Assembly: GCA_024280395.1 (NCBI GenBank)
Contig: JAJRQG010000007.1
Span: 1 to 64,000, forward strand
From: Gammaproteobacteria bacterium
Lineage (GTDB): Bacteria > Pseudomonadota > Gammaproteobacteria > Xanthomonadales > Marinicellaceae
Length of the DNA: 64,000 nt
Direction of reading: 5' to 3'
Part shown: piece after piece, positions 1-64,000 of the stretch
How the letters are laid out: each line of letters opens with the position of its first letter
Numbering within the stretch: position 1 is the stretch's first letter
Notes under the pieces: model-generated
What the model saw: only the letters and a program-made list of their open reading frames with translations
Told to the model about the DNA's origin: nothing
Databases searched by the model: none
Position numbers and translations under genes: made by a program

Positions 1-1706
1 CAAGAATCATTGTTGTTGTATCGATAAACTCCCGTAGAACTCACACCCGCAATTAAATCTCCTTGATAAACATTTAGCATATCAGCTGTGGTTCTTCCTG
101 TTAAGTCATCTACTGTTGACCCATCCCAAGATATTATTTTATTGGAACCATTAAGCCTAGCAGCGATAACCAATTTATTATTCCAAACCGTCATCACACT
201 ATTTTGTCTAACTATTACATTGGGAATGACTACATTGCTCCAACTACTGCCATTCCATTTAGCAAAATTACTAACCGATATACCATCTGCACTATTAAAT
301 GCTCCGATGGCATACAGATCACCATTGTATTCCTGCATGTTTTCAATCCATCCCTGACCAATAGACTGAGTAAGCTCCCCCATTGATTGCCAGCGATTAT
401 TGCTGTCAAGAAAAGCAGCATAGTTACTTCTTTGGTCTCCAAATTCTGTTGGTTCACCAAAAGCAACAATAGAATTTTGAAATTTTGTTATAGCTAAGTC
501 TTGATTATTGAACGTTGATACTGGCGAATTTTCTATACTCTTCCAAGAACTATTGTCATAACAAATAACATTTCTCCAATACAAAGGCGCACCAAATGGC
601 GGCTGTACTTGCATGCAAAACTCGGATTGTGCCTGCAACAACTCAGTTACAGCACCTAAATCACCTAACTGTTGTGCATCAGGAATCGCTTGCCATTCTA
701 AATTCATCAACACTGCCACACCTTTGGCATTGGGATCTATTGCAGTAAAATCTCCGGTTGCATACAAAGGGCCTAGGCCAAAAGCTATGTGATTTGTGCC
801 TGTATCAAGTCCAATTGATGATGCCGTAGTTGGCGCCCAAAAATCACCACCAATATCATAATCAGAGATACTGCCTGCTGTATCACCTGAAATATCTGTC
901 GAAAATTTACTTGTAATGGTTATAACATTGCCATTCATTACCATATCATTTTGAATAAGTAAATTTCCATCTGTGACGCCAATCTCTGTCCATTTTGGGG
1001 TAGCTTTATTCCATTTGTTAATTATCCCGCCTGAATTTGTAAATACAAAACTTGAAGTGGAAAGAATAGAAACTACAGAAGTGTCGATACCATTACCCGG
1101 ATTTGCACTGTCTCCAACCAATGGTTCCCACGTGTTACCATCAGTTCTCACAATGTGATTTGCAGAGATGCCAGCACCTACAGTTAGAAACAATCCACCA
1201 ACATAGAGAGCTGTGTTATTAATGTCAGATTCTACAGCATAAACAATATTATCAGGCCCATTGCCAATACCATTGGGTTGATACCAGCCCGAAGTTGGCG
1301 AGTAACAGGCAAAATAATTCATATTAACTACACCGGCTAAATTGGCAAAATCCCCACCAACACAGATATCTGGTCCAAAAGCTTCTATGGCTTTGATAGT
1401 ATTTGTACCCGAATAAAATTCAGGGCAAACACTTGTACCATTGCTGATGTCGCCAGATGTGGAAAGAATTCGGTTTTTGTATGTGATAAATACATGGCAT
1501 TCTAAATCACCATTTGAATTGATATATTTAACAGGGATCTTACCGGGAATGACGGCAACAAAACCTTCACTGTTTCCATCCAATAAACCAATGGGGTAAT
1601 TCCCCAAGCCCCCAGCAAAAATTTTTGACCACAAAAGCCCATCACTGGCAGCATGGCACAGGTTTAAGGTTGACACAGTTAATAACACAAAAATCTTAAA
1701 TCGCAT
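1..1706 (-). CDS. Secreted beta-propeller-like protein, C-terminus beyond the window
   Basis: The frame is open from an ATG at 1706 to the left edge (about 568 codons, no stop), so the gene is 3'-truncated by the window. The N-terminus is a clear Sec signal peptide (MRFKIFVLLTVSTLNLCHA, cleavage before ASDG). The mature part is rich in Gly, Asn, Asp and Trp and carries spaced repeats of the type LYVGGxF..., VxxDGNTWEPL and FAKWNGSSWSNV, as in bacterial Rax2/kelch-like propellers in which each blade reports a measured value. Few Cys, no catalytic motif seen. It probably acts at or outside the outer membrane. It stands alone on the minus strand. Function unknown; the family assignment rests on repeat style only. 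Confidence 0.75.
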   Translation of the reverse strand, partial: MRFKIFVLLTVSTLNLCHAASDGLLWSKIFAGGLGNYPIGLLDGNSEGFVAVIPGKIPVKYINSNGDLECHVFITYKNRILSTSGDISNGTSVCPEFYSGTNTIKAIEAFGPDICVGGDFANLAGVVNMNYFACYSPTSGWYQPNGIGNGPDNIVYAVESDINNTALYVGGLFLTVGAGISANHIVRTDGNTWEPLVGDSANPGNGIDTSVVSILSTSSFVFTNSGGIINKWNKATPKWTEIGVTDGNLLIQNDMVMNGNVITITSKFSTDISGDTAGSISDYDIGGDFWAPTTASSIGLDTGTNHIAFGLGPLYATGDFTAIDPNAKGVAVLMNLEWQAIPDAQQLGDLGAVTELLQAQSEFCMQVQPPFGAPLYWRNVICYDNSSWKSIENSPVSTFNNQDLAITKFQNSIVAFGEPTEFGDQRSNYAAFLDSNNRWQSMGELTQSIGQGWIENMQEYNGDLYAIGAFNSADGISVSNFAKWNGSSWSNVVIPNVIVRQNSVMTVWNNKLVIAARLNGSNKIISWDGSTVDDLTGRTTADMLNVYQGDLIAGVSSTGVYRYNNNDS

Positions 1707-1759
1707 GAATGACTCCTAATAATTCGTCGCTATTAGTACATGCGAAAAAAAACAGAAAA

Positions 1760-2355
1760 CTACGCCAACATTTTTATATATTTTTCAACAACATCTTCTG
1801 GATGGATTAAATGTAAATAGTCTTCACCGGACCAAGCCTTGGACCTTAATTGGGTTTTCATGGGTGGAGGCATTATGATTTGAACATCAACTTTCGAACT
1901 CTCCAGTTCTTCTTTCAAGGTGCTGGCAAAGTGAGCAATGGCAGATTTAACCACACCATAAGCACCCCAATAGGCTTTGACAGTAACTGCCAAATCTTCT
2001 AAGGTAAAGATGATTTTTCCTTTGGGTTTTTGCAACAGTGGAATCAAGGGTTGGGTTAATAAAATCGGAGAATTAACATTAATCTGCATTTCTTTTAACC
2101 AGCGTGGAGCTTCATAATGGACAAACTCAATTAACCCCGAAAACTCAGCCTCAGTATGAATCAAGCCATCCAACTTGCCTAAATTTTCATCAATGGTTTT
2201 AGCCAGTACAATAAAATCATTGGGTATGGCGCCTACCAAGTCCATCGGATAAACCACCGGCTCTTTGCCGCCTTGTTCAACAATCTTGCCGCACATAATA
2301 TTTAAAGAACGGGTTTTTTGTCCGAAATAATCACATCTGGTTGTTGCTTGCACAC
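1760..2355 (-). pseudogene. Decayed duplicate of the YciK-like SDR gene at 5955-6638
   Basis: From residue SLNIMCGKI onward the translation matches the intact SDR at 5955-6638 at roughly four residues in five by eye, including VNVNSP-type strand residues and the YxxxK pair (here YGVVK). The N-terminal nucleotide-binding segment with TGxxxGxG is absent. Upstream codons encoding VCKQQPDVIISD, homologous to the intact gene, lie in another frame. The two frames are joined at a run of six T (2314-2319) where one base is missing relative to the intact copy. Upstream of 2355 the similarity stops. A product from the remaining frame would lack its cofactor loop, so this is called a truncated, frameshifted pseudogene. 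Confidence 0.85.
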
Positions 2356-2571
2356 TTGAGCTGGAAAGAATATTTGAGCGGGTTTAGTCAAAATCCCCTT
2401 TGTTCTCGCCATATAGCCAACTATTTTCCTCAAATAAAACTCTGATAATACAAAAATACAGGTTTTCCCTCGCTTGGGACGCTCATCTCATCATGCACTT
2501 TATTAGTGGGCAGATTATGCCAAAAATATATTTAATATGTTAGTATAGACCTTTACTAAAATTTTCGTATT

Positions 2572-5500
2572 ATGCAAAAACATAGTCTCAATACAGTAAT
2601 AATTGGCCTCTTATTTCTTTTAATGACAACAATATGTCAATCATTTGAAAAACCTTCTGCTTATGCCCCCTTATCACAGAGCGCCTTTCAAAAAATAGAC
2701 ACAACCGGTTTTAATAAAAAAAACAACAGCATAGTTTTACCTTTAAGCCACAAGAAAAGTGCTTTATTTACCATTCTTAGAAGATACAAACATAGCAATG
2801 GTGACACCAGTATTCAAGGTCAGTTAGCAGACAACAAAGGTCATATTTCAGCCACTATTGGCAACGGCAGTATTTTTGGACAAATGCATATTGGCAAAAC
2901 CCATTATATTCTTACTACCGAAGGAACGGGAAGTTTTGTCATTGAACTCCCTCAATCAGGACTAAATTTTAATGGGTGTGGTTTTGATCATACAAACAAC
3001 AATGACAGCAAGATAGCAACTATTTCAAATCAGAACGAAACCTCAAAAGCAGACAAAACCGTTATTGATTTTCTTGTATTGTACAGTCAAGGAATTGTTG
3101 ACAGATATCCAGGGGACCTACTTGAAACTCGCTTAAATCAGTATTTCAATATAAGCAATCAAGTATTTGCCAATTCGAATGTAAACCTCAGTATAAGACT
3201 TGTTGCTACTAAACAAACCTCCTACGAACCTTTTAATTCAAATCTTGAAGCCAGAAATCATTTACAGTTAAGTCTTTCAGGGGTTAATATTTCTGGGCTC
3301 GAAACAGTCAAACAAGACAGAGAATTGTATGGGGCAGATATGGTGGTACTTATTCGTCCTCACAATATGGACACACGAGGCAATTGTGGTATAGCTTTTT
3401 TTCCAACCACCAATACTGACGGATTGGGTTATAATCCCAGTTACGGAGTACATATCATGAGTGATGGCATGAGTAGCTGGTCAATTTGCACTGATCAATT
3501 ACTTGTTCATGAACTGGGCCATAATTTAGGGGCCGGCCATCATAACGTTACAGCTCCACAAAGATTTATGCCAGCAGCAGCAGGTTTTGCTAAATTAGGG
3601 CAATTTACTACCGTTATGGGCTCTTTTGGCACCGGACAAGCAGAAAGATTTTTAGAAATCAACGTTTTTTCCAACCCCAATATTCTCTGCGGTGGAGTGG
3701 CCTGTGGATCACAAGTGGACTTTAACAATGTTAATGTGATCAACCAAATGAAGGACATTGTTGCCAATTATCAACCCAGTATTTCTACACTGCCCATCCC
3801 TGAATTTAACAAAGTAAATTCTGATCAAGATTCTGATGGAGTCAGTGATTGGGAAGACCCTTTTCCATTTGACCCAACAGAAACCAATGATTCAGACAAT
3901 GATGGTGTTGGAGACAATGTTGATGTGTTTCCATCAAATGCATCTGAAGCTTATGACTTTGACAATGATGGTCTTGGTAACAATGAAGACAATGACGATG
4001 ACAATGATGGTATTGAAGATTTTTTAGATCTATTTCCATTTAATCCATCTGAAACTGAAGATACAGATTTTGATGGTGTTGGTGACAACAGTGATTTGTT
4101 TCCCAATAACAACGCCGAACAACAAGACTTTGATCTAGACGGAATTGGTGATAATTTAGACAACGATGATGACAATGATACATATATTGACCTAGACAGC
4201 AGCGCTCAAGATTTACTTGTTATCAATACTGGTAACAACCAAATTCTTAGAATTGATGCACAAACTGGCGATTCACACGGCATAGAAATTTTGTCTACTG
4301 AAGGACTGTTGACTTACCAGTCTGACTTAACCTATCGTCAAGAATCTCAAATTTTGTTGTATACCAGTTCAAGTAGCATTAAAAGACTTAATTTAATGAC
4401 CAGAGAAGCTTTAGGGTTATTTATACCTCCCTATGATCATTTAGAGGGCGCGAATATTGGTACAGGATTTCCTACCAGCTTAAGTAGCATAAATAACGGG
4501 AAGTCTTTAGCCATAACTAGATTAAACAATCCTAGAGTATTAATAACTAAAGGGCAAGAGAAAGCTTTTTTTGATTATTCTTACGATTGGGGTTTGGCAT
4601 TTGGTGCCAGGCCAATTGATATTGTTTCTCTCGAAGAAAACAGCTACATTTTAGACAAAACAGGTTTTTTGTATGTTTCAAGTTCTCCATCAACAATTGA
4701 ACTCATTGAAACTACAAGAGGTCTATTTCAAAACTGGTTTGATAAACCATTCGCCCTTGCAATTAACGCCAACAATACACTATACGTTACCAATCAAAAC
4801 TCGAATTCCGTTGGTACAGTTAATATGGATGACGGATCAGTTACGGAAGTTTTTATTGATCTGGAGAATCATGGCTATTCAAATCCAACAGGTATAGTCG
4901 TTACAAATAATAACATTCTTTTGGTTGCTGCCCACGATCAAAATGCTGTTCTAAAGTTTAATGCAGAAACGGGCGAATATTTAGGCGTGTTGCTCAAAAG
5001 CAATGGTCTAGATAACCCACACAAAATGATTTTGGTTCCTAAACTTAACGATCGATTTCATCACGATGCCACCAAAGTAATCAAACCCAATGCAGGACTA
5101 TGGTATAACCCAGAAACCAATGGTAGAGGATTTGATATACAAGTATTCAACAACAGATTATCTGTTATTTGGTATACTTTTGATGATGAAGGGTTGCCTA
5201 CTTGGTATATCAGCTCAGGCGATTTAAATGGCTTTGAATATACAGGTAACTTTGACAAAACCCATTTGAATCCTGACGGTTCTTTTTCACTAGAAAATGT
5301 GGGGACTATTTCCATTGAATTCAGCGATGAAAGAAATGCACAGATAAACTGGCAAATTAACAACGTTCAAGGATCCGAAGCCATTCAATGGTTGGTCTGG
5401 AGCTATGCCGAAGAAATTGAAAATTATACAGGATTATGGGGACGCCCTGATGGGCCTGGGTGGGGTGTTTCTATTGCTACAATTGGTCAGACTTCTATTG

Positions 5501-5796
5501 CAATCCCTTATATTTATGACTCAGCTGGTGAACCACGTTGGATAATCAGCAATCCAGTTACCACAAGCTCTCCTTTAAGTTTTGATTTCAATGCCATTTT
5601 TAGTGATACCTTGTGCCCAAGTTGCACAGGAAAATCTGCCTTTACAACAAGCCCCGCTGGCACTATGGTATTGGATTTAACCACCAATAAAACTTGGAAC
5701 AGTAACATTCAATTTCCAACACCTGTGTCTGGAGAATGGTTATTAAATAACACTGAAATCAAATTGTTTTCATCAGAAGCAACAAGACCCAGATAA
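2572..5796 (+). CDS. Secreted reprolysin-like zinc metalloprotease with TSP3 repeats and propeller
   Basis: 1074 residues with a signal peptide (about 1-24). The catalytic domain has the metzincin motif HELGHNLGAGH (H313, E314, H317, H323) and a later TTVMGSF that fits a Met-turn, so it is a zinc endopeptidase of the M12/M72-like group. Residues about 417-543 are Asp-rich calcium-binding thrombospondin type-3 repeats (DxDxDGxxD patterns). About 545-830 look like an NHL-type beta-propeller. The C-terminus (about 840-1074) has two copies of a domain beginning GLWYNPETNGRGFD and GLWGRPDGPGWGV. Probably exported and calcium-stabilised; substrate unknown. It has its own upstream intergenic region and is flanked by the two SDR copies. 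Confidence 0.9.
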   Translation: MQKHSLNTVIIGLLFLLMTTICQSFEKPSAYAPLSQSAFQKIDTTGFNKKNNSIVLPLSHKKSALFTILRRYKHSNGDTSIQGQLADNKGHISATIGNGSIFGQMHIGKTHYILTTEGTGSFVIELPQSGLNFNGCGFDHTNNNDSKIATISNQNETSKADKTVIDFLVLYSQGIVDRYPGDLLETRLNQYFNISNQVFANSNVNLSIRLVATKQTSYEPFNSNLEARNHLQLSLSGVNISGLETVKQDRELYGADMVVLIRPHNMDTRGNCGIAFFPTTNTDGLGYNPSYGVHIMSDGMSSWSICTDQLLVHELGHNLGAGHHNVTAPQRFMPAAAGFAKLGQFTTVMGSFGTGQAERFLEINVFSNPNILCGGVACGSQVDFNNVNVINQMKDIVANYQPSISTLPIPEFNKVNSDQDSDGVSDWEDPFPFDPTETNDSDNDGVGDNVDVFPSNASEAYDFDNDGLGNNEDNDDDNDGIEDFLDLFPFNPSETEDTDFDGVGDNSDLFPNNNAEQQDFDLDGIGDNLDNDDDNDTYIDLDSSAQDLLVINTGNNQILRIDAQTGDSHGIEILSTEGLLTYQSDLTYRQESQILLYTSSSSIKRLNLMTREALGLFIPPYDHLEGANIGTGFPTSLSSINNGKSLAITRLNNPRVLITKGQEKAFFDYSYDWGLAFGARPIDIVSLEENSYILDKTGFLYVSSSPSTIELIETTRGLFQNWFDKPFALAINANNTLYVTNQNSNSVGTVNMDDGSVTEVFIDLENHGYSNPTGIVVTNNNILLVAAHDQNAVLKFNAETGEYLGVLLKSNGLDNPHKMILVPKLNDRFHHDATKVIKPNAGLWYNPETNGRGFDIQVFNNRLSVIWYTFDDEGLPTWYISSGDLNGFEYTGNFDKTHLNPDGSFSLENVGTISIEFSDERNAQINWQINNVQGSEAIQWLVWSYAEEIENYTGLWGRPDGPGWGVSIATIGQTSIAIPYIYDSAGEPRWIISNPVTTSSPLSFDFNAIFSDTLCPSCTGKSAFTTSPAGTMVLDLTTNKTWNSNIQFPTPVSGEWLLNNTEIKLFSSEATRPR

Positions 5797-5954
5797 CACA
5801 AACTATAATAGAGGCCTTTGCATGACTATATGGCGAAAGAAAAAATAGAGAAAATTTGCCAAATTGAGGCGAAAATTGCAGGTAATAGCTGGCTATTGGC
5901 CAAGTTTTCAACGATAAGTTGGTGAATTTAATCATTTTTTACTCGTCATCATAG

Positions 5955-6638
5955 TTATGCAAAGGTCTCTAATAATTTAATATACTGTTTTAACACCTGT
6001 TCAGGCAAAACCAAATGCGAATCATCTTCACCTGACCATCCTTTGGCCCTTAACTGGGTTTTCATGGGTGGAGGTGTGATGGTGTGAACTTCTACTTGAG
6101 AGCTTTCTAGTTCTTCTTTTAAGGTATTGGCAAAATGAGCAATGGCTGATTTTCCTACGCCATAAGCACCCCAATAGGCCTTGGAAATTACAGCCAAATC
6201 TTCCAATGTGAAGATAATTTTCCCTTTTGATTCTTGCAACAATGGAATAAAGGCTTGGGTTAAAAAGATAGGTGAGTTGACATTAATCTGCATTTCTTTT
6301 AACCAACGAGTGGCTTCATAATGGACAAACTCAGTCAAACCAGAAAACTCAGCGGCTGTATGAATCAAGCAATCAAGTTTTCCCAAGTTTTCTTCAATGG
6401 TTTTGGCCAATACAATGAAGTCATTGGGCGTAGCGCCCATTAAGTCCATCGGATATACCATCGGCTCTTTGCCACCTTGTTCTATAATTTTATCGCACAT
6501 TAAATTCAATGAACGTGGATTTTGATCTGAAATAATCACATCGGCCTGTTGTTTACACAATTCTAAAGCCAATGCGGAACCCAAACCTCCACAGGCCCCG
6601 GTTAAAAAAATGGTTTTGTCTTTGAGTTTATTTGGCAT
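5955..6638 (-). CDS. YciK-like short-chain dehydrogenase/reductase (SDR)
   Basis: 227 residues from an ATG at 6638 (a TTG six bases upstream is less likely). The N-terminal Rossmann motif is TGACGGLG, followed by the D-rich strand end DQNP and by MQINVNSPIFLTQAFIPLL, which resembles E. coli YciK. The catalytic pair Y-x-x-x-K is present (YGVGK), but the usual catalytic Ser segment is FTLED where YciK has FTSSS, so the canonical Ser is missing. It probably binds NAD(P), but the reaction is unknown and activity may be altered. The start overlaps the end of the DUF302 gene by 11 bases, so the two are cotranscribed. A decayed copy lies at 1760-2355. Confidence 0.85.
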   Translation of the reverse strand: MPNKLKDKTIFLTGACGGLGSALALELCKQQADVIISDQNPRSLNLMCDKIIEQGGKEPMVYPMDLMGATPNDFIVLAKTIEENLGKLDCLIHTAAEFSGLTEFVHYEATRWLKEMQINVNSPIFLTQAFIPLLQESKGKIIFTLEDLAVISKAYWGAYGVGKSAIAHFANTLKEELESSQVEVHTITPPPMKTQLRAKGWSGEDDSHLVLPEQVLKQYIKLLETFA

Positions 6639-7011
6639 TATCAATCATTTGTATGGTTAGTTCTTCTACTTCTTTGGCAATTTCTGCTAATCGCGGATCA
6701 GTTGATAAAACTGTCAGCATTTTTTCAGGTTTAATCATGCCAATCTTGGTCTGGTCATTCTCTGTAAATACAGAAATTCGACAAGGCAACGCGGTATTCA
6801 GAGTCATGTCAATGGACAAAACTTTTGCTGCTTGCTTTGGGTTACATACTTCTAGCACTTTACAATCTTCTGTGAACTCGATGCCTTTTGATCTCAAAGT
6901 TCCACCCAAATCATGGATGTGTAAAACACCGAATTGTAGGTTTATTACTTCATTTTCTAGATCTTTTACTGCAGTTTCAAAATCTTTAGAAGTGTTAACT
7001 ATATAGTACAT
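6628..7011 (-). CDS. DUF302 family protein
   Basis: 127 residues from ATG 7011, chosen because AGGA lies six bases upstream and the DUF302 domain starts at MYYIVNTSKDFETAV; a longer frame to 7068 has no such support. Conserved DUF302 features include GVLHIHDLGGTLRSKG, EVCNPKQAAKVL and LPCRISVF. DUF302 proteins are small alpha/beta proteins of unknown biochemical role, often found near redox or envelope-stress genes. No signal peptide or membrane segment is seen from this start. It is the first gene of a two-gene operon with the SDR. Confidence 0.88.
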   Translation of the reverse strand: MYYIVNTSKDFETAVKDLENEVINLQFGVLHIHDLGGTLRSKGIEFTEDCKVLEVCNPKQAAKVLSIDMTLNTALPCRISVFTENDQTKIGMIKPEKMLTVLSTDPRLAEIAKEVEELTIQMIDNAK

Positions 7012-7286
7012 GATTAATCCTATTGTGAACAATGTGGTGATTTTATCGGTATATTTCTCAATTGCCAATCAATTATGCCCTGTTTTTGAAACAAAGTATT
7101 AACTTCAAATTTCAGTTATGCCAAACTTAATGAGAGGACAATACGCATTAAATAACAACCTGAGAGCAGGCGCAACAGGCATTGTATTCTCACCCCATTG
7201 CGGTTACAGTTTGAGATACTACCCCTTTTAGCTTTTATGAATTTTCTATAACAAAGTTACAATTAAGGGTGATATCAAAACATACA

Positions 7287-8819
7287 TTAAGTAAGTTGTT
7301 GCTTGTGCATAGAATAAATCCACCGTGCGTAATAAAACATACCGATGCAAGTGATGACACCTATACCGCCCATTATGTACCAGACCACACCTATATTATG
7401 TGAATCATATAAAGTTTGAGTCAGCTGGGAAGCAGGCAATTGGGTAAATTCAACCAATTTGTCAAATGCTTCGCCTTGGGGGATTTGTTCTACCAAATTT
7501 TGCGCCATGCCTTTATCAACCAGTAAATCGCGCGAGAAAACGTCTTTAGATGCAAAAGCATGGTAAAGAGAAGGACCTATTTTAGCTTCCAATGTCCAAC
7601 CAATACCAAGCGGCAATTGGGTAAAACCCAAGTACATAGCCGTTTTGTCTGGTGGCGCGATATTACCTATAAACTCAGAACTTTTTGGACTGGATAGCAT
7701 TTCACCCACTGAGAAGATAAGGATGCTAATCACCATGAACCAAGCCCAATTAAATGATCCTATCAAGAATAGTGCAGCTGTTGCTAACATAGTACCAACC
7801 AGCATCGAGGTGGGTGCACGCATTTTGGCACTCAAGGCTGCAAATAGAAAACAAGTAATCATTATCAAACCAGCATTAAGGTTCAAAAGACCCTCAGGGC
7901 TGATACTTTGGTCTGTATTCATGCCTAACAGAAAATGCCAGGCGGAACTGGTCGTTCCTGCTGGCCCGAAAAGATCCTGAATAATTGTGCTGGTGTCTAC
8001 CCAGTCATCAATGTGAGCTGGCAATACATCGAATAATGCATTGAACATAAACCAGAATCCTGAAAATATAATCATGTAGTATATCAAAACTGGGTTTTTT
8101 AACTCATGCAGAGCTTCTTTCCATAGTGGTTCATTGATTTCTCCGGACTCTTTTTTACGTTTGGCTTCATCAAGACGTTTCTGTTTACCAGGCTCTTTAT
8201 ACATCAATAGAAACAAGAAATTAATACTAATAATTCCGGCACAGGCAAAAAATACGTTTTCCCAAGCCAAAAGTCTTAACTGTGCAGCGACCAATGGACC
8301 CATCCATCCACCAATGTTGACGGTTTGGTAGAAAACCCCCCAGGCCATTGAGCTGTTTTTTCGATTGGTTGTTTTAACCAAAGTACCCTGAATACCTGGT
8401 TTGAAAATACCCGTACCTGTCGCGAGAACAATCGCACCGGCAAAAAATCCCCAGTAGGTAGGGAAGAATCCCATAATAAGGTATCCGATTATTTTTATTA
8501 CTGTTGATGCAAAAATGGTCTGTTTGTAGCCATATCGATCAGAAAGACCTCCTGTAAAAACAGGTATAAAACTCTGAAGAAGAGCCCAAACCATCAAGAT
8601 GGTACCAAATTCGTTGAGGTTTATGCCAAGACCTCCCTTGGAAACAGGGTCTTTAGCATACAGTGTTGCGGTTGCTTTTACTCCATAATATGCCAGTCGT
8701 TCAACCAGTTCCATGCCGCCACAAATCCAGAAAACATAGCTCAAGCTTGCCAAAGCTGCAAACAGGCCAAGCTGTTTTGTATCGTTTGTACTGACCATTT
8801 TATCGTTGTGTTCTGTCAT
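7287..8819 (-). CDS. POT/PTR2-type major facilitator transporter
   Basis: 510 residues from ATG 8819, preceded by AGGGG at ideal distance (a GTG at 8831 lies inside that ribosome site and is rejected). About 12 or more hydrophobic segments. It carries the POT signature ExxER followed by YYG (E37, E40, R41), the MFS loop GGLSDRYGYK and GIFKPGIQG, as in proton-coupled oligopeptide transporters. Predicted inner-membrane proton symporter; peptide substrate inferred from family, not shown. It differs clearly from the other POT gene at 9192 and diverges from it across a 372-base gap with palindromic repeats. Confidence 0.85.
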   Translation of the reverse strand: MTEHNDKMVSTNDTKQLGLFAALASLSYVFWICGGMELVERLAYYGVKATATLYAKDPVSKGGLGINLNEFGTILMVWALLQSFIPVFTGGLSDRYGYKQTIFASTVIKIIGYLIMGFFPTYWGFFAGAIVLATGTGIFKPGIQGTLVKTTNRKNSSMAWGVFYQTVNIGGWMGPLVAAQLRLLAWENVFFACAGIISINFLFLLMYKEPGKQKRLDEAKRKKESGEINEPLWKEALHELKNPVLIYYMIIFSGFWFMFNALFDVLPAHIDDWVDTSTIIQDLFGPAGTTSSAWHFLLGMNTDQSISPEGLLNLNAGLIMITCFLFAALSAKMRAPTSMLVGTMLATAALFLIGSFNWAWFMVISILIFSVGEMLSSPKSSEFIGNIAPPDKTAMYLGFTQLPLGIGWTLEAKIGPSLYHAFASKDVFSRDLLVDKGMAQNLVEQIPQGEAFDKLVEFTQLPASQLTQTLYDSHNIGVVWYIMGGIGVITCIGMFYYARWIYSMHKQQLT

Positions 8820-9047
8820 ATATCCCCTCACCCAAATTTAAGTGTAAAAAAGCATACCTGTTCACATAAAAAATGTAAATCTTTTTATCACAATATGAGT
8901 TTGATTCTTTAAGCATCACCTCTGTACTATTTTAATAGACTGTTAATTAGATAGAGCTATTTTGATTTAAAATTTTAAGCAGAAACTAAACTGGTTGCTA
9001 GTTTGATAATATTTGCACTTACATCATATTTATTAACCTACATGGTT

Positions 9048-9067
9048 ATTCCCGTGTAGGCAAGAAT
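9048..9067. repeat. REP-like palindrome, copy 1
   Basis: ATTCCCGTGTAGGCAAGAAT has the layout of the widespread ATTCCCGC-xx-GGCGGGAAT intergenic palindrome. One arm has decayed. A second related palindrome follows 40 bases later. Confidence 0.55.
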
Positions 9068-9108
9068 CCATTTACTATAAGATAGTTATTTGCTACTATG
9101 GGTCGTTT

Positions 9109-9126
9109 TTCTCACGTAAGTGGGAA
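9109..9126. repeat. REP-like palindrome, copy 2
   Basis: TTCTCAC-GTAA-GTGGGAA forms a 7-bp stem with one G-T pair, in the same family as the element at 9048. Both lie upstream of the rightward POT gene. Confidence 0.55.
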
Positions 9127-9191
9127 TCAATTTTTTAAGCTTGAAAGGCAATGAGCTTAGCAATAGATAATTTATTTTAAAGGGGACATTT

Positions 9192-11432
9192 ATGACAACA
9201 GAAACAACTAGCACCAATGCCTTTGACAATGGAGACCTGTTATGGGGACATCCTAAAGGGCTTTATGTGTGTTTTGCAACCGAGCTTTGGGAGCGTTTTT
9301 CCTTTTATGGAATGAAGTTCTTATTACTTTTATACCTCACAAAATACCATTTGTTTTCCGATATCGGTGGCTTGAATGTTGTGGGTTCTTACGCTGGTTT
9401 GGTTTATGCTTTACCTTTGATTGGAGGCATATTGGCCGATAGGTATTTGGGTATGCGTAAAGCCGTTATCTTTGGCGGTATCTTATTGGTACTGGGGCAT
9501 TTGTTGATGGCGGTTGAAGGTACGCAAGCATCAAGGGTGGCAGGGGAAGTTGTTAGAGATGCCAATGCCATAAATATTTTCTATTTAGCATTATCCTTAA
9601 TTGTTGTAGGTGTCGGATTTTTAAAACCAAATATTTCTACCATTGTTGGAAAGCTCTACCCTGAAAATGATCCGCGTCGTGATGCTGGTTTTACCATTTT
9701 TTATCAAGGCATTAATATTGGTTCTTTTGTTGCGACCATCATTTGTGCTTGGTTAGGCGAAACTTATGGTTGGAGTTATGGTTTTGGAGCTGCTGGAATG
9801 GGCATGTTAATTGGCCTTATTACTTTTATCTGGGGCCAAAAATATTTGTATGGCCATGCTGAAGCCAAAAACCCTGAAATTCTGAAAGAATCTTTCATAG
9901 GCCCTATCAATAAGGAATGGGGCATTTATATTGTTTCAATATTATCCTTGGCTGTCGTTTGGGTATTGGTACAAAAAATTGCTGTGGTGTTCTTCACTCA
10001 AAATATTTTCTTAGTGGGTTCTATTATTGGCTTGGTTTTCTATTCCATGTTTTATAAAAATGATGAGCATGACAAAGGTATGGCAAAAATATTTGCTATC
10101 ATTTTGTCAATACTGGGAATTATTACCATGTTAAGTGTCACAACTGACCATTTTCCTGATTCAATTTTTGCTTCAGTGGGTTTCTTTAAAAGCATCACGG
10201 AATATATGGTTCCTCTTGCATGGGTTTTATTTGGCTCAGTCGCTGGGTTTATTGCTTATGGCTTTATGATGACTAAACATGAAGAGTATTCGCGTATGGT
10301 GGTGTTAATTATATTAATTACATCTACGATTGTGTTTTGGGCATTATTTGAACAGTCCGCAGGTTCTATGACCTTGTTTGCAGATCGGGTTGTAGATAGA
10401 AGAATTGTTAATGCTACACTGGGCGCTGCTGATATGTGGAAATTCTACGTATTGGGTGCGGCATTTATTGTACTCTCCCTGTGGGGCTTTTTATCCGCCA
10501 ATAAACACCGTAAAGTACATAGTGGTAGCATGAAAGTTATTACCACTCCTGCAGGAATAATTATCGCTCTTGTAGCTGTTCTTGGCCTAGCAAACTTTGC
10601 TTATAACAGTGGGATGCACTGGATTGCTAGTCTTTCTTATTTGGGTATATTTATTTTGTTATTGGTCTCGGTTATAATTGCTATATCATTGGCTTTTATC
10701 TTAATAGGGTTCTTTTATTCAAGCGATAAAAGCAATGAAATATCAGCCACGGATTCTAATGGGACAGCAGCCAGTTTAAGCGCCTTTGCTGTGACTCTAA
10801 TAATGTTAGGTGTCGGTATTATTTACTATGGAATTTCTAATTTTGGTTCACTTGCACCAGGAGAATTGAAGCCCATAATTTTTGAACCAACAGCGGGTCA
10901 ATTTGGAGCATTAAATGCCTTGTTTATCTTTACATTGGCACCAGTTTTTGCCGCCTTATGGATTAAATTAGGAAAAGTAAACCTTGATCCATCCACTCCA
11001 GTTAAATTTAGTTTGGGATTAATTCAAGTAGGGTTAGGATTTGGTGCATTAATTTTAGGCGCTATGTTCCCTGGAGAGTCGGGTAAAGTGGCGTGGTTAT
11101 GGTTAGCTTTAGCTTATCTTATCCATACAACTGCGGAATTAAGCTTGTCTCCGGTAGGTTTGTCTGCGGTAACCAAACTTTCCATTAAGAGTGTAGTTTC
11201 GATGGTTATGGGTGTTTGGTTTTTGGCAACTGCATTGTCTGAAGTGGTTGCTGCTTTGTTGGCTAAAATTGCCGCACTTGATGTTGAAGAGTTAAACACT
11301 TTAGGAGTTGCCGAACAATTAGATAAATACAATGAATTGTGGATGACCCTGATTTATTTGGGAGTCGGCTTTGGTTTATTTTTATTATTGATGTCTCCCT
11401 TCTTGAAAAAAGGCATGAAGGGCATACATTAA
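9192..11432 (+). CDS. Proton-dependent oligopeptide transporter (POT family), long form
   Basis: 746 residues. The N-terminal half is typical POT: GLYVCFATELWERFSFYG (E31, E34, R35 of ExxER), GGILADRYLGMRKA and FLKPNISTIVGKLY. Bacterial DtpA-like proteins are usually near 500 residues; this one has extra transmembrane segments in the middle and C-terminal half, as in long POT proteins of other marine gammaproteobacteria. Predicted to import di/tripeptides with protons across the inner membrane. The start is supported by AAAGGGG about six bases upstream, and the gene ends at a strong intrinsic terminator. Confidence 0.93.
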   Translation: MTTETTSTNAFDNGDLLWGHPKGLYVCFATELWERFSFYGMKFLLLLYLTKYHLFSDIGGLNVVGSYAGLVYALPLIGGILADRYLGMRKAVIFGGILLVLGHLLMAVEGTQASRVAGEVVRDANAINIFYLALSLIVVGVGFLKPNISTIVGKLYPENDPRRDAGFTIFYQGINIGSFVATIICAWLGETYGWSYGFGAAGMGMLIGLITFIWGQKYLYGHAEAKNPEILKESFIGPINKEWGIYIVSILSLAVVWVLVQKIAVVFFTQNIFLVGSIIGLVFYSMFYKNDEHDKGMAKIFAIILSILGIITMLSVTTDHFPDSIFASVGFFKSITEYMVPLAWVLFGSVAGFIAYGFMMTKHEEYSRMVVLIILITSTIVFWALFEQSAGSMTLFADRVVDRRIVNATLGAADMWKFYVLGAAFIVLSLWGFLSANKHRKVHSGSMKVITTPAGIIIALVAVLGLANFAYNSGMHWIASLSYLGIFILLLVSVIIAISLAFILIGFFYSSDKSNEISATDSNGTAASLSAFAVTLIMLGVGIIYYGISNFGSLAPGELKPIIFEPTAGQFGALNALFIFTLAPVFAALWIKLGKVNLDPSTPVKFSLGLIQVGLGFGALILGAMFPGESGKVAWLWLALAYLIHTTAELSLSPVGLSAVTKLSIKSVVSMVMGVWFLATALSEVVAALLAKIAALDVEELNTLGVAEQLDKYNELWMTLIYLGVGFGLFLLLMSPFLKKGMKGIH

Positions 11433-11458
11433 GAGATAATTAATTGTTATCTTACAAG

Positions 11459-11491
11459 GCCTGTTAGGATGATTTTCTAACAGGCTTTTTT
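11459..11491 (+). terminator. Rho-independent terminator after the POT gene
   Basis: GCCTGTTAG (11459-11467) pairs with CTAACAGGC (11477-11485) in a 9-bp stem followed by a T run. Confidence 0.9.
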
Positions 11492-11494
11492 ATT

Positions 11495-11511
11495 GGTGGG
11501 CAAGGCCCACC
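11495..11511. repeat. Short perfect hairpin before the FmdB gene
   Basis: GGTGGGC-AAG-GCCCACC is a perfect 7-bp stem with a 3-base loop. There is no T run on the plus strand, so it is more likely a REP-type element than a terminator. Confidence 0.5.
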
Positions 11512-11529
11512 TTACAACTTTGAGTTTTT

Positions 11530-11814
11530 ATGCCATTTTATACTTACCAAGCAGCCACTGAAGAATATTGTGACAAATGTCGTGATAGCTTTGATATTTT
11601 GCAACGCATGGATGCAGAAGCATTAATTATGTGCCCCGAGTGTAGCAATAAAGTTAAAAAAGTTATTTCTGCGCCCAATGTTGTTTCAGGCAAAGCGCAT
11701 TTAACAACCGATAAAACAGCGGAGAAAAAAGGCTTTACCAAATACAAACGCGCTGGTAAAGGTGTTTATGAAAAAGTTGCCGGCAAAGGGCCTAAGTATA
11801 TTTCTGGGGATTAA
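11530..11814 (+). CDS. FmdB-family zinc-ribbon protein
   Basis: 94 residues opening MPFYTYQA, with four cysteines in two CxxC knuckles (C14/C17 and C35/C38), the FmdB/CxxC_CXXC_SSSS zinc-ribbon pattern. The C-terminal half is Lys/Gly-rich and probably disordered (about residues 50-94). FmdB was named after a presumed regulator in formamidase clusters, but the molecular role is not established. It is convergent with rsmA, with only ten bases between the stops. Confidence 0.85.
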   Translation: MPFYTYQAATEEYCDKCRDSFDILQRMDAEALIMCPECSNKVKKVISAPNVVSGKAHLTTDKTAEKKGFTKYKRAGKGVYEKVAGKGPKYISGD

Positions 11815-11824
11815 TGATTTTTAA

Positions 11825-12622
11825 TCATTTTGCAGGCGAGCCGCCCGCGCTCCCATATGCATTTGTCAAATTCACATAATCTGCAACACTTAAAGTTTCT
11901 GGTCGAGCTTTGGGATCAATTCCCACCTCAATTAATTGTTGTTCTGTGATAATCTTCTTTAAGTTGTTTTTAATGGTTTTGCGTCTTTGGGCAAAAGATT
12001 GTTTAACCAGTGACTCCATGGCTTTTAAATCTACTTTTGCAGGACTCTCTCGGGTAGTTAACCTAATGATTTGTGAATCTACTTTGGGCCTTGGATAAAA
12101 AGCCTCTGGTGGTACGATAAACAATTCTTCACAATCAAAAGCATATTGCAACATGACGCTTAGTCTTCCATAAGCTTTAACACCAGCAGGCGCACAAATC
12201 CTTTTAACCACTTCTTTTTGTAACATAAAGACCATGTCTTTGATTTTATCAGCCTGGTATAGAAAACTGATTAGCAATGGTGTCGATATATTATAAGGAA
12301 GATTGCCAATTATTCGGGTATTGCTATCAGGAACGGTCCATTCTAGAGCATCTTTGTGGTGAATGGTTACGTTACCTTTCATATCAAACTTAACTTGTAA
12401 TCTGGGCACCAAGTCATTGTCAATTTCAATTAAGTTTAAATCATCGGTATATTCAACCAAATGTTCGGTTAAAGCGGCATGTCCAGGCCCAATTTCATAG
12501 ACTGTATCTGTTTTTTGCGGATTAAAGGCATTGACGATTCTTTCTATTACCGATTGGTCTTGTAGAAAATTTTGTCCGAATTTTTTTTTGGCCTTTAGTG
12601 GCTTATATTGCTTATCACCCAT
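11825..12622 (-). CDS. rsmA: 16S rRNA dimethyladenosine transferase RsmA (KsgA)
   Basis: 265 residues, normal length. It dimethylates two adjacent adenines in the terminal hairpin of 16S rRNA during small-subunit maturation, using S-adenosylmethionine. The SAM-binding motif is EIGPGHAALT (from residue 43) and the catalytic motif is NLPYNIS (from residue 107); the N-terminus has the typical KKFGQNFL. The start overlaps the end of pdxA by eight bases. It is the last gene of lptD-surA-pdxA-rsmA, an order conserved in gammaproteobacteria; the usual following apaG/apaH are absent here. Confidence 0.97.
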   Translation of the reverse strand: MGDKQYKPLKAKKKFGQNFLQDQSVIERIVNAFNPQKTDTVYEIGPGHAALTEHLVEYTDDLNLIEIDNDLVPRLQVKFDMKGNVTIHHKDALEWTVPDSNTRIIGNLPYNISTPLLISFLYQADKIKDMVFMLQKEVVKRICAPAGVKAYGRLSVMLQYAFDCEELFIVPPEAFYPRPKVDSQIIRLTTRESPAKVDLKAMESLVKQSFAQRRKTIKNNLKKIITEQQLIEVGIDPKARPETLSVADYVNLTNAYGSAGGSPAK

Positions 12623-13526
12623 TGGCCACTAGCTCCCGTGTTAGCTTTAATGCTTCCAGTAAACTGTCTACTGAAGCCAAATTTTTTCCTGCGATATCTA
12701 ATGCAGTACCATGATCGACGCTGGTGCGAATAAATGGCAGACCTAATGTGATGTTTACCGACTTTCCGAACCCTGCATATTTAAGTGGCGCGAGCCCTTG
12801 ATCATGATACATCGCCAATACTGCATCAACATTTTTAAGCTTTTCTGTGGTGAAAAGTGTATCAGCAGGAATTGAGCCTGATACTTCATATCCTTGCTTC
12901 TGAAAATCATTGATGACTGGATTAATCACTTGAATCTCTTCCATGCCTAAATGACCGTCTTCGCCTGCATGTGGGTTTAGTCCACACACTGCAATTTTGG
13001 GGTTTTTCAGCCCAAATTTGCTTTGCATATCACCAATTAAGATTGTTAAAGTTGTGGTTAAATTTTCAGCCGTTATCTCATTGGCCACATCTTTTAAAGG
13101 TAAATGGGTGGTAACTAAAGCGACTCGCATATATTGGTTCAATAACATCATAACTACTTTTGAGGTATTACTGAAGTCGGCCAAATATTCAGTGTGCCCC
13201 GAAAACTTCAATCCTGAGTCATTGATAATGCCTTTGTGCAAGGGACAAGTGAGCATCGCAGAGAACTTTTCATCTATACAGCCTTGGGCTGCAATATCTA
13301 ATAATTTAAGTACATATGCCGAATTGTTGACATCTAACTGACCCAATTGAACTTTAGATACAGTCGGTACGTGTATAAATTCAACTGAATCAGGAAAGTT
13401 ATTCAATAGGCATTTATCACCAATAATAACACAATTTTCTAGCTTACCAAGTTGAGCCAAACGAAGAACCAACTCTGCTCCGATTCCCGCTGGTTCGCCT
13501 AAAGTTATGGCTATTTTTTTTGACAC
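12615..13526 (-). CDS. pdxA: 4-hydroxythreonine-4-phosphate dehydrogenase PdxA
   Basis: 303 residues, somewhat shorter than the usual 320-330. It oxidises 4-phosphohydroxy-L-threonine in de novo pyridoxal phosphate synthesis, with NAD(P) and a divalent metal. Diagnostic segments are GEPAGIG (10-16), CPLHKGI (94-100), SGHTEYLAD (metal ligand H111), NPHAGEDGHLG and MYHDQGLAPLKY. Four bases separate it from surA upstream, and its end overlaps rsmA, so it is translationally coupled in the lptD operon. Confidence 0.96.
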   Translation of the reverse strand: MSKKIAITLGEPAGIGAELVLRLAQLGKLENCVIIGDKCLLNNFPDSVEFIHVPTVSKVQLGQLDVNNSAYVLKLLDIAAQGCIDEKFSAMLTCPLHKGIINDSGLKFSGHTEYLADFSNTSKVVMMLLNQYMRVALVTTHLPLKDVANEITAENLTTTLTILIGDMQSKFGLKNPKIAVCGLNPHAGEDGHLGMEEIQVINPVINDFQKQGYEVSGSIPADTLFTTEKLKNVDAVLAMYHDQGLAPLKYAGFGKSVNITLGLPFIRTSVDHGTALDIAGKNLASVDSLLEALKLTRELVANG

Positions 13527-13530
13527 CCGA

Positions 13531-14796
13531 TTAAATTCTAATGTCTATAAATGCTTCTCCTCGAATTTCACTCAACCAGCTTTCAATTTCTTCATTCATT
13601 TTTCTGGCATGGATAGACTGCTTGGCTTGAGCCCGTTTTAAGTCATCAGTAATGTCGTTTTGACGTTGCCCCAATTTTTGAACAATATGCCAACCGGCTT
13701 GAGTTTGAAAGGGGCTAGACATTTCAACGTCATCTAGAGCTTTTAATACATTTCCAAACCTCTGGCCAAATTCATTAATTTGAAACCATCCTAGATCTCC
13801 ACCTAAAGCTGCAGAATTGACATCGTCTGAATGTTCTTCTGCTAGTTTTGCGAAGTCTCCCCCATTTTGTAACTCTTCATTTAAATTATTAATAATTTCC
13901 ATTCCTTGAGCAGGAGTAACCAATTCCGAATTCTCAATCATGATATGACGAGCATTGTATTGGGTAATCATTTTTTTGGATTGTTCGCGTTTATCCGACA
14001 GTCGAATAATATGGAAACCGCTAGCACTTCTTACTGGATGAGTATACTCGCCGACATTCATCGCCTTTATTTGATCTGCAAACAAGGTTGGCAGTTCATT
14101 TGAAGAACGCCATCCTAAATCACCGCCCTCTTTGGCTTTTTGCCCAGTAGAATAAATAGTGGCCAAATCTGCAAAATCTTTGCCTTCCTCAAGTTCTTGA
14201 TAGACCTTATCTATTTTAGATTTTGCCTCTTTAACTTTTTGTTGGTCTGCTTTGGAATCGACTGCGATTAAAATATGGCCTAACCTCACTTCAGTTTGTG
14301 ACAATTGATTGTCTGCCAAAAATAAATCAATTTCATGCTCACTTACTTTAACATTTTGATCAGCCAGTCCATTTCTAATTTTTTCTGTTTTCAAATCTTT
14401 GCGCATATCAGTGCGAAAATCTGCGAAACTAATGCCATCATTTTCAAGAGCTTTTTGCATCTGAGAAAGAGTTAATTTATTTTGAGAAGCTATTTGGCTC
14501 AAGGCTTGATCAATTTCAGCTTCTGAAATTCTTACCCCTGCAGAGTCTGCTTTTTGTATCTGTAATTCGGTTGTGATTAAGCGTTCCAAAACCTGTTGAT
14601 CTAAAACACTCTTAGGAGGAAGTTGAGTTCCTCGTGCTTTAAGTTGTTGAACAATATTATTCACAGCTCGATCCAGTTCACTGCGTAAAATAACACCGTC
14701 TTCAACTATTGCAACAATTTCATCCAATAACTCTTGGTTGGCTCTTGCTGGACAATTGACCATAAATAATACACTTAATATTAATAATTTCTTCAT
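13531..14796 (-). CDS. surA: Periplasmic chaperone/peptidyl-prolyl isomerase SurA
   Basis: 421 residues with a Sec signal peptide (about 1-19, ending ARA). The N-terminal chaperone region (ANQELLDEIVAIVEDGVILRS begins the mature part) is followed by two parvulin domains at about 170-275 and 285-385, each with the GGDLGW motif. SurA escorts unfolded outer-membrane beta-barrels, including LptD, to the Bam complex. Four bases separate it from lptD upstream, so supply of the chaperone and this client is coupled. Confidence 0.96.
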   Translation of the reverse strand: MKKLLILSVLFMVNCPARANQELLDEIVAIVEDGVILRSELDRAVNNIVQQLKARGTQLPPKSVLDQQVLERLITTELQIQKADSAGVRISEAEIDQALSQIASQNKLTLSQMQKALENDGISFADFRTDMRKDLKTEKIRNGLADQNVKVSEHEIDLFLADNQLSQTEVRLGHILIAVDSKADQQKVKEAKSKIDKVYQELEEGKDFADLATIYSTGQKAKEGGDLGWRSSNELPTLFADQIKAMNVGEYTHPVRSASGFHIIRLSDKREQSKKMITQYNARHIMIENSELVTPAQGMEIINNLNEELQNGGDFAKLAEEHSDDVNSAALGGDLGWFQINEFGQRFGNVLKALDDVEMSSPFQTQAGWHIVQKLGQRQNDITDDLKRAQAKQSIHARKMNEEIESWLSEIRGEAFIDIRI

Positions 14797-14799
14797 GCT

Positions 14800-16971
14800 T
14801 TAAAATTCCTCTGAGTATCCCAGAATAGATTGTTTTAATAAACGCCTTGGGTTTCTCCCGATTGAGCCCAAACCATTTAATTGTAATTCAAAAAATATAC
14901 CGTTGTTTACATCACCTTGTTCGTTAAATACATAACGTCTGCCAACTAAACGAGTTGCCCAACAACAGTTTTTGTGTTCCAAACCAGCTACTGCTTCTAT
15001 GGTTTTCTTTTCATCCATAGAATAGTTCCATCTGGCAATAATTCGATTGTTAACACCAATAGGTAGGACAACAGATGAGTCCAACTGTTCAATTTTACCT
15101 TGTCTAAACCTATAGGCGAAGTTAAATAGAGAATTATTCTTGCCTTTGTGCTGAAATTTCACCAATGCTCTCTCAGATTGATTTGTTTGTGTGTCCCAAT
15201 GAATACTGAGTGAAGCCTTCCAGTTATTGTGAAAATAATTAACCTCTGAAATAAGCGGAGACGTACTTCGAGTCTCAATAGAATTATCCAACTGAACTCT
15301 TCTGTCTTTAAAATAAGCAATTTGGCCCAATGTAATGTTCCATTTTTCAGTGCCTGTCTGGTCAAAATGACGCTGCGTTATTCCTACTGATATCTGATTC
15401 GCATCTGACTGTCTATCTGCTCCAGAAAAAGCATTTGTTTGATATAGCAAGCCACTACCAAATGTCAGTTCATGGGTGTCAAACAGAGGAATATTTTGTT
15501 GGTTCTCATAGGGAGAGTATAAGTAAAAAAATCTAGGTTCTATGCTACTTAAACGCCCATCTTTAAATTGTTTTTCAAAATTAAGGGTATAATCTAAAGA
15601 TAAAATAGGTAAAGAGCGACTGGTTTTTAATTGAGTAATTGTCGAAAATTCTGAATTTGAATAATCCCAATTGGTATATCTGTATTCCAGCTTAGGGGTA
15701 AATCTAGAATATCTATTTTGAAAAGACTTCTCAATATAAGGAGTAAAATCTAAGCGATTGGCGGTGATTGAGTTCTCTCGATACAAATTATTCCACTCTG
15801 AATCTATGCCATAGTTCAATGTACTTGAATAATTGTTATTAAACCAAGAGTATTCTAGACTGGGCAAAGACTGATATGGCTGACGGTTCAATGTAATATT
15901 CTCATTGATTATTTGAAAATCATTGAGTTGTCCTTTAAACCTCCAACGATCTCCAAAGCCTTGTAAATTTAGAAAGGAATACAAGTAGGACTGTGAAGTG
16001 GCATATATACTGTTACCAAAATCTTCGAAATATTGTATATCAGATACATTGTTAACTTTTGAATTCATTGACCAATTGTTATTAATCGTTTGGCGGTGTT
16101 TAAATTCGACAAACCTTCTGTCATCGTTAAAAGTTTTATCTGATGGTAAGTAACTGGCCAAAAGCTCGCCTGAGTAGTTTTCTCCCAAATAACGAAACTG
16201 GCCTGAAATCATGGTCCCACGTTTAGTAATTGTTCTTGGAGTTATTGTCGCATCTCTATTTGGAGAAATATTTATGTAATAAGGTAATGCTAATTCAAAA
16301 CCATTGATAGAAGAATTGCCTATCTCAGGAATCAGAAACCCACTTTGTCTTTGAGCGCTTAATGGCATTTTTGCATAAGGCAAATAAAATAGTGGTACGC
16401 CTTTGAATTTCAAAGTCATTTTTCTAAACGTTCCAACCTTCTTTTCTTGATCTAAATCAGCAGTGCCTGCTTTAATAAACCACTGTTGATCTCCTTTAGG
16501 ACAAGTTGAATAAGTTAAATCCGATAAATGACTGATTTGTTTATCTGTTATCAATCTGTTTGCTTGGCCATTGGCTTTGGTATCATTAATTTGATATTGA
16601 AGATTTGATAAATCAGCGGTATTTTTGTTCAAGTCTACAAACGCACTTTGAGCTAAAATATTTTGCTTGCCATCTGAATAAGTCAATAAAGACTCAATTT
16701 TGATTAGTTGAGTGGTATCGTTATAAATTAATTCTTTGGTTTGGATATATTGCTTACTCATACTAATACACACATCCCCACCGACTTTTAATTCTCCATC
16801 AGGCGAAGGTAAAAAATATAAGGCGTCGATGGTCGTGAATTCTGATTTCGAGTTGAAATCACACAATTGACTTTTTGACTTTTCTTCATTTTCTTTACAC
16901 TGTGTAAAACCAACGGTACTTAAACACATGTGAAATAAGACAATTAAGAAAGGTGTTTTTATTTTCATCAT
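14800..16971 (-). CDS. lptD: LPS-assembly outer-membrane protein LptD
   Basis: 723 residues with a signal peptide (about 1-23). An N-terminal OstA-like jellyroll (about 40-190) precedes a large C-terminal beta-barrel. The two cysteine pairs needed for disulfide rearrangement in the family are present: C25 and C37 near the N-terminus and adjacent C669-C670 near the C-terminus. Together with LptE it inserts lipopolysaccharide into the outer leaflet. It is shorter than the E. coli protein (784), within family range. First gene of the lptD-surA-pdxA-rsmA operon; two consecutive ATGs make the start uncertain by one codon. Confidence 0.95.
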   Translation of the reverse strand: MMKIKTPFLIVLFHMCLSTVGFTQCKENEEKSKSQLCDFNSKSEFTTIDALYFLPSPDGELKVGGDVCISMSKQYIQTKELIYNDTTQLIKIESLLTYSDGKQNILAQSAFVDLNKNTADLSNLQYQINDTKANGQANRLITDKQISHLSDLTYSTCPKGDQQWFIKAGTADLDQEKKVGTFRKMTLKFKGVPLFYLPYAKMPLSAQRQSGFLIPEIGNSSINGFELALPYYINISPNRDATITPRTITKRGTMISGQFRYLGENYSGELLASYLPSDKTFNDDRRFVEFKHRQTINNNWSMNSKVNNVSDIQYFEDFGNSIYATSQSYLYSFLNLQGFGDRWRFKGQLNDFQIINENITLNRQPYQSLPSLEYSWFNNNYSSTLNYGIDSEWNNLYRENSITANRLDFTPYIEKSFQNRYSRFTPKLEYRYTNWDYSNSEFSTITQLKTSRSLPILSLDYTLNFEKQFKDGRLSSIEPRFFYLYSPYENQQNIPLFDTHELTFGSGLLYQTNAFSGADRQSDANQISVGITQRHFDQTGTEKWNITLGQIAYFKDRRVQLDNSIETRSTSPLISEVNYFHNNWKASLSIHWDTQTNQSERALVKFQHKGKNNSLFNFAYRFRQGKIEQLDSSVVLPIGVNNRIIARWNYSMDEKKTIEAVAGLEHKNCCWATRLVGRRYVFNEQGDVNNGIFFELQLNGLGSIGRNPRRLLKQSILGYSEEF

Positions 16972-17130
16972 ATTATAAACATTTGTTAAATTTTAAGATT
17001 TCCATTTTACAATCAAGGCGACATATTCTAATATGTGTAATGGATAATGTCTTTGGATATTAATATTTTTTGCCCTGAATCTATGTAATAATAGTTTTTC
17101 AGGTTTATTTTAAAATTAGAGGATTTAATT

Positions 17131-17463
17131 ATGGCTGGTAAATTTGTAATAAGTAAAGGTAAAGACGGAAAAGATTATTTTGTATTAAAAGCAGGCAATG
17201 GTGAAGTCATCATGTCATCGCAAGGATACAAATCTGCCTCAGGATGTGAAAATGGTATTGAATCAGTTAGAGAAAATTCACAGGATGAATCAAAATTTGA
17301 ATGCCGCGAGGCTAAAGATGGTCGTACCTATTTTGTGTTAAAGGCCAACAATGGTCAAGAAATTGGTCGCAGTCAAATGTACAAAACGACAAGTGGTTGT
17401 GACAACGGCATGGCTTCAGTGACTAAAAATGCACCTGATGCAAAATTATCTGACGAAAGATAA
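17131..17463 (+). CDS. YegP/DUF1508 (UPF0339) family protein
   Basis: 110 residues made of two tandem DUF1508 units, about 1-52 and 58-105, each with the pattern KDG(K/R)xYFVLKAxNG followed by a C-E/D-N-G turn (CENGIESV and CDNGMASV). The family is small, soluble and of unknown function. The start is preceded by AGAGG. The gene ends at a strong terminator and is monocistronic. Confidence 0.92.
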   Translation: MAGKFVISKGKDGKDYFVLKAGNGEVIMSSQGYKSASGCENGIESVRENSQDESKFECREAKDGRTYFVLKANNGQEIGRSQMYKTTSGCDNGMASVTKNAPDAKLSDER

Positions 17464-17486
17464 AAAACAAAGTATAGTTCTATTAG

Positions 17487-17515
17487 AAAGAGCACTACTA
17501 CTGTGCTCTTTTTTT
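17487..17515 (+). terminator. Rho-independent terminator after the YegP-like gene
   Basis: AAGAGCAC (17488-17495) pairs with GTGCTCTT (17503-17510), loop TACTACT, then a T run. It lies immediately upstream of the next gene's ribosome site. Confidence 0.92.
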
Positions 17516-17538
17516 ATAAGGAAACTCCGAAAAATATA

Positions 17539-18279
17539 ATGAATTGGTACGAAGATGATAAATTGTGGGAGAAATTCTATGACTGGATGTTTGATAAAGA
17601 CAGTTTTCAACTGGCACAACAACAAGTACCACAATTACTGTCATTAATTAACCACCCAATTGACTCGGTATTAGATTTGGGCTGTGGCCCAGGTAGACAC
17701 TGTTTGGCTTTCGCGCAAATGGATTATACGGTGACTGGTGTAGACATAAGTCAATTTTTGCTGAACAAAGCCAAAAACAAATCTAAAGATTTATCGCTGA
17801 ATATGGATTTTATTCAAGCCGACATGCTTGATTTTACAAGCCCCAATAAACAAGATTTAATCGTCAATATGTTCAACTCATTTGGCTACTTTGATACACC
17901 AGAGAAGAATCAACAAGTCCTCAACAGTGCCTTCAAAAACCTCAACAAAATAGGTACACTAATCATCGACACCGTAGGCAAAGAAACCCTAGCAAGAAAC
18001 ATCGAACCTGTACACTTATCCGAACATTCCAATGGCGATTTACGGATTGAAAGACCCTTGTTAATTGACAATTTACAAGTCTTTTCCAATGAATGGATTT
18101 TAGTTAGTGGAGATGAAGCTTTCAAACGCAGTTATCAACATTATGTTTACACACCTATTGAGCTCACAACCATGTGTATGCAAGCCGGCTTTGACTCGGT
18201 ACAAGTATATGGCAATCTAAACGGAGAAGAATACGATTTGGATTCTGATAGGTTGGTAGTTGTGGCGGAAAAATTTTGA
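17539..18279 (+). CDS. Class I SAM-dependent methyltransferase
   Basis: 247 residues from ATG 17539; an upstream GTG at 17503 lies inside the terminator stem and is rejected. The SAM motif I is LDLGCGPG (45-52), followed by the acidic strand end GVDIS and motif II-like FIQADMLDF. The substrate cannot be deduced; the fold matches small-molecule methyltransferases of the Methyltransf_25 type. Codon use shifts to a more C-rich style near 17920-18060, though the frame stays intact. It converges on the diguanylate cyclase with ten bases between stops. Confidence 0.85.
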   Translation: MNWYEDDKLWEKFYDWMFDKDSFQLAQQQVPQLLSLINHPIDSVLDLGCGPGRHCLAFAQMDYTVTGVDISQFLLNKAKNKSKDLSLNMDFIQADMLDFTSPNKQDLIVNMFNSFGYFDTPEKNQQVLNSAFKNLNKIGTLIIDTVGKETLARNIEPVHLSEHSNGDLRIERPLLIDNLQVFSNEWILVSGDEAFKRSYQHYVYTPIELTTMCMQAGFDSVQVYGNLNGEEYDLDSDRLVVVAEKF

Positions 18280-18289
18280 GCAAAGGAAA

Positions 18290-20254
18290 CTAATCGCAAA
18301 CAATAATTTTGTTTCTTCCTGTGTTTTTTGCTTGATAAAGAGCCTGATCTGCCATATCAATGAGGTGATAAATAGCATCTATACTGGTTAAATCAGTCTC
18401 TGATTTAGAGCGACAAATGCCGATTGAAACACTCACATCTTTTTCCTTGTTTTCTATCAGTTGACTGATTATTTTTGCTATATTTTGGGCATAAGAAATA
18501 TCTTTATTAATCAAAATAGCCAAAAATTCTTCGCCGCCATATCTGGCAACAACATCTTCAGAACAATTGATAGACTGCTGCAAATACTGCGCCATCAGTT
18601 TCAACAATTCATCTCCTGCTAAATGTCCAAATTTATCATTGAATTGTTTGAAATGATCCATGTCCATCATAAGAACTACAATGTTATCAACTCTGGCCTT
18701 TATCAAATTATTAATATATTCATCTAAGTAAAAGCGGTTTGATAGACCTGTCAAACCATCTAAGTGGGCTATTTTCTGTAAATTAGCATTGGCTTTTTTT
18801 AATTCTTGTGTCTTTTCATTGATGATTTTTTTAAAATCTTGTTTTTGGGCTTCATGGATTTTTTCTCTCCATTTAATCAGCACCTGAAACAACCCTACAA
18901 ATATCAAAATTGATAGCACCCCCCATATCAGCTTTGCCTGACGGGTTAAATACCAAGGAGGGCTGACAATAAAGCGATAAACAGGCATGTCAAATAAACG
19001 ATTATTTGAATCCTTGGCCTGGATTTTAAGGGAATACTCACCAATGGCTAAGTTACTGATTTGAATTTTTCCGCTGTTGGTAAAATCAGACCATTCTTCA
19101 GATTCTCCTTGCAACTTAAAACGGTATAGATTTTTTTCGTGATTTTTCAAGTCATTCAATGCAAAGGTAAAAACCAGTGTTAAATCTCCCTTATCAAAAG
19201 CAATAACCTGAGCAGGATTAATTTCCAACAATTTTTCCTTGTTGTTGTGGAGTTTTAATTCAATTTTTGTCATACGAAGTGAGTACTCTATTGGCTGTTG
19301 TATTGTTTCAGTACTCCTCAAATAAGTAATCAAAATCCCATTAGATAGAACTTTTACCTCATCATCAACTATCCTTATCCTATCTATTATTCCTTGCAAA
19401 TATGGCCTCATATCAATCACCTGCCAAGTACCTTCTGAGTCTTGATAAAATAATTTAAAGGCAGTAGAACCATACAACCATCCATCTTTGGCCTGTTGAA
19501 TGAGGTTGATTTCCTCCCCTTTCAACTCTGACAACAATTCTATAAACACAGGTTGAGGAGATTGACCACGCTTCAATTCATAAACAACCTGTGAATCGTA
19601 GGCATATAACTGTTTGTTGTTGGTAGATAATAAACTGTAGCCATTGGCGGCCGCATCATCAAAATTAAACCCTAAGCTTATTTCTGTCTTTTCAAGTACT
19701 TCTCCTGTCTTTATATCCAGTTTCATCTGGTAAAAACCGCCTCCTTTAACAGTCATCAAAATCGAACCTGGTTTTTCTTCTATTATTGAATTCGCTCTTT
19801 GTGGGGATAATGGTTTTAATTGCCAGTTTTCTCCTTCTCTGTACAACAGCTGTGTATCTAGTTCAGTTATAATATAAAACAAATTGGGATTGTAGCGCGA
19901 CCGAATGATTTCTCGCGGATAAATAATTTCTGAAATGGCCAAAGTTTTTGTTTCTTTATTGTCAACTTCAACCAAATACAACTTATGTGATTCTGCCAAT
20001 AAAGTCTGTCTCTCGTTAATAGGCAAAAGAAACCATGCTTCCATATTGGTCCAGTTGAGGCGACGAAATAACTTATTTTGGTACAACGATTCTTGCTTGT
20101 CTTCTTGAAAGACACCTGCACTGCCAGCGACAAAAAGCTGATCGTTCCATTTTTTTGTATCCCAAAGGCTACTGGCTAATCCAGAATCTTTGCCTTGTAT
20201 TCTTATTGCACTGGGCCACTGTAAGTAATAAATTTCAAACTCAGTCAGTATCAT
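18290..20254 (-). CDS. C-terminal part of a split sensor diguanylate cyclase (Y_Y_Y, TM, GGDEF)
   Basis: 654 residues from the first ATG after an in-frame TAG at 20315-20317; the same frame is open right up to that TAG. In order: remaining propeller blades (about 1-340), a Y_Y_Y-type domain (about 345-440, ending VSPPWYL), one membrane helix (about 450-470), a short coiled coil, and a GGDEF domain with ARYGGEEF. The inhibitory RxxD site before GGEEF reads CSED, so product inhibition is probably absent. The product, if made, would synthesise cyclic di-GMP. Alone this part lacks the signal peptide and first blades, so it is likely inactive or mislocalised unless the stop is read through. See the N-terminal part at 20315. 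Confidence 0.85.
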   Translation of the reverse strand: MILTEFEIYYLQWPSAIRIQGKDSGLASSLWDTKKWNDQLFVAGSAGVFQEDKQESLYQNKLFRRLNWTNMEAWFLLPINERQTLLAESHKLYLVEVDNKETKTLAISEIIYPREIIRSRYNPNLFYIITELDTQLLYREGENWQLKPLSPQRANSIIEEKPGSILMTVKGGGFYQMKLDIKTGEVLEKTEISLGFNFDDAAANGYSLLSTNNKQLYAYDSQVVYELKRGQSPQPVFIELLSELKGEEINLIQQAKDGWLYGSTAFKLFYQDSEGTWQVIDMRPYLQGIIDRIRIVDDEVKVLSNGILITYLRSTETIQQPIEYSLRMTKIELKLHNNKEKLLEINPAQVIAFDKGDLTLVFTFALNDLKNHEKNLYRFKLQGESEEWSDFTNSGKIQISNLAIGEYSLKIQAKDSNNRLFDMPVYRFIVSPPWYLTRQAKLIWGVLSILIFVGLFQVLIKWREKIHEAQKQDFKKIINEKTQELKKANANLQKIAHLDGLTGLSNRFYLDEYINNLIKARVDNIVVLMMDMDHFKQFNDKFGHLAGDELLKLMAQYLQQSINCSEDVVARYGGEEFLAILINKDISYAQNIAKIISQLIENKEKDVSVSIGICRSKSETDLTSIDAIYHLIDMADQALYQAKNTGRNKIIVCD

Positions 20255-20314
20255 TATTTCGCCATCTTGATTGCTGATTATTTTGGATATCCACTCATTG
20301 GTGAGCTGAAAAGA

Positions 20315-21166
20315 CTACACTGAATAATTATTGGTATCAATAAAAGTTAATAAACCATTGTTCGAGCCCAAAACGAGCTTTCCCTCTCCCAAGGAGGCGA
20401 TAGACACGTAGTTATCGGGAGATGGTAAATTTTCAGCAAACTGCAACTTTTCAATTTGATTGTTATACAAGATTCGCCATTCGTTGCCTTGAGATAGAAT
20501 GAACCACCTGTCAGTTGATGTTTTTTGAAATTTATCTATGATGGAGCTGTTGTCTAACACTATCGGGCTTTTTATCCACCCCCCATCTTTGAGTACTTTC
20601 AATCCGATATCACGGTCTTGAATAGTGAGCTTATTTTTGTGACAAAAACCATCTCCGAGTTTGGCTGGAAAATCCCATGTTTTGATTGATTCATCTGATT
20701 GATTGTAAAGGAAAACCGTGTGTAAACTCATAAATACAATATCATCATTGCACGCTGTCATGTGCCAAATATCAGAAAAACCATTGCGGTAATTCTGTGG
20801 AGTTACATCTTTGTATTGATAGACGCCAAATTCATCTTTGTAGATGTAGCCAATGATGCCAGAACCTCCGAAGTAGACACGATTATTTTGATTCACGTAG
20901 AGTCTTCTTATCGCAGATTCTTTTCCCGTATCAACATAATGCCAGGTCTGCCCATCATAAATCTTAATGCCATTTATATACGCAACATACAAAGTTTTCT
21001 CGTGGTCTTGTACCATATCAAAATGGTAACCAAATGCTGAGGGTGGGATTTTGATAGATTGGTAGGGTGGACTCCCTATTATAATGGCATGAGAAAATGA
21101 ACCCAAGACCATGTATCCTAGAATTAATAGTTCAATGATTCGTTTAAGATGTTTCCCCCTATTCAT
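20315..21166 (-). CDS. N-terminal part of the split sensor diguanylate cyclase (signal peptide, propeller)
   Basis: 283 residues with a signal peptide (about 1-27, ending SHA) and sensor-type propeller blades such as LYVAYINGIKIYDGQTWHY and LVLGSNNGLLTFID. It stops at TAG directly after NNYSV, and the following codons (SFQLTNEW and on) continue the same protein in the same frame to 18290. With the TAG read as an amino acid the product is one 958-residue protein of the usual propeller/Y_Y_Y/GGDEF layout. A TATAAT lies only six bases before the ATG, suggesting a very short leader. The stop may be a nonsense mutation (CAG to TAG is one change) or a sequence error. Confidence 0.85.
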   Translation of the reverse strand: MNRGKHLKRIIELLILGYMVLGSFSHAIIIGSPPYQSIKIPPSAFGYHFDMVQDHEKTLYVAYINGIKIYDGQTWHYVDTGKESAIRRLYVNQNNRVYFGGSGIIGYIYKDEFGVYQYKDVTPQNYRNGFSDIWHMTACNDDIVFMSLHTVFLYNQSDESIKTWDFPAKLGDGFCHKNKLTIQDRDIGLKVLKDGGWIKSPIVLDNSSIIDKFQKTSTDRWFILSQGNEWRILYNNQIEKLQFAENLPSPDNYVSIASLGEGKLVLGSNNGLLTFIDTNNYSV

Positions 21167-21312
21167 GCCTTTATTATAGGGTACTTCAGATTTGTTTTTA
21201 AGAGACAGTTGACAGTCTTTTCTTTTTTTTGTTAAAGTGACTGCTTATATTGGTTTTTGCGTACGATAAAACCGAATAAATTGATAAAACGACAATAATT
21301 TGTAGGAATGCC

Positions 21313-21495
21313 ATGAATGATTCAAAAAAAAAAGCCAAAACTTCCATCATTGTTATGGTGTTTTCTTTTTGTATTATCGGATATGCAATTGGGTTAAAGT
21401 ATGTTCCAGAATATATGCCCTTCAACCAAGCCAGTTCCCAAGATGATTTTTATGCCCCTCATGCTGGGCAATGTGTTCCTGAATTGGAGTTTTAA
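21313..21495 (+). CDS. Small single-pass membrane protein
   Basis: 60 residues: a Lys-rich N-terminus (MNDSKKKAK), one hydrophobic helix at about 11-29, then a short acidic tail with a single Cys (HAGQCVPELEF). AGGA lies six bases before the ATG, the best support for translation. The opposite strand is also open here but has no ribosome site and starts beside the diguanylate cyclase promoter. I do not recognise a family. Topology N-in/C-out is inferred from the positive N-terminus. Confidence 0.6.
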   Translation: MNDSKKKAKTSIIVMVFSFCIIGYAIGLKYVPEYMPFNQASSQDDFYAPHAGQCVPELEF

Positions 21496-21516
21496 CTAAA
21501 AAACTTCGTTATAAAT

Positions 21517-22560
21517 TTAGTCCAATTGACTCAACATTTTCATATCGTATTCTTCTAGTTTTTGGCCTGATTTTACTCTTTGGATTAAGTCTGGATTGGC
21601 AATGAATGCTCTGCCAATTGCCACCAAATCTGCCTTTTTGTTTTTAATCGCTTCTTCTGCCATATCTATAGAATAATTTCCACAAGTAATAAAATTTCCT
21701 TTGTAATGCTTGCGAATAAACTCACTGGCTTTGCCACCATCTAAATAGTCAAAAGTATAGTGGTCACTAAATGTACCCAGGTGAACATAGCAGATCTGAC
21801 GTTTATTTAATTTTTTGAGTAATTTTTTATAGGTTTTTTCATCGCCTTTGCTGTATTCAAGATGGACATAGGCTTGAGGAGACAATCTGATTGCTGTCTT
21901 ATCGGCACCAATGGCTGCGGATACTTCATCAACGATTTCTAGCGCAAACTTGCAGCGTTTTTTTGAACTTCCCCCAAATTTATCATCTCTAAGATTGGTC
22001 TGTTGACGCAAGAACTGATCAACCAAATAACCATTAGCGCCATGAATTTCAACACCATCAAAACCTGCTTGGATGGCATTTTTGGCGGCTTTTACATATT
22101 TCTTAATGATTTTTTTAACTTCTTTGGTCGATAAAGAACGCGGCATTTCATATTCTAAACCTTCTGTTCTTGGCACATGTCCATGCCACGCAACAGCAGA
22201 TGCGCCAACGGGTTGTTGTTCGGTATAAACTGAATGAGCCACACGACCACAATGCCACAGCTGACAAAATATTTTGCCACCATTGGCATGTACGGCTTGA
22301 GTAACCAACTTCCAACCTTCAACTTGCTTTCTGGTAAAGATACCCGGCGTATTGGGATAACCTTGCCCCAGTGGATCAATTATGGTTGCCTCAGAAATAA
22401 TTAATCCGGCATCGGCACGTCTAGCATAATAATCGGCAATTTGTTGTGTCGGCACCAAGTCTTTGTCCGCAAAACAGCGCGTAAGTGGCGCCATAACGAT
22501 GGCATTGTTTAGATTAATGGTGTCATTGAGTTTTACAGTTTGGAATAATGGTGAAGTCAT
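21517..22560 (-). CDS. Old Yellow Enzyme family flavin oxidoreductase (NemA-like)
   Basis: 347 residues, the usual length. FMN-dependent ene-reductases of this family reduce activated alkenes, nitro compounds or nitrate esters with NAD(P)H. Typical segments: MAPLTRCFA near the N-terminus, QLWHCGRVAH, VEIHGANGYLVDQFL (substrate-binding His/Asn pair and following Tyr), TNLRDDKFGGS, and IGRAFIANPDL at the phosphate-binding end. No partner gene suggests the substrate. It ends ten bases after the histidine kinase stop at 22570, in the same direction, so it may be the distal gene of that operon. Confidence 0.93.
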   Translation of the reverse strand: MTSPLFQTVKLNDTINLNNAIVMAPLTRCFADKDLVPTQQIADYYARRADAGLIISEATIIDPLGQGYPNTPGIFTRKQVEGWKLVTQAVHANGGKIFCQLWHCGRVAHSVYTEQQPVGASAVAWHGHVPRTEGLEYEMPRSLSTKEVKKIIKKYVKAAKNAIQAGFDGVEIHGANGYLVDQFLRQQTNLRDDKFGGSSKKRCKFALEIVDEVSAAIGADKTAIRLSPQAYVHLEYSKGDEKTYKKLLKKLNKRQICYVHLGTFSDHYTFDYLDGGKASEFIRKHYKGNFITCGNYSIDMAEEAIKNKKADLVAIGRAFIANPDLIQRVKSGQKLEEYDMKMLSQLD

Positions 22561-22569
22561 AATTAGATG

Positions 22570-24486
22570 TTATTTTGTAGTGTTGTTTAATATTGATGCG
22601 ATTTGTTTAAATTCAATGTTAAAAACCACACCTTTTGGATTTTTGTTATTTTCTGCTGTTATACTGGCATTGTGATAACGACAAATCAATTGTACCAAGT
22701 ACAGGCCCAATCCCAAGTGTGTTGTTTGTTTGTCTTGTTTTTTTCTGATTGAAACCAAGGAATCAAAGATATTCAAACCTTTCTCTGGAAGTTGAGAATC
22801 GGTATTGAAAATTTGCAATTGAACTTTGTTGCCATCTGCTTTTACTAAAATTTGTATGTATCCATCTTCGGCGATATAGTCTTTGGCGTTGTCCAGCAAC
22901 TTGTCCATCATCTGAGCTATCAAGTCTTTGGAGCCGTTAATAACAAGACAATTGGGGTCTATCTTTGTTTTGAGATTGGGAATGAAACTTTGATAGGACT
23001 TGGCCAACTGTTGTATTAATTCGCTCAAATCAAAATTTTCTTTGGGTGTTTGTTCTAATGTATATTTAAGCTGGCTGAGTTCGCTGAGCTGATTAAGAAT
23101 AAACCTCAAACGCTTAGTTCCACCTTGTGCCCGTTTTAGAAAATCAGGGTCATTCTCCATCTCCAAATTATCTAACGATGATTGAACAATTGCGAGAGGC
23201 GTTTTCATTTCATGCGAGAGCCTAGAACCCAAATCTTTTAAATATTGCGTATATTCTCGCATCTCTTTTAACATAGACTCAATGCCACGAGACAACTCAC
23301 CAATTTCGTCACCCGCTTGGTGTGAAGGCATTTGTATATTCATGCTCCCGGAATCATCCAAAACAGATTGCAATGCTCGATTTAATTTCTTTATCCGCCA
23401 GGCCAACAACAAAGAATAGCCCAAATATGCCAGCATTAACAAAAGCACAACTGCAATCATCATCACCCCTGCTTTGAGCAAAGTCTGAATCATACTTTGT
23501 TGGCCTTGCGGCATCATGCTAACTAATTCATAGCGAATATCATCAGATTCAATTGAGTGCTTTATGCCGGCCATACCATCAACTTGTCGATAAAACCATT
23601 TGTTGTCAGCTGCGTTATTATCAATACCAAATAGCCACTGATAAATGGGAGTTATGATCCATTGCCAAGGAGATATTTCCTGATTCTTTGGAAGTTTATC
23701 ACTCTGGTATATCACCCTATTTTCTTTATCTCTGATTGTAAATTTATTGTTTTCTGGGGTTATATCCAGAATTATTTGTGCCAGTTTTTTATTGTTTGAC
23801 ACTATTGGTAATAATTTTAAGGATTTATGTTTATCATCGGTTAAGGTGCCTGCCAATGTTTTTGATATTGCTGCTTCTTTGTTAATATAATTCAAATTAG
23901 CAAAACCAAGGTAATGTGAAGCATCATTTTCAAACAAAATCTCTAAAGTATAACCTCCTGCTGTTTCATGCCAATACGCTTGGTTATTGGGTCCATCTTT
24001 ACTAATTCGTTCTGACTGAACTCCACCTTCAGCCTGGCGAAAATATTTATATTGATGTAGACCACGATTATTTACTATCCCAACCATGACATAATCATTC
24101 TCAAAAACATCTGTTGGATTGATAGAAATATTCTTGTCATTACTGGTAACGAATAATGCCAAATCGTTTTGGATTGTTGCTATTTTAACTGTTAGCTTAT
24201 GATTAAAGTTGATGTATTCATAGGCTGTAATGCCTGCCCATTCATTGTCATAACCATCTATTTCAATTTCAATTAGTTCTCCCAGAACAAGGCCATCTAA
24301 TTCAATATCGGAATTACTTTTCAAAATCTGTTTGATTGAAGCTTGCAATGAGGCCAGCGTGTTTTGTGATGCTTGTTCAATGGTTAAACGAAATTCTTTA
24401 TCAACACTTTTCAATGCCAACCAACCCGTAATTGGAAACAATAAACTCAACAAAGCCAATAACAAAAGTTGGAACTTTAATTTCAT
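22570..24486 (-). CDS. Sensor histidine kinase, PdsS-like
   Basis: 638 residues. A first membrane helix (about 7-25), a large periplasmic domain (about 30-335), a second helix (about 338-362), HAMP, HisKA with SHEMKTP (phospho-acceptor H425), and an ATPase domain with DNAKDY (N box) and LGLGLYLV. The architecture and the partner regulator resemble the kinase of the proteobacterial dedicated sortase system. No sortase, LPXTG-type target or OmpA-like pds gene is in this window, so the assignment is a family resemblance only. It follows the regulator with a ten-base gap and is cotranscribed. Confidence 0.8.
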   Translation of the reverse strand: MKLKFQLLLLALLSLLFPITGWLALKSVDKEFRLTIEQASQNTLASLQASIKQILKSNSDIELDGLVLGELIEIEIDGYDNEWAGITAYEYINFNHKLTVKIATIQNDLALFVTSNDKNISINPTDVFENDYVMVGIVNNRGLHQYKYFRQAEGGVQSERISKDGPNNQAYWHETAGGYTLEILFENDASHYLGFANLNYINKEAAISKTLAGTLTDDKHKSLKLLPIVSNNKKLAQIILDITPENNKFTIRDKENRVIYQSDKLPKNQEISPWQWIITPIYQWLFGIDNNAADNKWFYRQVDGMAGIKHSIESDDIRYELVSMMPQGQQSMIQTLLKAGVMMIAVVLLLMLAYLGYSLLLAWRIKKLNRALQSVLDDSGSMNIQMPSHQAGDEIGELSRGIESMLKEMREYTQYLKDLGSRLSHEMKTPLAIVQSSLDNLEMENDPDFLKRAQGGTKRLRFILNQLSELSQLKYTLEQTPKENFDLSELIQQLAKSYQSFIPNLKTKIDPNCLVINGSKDLIAQMMDKLLDNAKDYIAEDGYIQILVKADGNKVQLQIFNTDSQLPEKGLNIFDSLVSIRKKQDKQTTHLGLGLYLVQLICRYHNASITAENNKNPKGVVFNIEFKQIASILNNTTK

Positions 24487-24496
24487 CTAAGGCGCC

Positions 24497-25186
24497 CTAA
24501 GATTTCCAACGATAACCCATGCCATGCACCGTATCAATACAATCAAAATCGGCATCGTGCAGAAGAAATTTCTTACGGATTCTTTTGATGTGTGAAGTAA
24601 TGGTTGATTCATCCACATAAACATTGGCATCACTCATCAATTGATCTCGCGTTTTCACATGACCCTTGTGCCGTGCCAAAGACACAATCATCCAAAATTC
24701 AGTAACGGTTAAATCAATGGCATTGTCCTTCCAGAATAACTGTAAGTTATCGGTGAGTATTTTCAAATCACCCTGAACAATGGTGTTTTCTTGCTTCTTA
24801 ACTTTCGCCAAGTCCTGGCGCCTAAACAATGCCGCCACCCTTGCCAACAAATGTGGCAATGAAATGTCCTTGCTTAAATAATCATCTGCTCCAAGACGCA
24901 AGCCCGAAACCATATCAAATTCATTGTCTCGTGCGGTTAAAAATAAAATAGGCAAACTTTCAGACTGTGAACGCAAAAATCGACACAACTCAAACCCACC
25001 ATCCGGCTCATCTCCCAATCCCACATCAATAATCACCAAATCCGGCAAGGATTGTCCCAACGCTTTTTTTGCCAAATGCAATTCTTCAAACCCTTGGGTG
25101 GTATAACCTTGGCGCTGCAAAGCCGCTTGGTAATTGGCCAAGATACTGGGTTCATCTTCTACGATAACAATGTGTTTTTTTGACAT
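24497..25186 (-). CDS. OmpR-type response regulator, PdsR-like
   Basis: 229 residues from ATG 25186; a longer frame runs into the upstream antitoxin gene and is rejected. Receiver domain (about 4-120) with D54 as phospho-acceptor (VIIDVGLGD) and K in LSKDIS; winged-helix DNA-binding domain (about 135-228) ending DTVHGMGYRW. The DVGLGDEPDGGFELCR segment and SGLRLGADDYLSKDISLPHLLARVAALFRR closely fit my memory of the regulator of the proteobacterial dedicated sortase system. It starts seven bases after the HigA-like gene, so toxin-antitoxin promoters may feed it. Confidence 0.82.
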   Translation of the reverse strand: MSKKHIVIVEDEPSILANYQAALQRQGYTTQGFEELHLAKKALGQSLPDLVIIDVGLGDEPDGGFELCRFLRSQSESLPILFLTARDNEFDMVSGLRLGADDYLSKDISLPHLLARVAALFRRQDLAKVKKQENTIVQGDLKILTDNLQLFWKDNAIDLTVTEFWMIVSLARHKGHVKTRDQLMSDANVYVDESTITSHIKRIRKKFLLHDADFDCIDTVHGMGYRWKS

Positions 25187-25193
25187 TTTACTA

Positions 25194-25499
25194 TTACGCC
25201 ATTTTCTTGAATTCTTTAATAGATTCGATTTCAGCTTTTTCTGCTTGTTGTGCTTTAAATATGTCATAACGAATTTGCAGATTCAGCCAGAAATCCGCTG
25301 AAGTTCCAAAATACTTAGCCAAACGAAGAGCAGTACTAGGTGTAATGCCTCTTTTTTTATTAATCAACTCATTGACTCTTTGATAAGAAACATGAATAGC
25401 ATCAGCTAAATCTCTTTGACTAATCTTCATGGGCACAAGAAATTCCTCTTTTAGCATTTCTCCTGCATGAGTTGGTTCTCTATGGGTTGGTATTCTCAT
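25194..25499 (-). CDS. higA: HigA-type antitoxin (XRE helix-turn-helix)
   Basis: 101 residues from ATG 25499 (a TTG at 25511 is possible). Opens RIPTHREPTHAGEML, as in HigA/VapA antitoxins, then a helix-turn-helix (about 30-65: SQRDLADAIHVSYQRVNELINKK in pieces) and ALRLAKYFGTSADFWLNLQ. It binds the toxin and represses the shared promoter. It follows the toxin gene by eight bases, the toxin-first order typical of higBA. Confidence 0.93.
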   Translation of the reverse strand: MRIPTHREPTHAGEMLKEEFLVPMKISQRDLADAIHVSYQRVNELINKKRGITPSTALRLAKYFGTSADFWLNLQIRYDIFKAQQAEKAEIESIKEFKKMA

Positions 25500-25507
25500 A
25501 ATGGTTC

Positions 25508-25801
25508 TCAATGATAATCAATAATTTCTACATCAAATGGGCCAGATTCACTCCATTTAAAACATATTCTATATTGATTGTTAATTCTTATACTAAATTG
25601 TTCTTTTCTGTTTCCTGATAAGCTTTCAAGACGATTGCCAGGAGGAACTTTTAATTCCTGTATATTGACGACAGAATCAAGTTGATCGAGTTTTCTCACA
25701 ACTACCCTTAAAATTGAGTCTGGACATCCCTTTCTGGTATTTTTTGAACTCACACCATTAAAGATGTCTTCAATCACCTTATTTTTAAAGGACACAACCA
25801 T
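25508..25801 (-). CDS. higB: HigB/RelE-type toxin
   Basis: 97 residues, near the usual 92. Conserved features include an N-terminal SFKNKVIEDIF, the central LKVPPGNRLESL and the C-terminal YRICFKW, as in HigB plasmid-maintenance toxins. Such toxins are ribosome-dependent mRNA endonucleases. Frame intact, no sign of decay. First gene of a run higB-higA-pdsR-pdsS. About 120 bases separate it from the acetyltransferase gene upstream, which should hold the autoregulated promoter. Confidence 0.93.
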   Translation of the reverse strand: MVVSFKNKVIEDIFNGVSSKNTRKGCPDSILRVVVRKLDQLDSVVNIQELKVPPGNRLESLSGNRKEQFSIRINNQYRICFKWSESGPFDVEIIDYH

Positions 25802-25923
25802 TTTGACATGATAGCACGGTATCTATGCTATTTGTAGAAAATCTAAAGCCAAAGTTGATTTTTGCAGAAACGGGATAGGTTTTGAAGGACTGTAAGCTTG
25901 TTGAAAGTCTGTCATTGGACTGC

Positions 25924-26391
25924 TTAAGCTTGGCCCAATCTGCTTGCTGATAATAAATAGAAATTCTCATCTTCATCAAACAACTCAAAATTATTCTTCA
26001 AATAAAACTGGTAAGCTTTATGGTTAATTTTGAAACACTTTAATACCATTCTTTTATTTGTGTGCTTTGCATGAATAATAGACAGAAGGTCTGCTCCTAT
26101 TCCTTTATTTTGATATTCAGCTTCTAAAATGAGCATATTGATATAGACATCTTCATTGTTCAATTTAAACTGAACATAACCAACAGGAGCTCCTTCACAA
26201 GTGATTATTGATGTGTCGTATTTTATTAAACTCTGTGAGAAATCACTCTTTTGCCATTTTTCATCCCAACCCCAAATTTGTTCAATATGCGGTTTCATGG
26301 AATCAGTATAAACTTTCCACATGTACGGCGTATCTTCTTTACCAATGGATTGAAGTGATATATTAATGTTGATTGAGCTTGTGTCAGTCAC
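25924..26391 (-). CDS. GNAT family N-acetyltransferase
   Basis: 155 residues. The acetyl-CoA-binding motif is YQNKGIGADLL, preceded by the beta-strand INMLILEAE and followed by the typical C-terminal YQFYLKNNFELFDE. Substrate unknown. The start overlaps the stop of the upstream PLP enzyme by eight bases, so the gene is the last member of the overlapping five-gene operon that starts at 29439. Confidence 0.88.
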   Translation of the reverse strand: MTDTSSININISLQSIGKEDTPYMWKVYTDSMKPHIEQIWGWDEKWQKSDFSQSLIKYDTSIITCEGAPVGYVQFKLNNEDVYINMLILEAEYQNKGIGADLLSIIHAKHTNKRMVLKCFKINHKAYQFYLKNNFELFDEDENFYLLSASRLGQA

Positions 26392-27349
26392 CGATTAATT
26401 TACTTAAATTCTGCATAGAGATATTGCCGCCGCTCATCACCAACACCACACTTTTGTCTTTAAGTTGTTCTTTGAGTTGTAGGGCTGCGGCGAAGGTTGA
26501 TGCTGAGGCTTCTTCGATGAGGTTGTGGGTGGTTTCACTCAAAATTTTATTGGCTTTTATGATGTCCTTGTCATCTACCAAGACAAATTCATCTACATAT
26601 TTCCACATGGTTTCTTGGGTATTGATAAAGGGTACACCGGTTGCCACACCTTCGGCTATGGTGGTGTTGTCAGCCTCTATTAACTCTCGTTTTAACCAAC
26701 TGAGTTGTTGGGCTGGGGCTTGAGCCGATTGTACACCGATGATTTTGATATCTGGATTGATGGTTTTTGCAACCATTGCTGTTGCACAAATGCCGCTGCC
26801 TGCACCCACTGGAACAATAATCACATCCACATCAGGCAGATCATTCATGATTTCTAAACCATAACTGCCGACACCATTGATCAAAATATCATCGGTTGGG
26901 CCGATGAATAAGCCTTTGTTTTGATTGGCTGCTTCTAATGCTGCCGCTCTACATTGATCAAAGTTATCTCCAAAATGCACAACTTTTGCACCATAGGATT
27001 GCATCGCTGCCACTTTACCAGAATTGGCATTCTTAGGAACGTAGACAACGGCTTTGGCACCAAACAATTTTGATGCGTAAGCAATGCTTTGACCATGATT
27101 GCCTGTTGATGCGGTATAGAGTCCAGCTTGCCTTTGTTCTTTGCTTAATTGAGCGACACAATTAATGCCACCACGTACTTTAAAGGCACAGGTGGGGTTG
27201 TGGTTTTCATGTTTAAGCCACACTTTCGCACCTATTGAATCACTCAATTGCTGATAATAGCGCAAGGGTGTTGGCGACAAATGTTGATATACATTTTTAC
27301 TGGCTTTAATAATGTTTTTAAGCGATACAGTATTTTCTTGTTTTGTCAT
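26384..27349 (-). CDS. PLP-dependent threonine/serine dehydratase family protein
   Basis: 321 residues of the fold-type II PLP family. The Schiff-base lysine lies in TCAFKVRGG, the substrate-carboxylate loop is STGNHGQS, and the phosphate-binding loop reads VGAGSGICATA where most have GGGG-type sequence. No regulatory ACT domain follows, as in catabolic (TdcB-like) dehydratases, serine racemases and EutB-like enzymes; these cannot be separated by eye. The stop overlaps the start of the acetyltransferase gene, and the start codon is directly adjacent to the rhomboid-like gene's stop (1-base overlap). Confidence 0.88.
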   Translation of the reverse strand: MTKQENTVSLKNIIKASKNVYQHLSPTPLRYYQQLSDSIGAKVWLKHENHNPTCAFKVRGGINCVAQLSKEQRQAGLYTASTGNHGQSIAYASKLFGAKAVVYVPKNANSGKVAAMQSYGAKVVHFGDNFDQCRAAALEAANQNKGLFIGPTDDILINGVGSYGLEIMNDLPDVDVIIVPVGAGSGICATAMVAKTINPDIKIIGVQSAQAPAQQLSWLKRELIEADNTTIAEGVATGVPFINTQETMWKYVDEFVLVDDKDIIKANKILSETTHNLIEEASASTFAAALQLKEQLKDKSVVLVMSGGNISMQNLSKLIGD

Positions 27350-28026
27350 TAATTCACTCGGTAAATCTTGGCCTTTCTTTTGCCTGGCTTCTTGTTAAAA
27401 GGAGGTTTTCCTCGCCAATATTGAATCAATAAATAACCACACAATGGGCCAGCAAGATAGCCCAGTTGATTAATAAAGCTTGCTGCAGAGCCCAACATGC
27501 TAATAAACATAATGCCAGCATAAACCATGACCAAGTATTTGGCTTTGACCGGTATGGGTGGCAGCAACAAATACACTTCGCGATTGGGCCACATCATGCC
27601 GTAGGCCAATAATAAGGCAAAAACCAGTCCAGAAATACCCACCGCAAACATGCTGCCTAAAAGCAGATGCGCCACAGCGGTGGCAACAATACAGCTAATG
27701 GAAAAAATAGCAAACCGTTTTTGTCCCCAATAGTCTTCAATTTGATAGCCGAACAACCAAATGGCAAGAACACTAAATAACAGTTGCGTGAAATCAAAAC
27801 TGACAAAAGCATAAGTCACTATCTGAATGGGATTAAAGCCATTGCCGTACCCTTTAAGAACAAAAAAATAAGGATTAAAGAATTTTCCAATGACATACGC
27901 TGCCATCAATGTGATAACCAAATAACGGGTGATAACAGGCAGTCTTAAAAAATAATAACGCACATGTTCATAGGCTTTTCTGATGTTGTTTTGAATTTCT
28001 TGTTTATTCATTGGGAAAATAATCAT
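27349..28026 (-). CDS. Rhomboid-fold membrane protein lacking the catalytic histidine
   Basis: Up to 225 residues (ATG 28026; ATG 28011 is equally possible) with about six membrane helices. The rhomboid serine motif is kept (VGISGLVFA). Against GlpG-type rhomboids, the helix-2 H-x-x-x-N segment reads TQLLFSV (both His and Asn gone), and the helix-6 A-H-x-x-G segment reads NQLGYLAG (His replaced by Gln). It is therefore probably a pseudoprotease that binds or chaperones membrane partners rather than cutting them. It sits in an overlapping operon with a SixA-like phosphatase and a PLP enzyme. Confidence 0.75.
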   Translation of the reverse strand: MIIFPMNKQEIQNNIRKAYEHVRYYFLRLPVITRYLVITLMAAYVIGKFFNPYFFVLKGYGNGFNPIQIVTYAFVSFDFTQLLFSVLAIWLFGYQIEDYWGQKRFAIFSISCIVATAVAHLLLGSMFAVGISGLVFALLLAYGMMWPNREVYLLLPPIPVKAKYLVMVYAGIMFISMLGSAASFINQLGYLAGPLCGYLLIQYWRGKPPFNKKPGKRKAKIYRVN

Positions 28027-28495
28027 TTAAAGTTGCTGGATAGATAATACCATCGTCGCGAAATTCAAGGGTAATAAAAGCACAATGGGCCGGTTTCATA
28101 TAAACTTCAAAACCACACAGTCTATTCACCAATTGACTAAATGTAGGATTGTGGCCAACAATAACTATATTTTTCGCACTCTGGCCTGCTATTTTGTCTA
28201 ACCATGTACTGGCCATTGTTGAATACAATTCACGGTAATATTGGCAGTTTGATATGTTGTTGAGTTGACAAATAATTTCTGCTGTTTGTTTGGTACGAAT
28301 AGCAGCTGAGGAAATACATAAATCCAAATCCATATTTATAGATTGGCATTTCTGTTTAATGTACTCTGCGGTTTTATTGGATCTTTTGACTCCTTTTGTT
28401 GTTAATTCTCTCTCAAAATCAATGCCCGAACCAAAATCAGCATGTCCATGACGAACAATGAAAATATTTTTTATATTATTTGAGCTGCCACTCAC
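28004..28495 (-). CDS. SixA-like histidine phosphatase
   Basis: 163 residues of the histidine-phosphatase superfamily: N-terminal VRHGHAD (nucleophilic His in RHG), SSAAIRTKQTAE (second Arg) and GHNPTF (second His). SixA removes phosphate from phosphohistidine in phosphorelay proteins; short cytoplasmic members like this are usually called SixA but may act on small molecules. Its start overlaps the HD-like gene by four bases and its end overlaps the rhomboid-like gene. Confidence 0.88.
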   Translation of the reverse strand: MSGSSNNIKNIFIVRHGHADFGSGIDFERELTTKGVKRSNKTAEYIKQKCQSINMDLDLCISSAAIRTKQTAEIICQLNNISNCQYYRELYSTMASTWLDKIAGQSAKNIVIVGHNPTFSQLVNRLCGFEVYMKPAHCAFITLEFRDDGIIYPATLNDYFPNE

Positions 28496-29439
28496 GACAT
28501 TAACTTGATTTGTGACAGGTAATAATCCACAACGGTTTTATTACTTAGCCCTTTATCTAAAGACTTGATTTTTTGTGAGATAAGCTGAATTTTTGGTGAG
28601 TTTTCTTGTTTTTGGAAGTCAAAAGCCAACAACCCTATTCTGGAATTAAAACTTTGTAACTCGAAAAAATACTGCTCTTGCATTTCTCCAAAAAATGTCT
28701 GAGCAGATAATTTGTTTTGAGAAATATTTTGGATTTCATTGTAAACATTAATGCTAGATTGAGCATAATCCGTCAAATCAGCCGCTACATTGGCTGTATC
28801 AATATCACAAGCAAGATAGGCCAATTGTTTATCGCTTTCTTCAAAATAACCTACATTTTTCAACAAATATTTAACCAGATTTCCTTGGTAAATATTTCCC
28901 TCTGTATCTTCCCCTTTACCAAAAGTACTGCCATGTATCATTAACTTCAACAGTTCCCTGTGCTCATTTCTAACTATTCTTTGGCCATCAACTGCATCTA
29001 AAATTCTCACCATTTCTTGAAAACTTGCTTGTTCATTGTCTCCGATAAGAACCGAATCATTATTTTTTTCAGATTGACGCAAATCGTGACCACTCATGAA
29101 CAAAGATAAAAGTGACCAACCATAATCAGTAACCCCTCGGCTTTCTGACATGTTGGAAACAGCAATTAAACGATACAACAAGTCATCTATGTGTTTTTCG
29201 CTGTGATAACTACGTGGGTTTACACTGAGAGTGCCATTTCTTAATGCCATTCGTGCATAAGAAACAATTAAGGCATCAGTAATAACCATTTGCACATCAC
29301 TGTCTTCAACGGTTTCACAAAACCAATCATGCCAAATTGAGAATATTGAATTAAATTGTGGGAGTTTGAAATTCAATAACTCCCATGCCTGATCAACACA
29401 TGAAATCTGTTTCTCTATGCGATCAGGCGGGAAAATCAT
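28492..29439 (-). CDS. HD-like predicted metal-dependent phosphohydrolase
   Basis: 315 residues. Spaced His/Asp residues fit an HD-type metal site: SYHSEKHIDDLL, FMSGHDLR (the HD pair), LMIHGSTFG, and CDIDTANVA. No signal peptide or membrane segment. HD proteins hydrolyse phosphodiesters or nucleotides; the substrate is not evident. It is the first gene of the operon running down to the acetyltransferase, and its last codons overlap the SixA-like start (ATGA-type junction). Confidence 0.65.
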   Translation of the reverse strand: MIFPPDRIEKQISCVDQAWELLNFKLPQFNSIFSIWHDWFCETVEDSDVQMVITDALIVSYARMALRNGTLSVNPRSYHSEKHIDDLLYRLIAVSNMSESRGVTDYGWSLLSLFMSGHDLRQSEKNNDSVLIGDNEQASFQEMVRILDAVDGQRIVRNEHRELLKLMIHGSTFGKGEDTEGNIYQGNLVKYLLKNVGYFEESDKQLAYLACDIDTANVAADLTDYAQSSINVYNEIQNISQNKLSAQTFFGEMQEQYFFELQSFNSRIGLLAFDFQKQENSPKIQLISQKIKSLDKGLSNKTVVDYYLSQIKLMS

Positions 29440-29544
29440 ATTTATTTGACTGTGTAAAATTTAATCATAATGTTACCATTTTACATTCAACAAATGATTA
29501 TGCAAGTAAAATCAATGCCTTACATGGATTTCTTATCTTTGAAT

Positions 29545-30798
29545 CTAACCAAATATAGCTTTTAAGATGAAGAAGAAGACAATAGAAAGTATCGCACCTG
29601 CTGGAATAGTAATGATCCATGAAGCAAAAATACCTCTGACCACAGTTAGATTAATGGCACTAATTCCTTTTGCCATACCGACTCCCAGAACAGCTCCAAC
29701 CAAAGTATGCGTGGTAGAAATAGGCATCCCCGTTGAAGACGCTACAACAATAGTCATCGAAGCGGCCAGTTCTGCGGCAAACCCTCTAGAGGGTGTTAAG
29801 TGTGTTATTTTCTTACCAACAGTCTCCATCACTTTGCGCCCATAAGTGGCTAAACCAATCACAATCCCTATTCCACCAACGACCAATATCCAAGTATCCA
29901 ATGCAGCTTTACCAGTAATCATGCCGCTTTTAGCAGTAGAAACAACTGCAGCTAAAGGACCAACAGCGTTGGCAACATCATTTGAACCATGCGCAAATGC
30001 CAATCCACTTGCGGTAATTACCATCAGTACTGCAAATACTTTTTCAACCGTATGAAAGGTAAATTCTTTCTCTTTTTCTAGGTCTGGTTGAATCTTGGAG
30101 ATGAAAATCGCACCAATTATTGACACAACCACACCAATCAAAGCAGCATAAAGATAAGCTTCATTTGCTGTTATTTGGATGTCTGATACATGTTTCAAGC
30201 CTTTTTTAATGGTTACCAATGTCATAAAAAAAGCTGTTAGGAATATATAAAACGGTACATATCGTTTGGCATTTTTAAGTGGATTATCTGTACGTAATAT
30301 TAATACGTGAACACTCTGGAACAACAAGAAAGCAATAACACCTGAAGTCAATGGAGATATCACCCAACTCATCACAATACTTCCAACTTTGCTCCAGTTA
30401 ACAGCATCCATACCAATGCCTACAGCTGCAAATCCCACAACAGCACCCACAATTGAGTGTGTTGTTGAAACTGGCCAACCTTTTTTAGAGGCTATCAACA
30501 ACCAAATTCCTGCAGCCAGCAACGATGCCAACATACCAAAGATCAATAGCTCTGGATTCCCTTGAATAGCTTGTGGATCAACAATACCTTTTCTTATGGT
30601 TGATGTTACTTCTCCACCTGCTAAAATCGCTCCACTGAATTCAAATATAGCGGCAATAATAATTGCAGTCTTAACGGTAATGGCCTTTGAACCAACCGAG
30701 GTTGCCATGGCATTGGCTACATCATTGGCACCAATTCCCCAGGCCATAAATAGGCCAAACACGCCGGCAAGCGTGATATAAATAGTTTGATATTCCAC
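29545..30798 (-). CDS. Low-affinity inorganic phosphate transporter Pit
   Basis: 417 residues with about 10 membrane segments and the two inverted PHO4 signatures, GIGANDVANAMATSVGS near the N-terminus and AHGSNDVANAVGPLAAV in the second half. It carries out metal-phosphate/proton symport across the inner membrane, constitutive at high phosphate in model species. It follows the DUF47 gene by 12 bases, the standard partner arrangement. With the Pst system at 41-45 kb the window encodes both low- and high-affinity phosphate uptake. Confidence 0.95.
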   Translation of the reverse strand: MEYQTIYITLAGVFGLFMAWGIGANDVANAMATSVGSKAITVKTAIIIAAIFEFSGAILAGGEVTSTIRKGIVDPQAIQGNPELLIFGMLASLLAAGIWLLIASKKGWPVSTTHSIVGAVVGFAAVGIGMDAVNWSKVGSIVMSWVISPLTSGVIAFLLFQSVHVLILRTDNPLKNAKRYVPFYIFLTAFFMTLVTIKKGLKHVSDIQITANEAYLYAALIGVVVSIIGAIFISKIQPDLEKEKEFTFHTVEKVFAVLMVITASGLAFAHGSNDVANAVGPLAAVVSTAKSGMITGKAALDTWILVVGGIGIVIGLATYGRKVMETVGKKITHLTPSRGFAAELAASMTIVVASSTGMPISTTHTLVGAVLGVGMAKGISAINLTVVRGIFASWIITIPAGAILSIVFFFILKAIFG

Positions 30799-30810
30799 TG
30801 TAACTTCCCC

Positions 30811-31488
30811 TTATTTTGCTAACAATAGTTCTAAACGACGGCCAACACGCTCAGCCATATCTGCAATTCCACCCACTTTATCTATCAGCTTGTACAAAAA
30901 CATAACATCAACTGGGGGCATTTCCTTTTCAATTTTAAACAAGTCTTCTTGTAAAGCGCTTTGTTTTAAATCGGTTTTGGTTTCAATTTTGTCTAAGTTA
31001 TCAATCAAATCTTGAACCAGCTTAACCTCAGCACCACGAAAACCTGTCTCATACAATTCATCCAATTCATTCACTGATTTCTTAGCAAACTTACTTGCAT
31101 CAACACACAAGTTAACAAAGACCATAAATTCTTCAAACATTACTGCTGGAATTTGAATTTTGCGCTGTTTTATCATGCCCGAAATACTTTTTGTGATATT
31201 GGCAATTTTGTCTTGAACTAAAACTAGCTCTAGTAAGTCTTGTCTTGGCACAGGCATAAACAAACTTTTAGGTAGATTTGAACGAATCTCCATTTTAATT
31301 TTGTCTGCATCGTGCTCTAAATTTCTTATTCTCTCATTTACAGCTTCAACCTTGTCCCAGTCATTCAGGTTTGCCGCTTCAAAAATTGATGGTAAAAGTG
31401 CAGAACAATCATAGGCTACAGCTATGTGGTCTTGGATAGGATGTACTGGAGATTTACCCAGCATTTCTGAAATAATATTTTTAACCAT
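30811..31488 (-). CDS. DUF47 (TIGR00153) PhoU-like Pit accessory protein
   Basis: 225 residues from ATG 31488, which has GAGAA at good distance and gives the usual family length; the longer frame to 31542 has no such support. All-alpha PhoU-like fold: RIRNLEHDADKIKMEIRSNL, PVPRQDLLELVLVQDKIAN (metal-site type EHDAD and D-x-x-x-N) and a C-terminal IADMAERVGRRLELLL. Such proteins bind and are thought to regulate the cognate Pit transporter. Cotranscribed with pit; a Pho-box-like sequence lies about 110 bases upstream. Confidence 0.92.
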   Translation of the reverse strand: MVKNIISEMLGKSPVHPIQDHIAVAYDCSALLPSIFEAANLNDWDKVEAVNERIRNLEHDADKIKMEIRSNLPKSLFMPVPRQDLLELVLVQDKIANITKSISGMIKQRKIQIPAVMFEEFMVFVNLCVDASKFAKKSVNELDELYETGFRGAEVKLVQDLIDNLDKIETKTDLKQSALQEDLFKIEKEMPPVDVMFLYKLIDKVGGIADMAERVGRRLELLLAK

Positions 31489-31597
31489 TGAATTTCTCAG
31501 ATTTGTAAAATGGATATGATACCGTATTTTTTTAAACAGCACAGAGTAAAATAAAACTCTTTCAAAAAAATCTTATAATTTTATGTTTATGACACAA

Positions 31598-31616
31598 TTG
31601 TCATAAAACTGTCACA
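31598..31616 (+). promoter_or_regulatory. PhoB box-like direct repeat upstream of DUF47-pit
   Basis: TTGTCATAAAACTGTCACA contains two TGTCA units (31599 and 31610) exactly 11 bases apart, the spacing of Pho boxes. It reads on the plus strand, opposite to DUF47-pit. An inverted half-site TTTATGACA (31586-31594) faces the operon. Binding is likely; the regulatory sign (repression or weak activation of pit) is open. Confidence 0.7.
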
Positions 31617-31649
31617 TAAACCCAATGAAATAATGCCAATATTTGATTT

Positions 31650-34600
31650 TCAACCCTCAAAACTGCTATTGAATATTACCCCGAGACTATTAGCACAAGA
31701 TTGAATCTTGATATCATCGATATCCCATCCATCAAATCCGACCGCTGTATCCGTCACTAGACGAAAACGAATTACAACGTCTTGATTTGCATAATCATCG
31801 AGATTAATAATTGACTCAATATAGGCTTGAGGATTACCACACCAAGCATTTTGACCGGCCAAAAGACTACTTGATTGTAGAGAGCCATCGTAAGGGTCAG
31901 TTAACAACTTCTCACTGGCAACAGGAACGAAGGAAAGGCCCCCGTCGGTTGAAATTTCTAATAATCCGCCATCCCAACAAGCTACTTCAGCGTTCGCTTC
32001 CATATCTTGTGCGTTATTAAAGTGCAGTGTCAGCGTATTGTTGCCAGCGGGCAGGTAAATGGTTGGAGATGTCAGCACTGTATCTGATTGACGTGACACA
32101 TCAGGTATACGCCAATGTTGAATGCCTGTATCTGGGTTGATATTGGAAAGAAGCCAGTTGTTGCTTCCTACAATAGCAGTTGAACTCCACCCTTGGGCCC
32201 CATTTTCGAAATCATAATTAACCAATATCGTAGCGCTCATGCCTGTTTCGCACTGGCCAGGCAAAGGGGCTGAAACAAAAATCCTTGTCAGTGATATGTT
32301 TCCACTGCCACAGATATTTTGAGTGGTTACCCGCCAATAGTAATTAGTTTCTGGCAATAAAGAAAGGCTTGAAACATAGCTTGATGCATGGGTGATTTGA
32401 GACTCTACAATAGTATTAAATGCAGGATCCGTGGACAATTCAAATAAATAGGATGAACTTCGTTGAACTGCCTGCCATTTAAAAGTCCGTGAAATTGTCG
32501 ATACCCGCGAAACATTGGTACCAGGCATAGTTAATTGTGTAGGCTGGGGAACCCCATCAACAACTGTCAAGTTTAAAGCAGTTGTAGAAACCAAACTGGC
32601 ATCCAGACTATCTGTAGCAATGACGGTCATTGAATAATTGTTTTCAGCAACATTATTAGTTAAATTTGATATCAATACCTGGCTGGAATCAACTGGGTTA
32701 ATAACTGGATTGATAGAAAAATCACAAGAGGCGGATGTTGGACATCCCAATACAGATAAATTTGTTGTTGCTGTGAAGCTCCCTGTTAAGTTTAAATCAA
32801 AAGTGGCCTGATTATTTACAGTACACACCGATTGAGTTGGATTATTGACAACTACAGCAACACAATCAGGGAAATTAAATGCACCAATTCTTGTATTCCA
32901 GCTGTTATTCCCTGTCGTTTGTATGTATTGCGCAGACATCCAAAACCGGCAATCATCAACTGGATCAACATTCATAGACGAGTAATCTCCCCATCTAAAA
33001 GTAGAGGTTTGTACTCCTGTTGCTTCCATTAATGTGGATTCGTTGCGCATTTGACCCAAGGGTTCATTTACTCGCCGAGATGTAAATCGAATACCCGGAT
33101 TGACATTATTGGCACCCCCCAGAACATTGTAAACCATACCAATGTCACCTTGTCCATTCATGGCAATACTTGACATCCACCTGTGGCTATCATCTGGAGC
33201 ATAACTGCCTTGCTGCTGTAAGTACCATTGCCCTGATCCACTTCTTCGCATTTCAAACCATCGTGGTGCTGCATGGTCACCGGCTTGGTCACCATCCGCC
33301 AATGTATCTATTGCCCAACTTCCCAATAAACTTTCATGGGTGCCAAAATTTCGATAGACAAACCGTTGCATTGGCCACCATGAGCCTGAATCGATTTTTG
33401 TTGTGGTTCCTAATTGCGGCAAACAACTGCGTGAAAACAATCCACATACAGTCCAATTAAATTCAGCTATTTCGGGTGGTTGAAAACTTTTAATAAGGTT
33501 AAAGCTAGACTGAGATGGCACATCCCAGTTGACCTTAAATTCATACAAATCTATGGAGTCCGCCAATGGAGGAGGATCTGAAAAGTAACTTTCACCCGCA
33601 TCAATCATGGTATAAAACAAGCCGCCTGAACCCGTAGAGGGGATCAAACTTCCGTCACTGTCTGCAGGCAATAAAAAGTTGGCATAACCTTGGAAAAACT
33701 GCGCCGGACGCGCTGGCAACCCAGAAAGAAGAGATAATCTATCTATTGCATATACGTCATAACCATTGGGTGCACCTGAATTTGTACCCATAAAATAAGC
33801 ATTGTTTTGAGTATCTGGCCACACCCCAAGTTTGTAATAATCAGGATGTCTTTGCGTCATTAATTCATAGAGATAATATGTCCCCAAAGGATCGGAGCTA
33901 GTGGAAATTGCAAAACATACACTCTGTGCACCGTTAATGGCAAATTGACTCAGCAGAAACCTGTCGGCTTGTTGGTCGTACAAAACAATGGCATCCCCGT
34001 TGTTGTGTTCTTCACAATTCCCACCAAAACCTTGCCACAAAGAGTTGGTAGCAAACGGACCCGCCAACATGCTTCCCTGCTTATCAAAGACCGCAAATGC
34101 CAAATTTACCATTTGCACATAATGGTTAATTCCTACTGCACCAGATACATCTGCTGGCGAGCTTTGCCCCAATTTATTTATGCCTTCAAAATTGACAGAA
34201 GTCGCCGGAGTATTGTCTATCAGTATGCGGTTTATTTTTGATGCTAACGCTAGTTCATCTTTGTTACCGTTTCGGTTCTGGGTTCCATACCTTCTGCCTT
34301 TTTTATCGAATGCTATCTGCTGTTGTTTTTCAAACACTTCTTGAGTCGATTGTGAAGACTGTTTTACACGGGATAAACCAGATACTGGCAGACTGAGAAT
34401 GGGGCCTTTTATGGGCAAAATAAAGGCATTGTTTTTTCTGGTATTTGTCTTTGTTGACAACATGGGTTCGAGAACTGATGACTGAATAGCAAATGTGGCC
34501 GAATTGTGATTAGCTTCCTTTATCGAATTCATTGATGGACTCATTGAAAGAGTACTTGAAGATTGTTCAGCCTTTGCAGTTTTGATTTTAATTAAGGGAA

Positions 34601-34901
34601 AATAAACTTGATTATTAACTTTAATCTCTAAATTAAATTCGCCATGCGTTTGGCTGATTTTTGAAATCACATTAGGATTATTTCCACCGATTCTTAAATT
34701 AATCACCCCCTTCTTGATAACAGTATTAGAAAACAACTCTTTAAATATTTCTTTGTTCTCATTATCAATCAACCTGATCGCAATTGAAAACTCTCCATCT
34801 AAATTATTTTTATTTACATCATGAATCAATCCTGAATATTCAATGTGGGCTTGAACTTGAAAGTAAATAAGCTGCAAGATGAGAAACAAAAAAAACCGCA
34901 T
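31650..34901 (-). CDS. Large secreted multidomain protein, function unknown
   Basis: 1083 residues with a signal peptide (about 1-18, ending VQA). The N-terminal 110 residues look like a beta-sandwich (GEFSIAIRLID). A long central region (about 220-690) has propeller-like sequence including AVGINHYVQMVN and DRFLLSQFAI. About 700-880 look like Ig/fibronectin modules, and about 890-1070 a jellyroll ending GFDGWDIDDIKI, common in secreted gammaproteobacterial proteins. The last residues are IFNSSFEG. No catalytic motif. Likely surface-associated or secreted. Single gene with its own ribosome site (GGAAGATGG overlaps the ATG weakly). Confidence 0.75.
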   Translation of the reverse strand: MRFFLFLILQLIYFQVQAHIEYSGLIHDVNKNNLDGEFSIAIRLIDNENKEIFKELFSNTVIKKGVINLRIGGNNPNVISKISQTHGEFNLEIKVNNQVYFPLIKIKTAKAEQSSSTLSMSPSMNSIKEANHNSATFAIQSSVLEPMLSTKTNTRKNNAFILPIKGPILSLPVSGLSRVKQSSQSTQEVFEKQQQIAFDKKGRRYGTQNRNGNKDELALASKINRILIDNTPATSVNFEGINKLGQSSPADVSGAVGINHYVQMVNLAFAVFDKQGSMLAGPFATNSLWQGFGGNCEEHNNGDAIVLYDQQADRFLLSQFAINGAQSVCFAISTSSDPLGTYYLYELMTQRHPDYYKLGVWPDTQNNAYFMGTNSGAPNGYDVYAIDRLSLLSGLPARPAQFFQGYANFLLPADSDGSLIPSTGSGGLFYTMIDAGESYFSDPPPLADSIDLYEFKVNWDVPSQSSFNLIKSFQPPEIAEFNWTVCGLFSRSCLPQLGTTTKIDSGSWWPMQRFVYRNFGTHESLLGSWAIDTLADGDQAGDHAAPRWFEMRRSGSGQWYLQQQGSYAPDDSHRWMSSIAMNGQGDIGMVYNVLGGANNVNPGIRFTSRRVNEPLGQMRNESTLMEATGVQTSTFRWGDYSSMNVDPVDDCRFWMSAQYIQTTGNNSWNTRIGAFNFPDCVAVVVNNPTQSVCTVNNQATFDLNLTGSFTATTNLSVLGCPTSASCDFSINPVINPVDSSQVLISNLTNNVAENNYSMTVIATDSLDASLVSTTALNLTVVDGVPQPTQLTMPGTNVSRVSTISRTFKWQAVQRSSSYLFELSTDPAFNTIVESQITHASSYVSSLSLLPETNYYWRVTTQNICGSGNISLTRIFVSAPLPGQCETGMSATILVNYDFENGAQGWSSTAIVGSNNWLLSNINPDTGIQHWRIPDVSRQSDTVLTSPTIYLPAGNNTLTLHFNNAQDMEANAEVACWDGGLLEISTDGGLSFVPVASEKLLTDPYDGSLQSSSLLAGQNAWCGNPQAYIESIINLDDYANQDVVIRFRLVTDTAVGFDGWDIDDIKIQSCANSLGVIFNSSFEG

Positions 34902-34943
34902 GATTATCCATCTTCCTTGCTATTCATCACATTGCCTCCTCTC

Positions 34944-35516
34944 TCACATAAACCATTTGTCAGGCAGGTCTGGAGCTTGGTAGGATTTCAGATATTCAAT
35001 GGTATCAGCAGCGGTTTCACTGACATGATAGAGTACACGGTATTGCTCTTTGGCAAATTGTTCAGCATAAATGTGTTCAAACATATCCAGTAACTTGTCG
35101 TAATAACCACGGATATTTAAAAACACGATAGGTTTATTGTGATACCCCAATTGTTTTAAGGTTAAAACTTCAAACATTTCTTCAAAAGTACCAAATCCAC
35201 CAGGCAAACCGACAAACCCATCGGCTCTTTCATCCATCAAGGCTTTGCGTTCACGCATACCTTTGGTAATCACCAATTCATCATCAATGTCATGTACCAC
35301 ATTCTCTAGGTTCAGGGCTTCAGGGATAACACCAAATGTTTTTCCACCATTGGCTTTTACACTTCTGGCGACTTCTCCCATTAAGCCCACAACACCGCCA
35401 CCATACACCAATTCATATCCACTATTTGCCATTAATTGACCCAATTGGTTGGCGGAATTGAAATAATCTTGATGGATAACATCACTTGAAGAACAGTAAA
35501 CAGCTATGGCTTTCAT
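34944..35516 (-). CDS. LOG family protein (cytokinin-type phosphoribohydrolase)
   Basis: 190 residues of the TIGR00730 family. The Rossmann-like fold has GGGVVGLMGEVA and the diagnostic PGGFGTFEEMFEVLT (PGGxGTxxE). Members hydrolyse N6-modified or plain nucleoside 5'-monophosphates to free base and ribose 5-phosphate. Normal length, intact. No operon partner; it lies between the large secreted protein gene and the rhodanese gene, all on the minus strand. Confidence 0.93.
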   Translation of the reverse strand: MKAIAVYCSSSDVIHQDYFNSANQLGQLMANSGYELVYGGGVVGLMGEVARSVKANGGKTFGVIPEALNLENVVHDIDDELVITKGMRERKALMDERADGFVGLPGGFGTFEEMFEVLTLKQLGYHNKPIVFLNIRGYYDKLLDMFEHIYAEQFAKEQYRVLYHVSETAADTIEYLKSYQAPDLPDKWFM

Positions 35517-35590
35517 CTTTTACTCAAATATCTTAATAATCAGATTATAGAGCTTTCACAGAAAATAAAACAGAACAATCTAAGCTCTGT

Positions 35591-36178
35591 CTAAAATTCC
35601 ATGTACATTTTTTCTTCATCTAACTTTTTACTCCAAGGAAGGTTGGATTTTTTCCAACCTTTGAGGCTTTGATTTGTAGGGTTGTTTTTATCAACAGGAT
35701 TGGTTCCTTCAAAACCGTCAACAATACTATATATTTGTTTATAACCTACTTGTGCCAATAAGTTTGTCGCGCCAGAACTGCGGTTTCCCGAGCGGCATAT
35801 CAAGATGACTGTTGAATCTTTATTCAAACCATGTTCAGCGATGTATTCATTAAAATAAGGTAAAAAATTACTATTGGGAAACAATTTGAAATTGTGTTTC
35901 TTCTCGTCCCATTCATCCCAGTCACCGACTGTCATATAAGGAATATTCGCATCAACTCCTGTCGCCATACCCAAAAAAGCAACCTCTGCACGGGTTCTTA
36001 CATCAATAAAAACAATGCCTTGATTTTCGTTGAGCATTTTATATGCTTCATTAGCGGTCAAATACAAACCCAATGTTGTTTGTTTTTGTGTTTGGCTTGG
36101 TTCAATTGCAGCTGTTACTTGGTGATCAATACAAAGTAATGCGATTATCTGTATAAATATTAATATTCGGAAATTCAT
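35591..36178 (-). CDS. Exported rhodanese-domain sulfurtransferase
   Basis: 195 residues with a signal peptide (about 1-23, ending TAA). One rhodanese domain with strand IVFIDVRTRAEV and the active-site loop CRSGNRS (nucleophile Cys), plus the C-terminal GFEGTNP and WKKSNLPWS, a pattern seen in periplasmic rhodaneses. It would carry sulfane sulfur in the periplasm. It lies downstream of the dsrE-porin pair but behind a terminator (36203-36243), so it is expressed by read-through or its own promoter. Confidence 0.9.
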   Translation of the reverse strand: MNFRILIFIQIIALLCIDHQVTAAIEPSQTQKQTTLGLYLTANEAYKMLNENQGIVFIDVRTRAEVAFLGMATGVDANIPYMTVGDWDEWDEKKHNFKLFPNSNFLPYFNEYIAEHGLNKDSTVILICRSGNRSSGATNLLAQVGYKQIYSIVDGFEGTNPVDKNNPTNQSLKGWKKSNLPWSKKLDEEKMYMEF

Positions 36179-36202
36179 GGTTTCTATCTGATGTTGTGAT
36201 CA

Positions 36203-36243
36203 TAAAAAATAAAGCCTGTCATTGTTAATCATAACAGGCTTTA
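36203..36243 (-). terminator. Rho-independent terminator after the porin gene
   Basis: On the minus strand AAAGCCTGT (36242-36234) pairs with ACAGGCTTT (36219-36211), followed by ATTTTTT. It separates the porin from the rhodanese gene. Confidence 0.88.
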
Positions 36244-36261
36244 TTCATAGAGCAATCTTCT

Positions 36262-37647
36262 TTAGAAGATATGTAGAATTTGGAAGGTTAAACGATTATC
36301 CATGCCGTCCAATATTTTATTGGCATTGGAATCATTGGCCTGATTGGGAGCTTCTGCATCACGGAATTCAAAGTTGAAGATAGCACGTGTTTTCTTCGAA
36401 AAGAAATACTGTGCACCGACTGCAAAAGTTGTAAATGTTCTTTCTGGATCTCCACCGCCAGCTGGGTCTACGCCACCTGGAGCCCCAAGACCTTCTGTGC
36501 CATTATTCAATACATCATAACGCGCTGCCAATTCAAGTTTTGGCATCACTTTATAACCAAAATCAAGTTGATAACCATTGGATTTATTGTCTGTTAAATA
36601 ATTTAGAGAGGCTGTACGTAAATTGGCCACTGGAATATTCGGATTATTTGCCAAAGTACCTGGAACAGCTCCACCCTCAGAGCCATTGAAAATCATACCA
36701 TCAGCCCAAACATATTCAGCTGAAAAACGAACTTTGTTCTTTCTATAAGTTGTTCCAATGCCATATCTTTTGCGATCAAATTCTTGATATTTTTCAACCC
36801 CATTAACATAACGAAGAGTTCTTTTTCCATCAATTAACCATGCATAAGTTTTAAAACCCGGTCTTCTTGGACCACGTCCACCATACACTTTTTCAGTTGA
36901 TAGTAAAATATACACATCTTTGTTGCTGTCATTGTCTGCACGAGAAATACCATTTCCGTTACCTAGCATAACCGCATAAGTAAACTCGCGATTTTTATCG
37001 TTTGTAAAGGTATTAAATACTTGTACACCTACATCACGAAATGCCCCTACAGGACCATTTAAGCCATTGGCTACATCATTTGTGCCTCCAGCACCATTTG
37101 GACGAAGGCCATTATTGCCATCGGTAAAACGTTCCAACAACAATCTATCGGTAGCATTAGAAAAACGATTCCAATCAAAGATATGAATCGCTTTTTGCGC
37201 TTCATTGCCCTGTGGAGACTTAAATTGACCAAAACGAATATGCATGTTTTTTATGTAGTTCAATGTAACGCTGGCATCCGTCAATTGCGGGCCATCTTTT
37301 ACGGTAATACCATTACTTCCAAATTCAGTTAAGAAGAAGTAATTGATTTTATTGTAATCCCATTGACCACGAACACCCAAACGTGCGCGGAAAACGTTGA
37401 AAGTTGAGTTGGTCGCATTCTTAGGCAAAATTTGGTTAAATGCTGCTTCTTGTCCAGCATATGGACCAGCTTTTAATTCAGAGCCATCGGTATAGGCATA
37501 TTCAGGCTCTAAGAAGCCCCAAATTTTTACTGCATTTTCTTTCTTTACCATTTCTAGACCTTGTAATGAAACCCAGTCCACTGCAAAACTATATTGGCTA
37601 GCCAGAATAAGTGTGCCAATTAAGGCCATCTGTATTTTTCTTTTCAT
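36262..37647 (-). CDS. Outer-membrane porin, phosphate-selective porin O/P type
   Basis: 461 residues with a signal peptide (about 1-22, ending SFA) and alternating amphipathic strands through to a C-terminal aromatic-rich strand (LTFQILHIF). The segment FNVFRARLGVRGQWDYNKINYFFLTEFG and HIRFGQFKSPQG match the OprO/OprP porin family. The solute cannot be told from sequence; no Pho box precedes it. It follows the DsrE gene by 19 bases with a strong GGGGAG ribosome site, so it belongs to the ECF-controlled operon. Confidence 0.85.
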   Translation of the reverse strand: MKRKIQMALIGTLILASQYSFAVDWVSLQGLEMVKKENAVKIWGFLEPEYAYTDGSELKAGPYAGQEAAFNQILPKNATNSTFNVFRARLGVRGQWDYNKINYFFLTEFGSNGITVKDGPQLTDASVTLNYIKNMHIRFGQFKSPQGNEAQKAIHIFDWNRFSNATDRLLLERFTDGNNGLRPNGAGGTNDVANGLNGPVGAFRDVGVQVFNTFTNDKNREFTYAVMLGNGNGISRADNDSNKDVYILLSTEKVYGGRGPRRPGFKTYAWLIDGKRTLRYVNGVEKYQEFDRKRYGIGTTYRKNKVRFSAEYVWADGMIFNGSEGGAVPGTLANNPNIPVANLRTASLNYLTDNKSNGYQLDFGYKVMPKLELAARYDVLNNGTEGLGAPGGVDPAGGGDPERTFTTFAVGAQYFFSKKTRAIFNFEFRDAEAPNQANDSNANKILDGMDNRLTFQILHIF

Positions 37648-37666
37648 ATATCTCCCCTTGATTAAT

Positions 37667-38104
37667 TTATGGTTTAATTAATGTATAGCCTTGATCAATC
37701 AAGTCCATAATTCGTACAACTCCGCCTGGTACAACGACTGAGTTTTGGTGTAAAGCAGGCTTTTTACCCATTTTTTTGGTCATTTTTGCCAGTGTATTCG
37801 CACAGGCACTAAATGTTACACCATTTGATGCCAAGCTAATGATACGTGGCGATGAAATTTCATTGTTCTCAAACATTAATTTTAAGCCTGAGCTAAATGC
37901 CACAATTTCGATTTTTATATTGTCTGGCCCATAATGTTTCATTAAGTTATTGGCTACATTTAGCACCAATTGTTGACGGCTGGTATCGCTGATTTGTAAT
38001 ACCACATGTTTTTCTGCAAAATCATCTTCTGCAAACAATGCAAAAGAACTTAACAACGTTAATAGCAACACTAAAAGCATGCCAAATTTATTGTTTTTAA
38101 CCAT
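37667..38104 (-). CDS. Exported DsrE-family protein
   Basis: 145 residues with a signal peptide (about 1-25). The mature part is a DsrE/DsrF-like alpha/beta domain: VVLQISDTSRQQL, IEIVAFSSGLKLM, the Cys segment FSACANTL and VVPGGVVRIMDLIDQGYTLI. DsrE-like proteins act as sulfur carriers or sensors through the conserved Cys. The same pattern recurs in the anti-sigma factor at 38819. GGGAG precedes the ATG. It is the first gene of a porin operon driven by a promoter element shared with the divergent sigma-factor gene. Confidence 0.85.
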   Translation of the reverse strand: MVKNNKFGMLLVLLLTLLSSFALFAEDDFAEKHVVLQISDTSRQQLVLNVANNLMKHYGPDNIKIEIVAFSSGLKLMFENNEISSPRIISLASNGVTFSACANTLAKMTKKMGKKPALHQNSVVVPGGVVRIMDLIDQGYTLIKP

Positions 38105-38161
38105 TTTATTTCTCCCAATTAAAAATTAATTGAACCAGTGAATACACGATTCATGACAGTC

Positions 38162-38188
38162 AGATGTTCTAAGCAGAAGATTTATTCC
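38162..38188 (-). promoter_or_regulatory. Candidate ECF-sigma promoter for dsrE-porin
   Basis: On the minus strand GGAATAAA (38188-38181), 12 bases, AACATCT (38168-38162). It repeats the element before the sigma-factor gene with identical spacing. GGAA is a usual ECF minus-35 core. Leader to the ATG is about 50 bases. Confidence 0.8.
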
Positions 38189-38216
38189 CTTTATTTCGTT
38201 TTTTTTTAATTTGTAT

Positions 38217-38243
38217 GGAATAAAATCGAGATGTATAACATCT
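38217..38243 (+). promoter_or_regulatory. Candidate ECF-sigma promoter for its own operon
   Basis: GGAATAAA (38217-38224), 12 bases, AACATCT (38237-38243), matching the divergent promoter base for base in both boxes. Predicted autoregulation by the sigma factor starting at 38266. Confidence 0.8.
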
Positions 38244-38265
38244 TACAGGTACAATTGGAGTGACT

Positions 38266-38817
38266 ATGTTAAAAATATTTTACAAAAAGAAACTAGAACA
38301 TAAACTGGCTGAACTAAGACCTCGCCTGTACAGATTAGCCGTGTCTTGGTGCTCAGATGCTATGTTGGCAGACGATCTTGTTCAAGACACCATGAGCAAA
38401 GCTTTGAACAATCATCACCAACTCAAAGATTTTTCTGTCATTAATGCTTGGCTATTTAAAATATTGCACAATTGTTGGATGCAACATCTGCGTTCCAAGA
38501 AGCCTTCCATGGACATAGACAATATAGAGTTACTTAGCAATCAATCCCCTGAAAAACAGTTATCAGAGATGCACATAGTTGACCGAGTGAGAAAAGCAGT
38601 TGAAATGTTGCCTCTCAACCAAAGACAAGTGATTACCTTAGTTGATCTTGAAGAAAACAGCTATGTTCAAGTTTCTGAAATATTAGACATTCCCATTGGC
38701 ACGGTTATGAGCAGATTAAACCGAGCCAGAAAACAATTAAAGAGCCGGCTAATTGGCATCAACCTTGAATCTTCCAATGGCTCTATTCCACAAAAACATT
38801 TAAAGAGGTTAGTATAA
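38266..38817 (+). CDS. ECF-type RNA polymerase sigma factor
   Basis: 183 residues from ATG 38266, five bases after GGAG; a GTG at 38260 is part of that ribosome site. Region 2 has RLYRLAVSWCSD...ADDLVQDTMSKAL and AWLFKILHNCWMQHLR; region 4 has MLPLNQRQVITLVDLEENSY and the helix-turn-helix IPIGTVMSRLNRARKQLK. It directs RNA polymerase to GGAAT-type promoters, here probably its own and the divergent dsrE promoter. One base separates it from the anti-sigma gene, so both are cotranscribed and co-translated. Confidence 0.95.
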   Translation: MLKIFYKKKLEHKLAELRPRLYRLAVSWCSDAMLADDLVQDTMSKALNNHHQLKDFSVINAWLFKILHNCWMQHLRSKKPSMDIDNIELLSNQSPEKQLSEMHIVDRVRKAVEMLPLNQRQVITLVDLEENSYVQVSEILDIPIGTVMSRLNRARKQLKSRLIGINLESSNGSIPQKHLKRLV

Positions 38818-38818
38818 C

Positions 38819-39526
38819 ATGGACAATATGAACCCAGAAAACAACAAAACCCAAGAGATGCTCAATGCCTTGGCAGATGGTCAGTTACCAGCACATGAAA
38901 GAGAGAAAATTCTTTCTATGATAGACAAAGATCCAAAATTGAGTGATGATGTCTGTGAAATTTACCGCATTAAGGACTTGGTTAAAACAGCCTATCCACT
39001 TGATAGTTTTTCAGCTAAACCCAAAACACTATTTGTATCAAAATTTGGTTTTACTATCAAAGTTGCCAGCTACTTCTTTGCTTTTCTTCTAACTTTAAGC
39101 AGTGGTTATTTTTTAGCTGATTATAAACAAAATCAACCCGATAATGACAATCAAATTGCAACTGTACAGAAAAACAAAGTCATCGTATTTTTAAGCTCTT
39201 CTGAACCAGCAAAGCTAACACAAGCACTTTATCAAGCTGAAACCTTGGCGCAAGAGCACCAAAAAACCAATGGTGAAGTCTATGTTGTTACTAGCGCTGA
39301 AGGGTTGGAATTGTTGAACAAAACCACAACACCTTATGAACAAAAAATACTAGAACTAAGTAACCAATACCCATCATTGAAATTTATTGCTTGCAACAAC
39401 TCTATGTATATCAGGAAAAAACAAGGTAAGCCAGTCGACTTAATTGCCAGCGCTGAAGTGGTTCCTTCAGCTGTTGATTTTGTTGCTTCTCATCTTTTGA
39501 AAGGTTGGCAATACGTTTCTATTTAA
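38819..39526 (+). CDS. Membrane anti-sigma factor with a DsrE-like periplasmic domain
   Basis: 235 residues. The N-terminal 70 form a cytoplasmic anti-sigma helix bundle (MLNALADGQLPAHEREKIL), without the full HxxxCxxC zinc motif. One membrane helix lies at about 78-100. The rest (about 118-235) aligns by eye with the adjacent exported DsrE: VIVFLSSSEPAKL/VVLQISDTSRQQL, FIACNNSM/FSACANTL, VVPSAVDFV/VVPGGVVRI and LLKGWQYVSI/LIDQGYTLIK. The conserved Cys is kept. I infer that this domain senses a sulfur species or the DsrE protein and releases the sigma factor. AGAGG precedes the ATG. Confidence 0.8.
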   Translation: MDNMNPENNKTQEMLNALADGQLPAHEREKILSMIDKDPKLSDDVCEIYRIKDLVKTAYPLDSFSAKPKTLFVSKFGFTIKVASYFFAFLLTLSSGYFLADYKQNQPDNDNQIATVQKNKVIVFLSSSEPAKLTQALYQAETLAQEHQKTNGEVYVVTSAEGLELLNKTTTPYEQKILELSNQYPSLKFIACNNSMYIRKKQGKPVDLIASAEVVPSAVDFVASHLLKGWQYVSI

Positions 39527-39542
39527 ACCGGTTACGCACCAA

Positions 39543-40229
39543 TTAACTTGTTGAGAACTTATAGCCAGCCCCACGGACTGTTTTTAACATATGCTCAGCA
39601 TTGTGCTTTTTTAACGCCTTTCTTAATCGCAAGATGTGTACATCCACCGTGCGTAATTCAACAAAAGAATTTCTACCCCATACATGATTAAGAATTTGTT
39701 CTCTAGACAATAACTTATTGGGGTTTTTCATAAACAGTTTAAGCAAATTAAATTCAGTGATGCTTAAACTCAATTCATGGCTACCAATCAAGATACTGTG
39801 AGAATCTAAGTCCATTTTTATACCTTTAACTTCTATAATATGTGATTTCTTAAAACCCGATGAACGCCGCAACTGTGCTTTTATGCGTGCTTGTAGTTCT
39901 TTAATCGAAACTGGCTTGGTCATGTAATCATCCACGCCTGTTTCCAAACCCTTGATTTTATCTTCTTCTTGCGCTCGTGCAGTAAGCATTATTACTGGCA
40001 TATCTGCTATTACTTCATTGTCACGAATGCGTTGCACCAATTCCAAACCACTGATTTGTGGCAAGCCCCAATCAATAATGACCAAGTCGGGAGTAACATC
40101 ATCGAGTAGTTTAAATGCTTCAATTGCTGTTTTCGCTGGTAGAACAATATAACCTGATTGCATCAATGAAAAAGTTAACATTTCACGGATGGCAGTTTCA
40201 TCTTCTACGATAAGTATGGTATTTTTCAT
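39543..40229 (-). CDS. phoB: Phosphate regulon response regulator PhoB
   Basis: 228 residues. Receiver domain with D53 (VIIDWGLP) and the conserved TARAQEEDKIKGLETGVDDYMTKP region; C-terminal OmpR-type winged helix ending VRGAGYKFS. Under phosphate limitation PhoR phosphorylates it and it binds Pho boxes, such as those at 45620 and 48199. Unlike E. coli, where phoB and phoR are adjacent, here phoB is last after phoU (1-base overlap with its start) and phoR is first. Convergent with the anti-sigma gene. Confidence 0.95.
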   Translation of the reverse strand: MKNTILIVEDETAIREMLTFSLMQSGYIVLPAKTAIEAFKLLDDVTPDLVIIDWGLPQISGLELVQRIRDNEVIADMPVIMLTARAQEEDKIKGLETGVDDYMTKPVSIKELQARIKAQLRRSSGFKKSHIIEVKGIKMDLDSHSILIGSHELSLSITEFNLLKLFMKNPNKLLSREQILNHVWGRNSFVELRTVDVHILRLRKALKKHNAEHMLKTVRGAGYKFSTS

Positions 40230-40939
40230 CAGAAGTACTCTTCCTTAATGGTTTCTAAATCAAGATGACGGACGTCTTTACCTTTAACCAAGTAAATAAC
40301 ATATTCACAAATATTTTTGGTGTGGTCGCCAATTTTTTCTAGTGCTTTAGCACTCCAACTCAAGCGAACGATTTTTTTTAAATCTTGAGGCTCCTTAGAC
40401 ATAAAACCAATCAAATCCTTATTCAGGCTTTCAAAAGCTTTATCTACAGCATCATCATTTACGGCAACCTCTAAAGCTTTTTCCACATCCAATCTAGCCA
40501 AAGAATTCAAAGCATCCTTGAGGTTTTCAGCAACCAATATTGCCAAACTTTCAATCTCCAAAAAATATTCACTCTTGTAATTCTTACTGATTAGATAAAT
40601 AGCATTCTTGGCAATTTTTTCAGCTTCGTCACCAATGCGTTCTAGATCTGTTATGCTTTTAATTACCGCAATAATTAATCGCAAGTCACTGGCTGCGGGT
40701 TGCCGCTTTGCAATTATTTGTGTACATTCTTCATCAATTCTTACTTCCATTGCGTTTATGCCTAAGTCCTTTTTAATGACCTTTTTTGCCAATTTCAAAT
40801 CGCCACTCAATAAGGACTGCACTGATTTTTGTAATTGTTTTTCAACCATTCCTCCCATATTGAGCAATAAATTTCGGATGTCCTCTAACTCATCGTTATA
40901 AGATTGTGATGTATGTTGATTAAAATCTAAAGTATCCAT
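40229..40939 (-). CDS. phoU: Phosphate signalling protein PhoU
   Basis: 236 residues, all-helical, with two PhoU repeats each carrying an E/D-rich metal motif (ERIGDEAEKIAKN and EKIGDHTKNICEY). PhoU links the Pst transporter state to PhoR and keeps the Pho regulon off at high phosphate. It lies between pstB (18-base gap) and phoB (overlapping by one base), so all three are expressed together. Confidence 0.96.
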   Translation of the reverse strand: MDTLDFNQHTSQSYNDELEDIRNLLLNMGGMVEKQLQKSVQSLLSGDLKLAKKVIKKDLGINAMEVRIDEECTQIIAKRQPAASDLRLIIAVIKSITDLERIGDEAEKIAKNAIYLISKNYKSEYFLEIESLAILVAENLKDALNSLARLDVEKALEVAVNDDAVDKAFESLNKDLIGFMSKEPQDLKKIVRLSWSAKALEKIGDHTKNICEYVIYLVKGKDVRHLDLETIKEEYF

Positions 40940-40957
40940 AATGTCTTGTTTTCTCTA

Positions 40958-41794
40958 TTAGCCAAATCGGCCTGTGATATATTTTTCAGTTAATTCATGT
41001 TTAGGATTAGTGAAAATTTGATTGGTCTCACCTACTTCAATCAATTTACCCAAATGAAAATATGCTGTTCGTTGTGATACACGTGCTGCTTGTTGCATAG
41101 AATGAGTCACAATCACAATGGTATAATTTTTTCGCAACTCGCTTATTAACTCTTCAATAATTGCAGTGGCAATTGGATCTAAAGCACTGGCTGGTTCATC
41201 CATCAAAATAACTTCAGGCTGTACAGCGATGGTTCGAGCGATGCATAAACGCTGCTGTTGCCCACCTGACAAACCTGTGCCAGGTGCTTCCAAGCGGTCT
41301 TTAACCTCTTTAAATAAACCTGCTTTGATTAATGATTCTTCCACCAAATCATCTAATTCTGCTTTGTTTGAAGTCAGTCCATGTATTCTCGGGCCATAAG
41401 CCACATTGTCATAAATAGACTTCGGAAAAGGATTGGGTTTTTGAAAAACCATGCCTACACGTGCTCTAAGCAAAACAGGATCTTGATTTTTTGCATAAAT
41501 GTTTTGTCCATCTAGCAATAATTGACCCGTGACTTTGCAAATATCAATGGTATCATTCATGCGATTCAAACAACGCAAATATGTCGATTTTCCACAACCC
41601 GAGGGTCCAATTAATGCAATCACTTCATTTCTTCCAATATCCAATGAAACATCATGAATAGCCTGATTATCGGCATAATACACATCGACATTGCGTGTGC
41701 TTAATTTTGCATTATCACAAAAAGGCTGGCCAACGGTAGTGCCATGATCCGCATGCATACTGGCCAGTGTTGCTTTATCCGTTTGATTACTCAT
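40958..41794 (-). CDS. pstB: Phosphate ABC transporter ATP-binding protein PstB
   Basis: 278 residues; a roughly 25-residue N-terminal extension is not usual in short PstB proteins. Walker [10 protein letters not shown] (63-71), Q-loop [14 protein letters not shown], signature [10 protein letters not shown], Walker [14 protein letters not shown] and switch H in [13 protein letters not shown] is diagnostic of PstB. It powers high-affinity phosphate import with PstA/PstC. Nine bases after pstA. Confidence 0.97.
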
Positions 41795-41803
41795 ATCTTC
41801 ATT

Positions 41804-43090
41804 TTACCACTTTTTCTCAAATTTCTTACGTAAATAAATTGCTATGGCATTCATTGCAATTAAAAAACAGATTAATACCAGAATCGCTGCCGAAGTTTTT
41901 TCTAAAAATCCACGCTCAGGTGAATCTGCCCACAAATACACTTGAATCGGTAAAACAGTTGCAGGGTCAGCCACCGATTGTGGGATATCTACGATAAATG
42001 CGACCATACCAATCATTAAAAGAGGCGCTGTTTCACCCAAAGCTTGTGCCATACCTATAATAGTACCGGTTAATATTCCTGGTAACGCGGCTGGAAAAAC
42101 ATGGTGAAATACTGTTTGCATTTTTGATGCTCCCAGTCCCAAAGCAGCTTCTCGCAAAGAGGGTGGTACCGCTTTTATCGCAGAGCGTGATGCGATAATA
42201 ATGGTCGGCAAAGTCATCAACGATAGGACTATACCCCCGACAATTGGTGCTGAACGTGGCAGTTCAAAGAAATTAATAAAAACAGCCAAGCCCAGCAGCC
42301 CAAAAACAATGGAAGGCACTGCAGCTAAATTATTGATGTTGATCTCAATAAAATCAACCATGCGGTTCTTTGGTGCAAATTCTTCTAAATAAATAGCAGC
42401 AGCAACAGCCACAGGAAAAGTCATCAGCAAGGTCACCAACAAAGTATAAAGAGAACCCATCACAGCACCTTTTATACCTGCAATTTCTGGTTCTCGTGAA
42501 TCACCATTAGAAAAGAAACTCCAATTGAATGTCTTTTCAATTTGGCCATTCTTTTCTAAATCCTCAATCAGTCCCAGTTTAAAGTTTTTAATTCTGCGGG
42601 CTGATTCTTCAACTTTTCTATCAATCACACCTTTAACCAATGCATCAACATCGTCATCAGCAATAAAACTTAATTTTTTAGTGGTGCCTAAATAAGCACG
42701 ATTTTCCAAGACCAAATCCCGTAACTGATATTCCGCACCAATACTAACCAAAGAATACAAGTCCTTCTTCTGTGTGCGCTTTTTCACATCAGGGAATTGT
42801 TTTCTTAAAGCATCACGAATAGAAGCCCGAAAATCTGCTTGTTTAATTTCAACGGTTGTACTGTTTTGATTAATGCCTAATTTTTCAGTGTTCAGTTCAA
42901 TCTCTAAGGTGATTTGTGTCTGCACAAATGCGGGCAAAGCTTTAATGGTAATATCCGAAACCAGAATTAATAAGAATAAAAAGGCCACACTCACCGATGC
43001 AAACCCCATGGCTTTAAATAGCTTTTCCTTTAGGTAGCGTTTTTTTAAACTTCGCTCAACTTTTTGAGTAATACTGTTATGATTAATCAT
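41804..43090 (-). CDS. pstA: Phosphate ABC transporter permease PstA, long form
   Basis: 428 residues, against about 290 in E. coli. After the first helix (about 30-50) there is an inserted soluble periplasmic region (about 55-195) before the normal five-helix permease core. The permease EAA loop is EAALGLGASKMQTVFHHVFPAALPGILTG. Such extended PstA proteins occur in other proteobacteria; the insert may dock PstS. The start overlaps the stop of pstC by eight bases. Confidence 0.95.
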   Translation of the reverse strand: MINHNSITQKVERSLKKRYLKEKLFKAMGFASVSVAFLFLLILVSDITIKALPAFVQTQITLEIELNTEKLGINQNSTTVEIKQADFRASIRDALRKQFPDVKKRTQKKDLYSLVSIGAEYQLRDLVLENRAYLGTTKKLSFIADDDVDALVKGVIDRKVEESARRIKNFKLGLIEDLEKNGQIEKTFNWSFFSNGDSREPEIAGIKGAVMGSLYTLLVTLLMTFPVAVAAAIYLEEFAPKNRMVDFIEININNLAAVPSIVFGLLGLAVFINFFELPRSAPIVGGIVLSLMTLPTIIIASRSAIKAVPPSLREAALGLGASKMQTVFHHVFPAALPGILTGTIIGMAQALGETAPLLMIGMVAFIVDIPQSVADPATVLPIQVYLWADSPERGFLEKTSAAILVLICFLIAMNAIAIYLRKKFEKKW

Positions 43091-44489
43091 ACTGTTCTCG
43101 ATATTTTCTTACCACGTATAAAGCAATTACATTCAGCACTAAAGTAGTCAAAAACAACATCAAACCTAATGCAAATGCTGCTAATGTTTTTGCAGAATCA
43201 AACTCTTGATCGCCCGTTAACAAGGTGACTATTTGTACCGTAACTGTAGTCACCGCATTTAATGGATTCACCGTTAAATTAGCAGCCAGACCTGCCGCCA
43301 TTACCACAATCATGGTTTCACCAATAGCACGTGAAGCAGCCAACAAAACACCACCAACAATTCCGGGCAAGGCTGCGGGAATTAAAACCTTGATAATGGT
43401 TTCGGATTTGGTTGCTCCTAGTCCTAGCGATCCTTCACGCATAGACTGAGGTACAGCCGAGATTACATCATCTGCTAAGGATGAAACAAATGGAATAATC
43501 ATAATTCCCATAACCAATCCTGCCGCAAGCGCACTTTCTGATGCCACCGACAATCCCACTGATTCTCCTAATTGCCGTATAAAAGGAGCAACTGTTAGCG
43601 CTGCAAAAAAACCATAAACAACGGTAGGTATTCCTGCCAAAATTTCCAAAACAGGCTTTGCAAATGAACGAAATTTACTTGAGGCATATTCTGATAAAAA
43701 GATAGCGCTCATCAAACCCAAGGGTACGGCCACCACCAGTGCAACAAATGAAATCAACATAGTACCAATAAATAACGGAACCGCTCCAAATGTGGCTGAT
43801 GAACCCACTTGATCAGGGCGAATCGCAGTTTGTGGTGACCACTGGGTACCAAACATAAAGTCCACCACTGGAATCTCGCCAAAAAATCGTATTGATTCAA
43901 ACAGTACCGATAAAACAATACCCACCGTCGTCAATACCGCAATGGATGCCGCTAATAATAAAATGATTTCAATGGCTTTTTCAAAATACTGTCGGGCTGG
44001 AAGGTCAACCGTGATTTTTTTCAAACCGAAAACCGTCATCAAAATAGCCAATGCCAAGACAACCACTGACTTAGCGGTACTTGCAATTGAATTGAGGTCG
44101 CTAAACTTTTCAAACACCTTCACTTTTGCTGGATCTATGCCCTCTATATGGTTGACATCCAAATTTTGAATCTCATTCAAATACAAATCGAAATTCTCTT
44201 CAATATTAATATTTGACTGTACCATGTAGTTGGTTAGTTGCTTGGTGATAATAGGTTCATCAACAATTTCGATAACCATCAATACCAATAATGCGGGGAC
44301 CAGTGACCACAATGCAGCTACATAACCAAAATATTTTGGTAAGGTAAACTTCACTCTTAAACGCACATCTAAATCACTGTTTTGACGTTGTTTCAAATAG
44401 ACGGCATGTACCTTTTGTCTGCCCATAAAGAAACTAAAGGCAGCCAAAAGAACAAGCAGAAAAAGAATAGCTGATATTGTCATAATCAA
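43083..44489 (-). CDS. pstC: Phosphate ABC transporter permease PstC, long form
   Basis: 468 residues, against about 320 in E. coli. Extra helices and a soluble stretch occupy about residues 1-195 before the core permease, which has EGSLGLGATKSETIIKVLIPAALPGIVGG as EAA loop. It pairs with the likewise extended PstA; both extensions probably form a matched periplasmic module. It is separated from pstS by a 54-base gap with a hairpin, unlike the tight junctions that follow. Confidence 0.95.
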   Translation of the reverse strand: MIMTISAILFLLVLLAAFSFFMGRQKVHAVYLKQRQNSDLDVRLRVKFTLPKYFGYVAALWSLVPALLVLMVIEIVDEPIITKQLTNYMVQSNINIEENFDLYLNEIQNLDVNHIEGIDPAKVKVFEKFSDLNSIASTAKSVVVLALAILMTVFGLKKITVDLPARQYFEKAIEIILLLAASIAVLTTVGIVLSVLFESIRFFGEIPVVDFMFGTQWSPQTAIRPDQVGSSATFGAVPLFIGTMLISFVALVVAVPLGLMSAIFLSEYASSKFRSFAKPVLEILAGIPTVVYGFFAALTVAPFIRQLGESVGLSVASESALAAGLVMGIMIIPFVSSLADDVISAVPQSMREGSLGLGATKSETIIKVLIPAALPGIVGGVLLAASRAIGETMIVVMAAGLAANLTVNPLNAVTTVTVQIVTLLTGDQEFDSAKTLAAFALGLMLFLTTLVLNVIALYVVRKYREQYD

Positions 44490-44500
44490 ATACTTTGCTG

Positions 44501-44529
44501 CGTTGACTTTACGGTCTGTAAAGCCAACG
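44501..44529. repeat. Hairpin between pstS and pstC
   Basis: Arms CGTTGACTTTAC and GTAAAGCCAACG pair with one A-C mismatch over a 5-base loop. It has no T tract on the minus strand, so it is not a simple terminator. It could protect the pstS message or act as a processing or attenuation site. Confidence 0.65.
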
Positions 44530-44543
44530 CACCTTATTCGCCC

Positions 44544-45581
44544 TTATAGAGAAAGACTCTTTAAATCTTTAACCGCACCCTGAATGGCATTGAACTTACC
44601 TTCATCCAAAGGAATTAAACCTTTATCAGTCAAGTACCCTTCTTCGCCCATGGCTTTTTTGCTGGTAAACTCATGTAAGAATTCAGCCATTCCTGGAATT
44701 TTTCCAACATGGGCTTTTTTTACATAGAAGAATAAAGGCCGAGACACAGGATATGAGCCATCGGCAATGGTTTCAAACTCAGGGAAGCCCCCATCGATAC
44801 TTGCGCCTTTTACCAAGTCGGAATTTTGATCTAAGAAAGAAAAGCCAAATATACCCAAAGCATCAGGGTTTTTCTTTAGCTTCTGAATGATTAAATTATC
44901 ATTTTCACCGGCTTCAATATAGGCACCATCTTCACGAATAGTGTGACAAATGGATTTATATTTGGCTTTATTGGATTTTTTAGTCTCTTTTATCCAATCA
45001 AATTTTTTACAACCTCCTTCCATAGCTAATTCAACAAAGGCATCACGTGTTCCTGAAGTAGGTGGAGGTCCTAACACTTCAATTTTAACATCTGGCAAGT
45101 CTTTGCGTACATCGCTCCATTTTTTATTGGGGTTAGCAACCAACTCACCAACAACAGCTGTTGGAATCTCTTTGGCCAAAGCTAAAAACAAGTCTTTGCG
45201 GGTTAATGCAAATTTATGCGACTTAATGTCATTTGCGACCACTATACCATCGTAGCCAATAAGTACTTCAACAATGTCTTTAACACCATTTTTTTGACAC
45301 ATTTCAAATTCACTTTGTTTAATTCGGCGAGACGCATTGGTGATATCAGCAGTATTAACATCAATGCCTTTGCAAAATAACTTCATTCCCCCACCTGTCC
45401 CCGTTGACTCTATCTTTGGAGTTTTGAAATCTGTTGATTTGCCAAATCTTTCGGCAACTACTGTAGCAAATGGATAAACCGTTGAAGATCCGACGATTGA
45501 AATATAGTCTCGTCCTTCAGCCATTGATGACAAACTTGTGAGTATAGCAACTACTGTGATTAAGGTTTTAAATTTTTTCAT
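44544..45581 (-). CDS. pstS: Phosphate-binding periplasmic protein PstS
   Basis: 345 residues with a signal peptide (about 1-22, ending SMA). Phosphate-contact segments are GSSTVYPFATVVAERFG, ESTGTGGGMKLFC, ITNASRRI and PTSGTRDAFVELA, as in the PstS family of alpha/beta two-lobed binding proteins. It delivers phosphate to PstC/PstA. A full Pho box with a TATAAG minus-10 stands upstream, giving a leader of about 30 bases. Confidence 0.97.
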   Translation of the reverse strand: MKKFKTLITVVAILTSLSSMAEGRDYISIVGSSTVYPFATVVAERFGKSTDFKTPKIESTGTGGGMKLFCKGIDVNTADITNASRRIKQSEFEMCQKNGVKDIVEVLIGYDGIVVANDIKSHKFALTRKDLFLALAKEIPTAVVGELVANPNKKWSDVRKDLPDVKIEVLGPPPTSGTRDAFVELAMEGGCKKFDWIKETKKSNKAKYKSICHTIREDGAYIEAGENDNLIIQKLKKNPDALGIFGFSFLDQNSDLVKGASIDGGFPEFETIADGSYPVSRPLFFYVKKAHVGKIPGMAEFLHEFTSKKAMGEEGYLTDKGLIPLDEGKFNAIQGAVKDLKSLSL

Positions 45582-45619
45582 GGTTTTTTCATACCTGTAT
45601 TTATTAAGAATGCGATCAT

Positions 45620-45652
45620 CTTATAAAGACAGTATGACAACTTTATGACAAT
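45620..45652 (-). promoter_or_regulatory. PhoB box and promoter of pstS
   Basis: On the minus strand TTGTCATAAAGTTGTCATAC holds two TGTCAT units exactly 11 bases apart (45650 and 45639), and TATAAG (45625-45620) lies about ten bases further, the standard layout of a PhoB-activated promoter without a minus-35. It begins right behind the phoR stop. Confidence 0.92.
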
Positions 45653-45653
45653 T

Positions 45654-46940
45654 TTAAATTATAGAGAAAGATACTCTAAAACACGTTCCCTTGCCCATTT
45701 CACTTTCTATCTCAAGAATTGCATCATGGTTATCACATATTTGTTTAACAATGGCCAACCCCAAACCAGTAGAGGTAGTATTTTTATCTCTTGAATTATC
45801 CACACGGTAAAAACGCTCGCTTAAATGAGGCAAATGTTTAACATCAATGCCTTGCCCATTATCACAGACCCATAGATGAGCTTTGTCGTCTTTACTGAAC
45901 CAGCGAAGTGAGACTTTTGTATCTCTCTTTGTATGAATGACCGCATTGTTTAAAAGGTTCAAACAAATACTAATGACCTCATTCTCGTCACCATTAATTT
46001 TCAAAGAAGAGTCAATATTGGCTTCAAAGTGATGTGTTTTTGCAATAGAGGAGTGCCTAACATCGTTAAACAGTCGATTCAGTAATGTTGGCATATCAAT
46101 CACTTCATGGCTATTTTCCATATATTTTTCATGCTCTATGCTGGATAGCTTCAGCATGTCATTGATTATTTTCTCCATCCTTAGTGATTGTTGTTGTGCT
46201 TGATTGATGGCAGGTAACCATGATTTTGGAATGTCATTTGCACTGTTCATCATTTCCAAATAACCGGTAATAACTGTTAAAGGCGTTCTTAATTCATGCG
46301 ATGCATTGTCAACAAAGGCTTTACGAGATTGACGCAAAGCATCTTGTTCACTGATATCCCGTGCCACCAATAAATAACGTTTATTTGATAATTTTACCAA
46401 TTTAATGATGATCCGTTTGTGCAAATCGTTGGGGTGCTGAATTTTAATTTCTTCTTGTTGTAAGTCATCTCCCAACAACCGAACAAAGTCAGGTTCTCTA
46501 ATCAGATTATCAATTTTCTTTCCATTGTCTTTTTCTTTAACAATGTTAAGAATGGATTGTGCTGATTGGTTTGCCCATATGATTTCAAAACGTTTATTCA
46601 ATAAAACAGTTGCATAAGGCATGGCTTGAGCCATTGCATTAAACTGGCTCAATAAATATTGATTTTTCTTTTCTATTTTCTTGTTATTGCGTTTGTTGTG
46701 TATAACAAGTGATGCAAACTCTTGCCAAACACCATGATTTAGTGGTGTTTTTTCTATATCTGCACCCTCTTTATACCACTTCAGAAATTGATGAAGCTCA
46801 ACCCATTTCCACAATATATAAACTAAGGCCCACAACAAGAAGCTCAACAGCCACAGACTGGTTAATAAACCACTGACTAATGCCACAATAAAAATCAATA
46901 CTGCATACAGCCATTCTTTGTGCCATGGATTATTTTTCAT
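45654..46940 (-). CDS. phoR: Phosphate regulon sensor histidine kinase PhoR
   Basis: 428 residues, near the E. coli length of 431. Two N-terminal helices (about 10-47) with a very short loop, a PAS domain (about 95-195), HisKA with NASHELRTPL (H215) and an ATPase domain with NNAVIHT (N box) and TGLGLAIVKQIC. It lacks a periplasmic sensor, as in true PhoR proteins, which sense phosphate through PstSCAB-PhoU. Its stop abuts the pstS Pho box. No box was found before phoR itself, so it may be transcribed from the porin promoter or separately. Confidence 0.92.
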   Translation of the reverse strand: MKNNPWHKEWLYAVLIFIVALVSGLLTSLWLLSFLLWALVYILWKWVELHQFLKWYKEGADIEKTPLNHGVWQEFASLVIHNKRNNKKIEKKNQYLLSQFNAMAQAMPYATVLLNKRFEIIWANQSAQSILNIVKEKDNGKKIDNLIREPDFVRLLGDDLQQEEIKIQHPNDLHKRIIIKLVKLSNKRYLLVARDISEQDALRQSRKAFVDNASHELRTPLTVITGYLEMMNSANDIPKSWLPAINQAQQQSLRMEKIINDMLKLSSIEHEKYMENSHEVIDMPTLLNRLFNDVRHSSIAKTHHFEANIDSSLKINGDENEVISICLNLLNNAVIHTKRDTKVSLRWFSKDDKAHLWVCDNGQGIDVKHLPHLSERFYRVDNSRDKNTTSTGLGLAIVKQICDNHDAILEIESEMGKGTCFRVSFSII

Positions 46941-46996
46941 GAACCTATTGTAACGGAGTTTCTAGAAGAGGTGTTTCCAAAGCCTCTAATTTCCCA

Positions 46997-48172
46997 TTAA
47001 AATGCCAACTCTAATTGTAATCTAAATATCTTTTCATCGTACTTACTGTCTTCACGTAGAATAGAAAAATCAGTTTGTACTTTTAAATTATGTCCAATTA
47101 TATATTTTGATAGACCAATCGTATACTGGGTTAAATTATTATTCAGTGTGGCTTTTTCTGGTGAAACAGAGGTGTATCTCCCTGATACTTCCCAATTGTT
47201 ATTGAATAAATAACCCAATTGGGCATTTACCGCAGAGCCGGTATAAAAGGATTCAACCAAATTTCCATCTGTATTGAATATTGCTGGCGAGCCATTGGCT
47301 ATTTTTTTGTTGGCATATTCTGCCATAACCGACAATCCATTGTGTTTATACATCATGTCCACAAAAATAGCTTCCAAATCTCTTGTTTCACTTAAGACAT
47401 TGCCCAATTGTCCTCGAGATTTAATGGCATTGTTGTTGTAGTCATAACTGAAGCCCAATGCCAGTTTTGGCTCAGGCTCTCTTTTCAAATCAGCAGCGAA
47501 ATAATCTCCTTTTCCTGAAAACTCTCCAAAAGGCAATAATTCAACTCTAGCGGTATAATCATTTCCAAAGTTTTCACCCTTATAAATTCTCCCCTCACCT
47601 TTTGATATTGAGAACGCTTCTCTAATCAACCAACCACCCGCATTAAAATGGTGTCTTAATTGTACCCCTTCATCTCTGTCAATGGTGAATTTTGAATTCA
47701 GCAAAGAACGATCAACAAACTGAAGTTTTTGCGAAGATATAACCCGCTCTCTATTTCCTGGAAGCTTAGTTTGACCTACCCATAAATCAAAATTTCCTGT
47801 GAAATTCCACTTAAGAACAGCATCTAGCATTTGAGAATTAACCAGATCATATTCTATTTTATAGACTAATTTTGGCGTAAAGGCAAATCCATCAAACTTA
47901 AATCGTGCGCGTCTAAATCTGTATTTTTTATCGAAAGAGGAACTCTCATTATCAATGAACGTACCGTCAAACCTACTTTGCAATCTTGAACTGAATTTCA
48001 TGTAAAAAGATGAATCGTTCGATCCAAACTTTATACCTTGTCCAAAAATAGAACTTTTTGTATCTTTTTCCAAATCTTTACTGAATGCAATGTTAATTGA
48101 AAATAGGCACAAAATTATAACCATTAAATGGCTTAACCCTTTATTTGATGAGGCTAATAATAAAGCTTTCAT
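46997..48172 (-). CDS. Phosphate-selective porin OprO/OprP-like
   Basis: 391 residues from ATG 48172; a TTG at 48193 would lie at the predicted transcription start and is rejected. Signal peptide at about 1-30. Barrel strands include RRARFKFDGFAFTPKLVYKIEYD and WVGQTKLPGNRERVIS, matching the phosphate-selective porin O/P family, ending in LQLELAF. It probably passes phosphate or polyphosphate across the outer membrane under starvation, as shown by the Pho box directly upstream. 56 bases separate it from phoR downstream. Confidence 0.9.
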   Translation of the reverse strand: MKALLLASSNKGLSHLMVIILCLFSINIAFSKDLEKDTKSSIFGQGIKFGSNDSSFYMKFSSRLQSRFDGTFIDNESSSFDKKYRFRRARFKFDGFAFTPKLVYKIEYDLVNSQMLDAVLKWNFTGNFDLWVGQTKLPGNRERVISSQKLQFVDRSLLNSKFTIDRDEGVQLRHHFNAGGWLIREAFSISKGEGRIYKGENFGNDYTARVELLPFGEFSGKGDYFAADLKREPEPKLALGFSYDYNNNAIKSRGQLGNVLSETRDLEAIFVDMMYKHNGLSVMAEYANKKIANGSPAIFNTDGNLVESFYTGSAVNAQLGYLFNNNWEVSGRYTSVSPEKATLNNNLTQYTIGLSKYIIGHNLKVQTDFSILREDSKYDEKIFRLQLELAF

Positions 48173-48198
48173 ATGAATTAATATTTTATACAAATTGC

Positions 48199-48232
48199 AT
48201 TCTATTGAGCTTATGTGACAGTTTCATGACAT
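48199..48232 (-). promoter_or_regulatory. PhoB box and promoter of the phosphate porin
   Basis: On the minus strand ATGTCATGAAACTGTCACATAA has TGTCA units 11 bases apart (48231 and 48220), and TAGAAT (48204-48199) lies about ten bases downstream. This is the closest match to the Pho-box consensus in the window. Confidence 0.93.
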
Positions 48233-48250
48233 TTTAATGATGGATTGAAA

Positions 48251-48961
48251 TTATTTGCTGTTTCCTCTATTGGATCCTGAAAAATCAGCATTGTAAACCA
48301 GGCCGAATTGGGTATACCATTTATTCGATTCATTGAGTTGCTGGTTCAGCATGCCAACTTGAAAACTGATGTCTTTACTTATTTGATATCCTATAGCCCC
48401 ATAGGTTCTATTTCTATCAAAAATGGTATCTCTTGTATTTAAAAATATTTCATTATACAAGCCCAAGAATACAGCTCCTTTTTGCATCACTGGTTTGTTT
48501 ATCGGTATAAACAGCATAAGTCGATATCTCAATCTGTCTCTATAATCGCCTTCTATCCAGCGTTGTTCATATCTAAACCTGTGTTCTAATTTTACCCTTC
48601 CGACCTTATCATTTTGAATATACTGCTGCCATATTCTGTGTTCTCGCTTTTCAGGATCACTTTGTTCTGAATTAAATTCATAAGAAGGTATATAAGCATA
48701 CCCTGCTGTAACCATTTTCTTATCAGTAAGATGATAGTTTAAACCCGTTCTGAATAACAATTGCTCTGTATTGTTGGGCACCAAAGTATGATTTCTAAAT
48801 TGAAATTCAGTGTGTAGGCTCCATTTATCATCTATTTTATTCGTTCCAAAATACATTAACCAATTACCAACATCGTCTTCATTTGCTGATGATAAGCTCG
48901 GAAAAACCACCAATGCTGCTAAAAAAATTAGCATGTTTTTAAATCTAGATTTCTTAGTCAT
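48251..48961 (-). CDS. DUF2490 outer-membrane protein
   Basis: 236 residues from ATG 48961, which has AAGGAG upstream and removes an overlap with the preceding gene. Signal peptide at about 1-26 (ending SSA). Antiparallel amphipathic strands with DKWSLHTEFQFRNH, LFRTGLNYHLTDKKMVTAGYAY and KLEHRFRYEQRW, typical of DUF2490 barrels, for which no function is established. It follows the SulP gene by 16 bases and likely shares its regulation. Confidence 0.85.
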   Translation of the reverse strand: MTKKSRFKNMLIFLAALVVFPSLSSANEDDVGNWLMYFGTNKIDDKWSLHTEFQFRNHTLVPNNTEQLLFRTGLNYHLTDKKMVTAGYAYIPSYEFNSEQSDPEKREHRIWQQYIQNDKVGRVKLEHRFRYEQRWIEGDYRDRLRYRLMLFIPINKPVMQKGAVFLGLYNEIFLNTRDTIFDRNRTYGAIGYQISKDISFQVGMLNQQLNESNKWYTQFGLVYNADFSGSNRGNSK

Positions 48962-48977
48962 TCTTATTCTCCTTGTC

Positions 48978-50573
48978 TTATTCACTGCCATTGGCCAGTT
49001 TTAAATGCTGTATGGGCAGTTTTTGTTTGTTTTCATATAAATTAATTACATCAATTTCTATGTCTCTATAGGTACAACTTTTAACAAAGTTTTCAATAAT
49101 TTCTAAAACATCAAAGTGCATGAATCTTGTATTGGTGGCATCGATTTCAACATGTGAGTTATTGGGTATTTGCTCCAAAGACTTTAAAATTGTGGCTTTG
49201 TTTAAGAAGGTTACATCTTCAGAAAGTAATATCCTTATCAAATCTTTTCCTTCGAGTTCTTCTCTGTGCATGTTGAATGGTATTCTATAATTGTTTCTTA
49301 ATATGATAAATGTTGCAACAAACATACCCAGAGCTATTCCTGTTAATAAATCTGTCAAGACTATACCCAGTATTGTAATAACAAATGGAATAAACTGCCC
49401 CAATCCTTCATTGTATATTCTCTTAAACAATGAAATATTTGCCAATTTATAGCCTACCATCAATAAAATTGCAGCCAATACACCCAATGGAACCATGTTT
49501 AAAACCTTCGGTATAGCAATAATACTTATCAGCAATAAAATACCGTGCATTATTGTTGATGCCTTGGTTTTTCCTCCTGACTGTTGGTTTGCGGAGCTCC
49601 TTACTATTACTTGAGTTAATGGTAAACCACCTACAAATCCAGCTAGAATATTACCAACTCCCTGGGCTTTTAACTCTCGGTTTGTCGGTGTTATTCTTTT
49701 TAACTTGTCCTGTTTATCCGTTGCCTCAACACATAAAAGTGTTTCTAAACTTGCCACAACGGCAATCACCACAGCTGTAACATATACAGCAGGATTGGCT
49801 AATGCTGAGAAATTCGGGCTTGCAAAACTACCAATAAATCCACTGATACTATCAGGCACAGGAACATTGACTAAATGTTCAGCACTAATCGTCAAACTTG
49901 GGATAGATTCAAATACCTTACTCAGAAGAATACCCACTACAACTGCCACCAAAGGCCCTTGAATTAACTTTGTGAATTTGAATTTTTTTATAAATTTTGT
50001 ATCCCAAGTAATCAAGATCAACAATGATAACCCTGCGACCATTAACACTCCTGGGCTAATATTTCCAAACATAGAAATTAAACCATCAAATGTTGTATTT
50101 CCATCTGCTTGTTGAAAAGCCAGACTTCCTTCTGGCACCCCATCATAACCAAAAGCATGTGGGATTTGTTTTAATATTATAATTACGCCAATGCCTGCTA
50201 GCATTCCATGAATAACTGATGAGGGGAAAAAATAGGCAATGATTCCTGCTTTAGCAAAGCCCATGATTATCTGTATTATTCCCGCTAAAATGACAGCCAC
50301 CAGAAAAATTTCAAATCCACCGAGCTCTGTTATGGCATTGAGAACAATTACAGCTAAACCTGCAGCTGGCCCACTAACACCCAATGAAGAGCCACTTAAA
50401 ACTCCTACAATAATTCCTCCAATTACACCACTGATCAGACCTGATAAAAGCGGTGCCCCTGAAGCCAATGCTATTCCCAAGCACAAAGGTACTGCAACTA
50501 AAAATACAACAATACTCGCTGGAATATCGTCTTTTAAATTCCCAAAAGGGCTAAGCTTACTATTTGATTTCAT
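48978..50573 (-). CDS. SulP-family anion transporter (candidate bicarbonate transporter) 1
   Basis: 531 residues. SulP core with 12 or more helices: DIPASIVVFLVAVPLCLGIALASGAP, GVSGPAAGLAVIV, and GGLPLTQVIVRSSANQQSGGKT. The C-terminal STAS-like part is degenerate (about 440-525). SulP proteins carry sulfate, bicarbonate or other anions; this subtype is often placed beside carbonic anhydrase genes. Here a beta-carbonic anhydrase and a second SulP lie 2-4 kb away under a matching operator, so bicarbonate is the favoured substrate. First gene of SulP-DUF2490. Confidence 0.9.
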   Translation of the reverse strand: MKSNSKLSPFGNLKDDIPASIVVFLVAVPLCLGIALASGAPLLSGLISGVIGGIIVGVLSGSSLGVSGPAAGLAVIVLNAITELGGFEIFLVAVILAGIIQIIMGFAKAGIIAYFFPSSVIHGMLAGIGVIIILKQIPHAFGYDGVPEGSLAFQQADGNTTFDGLISMFGNISPGVLMVAGLSLLILITWDTKFIKKFKFTKLIQGPLVAVVVGILLSKVFESIPSLTISAEHLVNVPVPDSISGFIGSFASPNFSALANPAVYVTAVVIAVVASLETLLCVEATDKQDKLKRITPTNRELKAQGVGNILAGFVGGLPLTQVIVRSSANQQSGGKTKASTIMHGILLLISIIAIPKVLNMVPLGVLAAILLMVGYKLANISLFKRIYNEGLGQFIPFVITILGIVLTDLLTGIALGMFVATFIILRNNYRIPFNMHREELEGKDLIRILLSEDVTFLNKATILKSLEQIPNNSHVEIDATNTRFMHFDVLEIIENFVKSCTYRDIEIDVINLYENKQKLPIQHLKLANGSE

Positions 50574-50621
50574 AATTATTCTGAGTTATTACAATGTTCA
50601 ATATTATAACACGCTCAAATA

Positions 50622-50634
50622 ATAGTAATACTAT
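50622..50634. promoter_or_regulatory. Candidate TetR operator before SulP 1
   Basis: ATAGTAATACTAT is a near-perfect palindrome 49 bases before the SulP start. It occurs again, with two changes and similar flanks (CGCTCAA), before the TetR gene at 55501. A TATAAT minus-10 follows it on the minus strand. Confidence 0.7.
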
Positions 50635-50839
50635 CACTTTATGATTTTAGACAAAAAGAAGAATATTCTAGTCTTTAGGCATGATTTAACCAATATAGCT
50701 CTTTATCCACCCCAATATTATTGGTCGTATTTACTTTCCTAATATGACATTCAAGTTACATTGATTATAAAATCGCTTATTTCTGATCCTATTTAATTAA
50801 TTAATTTGTCTTCAAAAGATTTTAATAGATTTCATTTAT

Positions 50840-50855
50840 AGAATGATCCCATTCT
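50840..50855. repeat. Perfect palindrome before the porin gene at 50873
   Basis: AGAATG-ATCC-CATTCT, 18 bases before the ATG. It could be a leader hairpin or an operator. It does not match the ATAGTA palindrome. Confidence 0.5.
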
Positions 50856-50872
50856 GATCACTGAGTTAAATT

Positions 50873-52102
50873 ATGAAATACAAAATCTTAATCTTATTGT
50901 TTATACCAACAATTTGCCAAACCCTATACGCCAGTGAAGCATCTGAAGAGATAGCTTTATTGAGGCAGGAAGTTCGACTATTAACTGAAAGGTTAAATAA
51001 ACTTGAAAACAAATCTGAAGGCTCCACTAATATTCGCACAGATATTACTAAAATTTCTATGAAACAACCTCCTTCAAAGAAAAAATCAATAAACGAAAAC
51101 TGGTCTGATAGAGTGACTTTCAAAGCTGATTTTCGTGACCGCTATGAATACATAGATCAAAAAGAACGCAGTATTAGACAACGAAACCGTGTGAGGCTTC
51201 GCGCTCAATTTGATATGAAGGTTAATGATAATTTAAGCTTTACTTTGGGTATGGCAACTGGTGCTGATGATCCCGTTTCTACGAACCAATCTTTAGATGA
51301 TGCATTTTCAACTAAAGATTTACGTCTTAACTTGGCATATTACTCGTGGAGAATGAATGATAAACTAACATTAATTGGTGGTAAAATGAATAATCCATTT
51401 TATCGACCAACTAAAAACCCTATATTATGGGATGGTGATTTAAACCCAGAAGGTTTCGCATTTATATTTGACAATGACGTTATTCAAGCCAGTTTAGTTG
51501 GCTTTGATGTAGAAGAAAGAAAAGCCGATGATGACACCTTGCTGTTTGGAGGGCAAATGATGCATGCTTTCAAGGTTTCTAATTCTTCTAAAGTATTAGC
51601 GGGTATTGGATATTATGATTACCGCAACATAAAAGGCAACGAACCTTTATTCGATGGAAAACCTAAAGGCAATACTCTTGATTCAAATGGCAATTTTGCT
51701 ACTGACTTCAATACAGCCGAAATATTCCTAGATTATAAGTCAAAATTGGCAGGAAGACCACTTTCTATTTATGCCAACTTTTACCAAAATACTGCCATCA
51801 ATGATTTAAATACTGCGTACACTGCTGGTTTCATGTATGGGAAAGTTAAAAATTCTGGTTCTTGGAAATTTGGCTTGGCTTACCTTGATGTAGAAGCTGA
51901 TGCTGTTTTTGGTCTCTTTAATGATTCTGATTTTGCTGGTGGCAATACCGATTCAAAAGGTCTACTCCTAAAAGCAGGTTATGGGTTGCAAAAAAACATG
52001 TCTTTGGGTCTTACTTATATTGACTCTGTCATTGGACAAAGCAAATTACTGCAAACAGACTACGATAGGTTACAACTAGACTTTAAGATTAAATTTAAAT
52101 AA
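50873..52102 (+). CDS. Putative outer-membrane porin (Porin_5-like)
   Basis: 409 residues with a signal peptide (about 1-20), a short coiled coil (about 22-45, EEIALLRQEVRLLTERLN) as in porins that bind peptidoglycan, then a barrel beginning VTFKADFRDRYEYID and ending LQLDFKIKFK. Segments such as RNRVRLRAQFDMKVND and GKMNNPFYRP resemble the putative-porin family. It is divergent from SulP 1 across a 299-base region and convergent with the carbonic anhydrase, suggesting an outer-membrane channel for the same anion. Confidence 0.82.
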   Translation: MKYKILILLFIPTICQTLYASEASEEIALLRQEVRLLTERLNKLENKSEGSTNIRTDITKISMKQPPSKKKSINENWSDRVTFKADFRDRYEYIDQKERSIRQRNRVRLRAQFDMKVNDNLSFTLGMATGADDPVSTNQSLDDAFSTKDLRLNLAYYSWRMNDKLTLIGGKMNNPFYRPTKNPILWDGDLNPEGFAFIFDNDVIQASLVGFDVEERKADDDTLLFGGQMMHAFKVSNSSKVLAGIGYYDYRNIKGNEPLFDGKPKGNTLDSNGNFATDFNTAEIFLDYKSKLAGRPLSIYANFYQNTAINDLNTAYTAGFMYGKVKNSGSWKFGLAYLDVEADAVFGLFNDSDFAGGNTDSKGLLLKAGYGLQKNMSLGLTYIDSVIGQSKLLQTDYDRLQLDFKIKFK

Positions 52103-52123
52103 GCTTAACTTTTAGGTTTGAAA

Positions 52124-52149
52124 AAAAAGGGCTCTTTCGAGCCCTTTTT
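52124..52149. terminator. Bidirectional terminator between porin and carbonic anhydrase
   Basis: AAAAAGGGCTC pairs with GAGCCCTTTTT over a TTTC loop, giving A and T runs on both sides, so it can stop transcripts from both converging genes, though it is 137 bases past the anhydrase stop. Confidence 0.9.
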
Positions 52150-52286
52150 AAATATAAGTATGGGAAATCCAGATAATCCAGTTTTTTTTATAAACATTAT
52201 TCAGATTTGAATAAAATTTATAACAAGAGAGAGTTGTAATACCGGATTACACATTCTGAATTCCCCATTTTTAATGGCTCAATTCT

Positions 52287-52898
52287 TTATATAAAATCTA
52301 CCAATCCAGTTGAAACATCATACATAGCACCAACTATTTCAATTTCGCCTTTTTCTTCCATTTCTGCCAAAATTTTACTTTCTTGCTTGATTCTAGTTAT
52401 TGATAGCTCAACATTTAAATGAGCTACTTCTTCGATAACATCGTCATGCATTTCGGATGGTTTTACATTGACCACATCAACTACTGGTTTAATTTTACTT
52501 AACAGTGCTGTGATATTACCCAGCTCAACATGATTACAAGCCGCTGTTACAGCACCACACTTTGTATGACCCATAACTACGACTATCTTGGAACCAGCTA
52601 CTTTACAGGCGTACTCCATAGAACCAAGAATATCTTCATTTATGATATTACCTGCAATTCTTACACTGAATATATCGCCAATTCCCTGATCAAATACCAA
52701 TTCCGCAGGGGCTCTTGAATCAATACAACTCAATACTACAGCGAAGGGAAACTGCCCTTTACTGGTTTCAAATACTTGATCCTGTAAGTTTCTTTGTGCT
52801 TTTAAATTTTGCGCAAATCTTTTGTTACCTTGAACTAAAATATCATGAGCACATTGTGGTGTTAAATTTTCTTGTATTTCTTTGGTCTGTGTTTTCAT
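52287..52898 (-). CDS. Beta-class carbonic anhydrase
   Basis: 203 residues. Zinc ligands C58, H111 and C114 (SCIDSRAP and GHTKCGAV) with the D60-R62 dyad, all intact. Normal length for cytoplasmic bacterial beta-carbonic anhydrases. It interconverts CO2 and bicarbonate. It follows SulP 2 by 41 bases in the TetR operon, so imported or exported bicarbonate can be equilibrated at the membrane. Confidence 0.97.
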   Translation of the reverse strand: MKTQTKEIQENLTPQCAHDILVQGNKRFAQNLKAQRNLQDQVFETSKGQFPFAVVLSCIDSRAPAELVFDQGIGDIFSVRIAGNIINEDILGSMEYACKVAGSKIVVVMGHTKCGAVTAACNHVELGNITALLSKIKPVVDVVNVKPSEMHDDVIEEVAHLNVELSITRIKQESKILAEMEEKGEIEIVGAMYDVSTGLVDFI

Positions 52899-52939
52899 TT
52901 TTTTCTCTATAAAGTTTATAATTTGTTTAAATATATTGT

Positions 52940-54772
52940 TTACTGATTTTCTCTAATCCATTTCAAACATTCTTTAAAGTCATCAAATATTTGCTCGGTT
53001 GGAATTAAATCAGGGATAATATCAATGCGCTCCATCATGTATTTAGGTTGTTCTTCAATATGAACTAGCAACACAGTCTTATTTTGTTTAACCAAATCTA
53101 TCAGTACGTCTTCAATTGCATATAACCCAGATTGATCCATGTATGACATTTTGTCCAAACGAACAATAATCGTTGAAGCGGAATTCGGAATCTGTTTTGC
53201 AAGCTCCTGAAAATCACTGGTTGAGCCAAAAAACAACGGTCCATTAATGTGTTTTATAAACACGCTTTTTTCCAACTCTTCTGGAAAGTCCGCTTCATCC
53301 GACCATGATTTTTCTTCACTTAAGTTTTTCACATCAGATTGTGTCGCTGTTAAATCACCAATTTTCTTCATAAAGATTAAAGAAGCAAATACTAAGCCGA
53401 TACCTACGGCATAAACTAAGTTCCATACAGAAGATAAAACCAATACAACAATCATGATAATCACTTCTGGTTTAGGCATATAAGGAATCGCCTTGAGCCC
53501 TTTATAATCCATTACACCAATGCCCACAGTTATCAATAAACCTGCTAAAACAGCTGCAGGTATTTTTGAAGCAATCGGACCAAGAGCAAGCAGTGTGACC
53601 ATCAACAATAAACCTGCTACCATTCCTGAAATGCGTGTCTTACCACCAGCATTAATGTTTACAACGGTTCTTATTGTTGCTCCAGCACCAGGAAGACCTC
53701 CAAATATTGCAGCAATTGAATTACCGATGCCTTGACCCACTAGTTCTTTATTTGGTTTGTGCTTGGTTTTAGTCATATTATCAGCTACTACAGATGTCAG
53801 TAATGAGTCAATTGCCCCCAACAAAGCTAATGTTAATGCGGTAAAAATATAGGGGGAGATAGTTGTCAAACTAAATTCACTGAATATATCAAGATGTGGC
53901 ACTGGCAATCCACTGGGGATTTCCTCAATCGGCCTATAATTCAATCCAAATGCAATTGCGCCACCTGAAACAACCAAAAGGGCCACGAGTTCGCCTGGGA
54001 TTTTGGTGGGCAACCTTTTAAATCCAAATACAATAAATATGGTAATCAATGCCAAAGATAGTTCTATCCAGTTTATAGAGCTCAATGCTCTAGACATCAC
54101 CTTTAATGAACCAATAACACCTGATGACGCTGTGTTTGCAAGTGACTGAGATTCCTGAAGTATTTGTTCTGACGTGATGCTCGCTGCTCTTTTAATGGTT
54201 TCTTGGAAATTTTCCAAAACCATTATTCCTTCGCCAGCTTCATCCTGAAGAATGCCATCTAACAACGACTCTTCTGCAAACGGCTTAAATTGTTCCACAA
54301 ATGCCGCATCTTCTTTTGGATAATATCCAACCGCAGGTAGAATTTGTGTAACAAGTATTATCACGCCAATTGCGGTCATAAAACCTGATACAACAGGATA
54401 TGGAATATACTTTATGTACTTACCCAATCCTAAGAACCCCAATCCTATTTGCATTAATCCTGCCAATAAAAACACCATCAGTATCACTGGTAAGGCTTTA
54501 CTAACATCACCATCAAACCCCGCTAGTATTCCTGCAATAACAACCATACTAATAGCTGTCATCGGAGCTGTCGGGCCAGAAATCTGGGTGTTTGTTCCGC
54601 CAAATAGTGCTGCGAAAAATCCTACAAAAATAGCCCCATATAATCCTGCACTGGGTCCAAGACCTGAACTCACACCAAAGGCAAGTGCCAAAGGAAGAGC
54701 AACAACTCCAGCGGTAACTCCACCGAATAAATCTCCTCTTAAGTGGTTAAAATTAAAATGTTTTTCTTTCAT
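52940..54772 (-). CDS. SulP-family anion transporter (candidate bicarbonate transporter) 2, with STAS domain
   Basis: 610 residues from ATG 54772 (GAGAG six bases upstream; the ATG at 54790 has no ribosome site). SulP core: GVTAGVVALPLALAFGVSSGLGP, TQISGPTAPMTAISMV, GLPGAGATIRTVVNINAGGKT. An inserted soluble loop at about 155-235 precedes the later helices. A full STAS domain covers about 500-605 (VIVRLDKMSYMDQSGLYAIED). SulP proteins of this kind work as sodium-dependent bicarbonate transporters in some bacteria; that activity is inferred here from the adjacent carbonic anhydrase. Confidence 0.92.
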   Translation of the reverse strand: MKEKHFNFNHLRGDLFGGVTAGVVALPLALAFGVSSGLGPSAGLYGAIFVGFFAALFGGTNTQISGPTAPMTAISMVVIAGILAGFDGDVSKALPVILMVFLLAGLMQIGLGFLGLGKYIKYIPYPVVSGFMTAIGVIILVTQILPAVGYYPKEDAAFVEQFKPFAEESLLDGILQDEAGEGIMVLENFQETIKRAASITSEQILQESQSLANTASSGVIGSLKVMSRALSSINWIELSLALITIFIVFGFKRLPTKIPGELVALLVVSGGAIAFGLNYRPIEEIPSGLPVPHLDIFSEFSLTTISPYIFTALTLALLGAIDSLLTSVVADNMTKTKHKPNKELVGQGIGNSIAAIFGGLPGAGATIRTVVNINAGGKTRISGMVAGLLLMVTLLALGPIASKIPAAVLAGLLITVGIGVMDYKGLKAIPYMPKPEVIIMIVVLVLSSVWNLVYAVGIGLVFASLIFMKKIGDLTATQSDVKNLSEEKSWSDEADFPEELEKSVFIKHINGPLFFGSTSDFQELAKQIPNSASTIIVRLDKMSYMDQSGLYAIEDVLIDLVKQNKTVLLVHIEEQPKYMMERIDIIPDLIPTEQIFDDFKECLKWIRENQ

Positions 54773-54795
54773 TATTTTCTCTCTATTCATGTGTT

Positions 54796-55464
54796 TTATT
54801 TCAATAAACTAAAAACCAATTCTGTATAAAATTGTGTTATAGAATCTTTGGTTTTAGACAAATCTGTTAATGCAGGCAAATGCTCTGCAAAATACTTTTG
54901 TTGATGTGCGCCCTCTATTACGGTGGAAATCAACATGTGTGGGTACTTAAAGTCTGCTTTAATTTCTAGTATCATGTCACTCACTCGTTGAACAACACTT
55001 TTGTAGGCTTTAAAACAGCCTTTCTTATTTTCCTCATCTACATTCTTTGTGTAATATGCTTTCAATGATTCTGAAAATATTATCTGACACAAAAGTACTT
55101 CATTAACATATGAAATTGAGTTATCTATCAACACAGGTTTGGTCAATATTTCAATTGATCTAATAAGCTTCTCTTGAGAAGAAGAAATATTAGAAGTTGC
55201 AAAAACCAATTGGTATTCAGTCCACGCCCAATACCAACTCGTTAGATACAACAATAAAGTGTGTTTGTTATCAAAGTACCTATAAATAGAGCTCTCAGGA
55301 GATTTTATTCTCAAACCAAGTTTCTTAAATGTAAATGACTCAAAACCAATTTCATTCATTAACTCAATACTGTTTGTAATAATTTTACGGCCCAATTCTG
55401 AAGAGTCAGGATTTTTAGAATACAACTCTGGATTCACCTCTATTTGAATGTTTAAATTTTTCAT
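54796..55464 (-). CDS. TetR-family transcriptional regulator
   Basis: 222 residues with an N-terminal helix-turn-helix (about 25-70: TNSIELMNEIGFESFTFKKLG, SSIYRYFDNKHTLL) and an alpha-helical ligand domain. It is first in TetR-SulP-carbonic anhydrase, followed within 25 bases by the SulP gene. The operator-like palindrome before it recurs before SulP 1, so it probably regulates both operons and itself. The inducer is unknown. Confidence 0.9.
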   Translation of the reverse strand: MKNLNIQIEVNPELYSKNPDSSELGRKIITNSIELMNEIGFESFTFKKLGLRIKSPESSIYRYFDNKHTLLLYLTSWYWAWTEYQLVFATSNISSSQEKLIRSIEILTKPVLIDNSISYVNEVLLCQIIFSESLKAYYTKNVDEENKKGCFKAYKSVVQRVSDMILEIKADFKYPHMLISTVIEGAHQQKYFAEHLPALTDLSKTKDSITQFYTELVFSLLK

Positions 55465-55500
55465 TCTATACCCTCTCTAATATATTTGCGCTCAATTATA

Positions 55501-55513
55501 ATAGTATTGCTAT
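55501..55513. promoter_or_regulatory. Candidate TetR operator before tetR-SulP-carbonic anhydrase
   Basis: ATAGTATTGCTAT, 37 bases before the TetR start, matches ATAGTAATACTAT at 50622 at 11 of 13 positions, and the shared flank CGCTCAA precedes both. A TATATT minus-10-like sequence lies nearby on the minus strand. Confidence 0.7.
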
Positions 55514-55673
55514 CGTTATGGCAAGTAATTATATTAATTACATGTTGAAAAACATAACAAACTTATTTGGGTGACATAAACTAAGTTGATTCAAGCCTGG
55601 TTACTTGAAGTTTTATCACATAGACCCAAAATGTATATTTACACTTCAATCCAATATTTTCTACGGTGAACCC

Positions 55674-56546
55674 ATGAAACGCATCTTATTAATTTTTTTG
55701 CTATTTTCCTTTTCTAGCCATTCTAAAGACATAACACAACAAACTGGTTTAGAAACAAACAAAACCCAATTCTTAAGAATCAAGACCGATGAGAAAAACA
55801 CTCCCGTTGCTTTACAGTTAGCTAATGCCCGTTATGTACCTATCGATGGTATTCCTAATGGTATGTATGTAGATTTAATTAGTGCAGTACATGTCGCCGA
55901 TAAATCTTATTATGAAAACTTAAACGAACTATTCAAAACCTATGATGTAGTCTTGTATGAATTAGTTGCACCAGAAGGCACAAGAGTGGGCGATCGTGCT
56001 GCCAGTGAAGGCAAAGGAATGTTATCCATGCTACAACAAGGCATGAAAAATGTATTGGGCCTAACTTTTCAATTGGAAGAAGTCGATTATTCACCCAAAA
56101 ACTTTGTACATGCGGATATCTCACCTGAAGATTTCAAGAATAGCATGGATAAAAATGGAGAATCCTTTCTAGCCATGTTTATGCGCATGTGGTTGGTTGG
56201 GTTACAACAACAAGTCACCAATCCTAATTCAGTCAACGATATGGACTTAATCATGGCAATGTTTTCACCGAACAAAGAGCGCGACTTAAAAGTTATCGCT
56301 GCTAAACAATTCATGAATATGGATCCATTAATGAACGCCATTGAAGGTGATAAAGGCTCCACTCTGGTGACCACAAGAAACCTAAAAGCATTAAAGGTTT
56401 TGCGCCGTGAAATAGAAAAGGGCAACAAAACCTTTGCTATATTCTATGGTGCTGCCCACATGTCTGAAATGGAAGAAGTCTTGATGAAAGAATTCAAACT
56501 AAAACCCGCAGGGATCAGCTGGGTCGATGCTTGGGATTTAAAATAG
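55674..56546 (+). CDS. TraB/TIKI-family exported protein
   Basis: 290 residues from ATG 55674, where the signal peptide begins (MKRILLIFLLFSFSSHS); the frame upstream is rejected. TraB/GumN-type features are the early ISAVHVADKSYYENLNELFKTYDVVLYE and the late FAIFYGAAHMSEMEE (GxxH and E residues of the presumed metal-protease site). Members of this family include metalloproteases of the Wnt-cleaving Tiki type; bacterial roles are unknown. Single gene, convergent with the Ppx gene with two bases between stops. Confidence 0.8.
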   Translation: MKRILLIFLLFSFSSHSKDITQQTGLETNKTQFLRIKTDEKNTPVALQLANARYVPIDGIPNGMYVDLISAVHVADKSYYENLNELFKTYDVVLYELVAPEGTRVGDRAASEGKGMLSMLQQGMKNVLGLTFQLEEVDYSPKNFVHADISPEDFKNSMDKNGESFLAMFMRMWLVGLQQQVTNPNSVNDMDLIMAMFSPNKERDLKVIAAKQFMNMDPLMNAIEGDKGSTLVTTRNLKALKVLRREIEKGNKTFAIFYGAAHMSEMEEVLMKEFKLKPAGISWVDAWDLK

Positions 56547-56548
56547 CC

Positions 56549-58036
56549 TTAATAAATTAAGTATTCAACATCCAGAGCTTTTAGATATTTTGCTTCTGAT
56601 TGTAAGTCTTCATAAGTCAATGGATGATGTTGCAACCAGTCTTGTTTAAATTTAATGGTGATTTTTTTATCTCTTAGTTCAATCGAATCTAATGCAATTG
56701 TTTCATCCTTACGAGGACGATTGAGCAATGTGGCAGCTCGGAAAATCACCAGTATTGGCAACAACTTTTGAAGTTGCTTGTCCGATAGTTTTTGCAGCCA
56801 TTCTTTTTTAATTTTACGCCGCAACAAAGCCACAATTACTGATAGCTTTAATTGTTCTTGATAGGAAAAACCTGGCATATCGGCGTGGCTAAGGATATAC
56901 GCCGCATGTTTTTCAAAATGTGAATGAGAGATATTCAAACCCAACTCGTGAAGTTGTGCTGCCCAATTCAACAATTCTAGTTGAGAATCCGACAACTCAA
57001 GATTGCTCAATGCAATCAATTGATCAATGGTATTTTTAACCCTAAGACTGTGTGCCACATCCACTTCAAACTGAACAACTAATTTATCAATACTTCGTTG
57101 TCGAATATCGTTGTGATGCAAACGGCCACTTAAATCATAAACAATCCCTTCTCGCAGTGCACCAGAACTGCTTTGTATTTTGTTAATGGGCAATGACTCG
57201 AATAATGCCTTGATAATAGCCAATCCGCCAATAAACACTGGCAGCCGTCGAGAACTTAATCCTACAATTTCTTGTAACTTGACAATTTCTCCCAGTGCCA
57301 AACAACGAGCAATAAGCTTGTCTAAACCTTCTGTCTCGATTCCATAAACAGAATATTGATTTTCCATCAGGACTTTTACCGTAGACCGCATACTGCCCGA
57401 TGCACCAATCACAATATTCCAACCCAGCTTCTTATACTTTGACACAATGGGCAATAACTGTCGCCTGGCATTTAATACAGCTTTTTTCCAATTGCCTTGA
57501 GAAATTTTGCCATTAGAAAAAAACTTCTTGGTGTAAGTCACACAACCCATGTGTAAACTTTCACGCAATAAGGGGTTGAAGTCTTCACCAATGATTAACT
57601 CAGTTGAACCTCCACCAATGTCTATCACTAAGCGTTTGCCTTGATTACTAGCCAAAGAATGTGCCACACCCAAATACAAGATTCTGGCTTCTTCACGCCC
57701 GGAAATAATATCAATGGGCTTGCCCAATGCAACCGATGCTCGTGCCAAGAACTCGTCAGAATTCTTGGCTTTACGTAAGGTATTAGTACCCACAATACGA
57801 AGATGTGATCTTGGAATGTGTGCAATACGTTGTCCAATTTTTTCTAAAGAAGCTATCGCTTCATCCATTTTTATATCTGACAAGCTGCCCTTTTCATCCA
57901 AGCCATTGGCCAAACGAACCATGTCTTTGTGTCGATCTATCACATGCATCTGGTTATTGGCAAATTCTGCCACAATCATGTGAAAAGAATTAGATCCCAA
58001 ATCAACCGCAGAATAGAGTAATTGTTTTTGTTGCAT
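56549..58036 (-). CDS. Ppx/GppA exopolyphosphatase family protein
   Basis: 495 residues, the usual length. The actin-like ATPase fold has DLGSNSFHMIVAE near the N-terminus, GGGSTELIIG as second phosphate loop and GASGSMRSTVK, followed by a C-terminal HD-type helical domain (about 320-490, LHELGLNISHSHFEKHAAYIL). It removes phosphate from polyphosphate chains or from pppGpp; which is not clear by eye. It follows the prolyl oligopeptidase gene directly (two bases), in the same direction. Confidence 0.92.
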   Translation of the reverse strand: MQQKQLLYSAVDLGSNSFHMIVAEFANNQMHVIDRHKDMVRLANGLDEKGSLSDIKMDEAIASLEKIGQRIAHIPRSHLRIVGTNTLRKAKNSDEFLARASVALGKPIDIISGREEARILYLGVAHSLASNQGKRLVIDIGGGSTELIIGEDFNPLLRESLHMGCVTYTKKFFSNGKISQGNWKKAVLNARRQLLPIVSKYKKLGWNIVIGASGSMRSTVKVLMENQYSVYGIETEGLDKLIARCLALGEIVKLQEIVGLSSRRLPVFIGGLAIIKALFESLPINKIQSSSGALREGIVYDLSGRLHHNDIRQRSIDKLVVQFEVDVAHSLRVKNTIDQLIALSNLELSDSQLELLNWAAQLHELGLNISHSHFEKHAAYILSHADMPGFSYQEQLKLSVIVALLRRKIKKEWLQKLSDKQLQKLLPILVIFRAATLLNRPRKDETIALDSIELRDKKITIKFKQDWLQHHPLTYEDLQSEAKYLKALDVEYLIY

Positions 58037-58038
58037 AG

Positions 58039-60189
58039 CTATTTAAGGTTTTTTATTCCCATATTCCACAAAGTAAAAGAAAATATATCGGCGTATTGGT
58101 CGATGGTTTTGGATACAGGTGTCCCTGCTCCATGACCTGCATCGGTTTCTATACGTATCAATAATGGATTTTTGATGCTGCCTTTTGCTTGCAATTCGGC
58201 GGCGAATTTGAATGAGTGTGCTGGAACGACTCGATCATCGTGATCGCCTGTAGTCACTAAAGTAGCTGGATAATCCACACCAGAATTGACATTGTGTACA
58301 GGTGAATAGCCAAGCAGGTATTCAAACATGTCTTTGTCTTGTTCGCTTGTACCGTAATCATATGCCCAACCTGCGCCCGAGGTGAATGTGTGGTAACGCA
58401 ACATATCAAGAACACCAACAGCCGGCAATGCCACTTGCATGAGATCAGGGCGTTGAGTCATAACCGCACCTACGAGTAGACCACCGTTTGAACCACCCAT
58501 AATGCCAAGCTTTTGCTTGGATGTATAATTGTGGTCGATTAAATATTCACCTGCAGCAATAAAATCATCAAACACATTTTGTTTTTTCTTCTTGGTGCCA
58601 GCATCGTGCCAATTGGTTCCATATTCGCCACCGCCACGTAAGTTAGCAACCGCATAAATACCGCCCATTTCCATCCATACCGCACGGGTGATGCTAAAAC
58701 GAGGTTTTAGGCTGATATTAAAACCACCATAACCATATAGAATAGTGGGGTTATTGCCATTTAGTTTTGTGCCTTTTTTATAGGAGATTATCATGGGCAC
58801 TTTTGTACCGTCTTTTGATGTGTAAAATACTTGTTTTGAAATAAAGGCATCGGTATCAAAATCAATTTTGGGCTTGTTGTAAACTCTTGAGTTACCCGAT
58901 TGTGCATCATAAGCATAAGTTGTGTCCGGTGTTACGTAGTTTGAGAAGGAATAATACAAAACTTCATCTTCTTTCTTGCCACCAAATCCACTGGCCGTTC
59001 CAACACCTGGTAATTTTATTTCGCGAACTAGGTTTCCATCGTAATCGTATTGATTGACTTGGGTGACGGCATCGACCATATAATTGGTGAAAAAATAGCC
59101 TGAACCCGCACTGGTAGATAAAACATTTTTTGTTTCAGGAATAAAATCAACCCAATTATTTGAGGTCGGATTTGATGCATCAACAGTAACGATTTTTTTA
59201 TTGGGTGCATCTAAATCAGTGACCAAATACAGTTTTGAACCCATATTATCAATCACATAAGTATTGGAATCTGTATGTGATAAAACGGTCACTAAAGGAC
59301 TATTTTTTTTAGTTAAGTCTTTCAGAAACAAACGGTTGCCATTGGTTGAAACCGCTCCTGAAATAAGTAAATAACGGTCATCTTCAGTCACATCACCACC
59401 CACATAACGGTGTTTTTGTGTCGGAGTGCCACCAAAAACCACCTTGTCAATTGATTGTTTCGTGCCCAATTGATGGTAATACAATTTGTGCTGGTCAGTT
59501 TTGGCCGATAATTCACTGCCTTTGGGTTTGTCATAGCTGGAATAATAAAAACCCTCGTTCTTGTACCATGACAATCCAGAAAACTTAATGTCAACCAACG
59601 TATCTTCGATTTGTTTCTTGCTCTGAACATCAACAATTTTCACCTTGCGCCAATCACTGCCTCCCTCACTGATGGTATAAGCAGCAATTGATCCATCTTT
59701 TGAAAAACTAACTTGTCCCAATGAAACTGTTCCATCTTCACTGAATGTATTCGGATCTAAAAAGACCTCTTCATTGCCTCCTATATCTTTGCGGTACATG
59801 ACGTATTGATTTTGCAAACCGTTATTTTTATAAAAGTAAGTGTAATTGCCTTCTTTGAATGGCGCAGTAACTTTTTCATAATTCCAAATATTAGTCAGCC
59901 GTTTTTTGATTTGTGCTCTAAATGGAATTTTATTTAAATAGGCATGAGTAACTTTGTTTTCAGCAGCAACCCAGGCAGCTGTGTCATCTGCCATATCATC
60001 TTCTAACCAACGGTAAGGATCGGCAACAGCCGTACCGAAATAGTGATCAATCACATCCCCTTTTTTTGTAATTGGATAGCTTGGTTTTTGACTGTTGGTT
60101 TGAACTATTTCATGACTGGCTTTTTTATAAGCAGATTCACAACTCACCAGTGCTAATGATATTAACAATATTAGGTAAATTCTTTTCAT
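58039..60189 (-). CDS. Prolyl oligopeptidase family serine peptidase, lipoprotein
   Basis: 716 residues with a lipoprotein signal ([17 protein letters not shown], lipobox LVSC). The seven-blade propeller (about 100-430) limits access to a C-terminal hydrolase domain with catalytic S567 (GGSNGG), Asp in GDHDDRVVP (D651/D652) and H686 (DAGHGAG). S9A oligopeptidases cut after proline in short peptides. Anchored in the outer membrane or periplasm, it may feed the peptide transporters; that is inference. First gene before ppx. Confidence 0.95.
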
Positions 60190-60277
60190 TTGGTAATCTC
60201 GATAGTAATTGCAATAAGATTATACTCAATTATCAATTTATTGTAAGATAGCGCTAACTAAAAATACAGTTATTATC

Positions 60278-61945
60278 ATGGCACAATATATCTATACCAT
60301 GAATCGTGTGAGTAAAACGGTTCCCCCCAACAAAGAAATTATCAAAGACATCTCAATCAGCTTTTTTCCTGGTGCTAAAATTGGTGTTTTGGGGCTTAAT
60401 GGCTCTGGTAAATCTACTGTGCTTCGCATCATGGCAGGAATTGATAAGGAATTTAATGGTGAATCTCGTCCACAGCCCGGCATAAAGATTGGCTATTTAT
60501 CACAAGAGCCTGAGTTAGATGAAGAAAAAACTGTTCGTGAGAATGTAGAGTTAGGCATGAGCGAGGTTAAATCTCTGTTGGATGAATTTGATGAAATTTC
60601 CATGAAATTTGGCGAAGACATGTCCGATGATGAAATGGAAAAATTATTGGCCAGACAAGCCGAATTACAGGATAGAATTGAAGCTGCCAATGGCTGGGAA
60701 TTAGATCGTACATTAGAAAAAGCGGCAGATGCATTGCGCCTACCACCTTGGGATGCCAAAGTATCTTTACTTTCTGGTGGTGAAAAACGCCGCGTGGCCT
60801 TATGTAAATTGCTGTTGTCAGCACCAGATATGTTGTTACTAGATGAGCCAACCAACCACTTGGATGCAGAAACTGTGGCCTGGTTAGAACGCTTTTTAGC
60901 CGATTTCACCGGTACCATTGTGGCTGTTACCCATGATAGATATTTCTTGGACAATGTTGCCGAATGGATTTTGGAATTAGACCGTGGTCATGGCATTCCC
61001 TATGAAGGCAATTACAGTTCTTGGCTGGAGCAAAAAGAAAAACGTTTGATTCAAGAAAAACGTGCCGAAGCTTCACACATGAAGGTAATACAAAGCGAAT
61101 TAGAGTGGGTGCGTTCAAATGCCAAAGGCAAACGCACCAAATCAAAAGCTCGCCTAGCCCGTTTCGAAGAGTTGCAATCCAAAGAATTTCAATCTCGCAA
61201 TGAAACCAATCAAATCTTCATTCCACAGGGCCCCCGATTGGGTGAAAATGTCATTGAATTTAAGAACGTGTCTAAAGCCTTCGATGACAAATATCTGATT
61301 GATGATTTAAGTTTCAAAGTGCCACAAGGCGCAATAGTTGGCATTATTGGTCCCAATGGTGCGGGTAAGTCTACTTTGTTTAATATGATTGATGGCAAAG
61401 AACAGCCTGATAGTGGGATTGTAGAAATTGGCGAAACAGTTGAATTGGCCTATGTGAAACAATCGCGTGAAGATTTGAACAATGACAAACAACTGTGGCA
61501 AGACATTGGCGATGGTGAAGAGGTCTTGAAAATTGGCAATTACACCATTCCTGCGAGAGCTTGGTTGTCACGCTTTAATTTCAAAGGTGCAGACCAACAA
61601 AAGATTGTAAAGAACTTGTCTGGTGGCGAACGTAACCGTTTACAGTTGGCCAAAGTGTTAAAATCTGGCGGCAATGTGTTGTTACTGGATGAGCCTACCA
61701 ATGATTTAGATGTAGAAACCTTGCGAGCCCTTGAAGAAGCTGTACTTAATTTCTCAGGATCGGTGATGGTTATCTCTCATGATAGATGGTTTTTGGATAG
61801 AATTGCCACACATATACTGGCTTTTGAAGATGAATCACATGTGGAATTTTTTGAAGGAAATTACACTGAATATGAACAAGATTACAAACGCCGTTTTGGT
61901 GATATTCCACAGCCACATAGAATTAAATACAAAAAACTATCATAA
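60278..61945 (+). CDS. ettA: Energy-dependent translational throttle protein EttA (ABC-F)
   Basis: 555 residues, exactly the size of E. coli EttA. Two ABC domains: Walker A GLNGSGKST and GPNGAGKST, signatures LSGGEKRRVALCKLL and LSGGERNRLQLAKVL, and DEPTNHLD/DEPTNDLD. The linker is EttA-like (LERFLADFTGTIVAVTHDRYFLD and the arm RGHGIPYEGNYSSWLEQKEKRL). It binds the ribosomal E site and restrains the first peptide bond when ADP is high. Divergent from the peptidase gene over 88 bases. Confidence 0.96.
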   Translation: MAQYIYTMNRVSKTVPPNKEIIKDISISFFPGAKIGVLGLNGSGKSTVLRIMAGIDKEFNGESRPQPGIKIGYLSQEPELDEEKTVRENVELGMSEVKSLLDEFDEISMKFGEDMSDDEMEKLLARQAELQDRIEAANGWELDRTLEKAADALRLPPWDAKVSLLSGGEKRRVALCKLLLSAPDMLLLDEPTNHLDAETVAWLERFLADFTGTIVAVTHDRYFLDNVAEWILELDRGHGIPYEGNYSSWLEQKEKRLIQEKRAEASHMKVIQSELEWVRSNAKGKRTKSKARLARFEELQSKEFQSRNETNQIFIPQGPRLGENVIEFKNVSKAFDDKYLIDDLSFKVPQGAIVGIIGPNGAGKSTLFNMIDGKEQPDSGIVEIGETVELAYVKQSREDLNNDKQLWQDIGDGEEVLKIGNYTIPARAWLSRFNFKGADQQKIVKNLSGGERNRLQLAKVLKSGGNVLLLDEPTNDLDVETLRALEEAVLNFSGSVMVISHDRWFLDRIATHILAFEDESHVEFFEGNYTEYEQDYKRRFGDIPQPHRIKYKKLS

Positions 61946-61946
61946 A

Positions 61947-61963
61947 TTACCGCCTTCGCGGAA
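61947..61963. repeat. REP-like palindrome downstream of ettA
   Basis: The core CCGC-CTTC-GCGG is followed by GAAATGACGGGTGGTTT, the usual right-hand context of the same REP type as at 9048. It may also help end the ettA transcript. Confidence 0.6.
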
Positions 61964-62002
61964 ATGACGGGTGGTTTGCTATAATGACACGGGTAGTTTG
62001 AA

Positions 62003-62800
62003 TTACCTTAGTAGCTTAACCAACAAATATGAAAATTTAGAACAGTGCTTGTGAAAATATCTTTGCAAGCCCTGTTTTTTCATCTCCCCAACTTTGGGAT
62101 TGGACTTACTTGAGGTTCCTTGATGATGAACCACTTCAACATTGGGGTTAAATACAATACCATAACCCATGTCTGCTGTTCTTTTAAACAAATCCAAATC
62201 TTCAAAATGCATAGGGAAACTCTCATCAAAACCATTAATTCCATTGAAAACATGTGTTTTAATCATAATTAAAGCACCAGAAATAGCTTCTACTTTTTGG
62301 CATCGTTTAGGCATGGGCAAATGAATTAGATTTACGCCCATAAAACATTGACAGTATTTAGCTAGCTTTTCAATCTTAGAAAATGTTTTAATAGCTCTCC
62401 ACAATGTAGGTAATCTGCGACGGCTGGCGCGCTGTTCTGTTCCATCAGGATTATTGACTCGACAACCTACAATGCCTATGTTTGTAAATTTGTTTAAATC
62501 AGAAGTCAATTCAATAATAGTATTTTTCTTTACAATACAATCAGGATTTAGAAAAAGCAAGTTGTCTTGAGTTGCCAGTTTTGCTCCATAGTTACAACTC
62601 GAAGCAAAACCATGGTTAATCTTGCGATAGTATTTTTTTAGCCTGTTTGATTCATTAACCAACTCCATGCTACCATCTTTAGAATGGTTATCAACAAGGA
62701 TAATTTCATTTATTCCTGTGTTAGATAAAACAGCGTCCACAGCTTGCTTCAATAACTGGCCTGTATTGTAATTTACGATGATAACAGAGCAAGCATTCAT
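62003..62800 (-). CDS. Family 2 glycosyltransferase (rhamnosyltransferase-like)
   Basis: 265 residues. GT-A fold with IIVNYNTG, ILVDNHSKDGS, the metal motif NPDC and the acceptor-side acidic pair FEDLDLFKR. WbbL-type transferases add a sugar during O-antigen or exopolysaccharide assembly; donor and acceptor are unknown. Ten bases separate it from the upstream gene of the same operon, suggesting the edge of a polysaccharide locus that continues to the right. Confidence 0.88.
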   Translation of the reverse strand: MNACSVIIVNYNTGQLLKQAVDAVLSNTGINEIILVDNHSKDGSMELVNESNRLKKYYRKINHGFASSCNYGAKLATQDNLLFLNPDCIVKKNTIIELTSDLNKFTNIGIVGCRVNNPDGTEQRASRRRLPTLWRAIKTFSKIEKLAKYCQCFMGVNLIHLPMPKRCQKVEAISGALIMIKTHVFNGINGFDESFPMHFEDLDLFKRTADMGYGIVFNPNVEVVHHQGTSSKSNPKVGEMKKQGLQRYFHKHCSKFSYLLVKLLR

Positions 62801-62810
62801 GGTGATTCCA

Positions 62811-64000
62811 TTACTTATTGGTTTGACAGAATTCCCACAAATCAGGCCATAATTCCATCGCTTGGGCTGTCTCTAATAGCTCTTTCCTTGCTTTATCTAC
62901 GCAGTCTTGTTTGCTTTCAACTTTTTCCCAGTCTGATAAATTTGGTGGATTATTTTGTAACAACTCTTTGCCATTTGCTTCAATCAATTCTCTAACATCA
63001 GCCTGCCAATAGACTGGTGCATCAGGTGATTGTGCCAATTGGTATTGCATGTTTAATACCATGTCAGACCGTATCTGCGACAAATATTCTTTTAAACGGT
63101 TATGGATATTTGTATCCACTGAATCTGCTAAGCCCAGTATATAGTTAGCCAGTGTCTTTAGTCTTAATTTCGGGTTCACTGCATCAGTAGATTGAATTAA
63201 AGTTAAGGCAAAATCGGCAATAAATTTATTAAAATTTGGAGTGATAGCAATATGATTTTGATTGGAGCGAATACCAGACTTTTCTTTTAAGTGTCCCATC
63301 ATAAAAGGACAATGAAGCATCACTTGATTGGGATAACAAAATAAGGTAACAGCATTGTAAAAATAATCTTCTTTTTGGCTGTTGGGGCTGGCAAATGGTG
63401 TCATTGATGAGTTGTCAATTGCGGAGGGAGCAAAATTACCCAGCGACATAAACCTGTGATTTTTTGTGTAATGCAAAAGATTGGATGCATCAATATTGTC
63501 CAAATAGATTTCTCTTGTTTTCCAAAACTCTTCTTTTTGTTTTCCTTCTAGGTAGTATAACCAATAATTGCTGTTAGCTCTTGGACTTCCCCATGTTCCA
63601 TTTCCAATTGTTTTAATCACCGAATTTGAATTCAATCGTTCTAACTCAACCAAATTCAAAGATTCAATTGAGCCCATTTCATTATCAGTTGTCGACAAAT
63701 AATTTCCAACGGTTTGCCCACAACTGTTGATCATTGTTTGTAGAACATCTTGATTATGTTCATTTGAAGAATTTCTAATCTCAGTTAAACTTAAAGCAAA
63801 CCCCACATCCAAATCTGCATAGTCTTTTAATTCAATTATTTTTGATTCGTCGCCAAGAGTCCTCGGCTCCAAAATGGTGTCGTCATCAAAAAACAAGAAT
63901 TTCTTGCCTGCATTATTTAACAATGCAAAATTCCACAATTTTCCACCATTGTATTGATTATCGTTGGCCGTTAATAACCAGTCAATGATTTTTCCTTTGC
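62811..64000 (-). CDS. Glycosyltransferase-type protein, N-terminus beyond the window
   Basis: The frame stays open from 62811 to the right edge; a TTG at 63938 is not a believable start, since codons upstream (WLLTANDNQYNGGK) continue the same protein. The visible C-terminal 396 residues open with FLFFDDDTILEPR, a DDD-type metal motif of GT-A glycosyltransferases, so the sugar-nucleotide part lies just beyond the edge. The long C-terminal region has no recognised domain. Upstream in the operon with the GT2 gene. Confidence 0.7.
   Translation of the reverse strand, partial: KGKIIDWLLTANDNQYNGGKLWNFALLNNAGKKFLFFDDDTILEPRTLGDESKIIELKDYADLDVGFALSLTEIRNSSNEHNQDVLQTMINSCGQTVGNYLSTTDNEMGSIESLNLVELERLNSNSVIKTIGNGTWGSPRANSNYWLYYLEGKQKEEFWKTREIYLDNIDASNLLHYTKNHRFMSLGNFAPSAIDNSSMTPFASPNSQKEDYFYNAVTLFCYPNQVMLHCPFMMGHLKEKSGIRSNQNHIAITPNFNKFIADFALTLIQSTDAVNPKLRLKTLANYILGLADSVDTNIHNRLKEYLSQIRSDMVLNMQYQLAQSPDAPVYWQADVRELIEANGKELLQNNPPNLSDWEKVESKQDCVDKARKELLETAQAMELWPDLWEFCQTNK

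Follow-up and report, generated by a model that had tools for sequence, protein, structure and literature searches.

An ECF sigma/anti-sigma pair whose anti-sigma factor ends in a DsrE-fold domain, a probable sulfur-responsive switch in Gammaproteobacteria

The locus considered here lies in a window of 64,000 nucleotides (the whole stretch of DNA that was analysed, namely positions 1 to 64,000 of contig JAJRQG010000007.1 of a member of the Marinicellaceae) and consists of two divergent groups of genes. On the forward strand, an ECF sigma factor (38266..38817) is followed, one base past its stop codon, by the gene of a 235 aa transmembrane anti-sigma factor with a C-terminal DsrE-like domain (38819..39526), an order that is kept in relatives. 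On the reverse strand can be found an exported DsrE-like protein of 145 aa with a signal peptide and a sole cysteine, Cys101 (37667..38104; codon 37804-37802), an outer-membrane porin of 461 aa (36262..37647) and an exported rhodanese with a CRSGNRS active-site loop (35591..36178; Pfam Rhodanese, 1e-10). All these parts had been listed in a first-pass annotation of the DNA, and all were recovered at the places it gave. PADLOC returned only weak CARF-like and restriction-enzyme matches.

The sigma reading frame is open from GTG 38260 (38260-38817, +), ATG 38266 being the likelier start because a GGAG ribosome site stands just before it. The protein has regions 2 and 4 only (Pfam Sigma70_r2, 6e-11; Sigma70_r4_2, 2.8e-14), scores 78.7 bits against the sigma70-ECF model TIGR02937 (cut-off 42.9), and its best relatives in the PDB are ECF sigma factors, e.g., SigH, SigW, and SigE. 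Its partner begins with a cytoplasmic domain (aa 1-62; 38819..39004, +) that is weakly recognised as an anti-sigma domain of the RseA/MucA kind: with a profile of 19 homologues searched against 177,635 PDB sequences, the top three matches were MucA, an RseA and E. coli RseA, at weak E-values (0.013, 0.026, and 0.2), while zf-HC2 is weakly matched in 15/19 members and RseA_N, again weakly, in 7/19. Three helices are predicted for this part of the structure, and its binding of the sigma factor is assumed from gene adjacency and by analogy. Assignment to the zinc-binding anti-sigma factors (ZAS) was rejected, as the HxxxCxxC motif is absent from the window protein, whose only cysteines are Cys46 and Cys192; nor was the motif found in homologues A1 or A3. 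Cys46, in the cytoplasmic domain (codon 38954-38956), is retained in 32/40 homologues and is possibly a second redox point. A single transmembrane helix is predicted at aa 80-102 (39056..39124, +), with the N-terminus placed in the cytoplasm by the positive-inside rule: the hydropathy maximum covers aa 76-100, with KPKTLFVSKFGFTIK ahead of it and DYKQNQPDNDNQ behind, and the helix is flanked by lysines on its N-terminal side and aspartates on its C-terminal side.

Regarding the periplasmic end of the anti-sigma factor (aa 118-235; 39170..39523, +), the first-pass annotation had aligned it by eye with the exported DsrE, conserved cysteine included, and this alignment proved right. In BLASTP, residues 123-233 of the anti-sigma factor share 24% identity with the exported protein over 112 columns (E 4e-7), and Cys192 (FIACNNSM; codon 39392-39394) is aligned with Cys101 (FSACANTL). 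As single sequences the two proteins score 20.4 and 19.0 bits, respectively, against Pfam DsrE, slightly under its curated cut-off of 22.7, which is a detection threshold and no biological property. With a profile built from nine anti-sigma homologues, hmmsearch of the PDB retrieves MTH1491 (1L1S) at E 8.8e-15 and ST0148 (2PD2) at E 8.6e-5. The structure predicted for residues 118-235, which the same annotation had put forward for a fold comparison, is an alpha/beta domain with a pLDDT of about 90, and the comparison returned DsrE, not another fold: the ten top chains all belong to the DsrE superfamily (Z 9.9-15.1, against 6.9 for the best unrelated chain), 1L1S coming first with Z 15.1 and an rmsd of 2.9 over 111 residues, and further matches include YchN (11.8), the DsrE of DsrEFH (11.5) and TusD (11.3). 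The C-terminal domain is thus, by profile and structural model, of the DsrE fold with its active-site cysteine conserved, and the description of the locus as an ECF sigma/anti-sigma pair in which the anti-sigma factor ends in such a periplasmic domain holds. Among 40 aligned homologues, Cys192 is invariant (40/40), as are Gly162, Leu208, Trp230, Tyr232, Asp20, and Gly96. In a tree of DsrE domains, those of the anti-sigma factors form one clade (38/38, support 0.995) apart from the exported DsrE; a single clade points to one old fusion that has been kept, and the separation of the clades indicates that the two kinds of domain diverged long ago.

The exported DsrE itself matches Pfam DsrE at 0.0017, and its predicted structure (pLDDT 91) gives the same list of matches as the anti-sigma domain, with 1L1S at Z 19.3 and an rmsd of 1.5; Cys101 is invariant in 30/30 of its relatives. 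The porin of the window has no match in a Pfam search, and it was identified through a homologue in locus L025 (48% identity), which matches Porin_O_P at 1.5e-7. The rhodanese had also been drawn into the circuit, and this is the weakest part of the earlier proposal: the gene is indeed present beside the porin, but the adjacency is seen only in two members of the same genus (the window and G024/L002), and a terminator-like hairpin with a 16-pair stem and a T-rich tail lies 3' of the porin gene (36207..36246, -), so that the rhodanese may be a separate transcription unit. Several secreted proteins of this genus share a similar C-terminal tail (..VFSSGFE, ..IFNSGFE, ..VYKDGFE, ..VFSDGFE, ..IFNSSFEG), found in the window at 31650-34901 (-) and in L002 at 359-916, 2901-4319, 8338-9684, and 11609-12460; the ..GFE-type tail is perhaps a C-terminal sorting signal.

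Within its own family, the full-length anti-sigma factor can be found in one other genome only, G024 (locus L002, Lysobacterales bacterium 355-202). It is present in 9/299 genomes of the order sample and in 66/369 genomes of the class sample, spread over 41 families, and a phylum-wide sample added two further full-length matches, both from the same class. No relative was found in viral contigs. Plasmid matches from Azospirillum and Indioceanicola were set aside as solo exported DsrE proteins with no sigma gene adjoining. An apparent fusion of the sigma and anti-sigma genes in L029 was likewise discarded, its 436-aa frame being a chance upstream extension of the anti-sigma frame in which nothing matches a sigma factor.

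The co-occurrence of the pair with dsrE in relatives, suggested earlier as a check, was examined, and the genes do occur together. The exported dsrE gene and the sigma gene run divergently in the window, in 8/8 order-level loci and in 21 of the 28 evaluable class-level loci (30/37 in total), nearly always together with the porin; the conserved divergence of the two gene groups is therefore borne out in most of the loci examined. Loci L077 and L089 have the porin and no adjacent exported DsrE, so that the latter is not strictly needed there, and L084, L092, L096, and L100 have neither beside the pair. That the trigger is the two DsrE proteins competing with, or passing sulfur to, each other had been suggested earlier and is conjectural, the two clades having long been separate and an adjacent exported partner being absent from a few loci such as L077 and L089.

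Sulfur genes recur around the pair in relatives. The genes soxYZAXB, or the end of that operon, abut the locus in L028, L030, L031, and L076, where a second exported DsrE and a solute-binding protein also adjoin the pair and a thioredoxin gene comes after the porin, itself followed in L028, L031, and L076 by a YeeE/YedE sulfur transporter. In L097, soxYZAB lies directly downstream, and in L148 a sox operon encloses the pair. In this last locus, soxZ and the pair have a near-identical copy of soxY on either side (6824-7294 and 9046-9516, -); the two copies agree at 469/471 bases and are followed by 100 bases without a difference, so that a recent duplication is suggested. Tandem double pairs of sigma and DsrE-bearing anti-sigma genes, with an adjoining DsrE gene, can be found in L101 and L103 (6569-9523 and 6560-9446, respectively, -).

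Two putative ECF-type promoters of the form GGAATAA-N15-CATCT face away from each other in the intergenic region of the window, one ahead of the sigma/anti-sigma operon (38217..38243, +) and one ahead of the dsrE-porin unit (38162..38188, -); these are the two matches in the window, against 0.02 expected by chance. The motif was found by two-box word enumeration in 24 divergent intergenic regions. Of these, 10 carry GGAAT-N17-CGTCT ahead of sigma and 6 carry GGAAT-N17-CATCT ahead of dsrE, compared with word counts of 2-3 at most in shuffled regions. Best sites matching 11 or 12 of 12 positions are present on the sigma side in 19 and on the dsrE side in 13 of the 24 regions, against 0.2% in shuffled ones. 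The presence of GGAATAA-N15-CRTCT ahead of sigma, in the window as in relatives, is what would be expected of an autoregulated ECF-type promoter. Over the whole 3.77-Mb genome, the strict pattern has three sites, of which two are those of the locus; the third (G000:C84:12005-12031) is antisense inside a TonB-receptor gene and, given this place, was discounted as probably due to chance.

Across genomes, box sites average 2.45 in the 11 that carry the anti-sigma factor and 0.45 in the 20 that lack it (p 7e-6), the reversed pattern used as a control giving 0.2-0.36. Sox operons that begin with a cytochrome c gene have the box ahead of them (G199, G094, G463, G377), as do genes of YeeE transporters (G419, G422), of a thioredoxin (G422) and of an exported DsrE (G424), and these targets constitute independent evidence, since the motif was learned from the intergenic regions only; behind the remaining box sites of the genomes with sulfur targets there is no evident sulfur gene. 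The box is absent from the soxB and soxYZ loci of the window's own genome, and the regulon predicted there is consequently the DsrE/sigma locus only. In L031, three copies of the sigma-type box, spaced 80 bp apart, precede the sox operon (1981, 2061, and 2141, +), the first two with CGCCT instead of CGTCT; as far as the sequence tells, this is a small tandem duplication of the promoter region.

The distribution of the anti-sigma factor follows that of sulfur oxidation. SoxB (TIGR04486) is found in 65/66 genomes of the class sample with the anti-sigma factor versus 86/303 without it (Fisher 9e-29), and in 9/9 versus 23/290 in the order sample (6e-10), fragments of SoxB at the ends of contigs being included; as these genomes share ancestry, the p-values overstate independence, and the 41 families are the fairer measure of breadth. 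Sox regulation can do without the anti-sigma factor, as is shown by the 86 genomes in which SoxB occurs and the anti-sigma factor does not. In the genome of the window, soxB lies on contig C46, and soxYZ on contig C90 has a molybdopterin oxidoreductase and a cytochrome c, SoxCD-like, as neighbours. The connection with sulfur, first proposed from the window by itself, is made firmer by the SoxB association, by the same promoter box at sulfur genes and by the sox operon of L148.

The overall plan is that of a common ECF sigma/anti-sigma pair, set apart by a new, putative DsrE sensor domain and a conserved sulfur regulon. The closest parallel is offered by RseA and MucA with sigma-E/AlgU, which likewise combine a cotranscribed ECF sigma factor with a single-pass anti-sigma factor having a short cytoplasmic part (in the window protein, the weakly recognised anti-sigma domain) and a periplasmic sensor part, a GGAA-type promoter, predicted to be autoregulated in the window pair, being common to them. 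In contrast to RseA/MucA, the periplasmic part is here a DsrE fold whose single cysteine is invariant, an RseB-like partner is not seen beside the window anti-sigma gene, and the predicted regulon of the window type concerns sulfur metabolism rather than envelope repair. As for the DsrE/TusD/YchN superfamily (PF02635; MTH1491, 1L1S; ST0148, 2PD2), the likeness lies in the fold and in the position of the conserved cysteine, whereas known members are soluble and mostly cytoplasmic and the window domain forms the C-terminal, periplasmic part of an anti-sigma factor.

ECF sigma factors that control sulfur oxidation have been described elsewhere. In Sinorhizobium meliloti, the sulfite-responsive RpoE1 and RpoE4 (ECF26) control sulfur oxidation (sorT), have putative anti-sigma genes adjacent to them and are active upon metabolism of thiosulfate or taurine (PMC3511301). 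They resemble the window pair as ECF sigma factors with an adjacent putative anti-sigma gene and a connection with sulfur oxidation; unlike it, they are alphaproteobacterial and target a sulfite dehydrogenase, and in the excerpted text of that report no DsrE domain is given for their anti-sigma factors (PMC3511301). In Arcobacter butzleri, ECF sigma-2 (AB1044) activates the sox operon according to transcriptomics and an activity assay, but the organism belongs to the Campylobacterota, the regulon is broad (nap, nrf, hydrogenase) and DsrE is unmentioned in the excerpts of the source (PMC3445524). The first-pass annotation knew of no anti-sigma factor of such architecture, and in the main texts of the open-access literature, as distinct from supplements, no description of a DsrE-bearing one was found.

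The circuit is best read as a sulfur-responsive anti-sigma switch, a reading to which a probability of roughly 70% can be given. The architecture, the fold, the promoters, the target genes and the association with SoxB are results of computation; for what triggers the switch, how Cys192 reacts, how sigma is released and what the exported DsrE and the porin do, the following course can be inferred. The ECF sigma factor would be held at the inner membrane by the anti-sigma N-terminus, with the DsrE domain in the periplasm, where reduced sulfur would load or modify Cys192; the candidate signal is sulfane sulfur, coming from thiosulfate, polysulfide, or an intermediate bound to SoxY or DsrE. A change of state in the DsrE domain would then cause the anti-sigma domain to free sigma, either through a conformational change or through proteolysis, and freed sigma with RNA polymerase would transcribe its own operon and the dsrE-porin unit, as well as sox and transport genes in relatives. 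The porin would admit the substrate, while the exported DsrE might carry or buffer sulfur, perhaps feeding back on the sensor. Whether the pair represents, in its most specific form, a widespread and undescribed family of transmembrane anti-sigma factors of the Gammaproteobacteria (in the GTDB sense) that senses sulfane sulfur directly via persulfidation of Cys192 and, by way of a dedicated ECF sigma factor, controls sox, sulfur transport and the exported DsrE-porin unit is a matter of about even odds.

It can also be hypothesized that the DsrE domain serves for docking or oligomerisation, without sensing sulfur itself, and that the exported DsrE, bound to it as sulfur carrier or detector in mixed oligomers, decides on the release of sigma. 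Solved members of the DsrE superfamily are multimers, the TusBCD and DsrEFH heterohexamers are among the structural matches obtained here, and an exported DsrE-fold protein that keeps its single cysteine without exception is divergently encoded in most evaluable loci. Yet mere docking would have no need of the anti-sigma factor's own cysteine, which is kept throughout the aligned homologues, nor is it easily reconciled with the loci that retain the porin only (L077, L089) or neither neighbour (L084, L092, L096, L100), and this explanation is considered unlikely. Less likely still is a Cys192 that responds to oxidants, to electrophiles or to metals or metalloids that bind thiols, the sulfur genes then serving in repair or detoxification: one reactive cysteine can report many signals, but the targets predicted in relatives are genes of sulfur oxidation and sulfur transport, with no stress genes among them, and the host range tracks SoxB.

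Regulation by phosphate comes to mind from the window itself, where phoB, phoU and pst genes follow directly on one side, and from the porin, whose homologue matches Porin_O_P and whose family includes phosphate-selective porins. In G024/L002, however, the same five genes have unrelated genes on either side and no pho genes in their vicinity, so that the proximity is incidental; as the module moves without these neighbours, and other relatives have sox genes beside it, a phosphate circuit was rejected as highly improbable. That the resemblance to DsrE is superficial and the neighbourhood a product of close kinship, as single-sequence Pfam scores under the cut-off could suggest, is refuted by the profile and structure matches, with which the 41 families, the promoters and the cysteine all agree, leaving chance or artefact a negligible prospect.

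To our knowledge, little is understood of the extracytoplasmic sensing of reduced sulfur in chemolithotrophs. Known regulators of sox genes are cytoplasmic repressors or two-component systems, a CsoR-family sox regulator reportedly being found in Thermus. Read as a sulfur-responsive switch, the pair probably represents an undescribed route of sulfur sensing in many sulfur-oxidising bacteria. If this is true, a membrane anti-sigma factor with a sulfur-carrier fold would provide a direct path from periplasmic sulfur chemistry to transcription, in a system made tractable by one cysteine, one promoter box and a small regulon, from which a sulfur-responsive promoter system for synthetic biology could possibly be derived. 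It would also assign a likely role to the porin and the exported DsrE that recur in many sulfur oxidisers.
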